DNA from: Candidatus Babelota bacterium
Lineage (GTDB): Bacteria > Babelota > Babeliae > Babelales > Chromulinivoraceae
Reading direction: 5' to 3'
Length of the DNA: 37,265 bases
Assembly (NCBI GenBank): GCA_016183005.1
Contig: JACPFN010000010.1
Span: 1-37,265, forward strand
Shown in pieces: positions 1-37,265 of the stretch. The position numbers were made by a program, and so were the translations under genes. The first letter of the stretch is position 1. The number at the start of each line of letters is the position of its first letter. The notes below the pieces were generated by a model. That model saw only the letters and a list, made by a program, of their open reading frames with translations, was not told the origin of the DNA and ran no database searches.

Positions 1-648
<648 letters not shown>

Positions 649-672
649 TATTTATATTTTAATTTATTGTCA

Positions 673-710
673 TATAAGAAAGGGCTGTTGTAGGACAGCC
701 CTTTCTTATA
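673..710. terminator. bidirectional terminator between collagen-like gene and dnaE
   Basis: A perfect 15-bp inverted repeat (673-687 with 696-710) has an 8-nt loop and a GGGCTG/CAGCCC core. T-rich sequence follows on the plus strand and A-rich sequence precedes it, so it can serve both convergent genes. The right arm overlaps the dnaE stop codon (706-708). Confidence 0.85.
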
Positions 711-3700
711 GTGTTATTTTACCGTTTAATCCTGATTCATTGAGTTTATTGATTATATCAAAATCAAGAGCGATCTGTTTTTTAGTGATAATTTTAAGAT
801 TTTTATTATGTTCTTGATAGTTGAGATGTAATGGTATTTTTCCATCGGGTAGTTGTTTAATTAATTTAATAATTTCAGCAGATAAATGAACTGGTAGTTG
901 AATATTTGCAGATATCATTTTACTCCAGGAGTGAAATAAAAGATCAAGAGGGACCATCTGTAGTGCTTTGATCTTTGCACTTCCTGTTGATGTCATATCT
1001 AAATTTCCCTTGATAATAAAAATAGAGTAATCATAAAGCCAAGGTTCTATTTGTGCAAAAAGCTTTGGAAAAATAATAATTTCAGCATGATTATGAAGAT
1101 CTTCAACTTGAGCAAATGCCATTTTATCACCCTTTTTGGTTGAGATAACTTTTTTTTCGGTTAAAAGTCCTACAATGGTGACATAGGGCTCTTGTTGCGG
1201 TGTTGCAGATGGAGTTTTTCGTATAGCCATAAGTTCTTGAATCGTTTGCAAATTGATCCATATAAGTTGCTTTTCGTAGGTTTGAAGTGGATGTGCACTG
1301 ATGTAAAATCCGATAACTTCTTTTTCTTTTTCTAGTTTTTCTTTATTGTTCCAGTCGGGCATATTGGGAAATATATAATTTTTAGTTTGAGCATCGGTTT
1401 GCTCTTGATTGAACATAGAAAAAAGTTGCATTTGACCTGTTTGCTTATGCTCTTTGTTTTGTAGTGCTAATTCTATAATATTTGCAAGTTCATGATGTTT
1501 TTGTGCGCGAGTTCCATCCAGTTTATCAAGAGCTCCTGCACAGATAAGATTTTCAAGAACTCGTTTATTTGAGGTTCGCAGATCAATTCGTTCGCAAAGG
1601 TTTAAAAGATCGGTGAATGGACCATCTTTTTTGCGTTGAGCAATGATATTTGCAAGTGATGTAGTCCCGATATTTTTGATACCTTGTAGTCCAAATAAAA
1701 TCTTTTCTTTAATGATGCTAAATTCTATCTCTGATCGGTTAATATCTGGAGGTAGAATTTCAATTCCCATATCTTTGGCTTCTTTAAGATAAAATACCAT
1801 GTTTTCAGCATTACTTGCTTCAAGTGATATTAGGCATGCAGTAAATTCTGCAGGAAAATTTGCTTTGAGGTAAGCTGTTTGGTACGCAATGAGCGCATAT
1901 GCAGCAGAGTGTGATTTGTTGAATCCATATCCAGCAAAGTATGCCATTAATTCAAAAAGGTCATCAGATTTTTTTTGATCATAGCCGCGCGTAATAGCAC
2001 GATCAACGAACAGTTTTTTCTGTTCGGCCATAACATCAGCCTTTTTCTTACCCATTGCGCGGCGTAAGATATCAGCTTCTCCAAGTGAATAACCGCCAAT
2101 AACTGATGCAATTTTCATAACCTGTTCTTGATAAACAATAACTCCATACGTTTCTTGTAATACATCTTCAAGTTCGTTAAAGAAGTAATTAATCTCCTGT
2201 TTTCCGTGACGACGTAAAATATAATCATCAACCATTCCTGATCCAAGTGGTCCTGGTCGGTATAGTGCGTTGACAGCGATAATATCTTCAAATTTATCCG
2301 GTTTGAGTTTTCTGAGTACCTCTTTAAGGCCGTCAGATTCAAGCTGGAAAACACCAGAGGTTTTTCCTTCTTGGATGAGTTGAAAGGTTTTTGGGTCGTC
2401 TAAGGGTATATGATCAATATCTATATCAATACCCTTATAATTTTTAATAGAAGCAAGAGCATTTCTGATGAGTGTTAAGTTTTTGAGTCCTAAAAGATCG
2501 ATTTTTAAAAAGCCTAATGTTTCCAATTCGGTCATCGCATACTGTGTTACAATAGCGTTTTCCTTAGGAGGAATAAATATAGGAAGCATTTCATGTACAG
2601 GTTCAGGGGTAATTACGATACCTGCAGCATGTTTTGATGCATGCCTCGTAACTCCTTCAAGTCTAAATGCAACATCAAATATCTTTTTGATCATCTGGTT
2701 GTTATTAATCAGTTCTTGTAATTTTGGTTCTTGCTCCAAAGCCTCTTTGAGGGAAATTTTAAGCTGTTCTGGAATTAGTCCAGTGATCATATTTGATTCT
2801 TCAAAGGGAAGTCCTAGTGCGCGCGCAACATCTTTAATAACAGCTTTGGCAAGCATGGTTCCAAAGGTAATAATTTGGCAAACTTTATCTTGTCCGTAAG
2901 TCTCTTTGATGTAATTAATTACGTGTTCTCGACCTTCTATACAAAAGTCGATATCGATATCAGGCATCGAGATACGTTCAGGATTTAGGAATCGTTCAAA
3001 AAGTAAGTTGTATTTGAGTGGATCAATGTTAGTAATTTCGAGTGCCCATGCAACTAACGCCCCTGCAGCAGATCCACGTCCAGGTCCTACAGGAATACCT
3101 GTGCTTCGTGCCCAACGAATAAATTCACTAACGATTAAAAAATAACCAACAAATCCCATTTTAATAATTAATGCGATTTCAAGATTTAATCGTTCTTGAT
3201 ATTTTGTTAAATCTTGAAGAGGAAATCGTTTATTGTGCGCTAATTTGGTGAGTCCATGATTACATAAATCGGTAAAGTGCTCTTCGGGAGTTTTTCCTTC
3301 TGGTGTTTGAAATTTTGGAAAAAATAGTTTTCCTGTTTGAAATTCAAAGTTGCACATATCGGCAACTTTGCCTGTATTATAAACAACTTCAGGAATATCT
3401 TTAAAAATTTCAAGCATCTCTTCTGGTGAACGCATATAGGCTCGGCATTCTTTAAAGCTGAAGCGGGTTGGATCATCAAAGCGTTTTCCTGTTCCGATTG
3501 CAAGCATAATTTCATGAGCTTGATGATCATCAAGATTAAGATAATGGCAATCGGTTGTTGCAACACAAGAGACACCCATCTGTTTGCTGAGTTTTAATAA
3601 TTTTTTATTAAGATCTTGTTGTTCTTGTTGTTCTTCTGGTTGAATTTCAAAATAAAATCGGTCAGGTCCAAATATTTTTAAAAACCAATTAATCTTTTCT

Positions 3701-4161
3701 TGGGCAAGCTGTTCTTGGTCAGATTTTAAAAGTTGTGCAATGTGACCACCAAGGCATGCAGAAGTAACGATTAAGCCTTCATTATATTTTTCTAAAATTT
3801 TATAATCGATACGTGGTTTAAAATAAAAACCATCTTTGTAAGAATAAGCGATAAGTTCGCACAAATTTTTATAGCCAATTTCATTTTGTACTAAAATAAT
3901 CAGATGATAATATTTTTTATCAACAACACGTTCGTTAACATCTTCTGCCATGTAAGCTTCCATGCCAAGAATCGGCTTGATTCCTGCTTTTTTACATAGC
4001 TGAAAAAACTTTACGGCACCAAAAATATTGCCATGATCAGTTATTGCTAATGCCTTTGCGCCTTGTGCTTTGGCATGATCAATAAGCTTGGGCAGTGTTA
4101 TAGCTCCGTCCAAAAGAGAATATTCCGTATGGACATGAAGATGAGTAAAATGTTGTGACAT
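706..4161 (-). CDS. dnaE: DNA polymerase III alpha subunit
   Basis: This is the replicative polymerase catalytic subunit, DnaE type, 1151 aa, full length for the family (~1100-1180). The PHP domain opens the protein (HLHVHTEYSLLDG at ~7-19). The polymerase active site shows GPGRGSAAGALVAW just upstream of the PDIDIDF aspartate motif at ~400-406. A helix-hairpin-helix segment lies near 820 (FGLQGIKNIGTTS) and an OB fold near 990-1030 (VTIVGLLTEKKVISTKKG). It is the last gene of yebC-yicC-dnaE, 43 nt after yicC. No strong Shine-Dalgarno (SD) sequence precedes the start, but the N-terminus aligns with normal DnaE proteins. Nothing looks damaged. Confidence 0.98.
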   Translation of the reverse strand: MSQHFTHLHVHTEYSLLDGAITLPKLIDHAKAQGAKALAITDHGNIFGAVKFFQLCKKAGIKPILGMEAYMAEDVNERVVDKKYYHLIILVQNEIGYKNLCELIAYSYKDGFYFKPRIDYKILEKYNEGLIVTSACLGGHIAQLLKSDQEQLAQEKINWFLKIFGPDRFYFEIQPEEQQEQQDLNKKLLKLSKQMGVSCVATTDCHYLNLDDHQAHEIMLAIGTGKRFDDPTRFSFKECRAYMRSPEEMLEIFKDIPEVVYNTGKVADMCNFEFQTGKLFFPKFQTPEGKTPEEHFTDLCNHGLTKLAHNKRFPLQDLTKYQERLNLEIALIIKMGFVGYFLIVSEFIRWARSTGIPVGPGRGSAAGALVAWALEITNIDPLKYNLLFERFLNPERISMPDIDIDFCIEGREHVINYIKETYGQDKVCQIITFGTMLAKAVIKDVARALGLPFEESNMITGLIPEQLKISLKEALEQEPKLQELINNNQMIKKIFDVAFRLEGVTRHASKHAAGIVITPEPVHEMLPIFIPPKENAIVTQYAMTELETLGFLKIDLLGLKNLTLIRNALASIKNYKGIDIDIDHIPLDDPKTFQLIQEGKTSGVFQLESDGLKEVLRKLKPDKFEDIIAVNALYRPGPLGSGMVDDYILRRHGKQEINYFFNELEDVLQETYGVIVYQEQVMKIASVIGGYSLGEADILRRAMGKKKADVMAEQKKLFVDRAITRGYDQKKSDDLFELMAYFAGYGFNKSHSAAYALIAYQTAYLKANFPAEFTACLISLEASNAENMVFYLKEAKDMGIEILPPDINRSEIEFSIIKEKILFGLQGIKNIGTTSLANIIAQRKKDGPFTDLLNLCERIDLRTSNKRVLENLICAGALDKLDGTRAQKHHELANIIELALQNKEHKQTGQMQLFSMFNQEQTDAQTKNYIFPNMPDWNNKEKLEKEKEVIGFYISAHPLQTYEKQLIWINLQTIQELMAIRKTPSATPQQEPYVTIVGLLTEKKVISTKKGDKMAFAQVEDLHNHAEIIIFPKLFAQIEPWLYDYSIFIIKGNLDMTSTGSAKIKALQMVPLDLLFHSWSKMISANIQLPVHLSAEIIKLIKQLPDGKIPLHLNYQEHNKNLKIITKKQIALDFDIINKLNESGLNGKITL

Positions 4162-4204
4162 GATTTATCAGTATAAAAGTTTTGTAGTTTATGTTTAGTG
4201 AGCA

Positions 4205-5116
4205 TTATACAATATTTTGAGCTTGCTCGCGTGCTTTTTCAATAGCTGTTTTGATATTAATGGTAAGAGAGCTTATGGTACTATGGTTACACTTTGATGC
4301 AATGGTGTTAGTTTCCCTATTTAGTTCTTGTAGTGTGAAATCAAGTTTTTTACCATGGCTTTCTGATTTTTCATCAACAAGTTGATCAATATGCTTACAG
4401 TGCATCTCTGCTCTGACTAATTCTTCATTGATATCAATTTTTTCGATTTCAGAAAGTAGGTTTATTTTCTGTTGATCTAAAATAGTCTTTTCAACCGAGT
4501 TATCAGAGTTATCGAAGGTCTGTAATTTTTTTAAGATTTGATCAAGTTTTTCTTTTTTTTCTTTGAACGCTTTTTCAGAATTTTTCTTGATTAACTTTAA
4601 ATTTTTTGAGATCTCTTTAATGCTATTTTTAATATCTTGAGCAAGAATTTTTCCTTCTTTAAAGCGCATCTCTTTAAGCTTTGTAATTATTTTTTCAATC
4701 TCTTGAAGAATTTTTTCCTCAATTTTGGTATTTAAAATCTCTTCTTCAACTTGTAAAATATTTGGAAGCTGTAAAAGGGTAGCTAGTGTTATCTCTTCTT
4801 TAATACCACAACTCTTTTTGATAGTTTCAATTGCTTGAAGGTATTGTTTAATAGTGTTGATGGCGGGTATGACAACATGCTTTGTTTGATCTTGTTGAAT
4901 TCGTATAGCGATATAAACATGACCGCGTTCAAGTGATTTTTTGAGCAATTTATGAACAGCTACTTCAATAGTATTTAATAAGTATGGCAACTTGCAAGTT
5001 AATTCAAAATAGCGAGAGTTTAGTGATTTTAATTGAATAATGAGTGATAATTTTTCAGTTTTTGAAGTTGCTATTTCAAGAGTGCCGGATGCAAATCCGG
5101 TCATGCTTTGTATCAT
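4205..5116 (-). CDS. yicC: YicC family stress-induced protein / endoribonuclease-like
   Basis: 303 aa, beginning with the diagnostic MIQSMTGFASG of the YicC N-terminal domain and ending with the DUF1732 signature (LNRETNTIASKCN, then TAIEKAREQAQNI). The middle (~140-210) is a Lys/Glu-rich coiled coil, as usual. Family members are conserved and have been reported to act as endoribonucleases; the cellular role here is not evident. The gene starts 11 nt after the yebC stop, and its SD (AAGGTG) overlaps that stop region, so the two are probably translationally coupled. Confidence 0.93.
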   Translation of the reverse strand: MIQSMTGFASGTLEIATSKTEKLSLIIQLKSLNSRYFELTCKLPYLLNTIEVAVHKLLKKSLERGHVYIAIRIQQDQTKHVVIPAINTIKQYLQAIETIKKSCGIKEEITLATLLQLPNILQVEEEILNTKIEEKILQEIEKIITKLKEMRFKEGKILAQDIKNSIKEISKNLKLIKKNSEKAFKEKKEKLDQILKKLQTFDNSDNSVEKTILDQQKINLLSEIEKIDINEELVRAEMHCKHIDQLVDEKSESHGKKLDFTLQELNRETNTIASKCNHSTISSLTINIKTAIEKAREQAQNIV

Positions 5117-5127
5117 ATAAAAACACC

Positions 5128-5844
5128 TTATCCAATATTGCTATAAACGTTTTGAACGTCATCATATTCTTCTATCTTTTCAAGAAGATTAAATGCTTTT
5201 TCTTCAGCCTCTGCATCAAGCTCGATAAGATTTTTTGCTACCCATTCAATTTGTGACTCTTCAACTTTAAAGCCCATATTTTTTATAGCTTCGGTAACGT
5301 CATGAAGGTCTGAAATTGGCATAGATATGGTAATAACTTCATCATGCATTGAAATATCTTTAATATTGTAATCCATAAGCGATTCAAATAATTTATCTTC
5401 TGTCATGCCTGCAGGAGCATGAGCTCGTACAATACCAAGATGTTCAAACATCCAGTTTACAGAACCAGTTTCAGCCAAATGCCCACCATTTCGGGTAAAT
5501 AGTGCTCGAAGATCTGCAACCGCGCGATTTTTATTATCGGTAAGGACTTCGATCATGATTGCTGAACCAGCAGGACCATGGCCTTCGTAGGTAATCGCTT
5601 CGTAAACAACACCAGGAAGCTCACCGGTTCCCTTTTTGATAGCGCGCACAATGTTGTCTTGCGGCATATTAAGCTCTTTTGCTTTATCGACTAAATGCCT
5701 GAGGCGAGGGTTACCAGCAGGATCGCCACCAGATTTTGCAGCGATAGTAATTTCTCGAACAATTTTGGTAAATTCTTTACCACGCTTTGCGTCTTCTTTT
5801 GCTTTTTTGTGTTTAATATTGGCCCACTTGGAATGTCCTGCCAT
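5128..5844 (-). CDS. yebC: YebC/TACO1 family protein
   Basis: 238 aa, the usual length. It begins MAGHSKWANIKHKKAKEDA, the near-invariant YebC start, followed by KEFTKIVREITIAAKSGG and the NPRLR block. The DNNRAVADLR-like segment and EGHGPAGSAI-like core are present. The family includes PmpR-type transcription regulators and TACO1/YebC translation factors that help ribosomes through polyproline; sequence alone does not say which applies. It leads the yebC-yicC-dnaE operon. A good SD (AGGAG) precedes the ATG. A candidate promoter on this strand has TCGACA upstream of TATACT/TACTCT at ~5890-5915. Confidence 0.96.
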   Translation of the reverse strand: MAGHSKWANIKHKKAKEDAKRGKEFTKIVREITIAAKSGGDPAGNPRLRHLVDKAKELNMPQDNIVRAIKKGTGELPGVVYEAITYEGHGPAGSAIMIEVLTDNKNRAVADLRALFTRNGGHLAETGSVNWMFEHLGIVRAHAPAGMTEDKLFESLMDYNIKDISMHDEVITISMPISDLHDVTEAIKNMGFKVEESQIEWVAKNLIELDAEAEEKAFNLLEKIEEYDDVQNVYSNIG

Positions 5845-5947
5845 GCCAAATACTCCTGTATTTAATTGAACTAAAAATCATCTCTTATACAGAGTATATA
5901 TTTTTGATAATTTTGTCGATGTAGGTGATTAACAGTCTTGAATTTAG

Positions 5948-5980
5948 TAATACATATTTTGAATTTCAAAATATGTATTA
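5948..5980. repeat. 16-bp perfect inverted repeat with 1-nt centre
   Basis: Positions 5948-5963 and 5965-5980 are exact reverse complements around a single T. It lies in the 218-bp gap between the 3' end of the secreted orphan (6063) and the yebC promoter region. There is no T-run on either side, so an intrinsic terminator is not the obvious reading; an operator or cruciform-type element is possible. Confidence 0.7.
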
Positions 5981-6062
5981 CGCGAGAATTTAAATTTTTA
6001 GTGGTATTGAGCGGCTTTTTTTGTATATGATTTGAGTTATTGAGTTTGGTATAATGAATTGT

Positions 6063-6596
6063 TTATTTTACTTCTGTACGATACATAGGTTTTTGAAATT
6101 CTGAGATAATATTGTGTAATGTTATAGTTTTGTCCAAAAGTGCTCGTTCTTTTTCGAATCTTTGATTGCTAAGGGCAGATGTTGTACGATATTCATTATA
6201 TGCATTTATATAATCTTTAACTTCGGGCCTATTTTTATCTTCTTCGTCAAAATTGTTTATCCATGGTAGGGCTATACCGTGATGATAAGCTACGTGTTGA
6301 TCAAAGTATGGGGAGACATCAAAATTAACATATGGGTAGACATAATTTTTAGCATATTCTTGATAAGACTTTGATTCGAAACCAGATTTTATATTTTGAA
6401 CCTTTCCTGGTTGACTATAAATATGCAATGCCTTCAAAGCCGTCTCTTTTATAGGATTAATATAGGGAGTTATTGCTTGTGCAAATTGTCGTTTTACTCC
6501 GGTATAAAATCCTGCTCCAGGTAATCTTGATGATGTTGAAGGAGTAAGGAATGTTGGTATATTTATTAAACAAATCAAAATTAATATTTTTTTCAT
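6063..6596 (-). CDS. secreted protein of unknown function
   Basis: 177 aa. A clear signal peptide occupies residues 1-~20 (MKKILILICLINIPTFLTPS), preceded by SD GGGG at a good distance. The mature part is Tyr- and Lys-rich with several NY/YPYVN-type stretches and no Cys, and shows no motif I recognise. It stands alone on the minus strand between ruvB (upstream, 59 bp away) and yebC. Export is well supported; function is unknown. Confidence 0.75.
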   Translation of the reverse strand: MKKILILICLINIPTFLTPSTSSRLPGAGFYTGVKRQFAQAITPYINPIKETALKALHIYSQPGKVQNIKSGFESKSYQEYAKNYVYPYVNFDVSPYFDQHVAYHHGIALPWINNFDEEDKNRPEVKDYINAYNEYRTTSALSNQRFEKERALLDKTITLHNIISEFQKPMYRTEVK

Positions 6597-6655
6597 AAGT
6601 ATTATCCCCTAGATAAACATATTAATAATAGATTATTTAATAAAACTAAGCTAAA

Positions 6656-7678
6656 TCAATACTTTATATAAATATTTAATTTTTTTTGTACAGCTGCAAG
6701 TTTAGCTTGGGGAATTTGACGCCCCTTTGAGGTTTTTTCAAGAAAACCTTCGCGTAGTAAGTATGGTTCGTAGACCGATTCAATAGTTTCTTTATCCTGT
6801 CCAGTAATAGCAGCAAGGGTATCAAGTCCTACGGGGCCACCACGATAACCTATAAGAATTTTTTTTAAAATTTGAATATCAATAGGGGTTAAACCATCTT
6901 CATCGATTCCAAGGGCTTGCATGGTTTCTCTTACAAGCGTAGGAGTTGCTATATTATTATTTTTAATTTGTGCAAAATCTCTGATACGACGTAGTAATTT
7001 TTTAGCAATACGAGGTGTTCCTCGTGATCGAGTAGCAATTATTTTAGCTGCATCTGTACATATAGTTATTTTAAGATATTGGGCATTTTGCAGAATAACT
7101 TGCGATAGTTCATCTGCTGTGTAAAAATCGAGTGATTCGATAATGCCAAATCTGCTTCTGAGTGGTGCTGAGATAGCACCACTTTGGGTTGTAGCTCCAA
7201 TTAAGGTAAATGGCTGAATAGGTAACGTTACTGTTTTTGCACCTGGACCCTGTCCAATGATTACATCGATTTTAAACTGTTCCATGGCTGAATACAAAAC
7301 TTCTTCGACATGAGATGGAGTTCTGTGTATTTCATCGATGAATAAGATATCATGTTTGCCAAGTCCTGAAAGTATAGCAACCAGGTCTCCGGTTCTTTCA
7401 AGCATTGGACCACTACAGATTTTGATAGATACATTCATAATATGTGCCATGATTTGGCATAAAGTTGTTTTACCAAGCCCAGGGGGTCCAAAAAGAAGCA
7501 TATGATCTAAAGCTTCAGATCTTTTTTTGCAAGCTTGTACATAGATTTTCAACTTTTTTTTTAGCTCTTCTTGCCCTATGTAATCTTGAAATGTTTGCGG
7601 TATAAAATCATATTGTTGTTCAATGTCAATTTGTTGAGAGATAAATTCTATTGGATTTTGATCAGTTGGTTGAGTCAT
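6656..7678 (-). CDS. ruvB: Holliday junction branch migration ATPase RuvB
   Basis: 340 aa, full length. This AAA+ motor drives RuvAB branch migration at Holliday junctions. Walker A is GPPGLGKTT at 64-72 and Walker B LFIDEIHR at 112-119. Sensor 1 reads IGATTQSGAISAPLRSRFG, containing the LRSRFG block that bears the arginine finger. The C-terminal winged helix ends EGFLEKTSKGRQIP, typical of RuvB. It lies 15 nt downstream of rodA in the same operon; SD GGA precedes ATG. ruvA and ruvC are not in the window. Confidence 0.98.
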   Translation of the reverse strand: MTQPTDQNPIEFISQQIDIEQQYDFIPQTFQDYIGQEELKKKLKIYVQACKKRSEALDHMLLFGPPGLGKTTLCQIMAHIMNVSIKICSGPMLERTGDLVAILSGLGKHDILFIDEIHRTPSHVEEVLYSAMEQFKIDVIIGQGPGAKTVTLPIQPFTLIGATTQSGAISAPLRSRFGIIESLDFYTADELSQVILQNAQYLKITICTDAAKIIATRSRGTPRIAKKLLRRIRDFAQIKNNNIATPTLVRETMQALGIDEDGLTPIDIQILKKILIGYRGGPVGLDTLAAITGQDKETIESVYEPYLLREGFLEKTSKGRQIPQAKLAAVQKKLNIYIKY

Positions 7679-7693
7679 CTTTTTCCTTTTTTA

Positions 7694-8803
7694 TTATGCA
7701 GTTAAGTCTTGGGCGTATCTTTGACAGGTAACACTGTTAATACAGCCAAGACTTGCAAAACTTGTCCAAATATGGGTAATTCCATAGCTCATAAAAGGAA
7801 GAGGAATTCCAACAACAGGAAGCAGATCAAGGACCATGCCGATGTTAATTGTAGCTGAAAGTATAATAGGCATTAAAAGACCTAAGCACATTAGCTGTGA
7901 AAAAACAGAGGATATTGTGCTAATTAAGCTTAAGACCTGTAAAAAGAGTAAAATATATAATAAAATTACAAATGTTGCACCAAGAAATCCTAATTCTTCA
8001 CAAATAACAGAAAAAATAAAATCAGTTCTGCTTTCTGGTAGAAATGATAATTTATTTTGTGTACCTTTGCCAAAACCTTTACCCCAGAATCCCCCAGAAC
8101 CTACGGCAATTTTTGATTGTTCAATTTGATAACGTTCTTTGTTGCGTTCTCCTTGTCCAAGAAAAACTAAAATGCGTTTCTTTTGATATGGTTTTAAAAC
8201 ATGCCATGAGATAGGTGTTGTGATAATACAAAAAAGTGCTGTGTATATAAAAAATTTATTAGGCAAACCCATAAACCAAAGCATGATTGAACCAGAGCCC
8301 AATAAAATAAGAGCAGTGCCAAGATCTGGTTGTTTTAAAATGAGAAGAAAACTCACAAGGGTAATTATAAGTGGAATGCTGTATGTAATGAGCTTTGGTT
8401 CTGTTTCTTCAGTATCGTTTAAAAAATAATACGACAAAAACATAGGAAAAAATAGTTTTGCTAAATCTGAAGATTGAAACTTTATAAAACCAAGATTAAC
8501 CCAACGTTGTGCTCCCATACCAACAGAACCTTTTATTAGGGTAAATATGAGAAGAATCATTGTGCACCAATAGAGCCAATATCCAATTCGGCATATAGTA
8601 TGATAGTCTATAAAACTACAGAAGAAATAGATGAAAATTCCGCTTAATATTCCAAATGTTTGTTTCTTGAAAAACAGTGAAAACTCTTCACCTTTGCAGG
8701 TGGTACTATATATGAAACACAAGCTTATGATGGAAAGGATTATAACGATACATAAACTTTTCCAATCAAAATATGCAAGATATCTTCGATTTACAAATAA
8801 CAT
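7694..8803 (-). CDS. rodA: SEDS-family peptidoglycan glycosyltransferase RodA
   Basis: 369 aa, with about ten hydrophobic segments. SEDS proteins polymerise glycan from lipid II in the inner membrane; RodA serves side-wall growth. The diagnostic block GSGGFWGKGFGKGTQNKLSFLPESRTDFIFSV-ICEELG (residues ~215-255) matches RodA better than FtsW, and the C-terminal PLPFMSYG is also typical. mreB, mreC and a PBP2 gene are not adjacent. It heads a two-gene operon with ruvB, with a good promoter at 8849-8876. No SD is evident before ATG. FtsW is the alternative assignment. Confidence 0.9.
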   Translation of the reverse strand: MLFVNRRYLAYFDWKSLCIVIILSIISLCFIYSTTCKGEEFSLFFKKQTFGILSGIFIYFFCSFIDYHTICRIGYWLYWCTMILLIFTLIKGSVGMGAQRWVNLGFIKFQSSDLAKLFFPMFLSYYFLNDTEETEPKLITYSIPLIITLVSFLLILKQPDLGTALILLGSGSIMLWFMGLPNKFFIYTALFCIITTPISWHVLKPYQKKRILVFLGQGERNKERYQIEQSKIAVGSGGFWGKGFGKGTQNKLSFLPESRTDFIFSVICEELGFLGATFVILLYILLFLQVLSLISTISSVFSQLMCLGLLMPIILSATINIGMVLDLLPVVGIPLPFMSYGITHIWTSFASLGCINSVTCQRYAQDLTA

Positions 8804-8848
8804 AGTATTATTAATCTGATTAACGATTTATTTAATTTGTGCATAAAA

Positions 8849-8876
8849 AGTATACGTTGCACATTCATTTTGTCTA
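8849..8876 (-). promoter_or_regulatory. sigma-70-type promoter of rodA-ruvB
   Basis: Reading the minus strand, -35 is TAGACA (8871-8876) and -10 is TATACT (8849-8854), with a 16-bp spacer. Transcription would start ~40 nt before the rodA ATG. Confidence 0.6.
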
Positions 8877-8981
8877 TGATCTGTTAAAATTTAGTTTTAA
8901 TTTTACTCAAAGTAATATTTATTAAAATATTTTTTATCAGCAAGCTTATAGTTTGATTGAGTAAGTGCTCAATTTTTATAA

Positions 8982-9821
8982 TTAAATAAAATCTTTGATA
9001 GAAATAAAAATATCATTGGGATGTAAGAGTGCTTTTTCAGAATTTTCATTCGAATTATTATATGTTACTTCGTAAATTATTGAATAATAGGTTTTAAAAA
9101 AATAGTTGAAAAAATGATTAATTTCAAACATTGTTGTTTTGCGTAATTTAGTAAAATGATCAAAAACAGATTCAATATCTTTATACGATTTTGATGCAGA
9201 GCCAGCGGTTTGTTTAAGTTGATTATTATTTAAATTAGAACTTTGTAAAGTCTCTGAAAAAATATTTTTAAAGTCTGCAATCGTTGTAATAGCTGATAAA
9301 AATTCTTCTTGAATCATATCGATCTCTATTTTTATGGATGATTGTTCTTTGGCCCAAGCTAAAAGTCCTTGTTTGAGGTCATTAATAAGAATTTGCGTTG
9401 GTTGCGGATTTATTTGTAATAATTTATTTGCGATTAGTTTAATTTTTTCGAATAAAATTTTAAAATTTACTTGGCTCGTTTTGATAACTTGTACAGCTTG
9501 TTCGATTTTGGTTGTATCATTATTTAAAACTTGCATATTGGTTTGCCATGAATCGGTAAGGGATGGTGTATAAATTTTAAAGAGTTCTTCTTGAATTGTT
9601 AATTTAGCAATGATCATGATGCATGATTCTTGGGCTAGTTGGTAGCTTAAAAGTAAAATATCAATAAGTGTTTTAAGATGATCGGGGTTAGCAAGAGAGT
9701 CTATATATGTTTTTTTCCAAATAGTAGCATTCTTAGGGATAATTTCTTGATAGCAAGCATATTGATATACATTGAACATGTTTAAAATACATATCACAAA
9801 AATAAAAACATATAGCTTCAT
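8982..9821 (-). CDS. secreted alpha-helical protein of unknown function
   Basis: 279 aa. The N-terminal hydrophobic segment (MKLYVFIFVICILNMFNVYQY) is a signal peptide or membrane anchor. The rest is Ile/Leu/Lys/Gln-rich and looks like a mostly helical bundle (e.g. TIADFKNIFSETLQSSNLNNNQ), with no catalytic motif. SD AAGGATGG precedes ATG, and the gene follows cdd by 17 nt, so it is probably co-transcribed with cdd and the 10235-10549 orphan. Not recognised. Confidence 0.7.
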   Translation of the reverse strand: MKLYVFIFVICILNMFNVYQYACYQEIIPKNATIWKKTYIDSLANPDHLKTLIDILLLSYQLAQESCIMIIAKLTIQEELFKIYTPSLTDSWQTNMQVLNNDTTKIEQAVQVIKTSQVNFKILFEKIKLIANKLLQINPQPTQILINDLKQGLLAWAKEQSSIKIEIDMIQEEFLSAITTIADFKNIFSETLQSSNLNNNQLKQTAGSASKSYKDIESVFDHFTKLRKTTMFEINHFFNYFFKTYYSIIYEVTYNNSNENSEKALLHPNDIFISIKDFI

Positions 9822-9838
9822 TACACCATCCTTTTTTA

Positions 9839-10183
9839 TTATTTTTTAATATCTATGTTGCTAAAAATAGTAATATGAGCATTTTTACAAAATTCATATA
9901 AAATTTGTCTGCATGCGCCACAGGGAAATGAGCCTGTATCGGTTACTAAGGCTATATGAGTAATTTTTTTATAACCTTGCGCTAAGGCTGAAAATATTGC
10001 CACGCGTTCTGCGCAAATAGTTAATCCATAGGATGCTGATTCAATATTGCATCCGCCGACAATCTGATTTTCTTCTGTTTGAATAGCTGCACCGACTTGA
10101 AATTTAGAATAAAAACACAGAGCGTTTTTTTGCATATCACGAGCAATTTGTAGTGTATTGGGATCAATCGATAAATATTTCAT
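9839..10183 (-). CDS. cdd: cytidine deaminase (short C-terminus)
   Basis: Zinc-dependent hydrolase converting cytidine/deoxycytidine to uridine/deoxyuridine (pyrimidine salvage). Zinc and catalytic residues are visible: CAE in GLTICAERVAIFSA and PCGACRQ; substrate residues lie in FQVGAA and GCNIESASYG. I chose the ATG at 10183 (MKYLSIDP, 114 aa) because it matches family N-termini; an in-frame ATG at 10231 would add 16 unmatched residues but sits only 3 nt after the previous stop. The protein ends at SNIDIKK, about 20-25 residues before the usual C-terminus with its LLP segment. No homologous continuation appears in other frames, so the truncation seems genuine. Confidence 0.9.
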   Translation of the reverse strand: MKYLSIDPNTLQIARDMQKNALCFYSKFQVGAAIQTEENQIVGGCNIESASYGLTICAERVAIFSALAQGYKKITHIALVTDTGSFPCGACRQILYEFCKNAHITIFSNIDIKK

Positions 10184-10234
10184 ACAATTTTTAAATATAA
10201 TACCATGTGATACTGTTGAGTATCGTAACATTTT

Positions 10235-10549
10235 TTAGCGTTTAGGTAAAATTTCATAAGGGCTTATTTGAGGTTTGTGATATACAGAAGGCAGTAGTGA
10301 CTGAATGGTCAATAAGCTAGATAAATCTAAATTATTAGTAGATTTGCGGCAGGGTGATTTAACTGGTGCGTGAAGGGTTCTTGTAGCATTTGTTCTATTT
10401 GTAACTTCTTTAAAATAGGTATTCCCAAGTTCTTTGCGATAATTGTCTTGGCTGTAGTGTAGGTGGCAGTATCGATCTATTCGGTGTACACAACTATTGT
10501 GATTTATTTGAAATGAAAATAAGGTAATATATAAAACTATTTTTTTCAT
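10235..10549 (-). CDS. small secreted protein of unknown function
   Basis: 104 aa from the ATG at 10549, chosen because it follows SD AGGG by 5 nt and starts a signal peptide (MKKIVLYITLFSFQINHNS). A longer in-frame start at 10612 would bury the signal. The mature part is short, basic and His/Asn/Ser-rich with four Cys and no known domain. It is the first gene of a presumed operon with cdd and the 8982 orphan. It lies just beyond the 3' end of tRNA-Pro copy 1, outside the proposed island. Confidence 0.6.
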   Translation of the reverse strand: MKKIVLYITLFSFQINHNSCVHRIDRYCHLHYSQDNYRKELGNTYFKEVTNRTNATRTLHAPVKSPCRKSTNNLDLSSLLTIQSLLPSVYHKPQISPYEILPKR

Positions 10550-10744
10550 AAAAGCCCTAGGTTGAGATATTTTTACTTTTAGCTTTGCTGAACTATCACT
10601 GTGAAAACTCATCCTTCACATTTCGCTAACGCTCATTTATTTCAATTTTCGTTAAAATTTTTGCGTATGCAGTCGGCAGATGGGCTATACTATTTTTGCT
10701 TTCAGCTTTTTTAGGCGAAGTTATTGTACAACAATAATGAAAAC

Positions 10745-10820
10745 TGGTCGGGGCAGCGAGACTCGAACTCACAGCCCCTCGCTCCCAAAGCGAGTGCGCT
10801 ACCAATTGCGCCATGCCCCG
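10745..10820 (-). tRNA. tRNA-Pro(UGG), copy 1
   Basis: 76 nt including encoded CCA (10745-10747). The acceptor stem CGGGGCA/TGCCCCG pairs fully. The anticodon loop TTTGGGA (anticodon TGG) sits between CTCGC and GCGAG. The sequence is identical to copy 2 at 18783-18858. It has its own promoter-like sequence at 10870-10897. Confidence 0.97.
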
Positions 10821-10869
10821 AATAACAGAATCATTTAAAAAATTTTGAAAGATCCTAAAGATAAAAATT

Positions 10870-10897
10870 AATATATCGATTTTTAGGATATTATCAA
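10870..10897 (-). promoter_or_regulatory. promoter of tRNA-Pro copy 1
   Basis: On the minus strand TTGATA (10892-10897) is followed after 16 bp by TATATT (10870-10875). The predicted start is ~40 nt upstream of the tRNA. It lies on the island side, so the element would supply the promoter for this tRNA copy. Confidence 0.55.
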
Positions 10898-10915
10898 GAA
10901 AGTTAGTTAAAATAA

Positions 10916-10947
10916 AAAAGGGATTTACTTTATAATAAATCCCTTTT
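10916..10947 (-). terminator. terminator after qmcA
   Basis: Perfect 12-bp arms AAAAGGGATTTA (10916-10927) and TAAATCCCTTTT (10936-10947). On the minus strand the stem runs into TTTTTTATTTT, as for an intrinsic terminator downstream of qmcA (stop at 11051). Confidence 0.85.
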
Positions 10948-11050
10948 GTTTGATTGTCTGATCAAATATACAACGAATGCTTTTTAAGACAGATTATTTT
11001 GTTGTATGCTAATATATTTTGTTAAAATAGGATATCAATTCATAATGTTT

Positions 11051-12040
11051 TTATTGAGCAGTAAAGATGTTTTTGATAGAAGCAACTGCGCTTGCAAGTG
11101 TTGATGCTTCGTAAGGGACAACAATCATTTTGTTATCTTTACCCTTGGTCATTTCTGGTAATACTTGTACATATTTTAATGCTGTAATGTATGCAGCAGG
11201 GTCGGCATTATTTCCAAGCGCAGATTTAATCATTTCAATAGTTTGTGCTTCGGCTTGTGCTATTTTGAGTTTGGATGTAGCTTCAGCTTCTGCTTCAATA
11301 ATTTTAGCTTGTGCTTGACCTTCTGCTTCAAGGATTTGTGATTCTCTTACCCCTTCAGCCTGCAAGATTGCTGAACGCTTTGCTCCTTCAGCTTCAAGAA
11401 TGATAGCGCGGCGATCACGCTCTGCGCGCATCTGTTTTTCCATTGCGATACGAATATCACGTGGTGGATTTACTTCTTGAAGTTCAACGCGGTTTACCTT
11501 TACGCCCCATTTATCGGTTGCATGATCAAGGATAACGCGAAGTTTTTCATTAATTTGATCGCGAGATATTAATGTTTCATCAAGATCTAAAGATCCGATA
11601 ACGTTTCGAAGTGTTGTTTGTGTTATTTTTTCAATTGCTTCTGGCAGATTTGAAACTTCATAAATTGCAGCTTTTACGTCAGTTATTTGATAGTACAATA
11701 GGGCATTAATTTCCATCATTACGTTATCTTTAGTAATTACGTTTTGTTTGGGGAAATCATATACAGATTCACGTAAATCGATGCGAGCAAATGCACGCAT
11801 ATAAGTTGCGTAATTATTAATTTGAGCATTAAAGTGTGTAAACGTCCAAAATACTTTACGTTTTTGCTCAATGAAAGGGATCATGAAGTGTAGTCCTGGA
11901 GCAAGTATGCGGTCAAATTTACCAAGACGTTCAACGACAACGGTTTCAGCCTGTTGAACTAATACGGTATTGCTTGCGATTAAAACTATAAGAAGGATAA
12001 GTGGAATAATGAAAAATACAGAGATTCCGAAAAAGATCAT
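11051..12040 (-). CDS. qmcA: SPFH/band 7 membrane scaffold protein, QmcA type
   Basis: 329 aa. One N-terminal transmembrane helix (residues ~5-25) is followed by the SPFH/band-7 domain: VERLGKFDRILAPGLHFMIPF, then KDNVMMEINALLYYQITD and TTLRNVIGSLDLDE. A long Ala/Glu-rich coiled coil follows (~215-275, EAEGAKRSAILQAEG repeats). Such proteins oligomerise into membrane microdomain scaffolds and associate with membrane proteases. The gene follows nfeD by 64 nt; this SPFH+NfeD pairing is widespread. SD GGG before ATG. YbbK is another name for the type. Confidence 0.93.
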   Translation of the reverse strand: MIFFGISVFFIIPLILLIVLIASNTVLVQQAETVVVERLGKFDRILAPGLHFMIPFIEQKRKVFWTFTHFNAQINNYATYMRAFARIDLRESVYDFPKQNVITKDNVMMEINALLYYQITDVKAAIYEVSNLPEAIEKITQTTLRNVIGSLDLDETLISRDQINEKLRVILDHATDKWGVKVNRVELQEVNPPRDIRIAMEKQMRAERDRRAIILEAEGAKRSAILQAEGVRESQILEAEGQAQAKIIEAEAEATSKLKIAQAEAQTIEMIKSALGNNADPAAYITALKYVQVLPEMTKGKDNKMIVVPYEASTLASAVASIKNIFTAQ

Positions 12041-12104
12041 ATAAAGACCCTTTATTTAATATGAGTTTTAAAATAATTTTTTATTTCAAGATCAGGTTGT
12101 GTAA

Positions 12105-12542
12105 TTAATCATGTAAAAGGTTTATTTGTAAATGACAGCCTTTAACACCGATGACTAAGGCTTTTTGTTCAATTATTAATTTTTCTTCTTTTTTTTGTAA
12201 TTTTACCATCCATAGTTCACCATCTACTTGGGCGTATCCTGTATCATCAGAAATGATTTCTGTAATTTCAACTATTTTGCCAATCATAAGATACATGTTT
12301 GATTCATAAAATTTAGATTGTTTTTTCTTTTGAAGAAATTTGACCATCAGATTTAGTAACAGAAACATAGCGCCAGAAGCTATAAAAAAGAAGATGTATT
12401 GATTAATGGGCAAATTGTTTTGGTATTCTGTAAGCATCGTGGTTAATGCTCCAAGTGCTAGAGCAAGAAAGAAGAATAACCCGGGATTTAGTATCTCTAT
12501 AAAAATAAAAAATGCTGAAATTATAAACCAGAACTTTGTCAT
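12105..12542 (-). CDS. nfeD: NfeD-like membrane protein (short form)
   Basis: 145 aa. Two to three hydrophobic segments (~4-35 and 45-68) are followed by a C-terminal OB-fold (~80-143; GKIVEITEIISDDTGYAQVDGELWMVK). This is the short NfeD form (NfeD1b-type/YbbJ) without the ClpP-like serine protease domain of long forms. It partners the downstream SPFH protein in an operon. SD GGGG before ATG. Confidence 0.85.
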   Translation of the reverse strand: MTKFWFIISAFFIFIEILNPGLFFFLALALGALTTMLTEYQNNLPINQYIFFFIASGAMFLLLNLMVKFLQKKKQSKFYESNMYLMIGKIVEITEIISDDTGYAQVDGELWMVKLQKKEEKLIIEQKALVIGVKGCHLQINLLHD

Positions 12543-12645
12543 TTTCTTGATCCCCTCTTATATTAAAGGGTAGAACTTATAGGTATTCAATTTTTATTAT
12601 GAAGTAAACATGAAAAAAAGCAAGTAAGAAAATGCTTTTATGTAT

Positions 12646-12677
12646 AAAGAAGATCGCTTAGCGAGGCGACCTTCTTT
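12646..12677. terminator. putative terminator between the M48 peptidase gene and nfeD
   Basis: Imperfect hairpin AAAGAAGATCGCT / AGGCGACCTTCTTT with loop TAGCG. Paired A and T ends allow termination on either strand; it would mainly close the minus-strand peptidase gene (stop at 12746). Confidence 0.6.
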
Positions 12678-12745
12678 GTATTATCTTGATTATTTGACTA
12701 AAGGCAGCAAAAACTTCGCAGCATTGCTTCCTGAAGCCATGGCCT

Positions 12746-13663
12746 TTAGGTCGTGGTCGGTTTATTTTTTGCAAGTTTTAATAAATATTCTTTACGATCT
12801 TTACCTTGAGGATGCCCAGAATAAATAGTAGTTGGTAATTTCAAAAACCAATTATTCGGATCTTTATACATCTCTATAATATCTTGCTCCTGAGCAAAAA
12901 AATGCGCTGCCTGAATAATTTCTTCAGCGGTGCTATATTTTGCTGCAAATTTATCAGCTCTTTTTTCTGCTGCAGTTTTAAAAACCAAATTAAAAAAAAG
13001 TGTTAGGACAATATCTATAAACATACCTACTATTAAACCAATAAGAATCGCAAGCAACGGATTAGTAAAAAATAATATCATGTTAACAACCGTTATCCCT
13101 GCAAAGACAGTTAAAGCACCGGTTAAGAAAATAACCCATAATTTTTTATATGAATAATGATCAATAACATGGCCAAGTTCATGCTTAAAAATAAAAGATT
13201 GAATTCCCGGAGTTAGGTTTTGTGATTGCCAAACTTGACGCTTTTTCCCTAAGTCATTTAATTTTGATTCATACAATTGATGGAAAATATTTATAATAGG
13301 CGTCACATTTGCATCACCACTGCAAATACTGCAAGTCGTTGAATCTATTACTATTGTTTTTCCAATAGCCATAGCTATTTGTTGCGCTGTATAAGCGTAC
13401 TTAATAATAATTTTTGATGGATCAACATTGCATAATGTAATATAGGATCTAAACATTTCTCTATGCTCACCAGAAGGAGTGTACAATAATCCATTCTCAA
13501 GAGCTGCAGTCTGTACATAGCTCAAATACCAGATATAAATACCCATGCATACAGAAACTATCAACTGTACAAAAAAATTGGTCAATAATTCAGGAAATAT
13601 ATAAAAAAATAATATAATTGGTAAAGATAAACGAATAAATCCTATAATCTGTTGCTGTAACAT
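12746..13663 (-). CDS. M48-type (HtpX/Ste24-like) membrane zinc metallopeptidase
   Basis: 305 aa. Two N-terminal membrane segments (~8-55), then zinc motif HELGH at 161-165, two further membrane segments (~175-225), and third zinc ligand Glu233 in TAAEKRADKFAAKY. A SGHPQGKDRKEYL block near the end is the usual M48 'HP..R' element. This topology is that of M48 membrane peptidases such as HtpX, which degrade misfolded membrane proteins. A CSICSG pair at ~125-130 is unusual. The gene is directly upstream of nfeD-qmcA on the same strand, so a membrane quality-control module is plausible. SD GGA before ATG. Confidence 0.87.
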   Translation of the reverse strand: MLQQQIIGFIRLSLPIILFFYIFPELLTNFFVQLIVSVCMGIYIWYLSYVQTAALENGLLYTPSGEHREMFRSYITLCNVDPSKIIIKYAYTAQQIAMAIGKTIVIDSTTCSICSGDANVTPIINIFHQLYESKLNDLGKKRQVWQSQNLTPGIQSFIFKHELGHVIDHYSYKKLWVIFLTGALTVFAGITVVNMILFFTNPLLAILIGLIVGMFIDIVLTLFFNLVFKTAAEKRADKFAAKYSTAEEIIQAAHFFAQEQDIIEMYKDPNNWFLKLPTTIYSGHPQGKDRKEYLLKLAKNKPTTT

Positions 13664-13690
13664 AATTTCCGTTCTTTTTATAATAATATT

Positions 13691-14142
13691 TTAATTTTTA
13701 CTTTTGGTTCTAATTTGTCTGTCCAACTCAGAATATTTGAGCTCAAGATCTTGTCTGCCACGTTCTAATCTATCTACAAGCTGTGTTTTGATTTCATCCT
13801 CACAAAAAGGTCTATCAAAATTTGTACTTGCACTAATAAGACATGGTAAATTAAAATCATATTCATTTAAATTTTCAAAATTTCGTTGATGACGATTTAC
13901 TTGCAGATGCAATCCAATATACAGGACTTCGACAAATAATTCAATAATCTGATCTAGGACAGTCCCATTTTTAATATTGTTTTGTTCGAACTTTTTACTG
14001 GATGGCTCTAACGTAGATCTAGAGCTAAATGAGCCGTTTCTTCTCTTTTTTTAGTGTTTGTTAAAGATTCCGATTTTATACTTAATGACGTGCTAAAAAG
14101 CATTATAGCGCACATACGATGTAATATAATTAACTTCTTCAT
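13691..14142 (-). pseudogene. secreted orphan protein broken by a frameshift in an A-tract
   Basis: From ATG 14142 (SD GGAG) a signal peptide is encoded (MKKLIILHRMCAIMLFSTSL); the frame runs ~46 codons to TAG at ~14016. The -1 frame is open from ~14050 down to 13691 and ends in a coiled-coil-like tail (VDRLERGRQDLELKYSELD). Adding one A to the 7-A run at ~14046-14052 joins both parts into one ~150-aa secreted protein. Codons in the middle are antisense to a recombinase relic (13968-14054). It may be a pseudogene, a slippage-controlled gene or a sequencing error. Confidence 0.55.
13968..14054 (+). pseudogene. relic of the 3' end of a serine recombinase gene
   Basis: Read on plus, this segment gives ILFCSNFLLDG...VDLELNEPF followed by TAG at 14052. 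It parallels KLFCSKIVLDG...PDLELNEPF in the fragment at ~18690-18750; the DNA shares ATTGTTTTGTTC and GATCTAGAGCT-AATGAGCC. No upstream recombinase sequence is visible (a stop lies at ~13946). The secreted orphan on the other strand runs across it. Confidence 0.55.
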
Positions 14143-14177
14143 AAAATTCTCCACATTAAAATGACTTACGTATCTAT

Positions 14178-14831
14178 TTATTTGGTAACAATAGGTGTTT
14201 GATTTTTATGATATGAACATTGTTGGCCTTTAAATTGCTTTTGTATCCTAAGTATTTCATCAGAAGATAGATAGCCTTTATCAGTCCATTGTTTTTCACG
14301 TTCATATGTTTCATGACACTCTTTTAAGTGATCACTGCATTCTTGTAAGCATGTTTCGCAGGCTACACCAAAACTTGCTTCAGTATCAGCACGCCTTTCC
14401 ATAGATTGTATAATTTTAGGATCTAATAAAGCTGCTGTTGTTAGCCCTAAGAAAGCACTAGCTAATTTGGGAAATAATGAATTATTTTCATTGTTTAAGA
14501 GTGGGTACATTAAAAATGGTAACCCAAGAGCTATAGATACTTTTAGTAAGTTTTTTACTATATAATCATTATGTTTAATATGTGAAGCTTCATGAAATAT
14601 TGTAAATCGTTTAACACCATATGGTTCATTGTCTAATAGACGTTTATACACACGAATTTGATTACGACCAGCTTCAGCATACTTATTACAATCAATATCA
14701 CAGCTTTCAACCAATGGAATATCTATAGAAATTCCTAATTTTGTTTTAGCATCAGCTAACATTTCTTGATAGCTGAACGATGCTTGTATGGAACCAACTA
14801 TACTAAATAATATGATTAAGATTTTTTTCAT
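14178..14831 (-). CDS. secreted HExxH metallopeptidase with Cys-rich tail
   Basis: 217 aa. Signal peptide at 1-~18 (MKKILIILFSIVGSIQAS). Zinc motif HEASH at 80-84 and third ligand candidate Glu145 in QSMERRADTEAS give the M48-like HExxH...E arrangement; the block between holds one or two hydrophobic segments (~95-112, 122-136). The C-terminus has a Cys cluster (CETCLQECSDHLKEC) suited to disulfides outside the cytoplasm. It looks like an exported relative of the M48 peptidase at 12746. Strong SD GGGGG before ATG. Substrate unknown. Confidence 0.75.
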   Translation of the reverse strand: MKKILIILFSIVGSIQASFSYQEMLADAKTKLGISIDIPLVESCDIDCNKYAEAGRNQIRVYKRLLDNEPYGVKRFTIFHEASHIKHNDYIVKNLLKVSIALGLPFLMYPLLNNENNSLFPKLASAFLGLTTAALLDPKIIQSMERRADTEASFGVACETCLQECSDHLKECHETYEREKQWTDKGYLSSDEILRIQKQFKGQQCSYHKNQTPIVTK

Positions 14832-14981
14832 AATACCCCCATAAAAATGACCTATTAATATAAATAATAGCTAATAGTAAGGGTTGAAAGCAATAGTTTT
14901 TCGTGATAATTGTATCCAATTTATCTTAATTTTACACTAGAGTTCTTTCGAAACTAGCCATAGATCGAATTTCAAGGTAAA

Positions 14982-15006
14982 ATTAATGTCCAGAGGAGAC
15001 ATTAAT
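14982..15006 (+). promoter_or_regulatory. start-site hairpin of IS element A transposase
   Basis: Perfect 9-bp arms ATTAATGTC (14982-14990) and GACATTAAT (14998-15006). The loop CAGAGGA holds most of the SD and the right arm holds part of the start codon (ATG 15005-15007), so folding could limit transposase translation. Confidence 0.5.
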
Positions 15007-15828
15007 GAAATATGAATCAATTCAAAACTTACAATCAAAAGATTTTCGTAGACTAACTGGGGTAAAGCAAGTTACATTTAAACATATGGTTGAAATTTTA
15101 AGTGCTGCAGATAAAACAAAAAAGATATCTGGTGGACGTAAAAATAAATTAAGCATAGAAAATCAATTGTTATTAACACTTGAGTATTTTCGAGAATATA
15201 GAACTTATTTTCATATTGGAAAAAGTTATGGAATTAGCGAAAGTGCGGCATACAAAACTGTAAAATGGATAGAAAGCATTTTGATTAAACATAAAACATT
15301 CGCTTTGCCTGGTCGCAAAGAACTTTCAAAATATAAAGCAGATGAAATTATATTATTTGACGTGACTGAAACGCCTATTCAAAGACCAAAAAAAAGCAAA
15401 AACAATTTTATTCTGGTAAGAAAAAACGACATACATTTAAAACACAGGTAGCAGTTTATAAATCAAGCGGTAAAATTGTAAGTACTGCTTTTGCAAAAGG
15501 AAGAAATCATGATTTTAAAATTTTTAAAAACTCTAAAAATCATGTTCATCCTGAAGTTAAAATCATTGTAGATACTGGATATGTAGGAATTCAAAAAATG
15601 CATTCAAATAGTGAAATACCTAAAAAAAGATCTAAAGAAAATCCTTTAACTAAAGAAGATAAAAAGAATAATCGAGAAATATCTAAAAAAAAAGTTTCTA
15701 ATGAAAATGTTATAAGCTCTCTTAAGCGATTTGCAATTGTTTCTGATCCGTACAGAAATCGTAGAAAACGATTTGGTTTACGATTTAATTTAATTGCAGC
15801 TATTCATAATTTTGAGTTAGATAATTGA
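15005..15828 (+). CDS. IS5-family transposase (DDE_Tnp_4 type), made by -1 frameshift
   Basis: The first frame (15005-15451) encodes an HTH domain (TGVKQVTFKHMVEIL; SYGISESAAYKTVKWIE) and the first catalytic Asp (FDVTETPIQRPKK). The rest (QFYSGKKKRHTFKTQ, then GRNHDFKIFK, VDTGYVGIQKMH, ISSLKRFAI and the RNRRKRFGLRFNLIAAI end) is in the -1 frame, ending at 15828. The switch point is the A-run at 15388-15395. After a -1 slip the protein is ~275 aa, a normal length. SD AGGAG lies 6-8 nt before ATG. HTH_Tnp_4 plus DDE_Tnp_4 architecture puts it in IS5; the subgroup is not certain. Confidence 0.85.
15388..15394 (+). promoter_or_regulatory. -1 ribosomal frameshift site (A AAA AAA) in transposase
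   Basis: In zero frame CCA AAA AAA AGC; a -1 slip on A AAA AAA gives ...K K K Q K Q F Y S G K K, which restores homology. The heptamer is correctly phased for programmed frameshifting, as known in several IS families. No downstream stimulator was established. Confidence 0.6.
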
Positions 15829-15866
15829 GTTTCGAAAGATGTCTACTTAAAAATAGTTTGCGTGAT

Positions 15867-15906
15867 AACGACCTATATGACATCATAAAATTTCATATAG
15901 GTCGTT
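15867..15906. terminator. terminator between IS element A and the small membrane protein gene
   Basis: Perfect 14-bp arms AACGACCTATATGA (15867-15880) and TCATATAGGTCGTT (15893-15906) with a 12-nt loop. It sits just downstream of the minus-strand gene ending at 15933; A/T-rich ends allow use on both strands. Confidence 0.75.
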
Positions 15907-15932
15907 AAAATTGCGTTAATTATAGGCTAAGT

Positions 15933-16250
15933 TTACTTAGTAGTGCTATATACAGTAGCTAAAATAGCTGTTACTAGGGCACCAAGACCGAAATAGGTAC
16001 TTGCTGTTTTTTCTCCATTATAAGCCATTATCCCTGCTGTAGCGGCACATATAGCCGGAACGAAGGTTTTTGGTGTAAAAGGAGTAGATTCTGTACCAGG
16101 TTTGTATGTGTTAATTGCAGCTGCTACAAGTGCACTGGTTCCAATATAAGCACCAGCACCGATGAGACCTTCTTGTATTCCATTGCCTTGAGCTGGTCGT
16201 ATTTGTGAACCAATCATAAGAATAGACATAAACATTAATAATTTTTTCAT
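15933..16250 (-). CDS. small exported/membrane protein of unknown function
   Basis: 105 aa. Signal peptide at 1-~22 (MKKLLMFMSILMIGSQIRPAQG), then two Gly/Ala-rich hydrophobic segments (~26-48, GLIGAGAYIGTSALVAAA; ~65-100, GLGALVTAILATVYS) separated by a short Pro/Thr-rich loop. This suggests a small two-pass membrane protein or glycine-zipper type, but I recognise no family. SD AGGA before ATG; a TATAAT-like -10 on the minus strand at 16297-16302. It lies between two IS elements inside the island. Confidence 0.6.
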   Translation of the reverse strand: MKKLLMFMSILMIGSQIRPAQGNGIQEGLIGAGAYIGTSALVAAAINTYKPGTESTPFTPKTFVPAICAATAGIMAYNGEKTASTYFGLGALVTAILATVYSTTK

Positions 16251-16387
16251 ATAATTTCCTTTATTTACAAGGTCGAATTAATGATAAATTTGACACATTA
16301 TAAGCATACCATAGGTATACTATGTGCACAAAAGGAGTAGGGGTGTTTCAAGAGCTTTGCTGGATTTTGTGAAATTATAAATTTTTA

Positions 16388-16462
16388 AAGCATTCAGTAC
16401 TGGCTGTGCCAGGCGTAGCTCGTAAGAGCGAAGACTGGTCGGAGTCAGTGTGTGCACAGATC
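16388..16462. other. GC-rich multi-hairpin segment in the 16251-16576 gap
   Basis: The 326-bp gap before the IS30 element is AT-rich except here. Three stems are visible: CTGGC-TGT-GCCAG (16400-16412), GCTC-GTAA-GAGC with a GNRA loop (16418-16429), and ACTG...CAGT (16434-16449). An alternative outer pair is CTGTGC (16404-16409) with GCACAG (16454-16459). It could be a structured RNA, a dispersed repeat or debris from a coding region; one plus frame is open across it (LAVPGVARKSEDWSESV). Nothing else in the gap is recognisable apart from the -10 of the 15933 gene and GGTGA/TCACC arms at 16559-16576. Confidence 0.4.
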
Positions 16463-16585
16463 GAACTTTTAGTTGGAAAAAATTGAAGGATCAATTGTTT
16501 AAAATTATCAAACCTAGCTTGAAAATTTATTAATCCATGAGAATGTGTGATTTGTGCTTGGTGAATTCAACTCACCAGTGCAACA

Positions 16586-17557
16586 CTAACATATAATTCC
16601 TTGTAGCATACATTCTTGACTAAAAATTTGAAGTGGTGAAAAAAAGTTTAAAGTTTTTCGTGGTCGATTATTCAGTTTTTCTTCAACAAATTTTAACATT
16701 TTTTCTGAAATTGAAGCAAAACAAGTTTTTTTAGGAAAATACTGGCGGATTAATCCGTTAGTATTTTCATTTAATCCACGTTGCCATGAAGCATATGGAT
16801 CAGCAAAAAAGAACTTAGCTTCAAGCGCTTTTGTAATTTCTTCATGATCAGCAAATTCTTTTCCATTATCCGATGTAATCGTGTGAACAACCGCTTTCAG
16901 CGGGTTGAGCAGTTTAACAACTGCTCTTAAAATAGAAGCAGAGTCTTTATACTCAGACATTGCTGTAAGTGTATATTTTGACACTCTTTCTACAACGGTA
17001 ATGATAAAATTTTTATGATCTTTGCCAACCACTAAATCAATCTCCCAATCACCAATTCGACTTTTATTGTCTACAATTTTTGGCCTATCATGAATGCTAA
17101 CTTTATTTTTAATTTGACCTCTTTTTTCCTTTGCACCTCGCTTTCGATATCTTCTCTTATGACCATGCCTGAGATGTTTATACAATGTGCCACCAGCTTT
17201 TTTATCAGACCAAACATGTTGATAAATTCGCTTATGACTAATGTAAGCACTTTCTTGTTTTAACACTCCTGAAATCTGTTCTGGACTCCAATCCTGTCGT
17301 AACATTGATTCTATTTTCTCAATCAACTCAGATGTCATTTTTATAAATTTCTTGGACATCGTTTTTCGGGCATCAGCCTTAGCATTTGCTTGATTTGGTC
17401 GATATCCTTTTTGTCCAACATTCCTTTTCAGTTCACGGCTTATTGTTGAAAAATGCTTACCTATAGTTTCAGCTATTTTTCTACTGCTAAGCCCTGAGTT
17501 TTTAAGCTCATAAATTTAAAATCGATTTTCTTGATGAATTCGTGTATATTTTTCCAA
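16586..17557 (-). pseudogene. IS30-family transposase with an early in-frame stop
   Basis: The reading frame from TTG 17557 gives EKYTRIHQENRF, a TAA at 17516-17518, then IYELKNSGLSSRKIAETIG...TISRELKRN, the normal IS30 N-terminal HTH, all in the same frame down to 16586. Relatives normally have a residue such as Gln at the stop (RYQIYEL), so a CAA to TAA change is likely. The catalytic core is intact: GDWEIDLVVG, TSDNGKEF and the NENTNGLIRQYFPKK block with Glu. An internal ATG at 17359 could still give a 257-aa product lacking the HTH. SD AAGGG is 6 nt before the TTG, inside a hairpin arm. Confidence 0.75.
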
Positions 17558-17628
17558 GCAACACCCTTCAAAATTTGAGATGACATTTTTGTGTTAAAAA
17601 TATCATCTCAAATTTTGAAAGGTGTTGC
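17558..17628. repeat. 33-bp inverted repeat at the IS30 end, covering the transposase SD
   Basis: Arms 17558-17590 and 17596-17628 pair over 33 bp; the two differing positions would form G-U pairs in minus-strand RNA. The loop is 5 nt. On the minus strand the second arm contains the SD (AAGGG) of the TTG start at 17557, so an RNA entering from outside the IS could hide the ribosome binding site. Confidence 0.7.
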
Positions 17629-17640
17629 ACTAGGCTGTAT

Positions 17641-18395
17641 CTACATTTGATTTAACCAAACATAAGAACAAGCAAGATATACCAATGAAGCATAATTTCG
17701 TAAATATTTTTCAAATCTAACTGCAAGTTTTCTAAATTGTTTTAATCTTCCAAATAATCTTTCAATTTTGTTTCTTAATTTATATGCAATAGGATCATGT
17801 TTTCTTGCATGAATTCTATTTTTTCTGGCAGGGATAACAGCTTCACTTCCTTGAGTTGTTATAAAATTTACAATTTCATCAGAGTCATATCCTCGGTCAG
17901 CAATTACATTTGAATGTGGATATTTTTTAAGCAATGGTAAAGCATAATTGTAATCTGATTCTTCTCCAGCTGTAATTAAAAAATCAAGGGGTAATCCTGC
18001 TTCATCGCAAATCATATAAATTTTAGTCGTTAAACCTCCTCTGGAACGCCCCAGAGCCTGGTCTTTTTTTTAAACGTTGCAGCTTGTGAATGAGCCTTCA
18101 CAATAGTGATATCCAACATAATGTAAAAATTTTTTTTATCCTTTATCAAACATCGAAAAATCTTTTCCCAAATTTTTTTCTTTGCCCAGCGAGAAAATCT
18201 TTGATGCGTTGATTTATATTTTCCATATTTGCAAGGCAAGTCACTCCACCGAGCTCCTGACCGCAGAATCCATAAAACTCCATTTACAAATGTTCTATTA
18301 TCTGAGGCCGTTCTGCCTCTATCGCCTTTTTTTCCAGGCAAAAAATCTTTGATTTGTTTCCATTGTTCTGTTGTTACTTCGTATCTACCAGTCAT
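17641..18395 (-). CDS. IS5-family (IS427-like) transposase made by -1 frameshift
   Basis: The first part (18395-18030) encodes MTGRYEVTTEQWKQIKDFLPG, the usual N-terminal helix region, then GVLWILRSGARWSDLP and the first catalytic Asp (MLDITIVKAHSQAATFKKK). The second (through MICDEAGLPLDF, VIADRGYDSDEIV with the second Asp, IERLFGRLKQFRKLAVRFEK and ending at 17641) is in the -1 frame. The link DQALGRSRGGLTTKIY appears only if ribosomes slip at the A-run at 18063-18071. The fused product is ~250 aa, normal for this group. The gene looks intact. Confidence 0.88.
18063..18069 (-). promoter_or_regulatory. -1 ribosomal frameshift site (A AAA AAG)
   Basis: Minus-strand codons TTT AAA AAA AAG ACC contain A AAA AAG in the correct phase, the same heptamer as in E. 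coli dnaX. Slipping yields FKKKDQALGRSRGGLTT, the conserved IS5 core. Its exact phasing argues for programmed frameshifting. Confidence 0.75.
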
Positions 18396-18461
18396 TATAT
18401 ACTCCTTTGTATCGGAATATTATGACATATTTTCTTATTTTTTTAAATGTAGATACAGCCT

Positions 18462-18863
18462 AAAATTATTGATATGCATATCGATGGCAAAATAGAATCT
18501 GATATTTATCATGCCAAATTACAGGAATATAAAAGAGAAGAACAGGATGTTGCATTAGAGCTTAAATCTTATAGTACAGACTGGCGATCTGAGCTTTTAG
18601 CGGCTGAAGATGTGCTTAAATTAGCGAAAAATTTTAAACATGAATTTTTGAGTTCTAACTTTGAAGGAAAACAGCAATTCTTGAAATTGTTTTGTTCAAA
18701 AATTGTCTTGGATGGGGATATCCCTGATCTAGAGCTTAATGAGCCATTTAAAAGCATGAAGAGTGTTAAATTCCACTCAATGTGGTCGGGGCAGCGAGAC
18801 TCGAACTCACAGCCCCTCGCTCCCAAAGCGAGTGCGCTACCAATTGCGCCATGCCCCGAATAA
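18462..18863 (+). pseudogene. C-terminal fragment of a large serine recombinase, ending in tRNA-Pro
   Basis: Begins in frame right at the edge of IS element B (KIIDMHIDGKIESDIYHAKL) and matches the coiled-coil and C-terminal part of the recombinase at 35741 (LDKIDGKISEEFWQSKS). LKLFCSKIVLDG...ELNEPF aligns with the NILTSNCAYKDG...VELKPVF region there. Catalytic, recombinase and zinc-ribbon domains are absent; no N-terminal part is found left of the IS nest, so it was deleted. From ~18783 the frame reads antisense through the whole tRNA-Pro (MWSGQRDSN...) to TAA at 18861. The last residues of the native protein presumably came from the tRNA antisense sequence. Confidence 0.75.
18783..18858 (-). 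tRNA. tRNA-Pro(UGG), copy 2
   Basis: Identical in all 76 nt to copy 1, with encoded CCA (18783-18785). It lies 42 nt downstream of tRNA-His and is probably co-transcribed with it. The recombinase fragment converges on its 3' end. Confidence 0.97.
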
Positions 18864-18900
18864 TAGATAATTAGAAAAATGGAAATATTTTAGAATAAAA

Positions 18901-18977
18901 TGGGGTGAGCGGTGGGGATTGAACCCACGACCCCCAGAACCACAACCTGGTGCTCTACCAACTGAGCTACGCTCACC
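18901..18977 (-). tRNA. tRNA-His(GUG)
   Basis: 77 nt with the extra 5' G(-1) opposite discriminator C typical of tRNA-His. Acceptor stem GTGAGCG/CGCTCAC, anticodon loop TTGTGGT (anticodon GTG), encoded CCA at 18901-18903. First gene of the His-Pro tRNA pair. Confidence 0.96.
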
Positions 18978-19002
18978 ACATAAAATTATCAAAGATAGTA
19001 AG

Positions 19003-19030
19003 ATTATACGCTAAACAGGAAAAAAATCTA
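19003..19030 (-). promoter_or_regulatory. promoter of the tRNA-His/tRNA-Pro pair
   Basis: Minus strand: TATAAT (19003-19008) with a weak TAGATT -35 (19025-19030) 16 bp upstream, ~26 nt before the tRNA-His 5' end. Confidence 0.55.
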
Positions 19031-19120
19031 GGCTGTGACTATAAAATAATAAAGAAACAATAGAAGATATATTTCTGATTCTAAAAACAGTTTTGCATTT
19101 AATTTTAGTTGCTTGAGGGG

Positions 19121-19148
19121 TTGATAAAATACTGCGTTAGTTTATATT
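19121..19148 (+). promoter_or_regulatory. promoter of the 19185 orphan and uvrA
   Basis: TTGATA (19121-19126), 16-bp spacer, TATATT (19143-19148); a second -10-like TATAAT follows at ~19157. Confidence 0.6.
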
Positions 19149-19184
19149 AAAATATATATAATTATTAGGGTTTTTATATGCATT

Positions 19185-19745
19185 ATGGACGATATGATTT
19201 TATTTCGAGTTAATTTTTATTTCAAAGCGGTCTTTTCTTTAGTACTTTTCTTGGGTAAATTTAATTTTAGTTCTCAGTTGTCCAATAGGCCATTATCGAC
19301 TGATTTGAATTTTGTCGCGCTTTCTAGGGAAAAACTTTTAAAAGATTGTCGTGATTTTGTTAGATATCCATCGATCGAAGATCTTTTTTATAACGAAAAA
19401 GAATCAGTAAAACCATTTTGCAAGTTCAGGGTTGAATTTGTTGATGATATTGAATCTACGCATTATTCTGCGTTACATGATGCAGTTACTAAGAAGGGTA
19501 TGACGATTTCTGATGTTTTGATTGGGGATGGATATAAAAAACGTAGAGTTGTTTTAGAAAAAGATGATCTACTTAGTAGTATTGCTAATAATTCTTTTGA
19601 TTTTAGAACGATGGTTACTAGTGAAGGTTATCAAGTTATAGCTTTTGTAAAAAATAATGTTCATATTAAGATAATTTATTTTAGAACGTTTAGAATTTTT
19701 CTTTGTGATGTTACTAAGAGGGATGATGATCCTTTGGATATTTAA
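19185..19745 (+). CDS. secreted/membrane-anchored protein of unknown function
   Basis: 186 aa from ATG 19185; ATG 19194 (MILFRVNF) is an alternative. Hydrophobic residues ~4-25 (FKAVFSLVLFLGKFNFSS) look like a signal peptide. The mature part is acidic/basic mixed, rich in Asp, Lys and Phe, with no known motif and no Cys cluster. It precedes uvrA by 14 nt, so the two probably share the promoter at 19121. An SD (AGGG at ~19167) is spaced better for an ATG at 19178, which opens only an 11-codon frame, so start choice is uncertain. Confidence 0.6.
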   Translation: MDDMILFRVNFYFKAVFSLVLFLGKFNFSSQLSNRPLSTDLNFVALSREKLLKDCRDFVRYPSIEDLFYNEKESVKPFCKFRVEFVDDIESTHYSALHDAVTKKGMTISDVLIGDGYKKRRVVLEKDDLLSSIANNSFDFRTMVTSEGYQVIAFVKNNVHIKIIYFRTFRIFLCDVTKRDDDPLDI

Positions 19746-19759
19746 ATATGGGTTGAAAC

Positions 19760-22265
19760 ATGAAGAATAATATTAAAGTTATTGGTGCTCGTGAGCATAA
19801 TTTAAAAAACATCTCTGTTTCTATTCCTAAAGATTCTTTGGTCGTTATTACGGGACCTTCTGGTTCTGGTAAAAGCTCTTTAGCTCTTGATATTTTATTT
19901 GTAGAGGGAAAGCGACGTTATATGGAATCGCTTTCATCCTATGCACGACAATTTTTGGGTATTGCAAAAAAACCAGATTTTGACCGAATTGAAGGTCTTT
20001 GTCCCGCTATTGCTATTGAGCAAAAAACTGTTGGACATAATCCTCGTTCAACCGTGGGGACTATAACCGAAGTTTATGATTATTTACGGGTATTATTTGC
20101 TCGAATTGGAGTTCCGCATTGTTTTTTGTGTAATGAAAAGATTAAAGTTTATAGTTCAAGTCAAATTTCTCAGTATGTTGTAATGGTTTATGCACATAAA
20201 AATGTAACTATTGCAGCTCCTATAGCTCATCAAAAAAAGGGTGAGTTTAAAAATGAGCTTGCAGATTTCTTGGCTAAGGGTTTTTATCGATTTATTATCG
20301 ATGGTAAATTGCATAAGATTTCACACGTCGGTGAAATTGAAAAATTGGATTTAAAAAAAACTTATAAACATACGATTGATGTATTGCTTGATAGTATAAC
20401 AATTGACCAAGATGATGATTGTCTTGCTCGCATACAAGAATCGGTTCAAAAAAGTTTTGATTTTACTGATGGGCTTTGCAAGATTACGGTTGATGATCAA
20501 ACGACATTGTACTCTTCAAAGCGAATGTGTTTAACCTGTCAGGTTGGTTTTCCTGAACTTGAACCCCGTTTTTTTTCTTTTAATTCTCCTATTGGTGCTT
20601 GTTCTGCATGCGATGGGCTTGGGGTTGAGTATGGTAAAGAAGAGGATATGTATGCAATGTATATGGGGCATGAGCTTAAATTATGTAGACAATGTCAGGG
20701 AAAAAGACTTAATAAGCAGGCTTTGTCCGTTACGGTAGGCGGTAAAAATATTTTTGAAATTGGAGAAATGTCGATTGATGATACTTTAGATTTTTTAAGA
20801 AATTTAAAGCTTGATAATTTCGATTCTGAAATAGCTCTTGGAATTTTAAAAGAAACGTGTCAAAGGCTTGAATTCTTAGTGAATGTTGGACTTGCATATC
20901 TTTCATTAAATCGTACTGCTCGTACACTTTCTGGTGGAGAAGGACAACGAATTAGACTTGCAAAGCAGGTTGGTTGCGCATTGAGTGGGGTTTTATATAT
21001 TTTGGATGAACCAAGCATTGGTCTTCATCAGCGAGATAATGATCGTTTGATTCAGACCCTTAAAACACTTAAATGAGCATGATATCGATACTATTATGAT
21101 AGCTGATTATGTAGTTGATATGGGGCCTGCTGCGGGTATTCATGGTGGACAGGTTACTGCGGTTGGTACGCCACAAGAGCTTATGAGAAATCCAAGTTCA
21201 TTAACGGGTAAATATCTGTCGGGTAAATTAGGTATTTCTGTTCCTCAAAAACGTAGAACGACTAATCAATTTTTAACATTATATAATGCTACTAAAAATA
21301 ATCTTAAAGATCTTACTGTTATGTTTCCACTTAAGATTTTGTGTGCCGTTTCAGGTGTTTCTGGATCAGGGAAAAGTAGCTTGATTTTTGAAGAATTGGT
21401 TCCAACTTTGCAAAAAGAGCTTGGTTCTAAATTAAAGTGGAAGTTTTTTAATGAACAAAAAATTAAGGGTATTGAGCATATAGAAGATATGATTCAAATT
21501 GATCAAAGTCCGATTGGAAGGACTTCACGTTCAAATCCGGCTACTTATATTGGGATATTTAATGGAATCCGAGAAATTTTTGCATCGATTCCAGAAAGCA
21601 AAATTCGTGGGTATGACGTGGGTCAATTTAGTTTCAATGTTGATAAGGGGCGTTGTTATAAGTGTAAGGGTGAGGGAATTATCACCGTTTCTATGCATTT
21701 TTTACCTGATGTGGTGATGACCTGCAAGGTGTGTCACGGGAAGAAATATAGCGCTGAAACATTGCAAATCTTATACAAAGGTAAAAACATCTTTGATGTA
21801 CTAGAAATGACCGCCTTGGAGGCTTTAGAATTTTTTAAAGCACATAGCTCGATAGCAAAACGCTTACAGCTTTTGTGTGATGTGGGGCTTGATTATATTA
21901 AATTAGGCCAGCCAGCAACAACGCTTTCGGGTGGAGAAGCTCAGAGAATTAAGCTTGTTAATGAGCTTGCAAAGCGTGGTCAAAATACTCTATATATTTT
22001 AGATGAGCCAACCACGGGTCTTCATACTCATGATATTGTAAAATTATTAACGGTTTTAGAGCGTTTGATTAATAAAGGTAATTCAGTAATTGTCATTGAG
22101 CATAATTTAGATGTGCTTAAGGTCGCAGATTATATTATTGATCTGGGGCCAGAAGGCGGAGCTGCAGGAGGAGTTATTGTTGCTCAAGGAACTCCAGAAG
22201 TAGTTGCTGAAAATAAAAGTAGTTATACTGGTAAATATCTAAAAAAATATCTGCATTTACAGTAA
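19760..22265 (+). pseudogene. uvrA: excinuclease ABC subunit A, broken by a small deletion and frameshift
   Basis: UvrA recognises DNA damage and loads UvrB. Part 1 (19760-21076) has Walker A GPSGSGKSS (32-40), a UvrB-binding region, zinc module CLTC...CSAC, and LSGGEGQR (390-397), LDEPSIGLHQRDND. It ends ...LKTLK-TGA where LxxLRDLGNTVIVVEHD is expected. [18 protein letters not shown] resumes in another frame, so about 9 residues are missing (an apparent ~26-nt deletion). Part 2 (to 22265) has Walker [10 protein letters not shown], zinc module CYKC...[21 protein letters not shown] and VIVIEHN. The ~100-residue insertion domain normally after CDGLG is also absent. Part 2 has no SD at its first ATG (21096). 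Confidence 0.9.
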
Positions 22266-22379
22266 ATAGATTTTTGCATAAATATTTATCTTTTTTGATA
22301 TTTTTAACTTTTAAAAGATTTTTTGTCTGTTGTGTTATTATCCGCAATAAAAACAAAATAAAAATCAGTATTGTTACCG

Positions 22380-23414
22380 TTAAAAATCACTTCTTTGTGA
22401 GTATCCTTTTGTATACGCTGTCATAGCAAGAATTTCAAGCGTTGTTTCGCTTTCTGTTAATAGCTTTTCAGTGGGTATTTGTAGATCGGGACGAATAAGA
22501 TTGATTGCAATGGCTACTATCTTTCCAGCTGCTTTTTTATCTTTCTTCGCGTAATCGCTTTTTGCTACATGAAAGAGCGTTTCATATATGCAATGGAGTA
22601 ACTCATTAGCCTCGTTTTCTTTTATTTTATCATTTTTTTCTTGTCCTGTTGGATCTAAAATGGCAACTGATGAATTATTTGGATATAAAGACGATGATAC
22701 AAAGTTGCTACTTGATATCAATCGAGTTCTTTGTATAAAAACATCACCTTGACTTAAATTTGAACCATTTGAATCTGTTTGATTTGAGTTGTTACTTGAT
22801 AAAGTATGTTGAGGTTTTTTTTGATCAAGGTCATCTAGAAATTTAGATATTTCATTCATAACATTGTTTTCTGATAGTTGCAAGGCTCTATTTTTTCCAT
22901 CTTCAGCATTAAGAAAATTGATTATAGATGTATATATATAAGACCTAAATTCTTCCAGGTCGGTGAAATTTAAGCTTAAGCGGTTTTTTTGTAATTGCTC
23001 ATAAAGATTTGGAAAATCTCTTTTTAGATCATCTTCTGGATTTTTAGATAGAGCTGAATCGGCATAGAGTTGTCTAATTAAATCTTTCATTGTTCTTATA
23101 AATTCGTCTACTTTTTCGCAACCTTCTTTTGATTTTTCAGTTAAGAGTCGCTGTATTTTTTTTAGAGCTTTTTGACTGGATTCTTCTTTTAGTTTTTGGA
23201 TACTATCCGTAGTAAGACAAAATTTATAAGGATCATTTTTTTTATAACATCCATGAAGGGTTATTTCTTTATCCTTATCTTGGAATGTTAGTGATATTTC
23301 TGTATCTTTAGGTTGAGTTTCATTAGTAATTACAGAAAATGACGAAGATGTTTGTTGGTTATAGATGATAGCAATACAGCTTAAAAGTATGATTAATTTT
23401 TTTTCAATTTTCAT
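22380..23414 (-). CDS. secreted alpha-helical protein of unknown function
   Basis: 344 aa. Signal peptide at 1-~25 (MKIEKKLIILLSCIAIIYNQ). The N-terminal third holds two Cys (HGCYKKNDPYKFCLT) and predicted helices; a Ser/Asn/Gln-rich low-complexity linker (~205-225, SSNNSNQTDSNGSN) separates it from a helical C-terminal part with HCIYETLFHVAKSDYAKKDKKA. No known domain. Divergent from mutS; no SD is apparent. Likely an exported lineage-specific protein. Confidence 0.7.
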   Translation of the reverse strand: MKIEKKLIILLSCIAIIYNQQTSSSFSVITNETQPKDTEISLTFQDKDKEITLHGCYKKNDPYKFCLTTDSIQKLKEESSQKALKKIQRLLTEKSKEGCEKVDEFIRTMKDLIRQLYADSALSKNPEDDLKRDFPNLYEQLQKNRLSLNFTDLEEFRSYIYTSIINFLNAEDGKNRALQLSENNVMNEISKFLDDLDQKKPQHTLSSNNSNQTDSNGSNLSQGDVFIQRTRLISSSNFVSSSLYPNNSSVAILDPTGQEKNDKIKENEANELLHCIYETLFHVAKSDYAKKDKKAAGKIVAIAINLIRPDLQIPTEKLLTESETTLEILAMTAYTKGYSQRSDF

Positions 23415-23533
23415 AATATATTTATATCACTTTAATTAAGAATCTGTTTAATTATTTCTTATTGACTCCTGTAAAGAATAAGTATTGTTTGTTTTTTTGT
23501 AAAGGTCTATTTATTTACGCATTGGTGTAAAGT

Positions 23534-23542
23534 TGCTATAAT
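23534..23542 (+). promoter_or_regulatory. extended -10 promoter of mutS
   Basis: TGCTATAAT matches the extended -10 consensus (TGnTATAAT), 46 bp before the chosen mutS start; no convincing -35. Confidence 0.5.
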
Positions 23543-23588
23543 TTTGACTTGCAGCTTTATGTTTATGAAAATCTTTAAAGGTTATTGC

Positions 23589-26186
23589 ATGCATGATTTT
23601 TCAAATTTAGATGGATTTACTCCTTTAATGAAACAGTACATCGAAGTTAAGCGGGAGTATCAAGATGCATTAGTTCTGTTTCAGGTTGGAGATTTTTATG
23701 AGATATTTTTTGATGATGCGGTAGTTGTATCTAATTTTTTAGGGATTACTTTAACTAAACGCGGCGAATATCAAAATAAACCTATTCCTCTTTGTGGATT
23801 TCCTATTCATGCAGTAGATCATTATATTCCTCGACTTATTAAGGGCGGTTTTAAAATAGCTATATGTGATCAGCTTGAAATAGCGGTAGCTGGAAAGATG
23901 GTTGCACGAGGAGTAACTAATGTCTTGACTCCTGGTACACTAACATCAGAAAATCTTTTAGATGCAAAATCTAGTTCATTTTTATTTTCATTTTTTCCGA
24001 CGAAATCAGGATATGGTCTTTTATTTTCAGAGCTTCTAACGGCACAACTTCATGCAACATTTTTGCCTCATGGTTCATATCGTCAACTTGAAACAGAGTT
24101 GTTTAGATTTATGCCTGATGAAGTTGTTTTGTTAAAAAATAAAGCTTTTCTTAATTATGAACAATTTTTTAAACAGCGTGGTTTTTTTACAACATCGTGG
24201 TCACAAAATTTTAATCAAGAGTTGATAGAGGTTGAAACTCAATGGATTAAGGATCAGTTTGATCAGAATACGTTTAATCATCTTAAAGATAATGTGTCTA
24301 TTTTGTATGCTACTATTCTCTGGAAAAAATATGTTGAGCGTACTCAAAAAAAGGCTTTAGAGCAGGTAAAATCAATTGTCTTTTATGAGCCAGAGGCCTT
24401 TTTGATTTTAGATGGGGCTACGCAAAAAAATTTAGATATTGTTAAAAATAGTTTTGATAATTCAAGGTCGCATACATTATTATCTTTAATGGATCAAGCT
24501 GCTACATCTATGGGATCTCGTATGGTTAAGCAGTGGCTTTTGGCACCACTTTTGGATGAAGCACATATTAAAATGCGTCAAGATGTTGTTGATGTTTTGA
24601 GTAAGAATAAATCTGTTTTTAATAAATTACATGAAATTTTGGAAAAAATGGGAGATTTGGAGCGTACGATTGGTCGTATTGCTTTAGATCGGACATTTTT
24701 GCGAGATTATGTTGCCTTAGCTCGTATGCTTGGCTTATTGCCTGAATTGCGAGAATGTTTATGGCAAAGTAATGAGCCAATTTTACAAACTTTTGCTCAT
24801 TCAATGATGAATTTTGATCTGTTACACGATCTTTTAATCAGGTCCTGTCATGATGATTCTACAACAGAAGGATTAATTAAGACTGGTTTTGATAGTAGGT
24901 TGGATCAGATGAGGGATTTATTACAAAATAGCAGTAATAAGATTTTAGAGCTTGAACAACAAGAAATAATAAAAACAGGAATTAATTCTTTAAAGATTCG
25001 CAATAATAATATTAAGGGATATTATGTTGAAATTACTAAAGATAATTTAGATGCAGTACCTTTTGATTATGTTGAAATTCAGTCATTGGTAAATCGCAAA
25101 AGATTTACTTTTGCAACGTTGCAAAAGTTACAGCTAGAGATTATGCAAGCGCAGCAGCAATTTAGTATTCTTGAAAAAGAGATTTTTGAGGCGGTTAAAA
25201 GTAAAGTAAAGCCTCAAATTCATGATATACGAGTTGTTAGTCAATCAATCGCAATGCTTGATGCTTTATTTAGTTTTGCAAGAGTAGCATTGTTATATAG
25301 TTGGGTACGGCCAGATTTTCATGCATCCAAAGATATTATCATTAAATCAGGTCGGCATCCTGTAGTAGCAGCACAGCTTGAAGAGCGTTTTGTTGCCAAC
25401 GATACTTATCTAACCGATGAGCAATCTATTTGGATTGTTACAGGTCCCAATATGGGGGGGAAATCTACCTATTTGCGACAAGTTGCGCTTATTTGTTTGA
25501 TTGCTCAAACGGGATCATTTGTTCCTGCTCAAGCAGCTGAATTACCATTGCTTGATCGTATATTTACTCGAATTGGCGCAGGAGATTTTTTAGCACAGGG
25601 TAAAAGTACTTTTTTGATCGAGATGGAAGAAACTGCTCAAATTTTAAATTTTGCAACAGAGCGTAGTTTAATTATTTTAGATGAAGTTGGCAGGGGTACG
25701 AGCACCTATGATGGATTGGCATTAGCTCAAGCAATTATAGAATTTATTGTGCAAAAAATAGGAGCACGATCATTATTTGCAACCCATTATCATGAATTAA
25801 CGTGTTTACAGAGTACGTTGCCAGGAGTTGTAAGTTTTTATGCAGATAGCGTTCAAACCTCCTCAGGTATTTTATTTTTACATAAAATTATACAGGGTGC
25901 TGCTGATGGTAGTTTTGGATTACAGGTTGCAAAATTAGCAAATATTCCAACGCAAGTGGTTGTACGTGCTCAGGAAATATTAGTTAATTTGCGAAGGGGA
26001 GATATAAATTCTGACAATGCTGCAAGATTTGAGTTTGTTCCGGTAGTTTCTACCAGAATTGATCAAGAAATCGAAAATAAGCAAAATCTTTCAGCTATTT
26101 ATAAAATCATGGATATCGATTTTGATAATTTAACTCCTAAAAGAGCATTAGATCTTGTATGGGAGATCAAACAGATATTAAAATAA
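23589..26186 (+). CDS. mutS: DNA mismatch repair protein MutS
   Basis: 865 aa from ATG 23589, chosen because AAAGG precedes it and the family start (LTPMMxQY-like: FTPLMKQYIEVK) follows; an upstream ATG at 23544 would add 15 residues without similarity. The mismatch-binding Phe-x-Glu lies in QVGDFYEIF (F36, E38), followed by ITLTKRG. The ATPase has Walker A GPNMGGKST (~619-627), LIILDEVGRGTSTYDGLALA (Walker B and D-loop) and ATHYHELT. The end (FDNLTPKRALDLVWEIKQIL) is the usual MutS tail. Intact and full length. mutL is not in the window. Confidence 0.98.
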   Translation: MHDFSNLDGFTPLMKQYIEVKREYQDALVLFQVGDFYEIFFDDAVVVSNFLGITLTKRGEYQNKPIPLCGFPIHAVDHYIPRLIKGGFKIAICDQLEIAVAGKMVARGVTNVLTPGTLTSENLLDAKSSSFLFSFFPTKSGYGLLFSELLTAQLHATFLPHGSYRQLETELFRFMPDEVVLLKNKAFLNYEQFFKQRGFFTTSWSQNFNQELIEVETQWIKDQFDQNTFNHLKDNVSILYATILWKKYVERTQKKALEQVKSIVFYEPEAFLILDGATQKNLDIVKNSFDNSRSHTLLSLMDQAATSMGSRMVKQWLLAPLLDEAHIKMRQDVVDVLSKNKSVFNKLHEILEKMGDLERTIGRIALDRTFLRDYVALARMLGLLPELRECLWQSNEPILQTFAHSMMNFDLLHDLLIRSCHDDSTTEGLIKTGFDSRLDQMRDLLQNSSNKILELEQQEIIKTGINSLKIRNNNIKGYYVEITKDNLDAVPFDYVEIQSLVNRKRFTFATLQKLQLEIMQAQQQFSILEKEIFEAVKSKVKPQIHDIRVVSQSIAMLDALFSFARVALLYSWVRPDFHASKDIIIKSGRHPVVAAQLEERFVANDTYLTDEQSIWIVTGPNMGGKSTYLRQVALICLIAQTGSFVPAQAAELPLLDRIFTRIGAGDFLAQGKSTFLIEMEETAQILNFATERSLIILDEVGRGTSTYDGLALAQAIIEFIVQKIGARSLFATHYHELTCLQSTLPGVVSFYADSVQTSSGILFLHKIIQGAADGSFGLQVAKLANIPTQVVVRAQEILVNLRRGDINSDNAARFEFVPVVSTRIDQEIENKQNLSAIYKIMDIDFDNLTPKRALDLVWEIKQILK

Positions 26187-26202
26187 GCGGTTGTTAAAAA
26201 TT

Positions 26203-26230
26203 TAGGGACCCCTGTTGTCTGGGACCCCTA
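26203..26230. terminator. GC-rich hairpin between mutS and the 26258 gene
   Basis: TAGGG A CCC / GGG AC CCCTA with a 9-nt loop, the richest GC in its surroundings, followed by TTTT on plus. Likely shared by the two convergent genes. Confidence 0.6.
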
Positions 26231-26257
26231 TTTTAAGGTAATTTTAAATTTTATATA

Positions 26258-27184
26258 TCAATTATTTTTATTATACCAATTTTTAGCCAGTAAGCTTAAG
26301 ATCAATGGGTGTATTATTTTTGAGTTATCTTTTGTTCCTTGTAAGCCAAATGGATTTTGTCTTAATGAATTAAATTTTAAAGAGTTGGTAAGCATAGGCG
26401 AGAATGAATTATAAGTATTTCTAGAAGATACGTTAGGGACAAGATCTAAGTTTGGAATTTCAATTCCGTATAATTTATATCGTTGCCTGTTGATTTTAGC
26501 TATACCTATTTCTTTGACTGCTTTAAAAGAAGGTTTTAAAATGCCATATTTTTCTTGTAAATCCTTAGAGTCTTCCCCTGTGTACCAAGTCCAAACTGGT
26601 CCAGTTTTGCCAGGACGCGGTTTTTCTGTGTTTATATAATTTGGTTGATGATCATCTATAACTCCCACGAATGTTTTTCCATCGGTCATTTGCGCTATTC
26701 CAAAGATAGAGTCTTGATTGAGCCATAAGTATCCGATAGTTAAATTTCTTTCAGATTCTTTGATTGGTTTACGGTGTCCATGGACAGGGATACCCCAGAG
26801 TGTAGTTATATTAAATCTATTTTCTTCAGTTAATATATTTTTTTTGCTGGATTGCTTTTTTGTAATTGTTCCGAATGGAACCATTGCGGGGATAGTAATA
26901 TTCGGAGGTGTTGTAGCTTGTTTATATTCATAAACCCCGACATAAATATTGTCTACTTGTGCTGTTTTTGTATCTGGATTATATTTTTTCACCGTAGAAC
27001 GAAATCTTTTTTTGTGTCGTTTATCTCGGTCATTATGGCGATTTCTATGATTTTTTACTGGTAGTGTCGCCGATAAATTTTGAATAGTATGTGATTGTTC
27101 ATCTAATTTAGGTTCATTGGGTACTAATTTTTTGCAAACCGTTACGATCAAGAGTCCGATAAGAGCGTATTTTAAGGATTTCAT
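26258..27184 (-). CDS. secreted basic protein of unknown function
   Basis: 308 aa. Short hydrophobic N-terminus (MKSLKYALIGLLIVTVC), then a His/Arg/Lys-rich stretch (~45-70, NHRNRHNDRDKRHKKRF) and a likely beta-rich domain (~75-235) with repeated Trp/Tyr/Gly positions (GYLWLNQDSIFGIAQ, GPVWTWYTGED). The end is Asn/Ser-rich. No catalytic motif recognised. Strong SD GGGGAGAGG before ATG suggests high expression. Convergent with mutS. Export is likely; function unknown. Confidence 0.7.
   Translation of the reverse strand: MKSLKYALIGLLIVTVCKKLVPNEPKLDEQSHTIQNLSATLPVKNHRNRHNDRDKRHKKRFRSTVKKYNPDTKTAQVDNIYVGVYEYKQATTPPNITIPAMVPFGTITKKQSSKKNILTEENRFNITTLWGIPVHGHRKPIKESERNLTIGYLWLNQDSIFGIAQMTDGKTFVGVIDDHQPNYINTEKPRPGKTGPVWTWYTGEDSKDLQEKYGILKPSFKAVKEIGIAKINRQRYKLYGIEIPNLDLVPNVSSRNTYNSFSPMLTNSLKFNSLRQNPFGLQGTKDNSKIIHPLILSLLAKNWYNKNN

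Positions 27185-37265: not shown

Follow-up and report, generated by a model that had tools for sequence, protein, structure and literature searches.

Two identical tRNA-Pro genes flank a relocated core gene and a decayed serine-recombinase element in a Candidatus Babelota bacterium

Introduction

Multi-copy tRNA genes undergo concerted evolution: the copies are alike within a genome and different between species. RNA genes also serve as targets of integrative elements. In one of the ssrA islands of Dehalococcoides, DsiB, a large serine recombinase is located at attL, and its 3' end crosses attL to enter the RNA gene; at the far end, just the 3' end of that gene is repeated, the target being ssrA and the repeat 20 bp long (PMC3146451). 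Serine recombinases act at tRNA-Leu in Mycobacterium AICEs and at tRNA-Ser in phage phiRSM1, cases that the text on these elements terms rare (PMC3218068). Typical tRNA-bounded islands, such as those described in Haloquadratum, pair a complete tRNA on one side with a truncated tRNA on the opposite side (PMC3119063).

Here we analyse a locus with a complete tRNA-Pro gene at each end. Literature on full-length tRNAs at island ends or on tRNA conversion in bacteria yielded no description of it, nor did that on Dependentiae mobile elements, GIY-YIG by tRNAs and serine recombinases at RNA genes (subscription journals mostly lay outside the scope).

Results

The window, the whole stretch of 37,265 nt analysed here, contains two tRNA-Pro(tgg) genes identified with ARAGORN at 10745-10820 and 18783-18858, both on the minus strand.

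18783..18858, minus strand: tRNA-Pro(UGG) copy A, ancestral position adjoining tRNA-His (ARAGORN, synteny of relatives)
10745..10820, minus strand: tRNA-Pro(UGG) copy B, duplicate restricted to the genus (ARAGORN, relatives searched)
18901..18976, minus strand: tRNA-His(GUG), conserved partner of copy A (ARAGORN, relatives)
10870..10897, minus strand: promoter-like site 5' of copy B, TTGATA-N16-TATATT (consensus match only)
10916..10947, minus strand: terminator-like hairpin separating qmcA from copy B (consensus match only)

Both copies are complete and identical at 76/76 positions. A repeat search of the window found an 85-nt direct repeat (99% identity, spacing 8038) that encloses both genes and is made up of the tRNA and 9 nt on the 5' side with one mismatch, with 0 nt beyond CCA. 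The initial annotation was therefore right that the copies are identical, full-length and in the same orientation, and that the homology stops at CCA and extends a few bases 5'. They are the only strong tRNA-Pro matches in the whole genome (905 kb, 17 contigs), and tRNA-Pro is the sole exact duplicate among 29 tRNA hits, which represent 28 distinct sequences. The promoter-like sequence previously noted on the island side of one copy was recovered at copy B, as a consensus match like all 7 such sites found (2.8 expected). Copy B is complete and apparently expressible, and both copies probably work. The earlier suggestion that both stay functional agrees with their full length and functional appearance, but not in naming one 8-kb element as the carrier.

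Between the copies and on the flank of copy B, the following genes were found.

9839..10231, minus strand: presumed cytidine deaminase gene (cdd-like, from its motif), flank common to congeners
11051..12040, minus strand: qmcA-like SPFH/Band_7 protein, core gene of the order (domain match, relatives)
12105..12542, minus strand: nfeD-like gene (NfeD, 26.9 bits, slightly under the Pfam cut-off of 29.1)
12746..13663, minus strand: M48-type membrane peptidase (domain match)
14178..14831, minus strand: M48-like protein (weak match, E 0.01)
15005..15451, plus strand: N-terminal part of a transposase, HTH_Tnp_4 (domain match)
16586..17359, minus strand: transposase with an rve domain, which we take to be IS30-like (domain match)
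17631..18462, minus strand: IS5-family insertion bounded by perfect terminal inverted repeats of 18 nt (repeats and domains)

The HTH_Tnp_4 insertion is marked by imperfect inverted repeats of 27 nt, one at 14929 and one at 15828, and the IS5-family transposase is split over two frames (DUF4096 and DDE_Tnp_1). The NfeD match lies above the Pfam cut-off in the counterpart of the nfeD-like gene in the congener G003. The interior had been read as IS elements and recombinase remnants; it does carry transposases and two C-terminal relics of serine recombinases, but nfeD and qmcA, on the side of copy B, belong to the core chromosome. qmcA is present in 37 of 49 genomes and sits elsewhere in other genera; near a listed tRNA-Pro it was found in 0 of the 33 qmcA-bearing genomes outside the genus. 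Judged by this distribution, qmcA belongs to the core genes of the order and has evidently moved into the tRNA-Pro site. Its old site was sought through the thymidylate-kinase-like neighbour in genome G004, which had no match in the 4 genomes of the genus.

The tRNA-His/tRNA-Pro pair with copy A is conserved throughout the order (Candidatus Babeliales). Two strong tRNA-Pro matches were obtained in 3 of 49 relatives searched, all within a genus of 4 (grouped by protein identities, by which the uvrA-like gene pairs the present genome with G001 and the cdd-like and 279-aa genes do not). The congeners G001 and G003 also have the second complete tRNA-Pro; in both, qmcA lies between the two copies, and the cdd-like and 279-aa neighbour genes are found on the same side. 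Because the pair with unique flanks recurs in three separate genomes, an assembly artefact is unlikely. Across the genus genomes the interval ranges from 2.4 to 8 kb and differs in content. That of G003 (2.4 kb) holds only nfeD, qmcA and one small gene, with no recombinase match; in G001, qmcA is inverted between the copies and nfeD was not recognised, indicating that the interval underwent rearrangement. The remaining congener, G002, showed one tRNA-Pro and, on another contig, an internally deleted qmcA. The case named earlier as contrary evidence, a lone tRNA-Pro with qmcA at the site, was not encountered; the contigs of G002 break at the site. In G005, from another genus of the same family, a uvrA-like gene, tRNA-His, a single tRNA-Pro, small genes and the 279-aa gene occur without qmcA. 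This agrees in part with the empty site suggested earlier for comparison.

In all three pairs the two tRNA-Pro copies show 0 differences within a genome, versus 2-5 of 76 between these genomes, the pattern of concerted evolution. Derived changes (3 in the present genome, 2 in G003) occur in both copies; in the present genome they include a compensatory stem change in which A7-U66 replaces G7-C66 (positions counted by hand). The within-genome identity and between-genome differences point to a genus-level duplication whose copies were kept alike by gene conversion. The matching flank on the 5' and 3' sides is 8 of 9 and 0 nt here, 2 and 1 nt in G001, and 28 and 13 nt in G003; such variable boundaries fit conversion tracts rather than a fixed att core.

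Adjoining copy A we found the remains of a mobile element.

18462..18785, plus strand: C-terminal relic of a large serine recombinase (similarity)
13968..14039, plus strand: 24-aa stretch of the same recombinase C-terminus, a second relic that shares 71% identity with the first (repeat/similarity)
16436..16442, minus strand: CCGACCA, proposed short scar (attR) repeating the tRNA-Pro 3' end (sequence match)
16400..16435, minus strand: displaced native 3' flank of a tRNA (similar to the tail that follows copy A in G001)

Over 108-110 aa, the relic at 18462-18785 shares 48-51% identity with recombinases attached to tRNA-Asp, and its frame enters the antisense of the tRNA-Pro CCA end (TGG = Trp). 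It has none of the Resolvase, Recombinase and zinc-ribbon Pfam domains and is named a relic by similarity only; an intact copy in the window (35741-37177) has all three. The sub-interval 16436-18785 has a truncated integrase at attL that converges on the tRNA, in frame with CCA. At its far side, a match of only 7 nt to the 3' end of the tRNA precedes a tRNA-type tail, and this arrangement (16400-16442) mirrors attR of intact elements; with so short a scar, the identification depends mostly on the tail. The actual mobile element would be a 2.35-kb large-serine-recombinase element, smaller than the 8-kb interval.

Members of this recombinase family nearly always abut tRNA 3' ends (28 of 30 loci), and at 26 of these 28 the recombinase frame reads the CCA of the tRNA as Trp; a scan of viral contigs with the tRNA-Asp-type recombinase gave no match. 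In the five elements with both ends located, the repeat is limited to roughly the final 10 nt of the tRNA, in line with the earlier statement that integrative elements usually duplicate only the 3' part. None of 25 other family members, these five included, had an identical full tRNA on the element side (stretches of 2-40 kb). The family represents a set of tRNA-targeting large serine recombinases, in Babeliales and beyond, with a frame fixed across the tRNA CCA end; such insertion at tRNA genes had been termed rare in the text on AICEs and phiRSM1 (PMC3218068).

Discussion

From the observed synteny, identity pattern, relics and scar-like repeat, we consider it probable that tRNA-Pro was duplicated once at the genus level, that conversion keeps the copies identical, and that an element later entered copy A and decayed. 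Copy A is the ancestral gene. In the genus ancestor, a complete second tRNA-Pro (B) and the core operon nfeD-qmcA would have been placed between A and the cdd-like gene. From that point on, gene conversion, a homogenising process that we infer, would have held A and B identical, and genes would have come and gone in the interval that they enclose. In the present genome, a large-serine-recombinase element would have inserted at the 3' end of A as members of its family usually do, with a repeat of just the final tRNA bases; decay, along with IS insertions, would then have left 2.35 kb of it.

The initial annotation had proposed that one 8-kb integrative element brought a complete tRNA-Pro and so left a full tRNA at each end. 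The direct repeat in the same orientation and the recombinase relic adjoining copy A speak for it, but we regard it as very improbable. Both ends of the interval consist of complete tRNA and some matching 5' flank, unlike a tRNA-targeted element; among 25 other members of the recombinase family none has an identical full tRNA on the element side, and five of them show a short repeat only. The congeners have the pair around other or fewer contents, in G003 without any recombinase match; the cargo is core chromosome, G005 offering a single-tRNA site but qmcA occurring in 37/49 genomes; and the identifiable element is 2.35 kb long with a proposed short scar of its own. We therefore rejected the whole interval as an element on congener synteny and core cargo. 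Recent duplications that arose independently in the several species at one shared hot spot, with no gene conversion, would yield the same identity pattern if three events fell at one place, and would suit a repeat length that varies by genome; they seem unlikely, requiring three events that each time put B on the cdd side of qmcA.

Copy B may have originated by segmental duplication or from a circle that recombined homologously with the tRNA. The latter, a RecA-type integration of a tRNA-Pro + nfeD + qmcA circle into the resident tRNA-Pro, is compatible with the genus-level duplication and accounts for two complete copies and a moved core operon without an integrase; no circle was seen, however, and outside the genus tRNA-Pro and qmcA were nowhere found side by side as a source locus would have them. 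We give this origin a low probability. More speculatively, and with little likelihood taken as a whole, the pair might form a recombination-active cassette border. The whole tRNA would then provide the homology by which circles are captured and lost, and conversion would keep it fit for this use; the second copy would spare the cell when a serine-recombinase element invades the first, and the last codons and stop of the invading recombinase would come from the antisense of its target tRNA.

Two full tRNA copies around an "island" are no proof of a tRNA-carrying element; synteny and shared substitutions reveal another history for this tRNA-bracketed interval. The likeness within a genome is that of tRNA concerted evolution, but the copies here flank a gene-gain hot spot. 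As in the Haloquadratum islands described, a tRNA direct repeat lies at both ends, but here each end has a complete gene (PMC3119063). The recombinase family shares with Mycobacterium AICEs and phiRSM1, as these are described, a serine recombinase acting at a tRNA gene; hosts and elements differ (PMC3218068). It resembles DsiB, as described, in having the recombinase at attL with its 3' end in the RNA gene and a 3'-end repeat at the far end, but differs in that its targets are tRNA genes of several kinds, its repeat is about 10 nt, the CCA is nearly always read in the same frame, and the recombinase at tRNA-Pro A is a relic (PMC3146451).

Two identical tRNA-Pro genes in one genus

The initial annotation had placed two full-length, identical tRNA-Pro genes around the 8-kb interval, and we confirmed both at the positions claimed:

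10745-10820, minus strand: tRNA-Pro(UGG), second copy (B)
18783-18858, minus strand: tRNA-Pro(UGG), ancestral copy beside tRNA-His (A)

The two genes are identical across 76 nt and are the only strong tRNA-Pro matches in the 905-kb genome. They lie in a direct repeat of 85 nt with one mismatch, which includes 9 nt on the 5' side of the tRNA and stops exactly at CCA. On its 5' side, B has promoter-like and terminator-like sequences (consensus matches). The contig start (1-648) encodes a collagen-like Gly-X-Thr repeat protein.

Employing the tRNA-His/tRNA-Pro stretch as the query, we obtained a match in 48 of 49 genomes, mostly to the whole stretch or to adjoining halves of it. Among the matches listed, two strong tRNA-Pro matches were present in 3 of the 49, all within a genus of four: G000 (the genome of the window), G001 and G003. 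The pair in G003 encloses nfeD, qmcA (an SPFH/Band_7 gene) and a 155-aa gene in 2.4 kb; that in G001 encloses a peptidase-like gene, qmcA in the opposite orientation and small genes in about 4 kb. In the fourth member, G002, a single tRNA-Pro lies on a contig that ends in a transposase; no tRNA was found in the first 9 kb of the cdd-like contig, and qmcA is on a third contig with an in-frame internal deletion that left only its two ends (L048, 183-473). In G005, of another genus, a single tRNA-Pro is followed by small genes and then the 279-aa neighbour, and a search for qmcA gave no match.

Within each of G000, G001 and G003, A and B showed 0/76 differences, versus 2-5 between these genomes. 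Relative to the copies of G002, G004, G006 and G007, G000 has three changes of its own and G003 two, each of the five being shared by A and B. Two of those in G000 jointly preserve an acceptor-stem pair (G7-C66 to A7-U66, our own numbering), which suggests selection on both copies, or on just one, with conversion carrying its sequence over to the other. The extent of matching flanks around tRNA-Pro varies by genome. The identity pattern and the flanks need the fewest events if tRNA-Pro was duplicated once, early, and gene conversion followed; the main alternative is that tRNA-Pro was duplicated repeatedly. Based on the uvrA-like protein, G000 groups with G001 (83.7% identity) and G002 with G003 (82.5%), a grouping under which both halves of the genus would contain the pair. 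Contrary to this, the cdd-like and 279-aa genes, which are faster and shorter, put G001 outside. No identity count from these three genes groups G000, G001 and G003 without G002.

The uvrA-like gene is split into two frames (438 and 389 aa) at 19760-22265, by mutation or sequencing error, and is a single frame of ~840 aa in relatives. The names uvrA, cdd and IS30 are presumptive, based on sequence motifs.

qmcA is a core gene

qmcA is not foreign: it was matched in 37 of 49 genomes. Among the tRNA-Pro matches listed, it was close to tRNA-Pro in none of the 33 qmcA-bearing genomes outside the genus. The two are on the same contig, 0.4-0.6 Mb apart, in G004, G018 and G036; G008, G024 and G028 are without a good tRNA-Pro match, and in the remainder the two are on separate contigs. 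Many assemblies are fragmented, so the two may be close across contig ends in some of them. A G004 protein, which we take to be thymidylate-kinase-like, used as a single query had no match in any of the four genomes of the genus (G000-G003).

A probable decayed serine-recombinase element at A

The following features were located in the window:

13968-14039: second relic of the recombinase end
16400-16435: tail adjoining the candidate scar
16436-16442: candidate scar CCGACCA, which recurs in A at a distance of 2347 nt
18462-18791: frame of the recombinase relic at A
35741-37177: intact large serine recombinase

Over 108-110 aa, the frame at A showed 48-51% identity to the C-terminal ends of tRNA-Asp-attached recombinases elsewhere, and it showed 31% identity to the intact recombinase. 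The latter abuts tRNA-Arg as the relic abuts tRNA-Pro A. The tail resembles that behind the tRNA-Pro A of G001. Its core pattern occurs at 14 places in the 49 genomes, 9 of them behind a complete tRNA (within 40 nt), and the longer tail pattern occurred in 0 of 100 shuffles of the window. Because the candidate scar is followed by a tRNA-type tail, the element most likely inserted between A and its native 3' flank. All of its recombinase but the end has been lost, and it has since been interrupted by IS5-family and IS30-like insertions. The second relic (71% identity over 24 aa) points to at least two element hits on the interval, probably.

The tail core CTGGCACRGCCAG stands behind many tRNA 3' ends (L160 in G000 C4, L161 in G001, L162 in G047 and window 16400-16435). 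Some of these tails are followed by a small GIY-YIG gene (PF01541, 2.8e-7, in G001).

Related recombinases converge on tRNA 3' ends

We drew 30 recombinase loci from 17 of the 49 genomes, of which L086 and L089 look like copies of one locus; two additional weak hits came from fragments of broken copies and add no locus. At 28 of the 30 a convergent tRNA lies at the recombinase 3' end; 26 of those 28 recombinases read the tRNA CCA, in frame, as a Trp codon. The recombinase stop codon is often inside the antisense of the target tRNA. A second set of 20 loci, at least two on contigs already counted, came from named genomes in several phyla; near the recombinase stop, 18 have a convergent tRNA, which is in frame in 16. 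The targets are tRNAs for Arg, Asp, Glu, Gln and Met, and also Asn, Trp and Pro in other phyla (window 35680-37177, L061-L089 and L174-L193).

Beyond the window's own element, an identical complete tRNA on the element side was found in 0 of 25 cases. Five of these sides (G004, G006-Met, G017, G018 and G038) have a repeat starting ~10 nt from the tRNA 3' end, just 11-13 nt long in G017, G018 and G038; the other 20, several with an early contig end, showed no such repeat. The 115-nt match at G003-Asp is the tRNA itself. The 16-kb G006 element at tRNA-Met encodes two beta-lactamase-family (PF00144) proteins (L114, 9747-11726 and 15757-16929) and has a DUF3987/Toprim protein in common with the G004 element.

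Comparison with known systems

The locus is real and worth recording, and its parts are ordinary: a duplicated tRNA whose copies stay identical, a hot spot for genes and a tRNA-targeted element that has decayed. According to PMC3218068, tRNA genes are rarely targeted by serine-recombinase insertion. The nearest architecture found to the tRNA-converging recombinases is that of the Dehalococcoides ssrA islands, in which DsiB overlaps attL and the RNA gene by its 3' end (PMC3146451).
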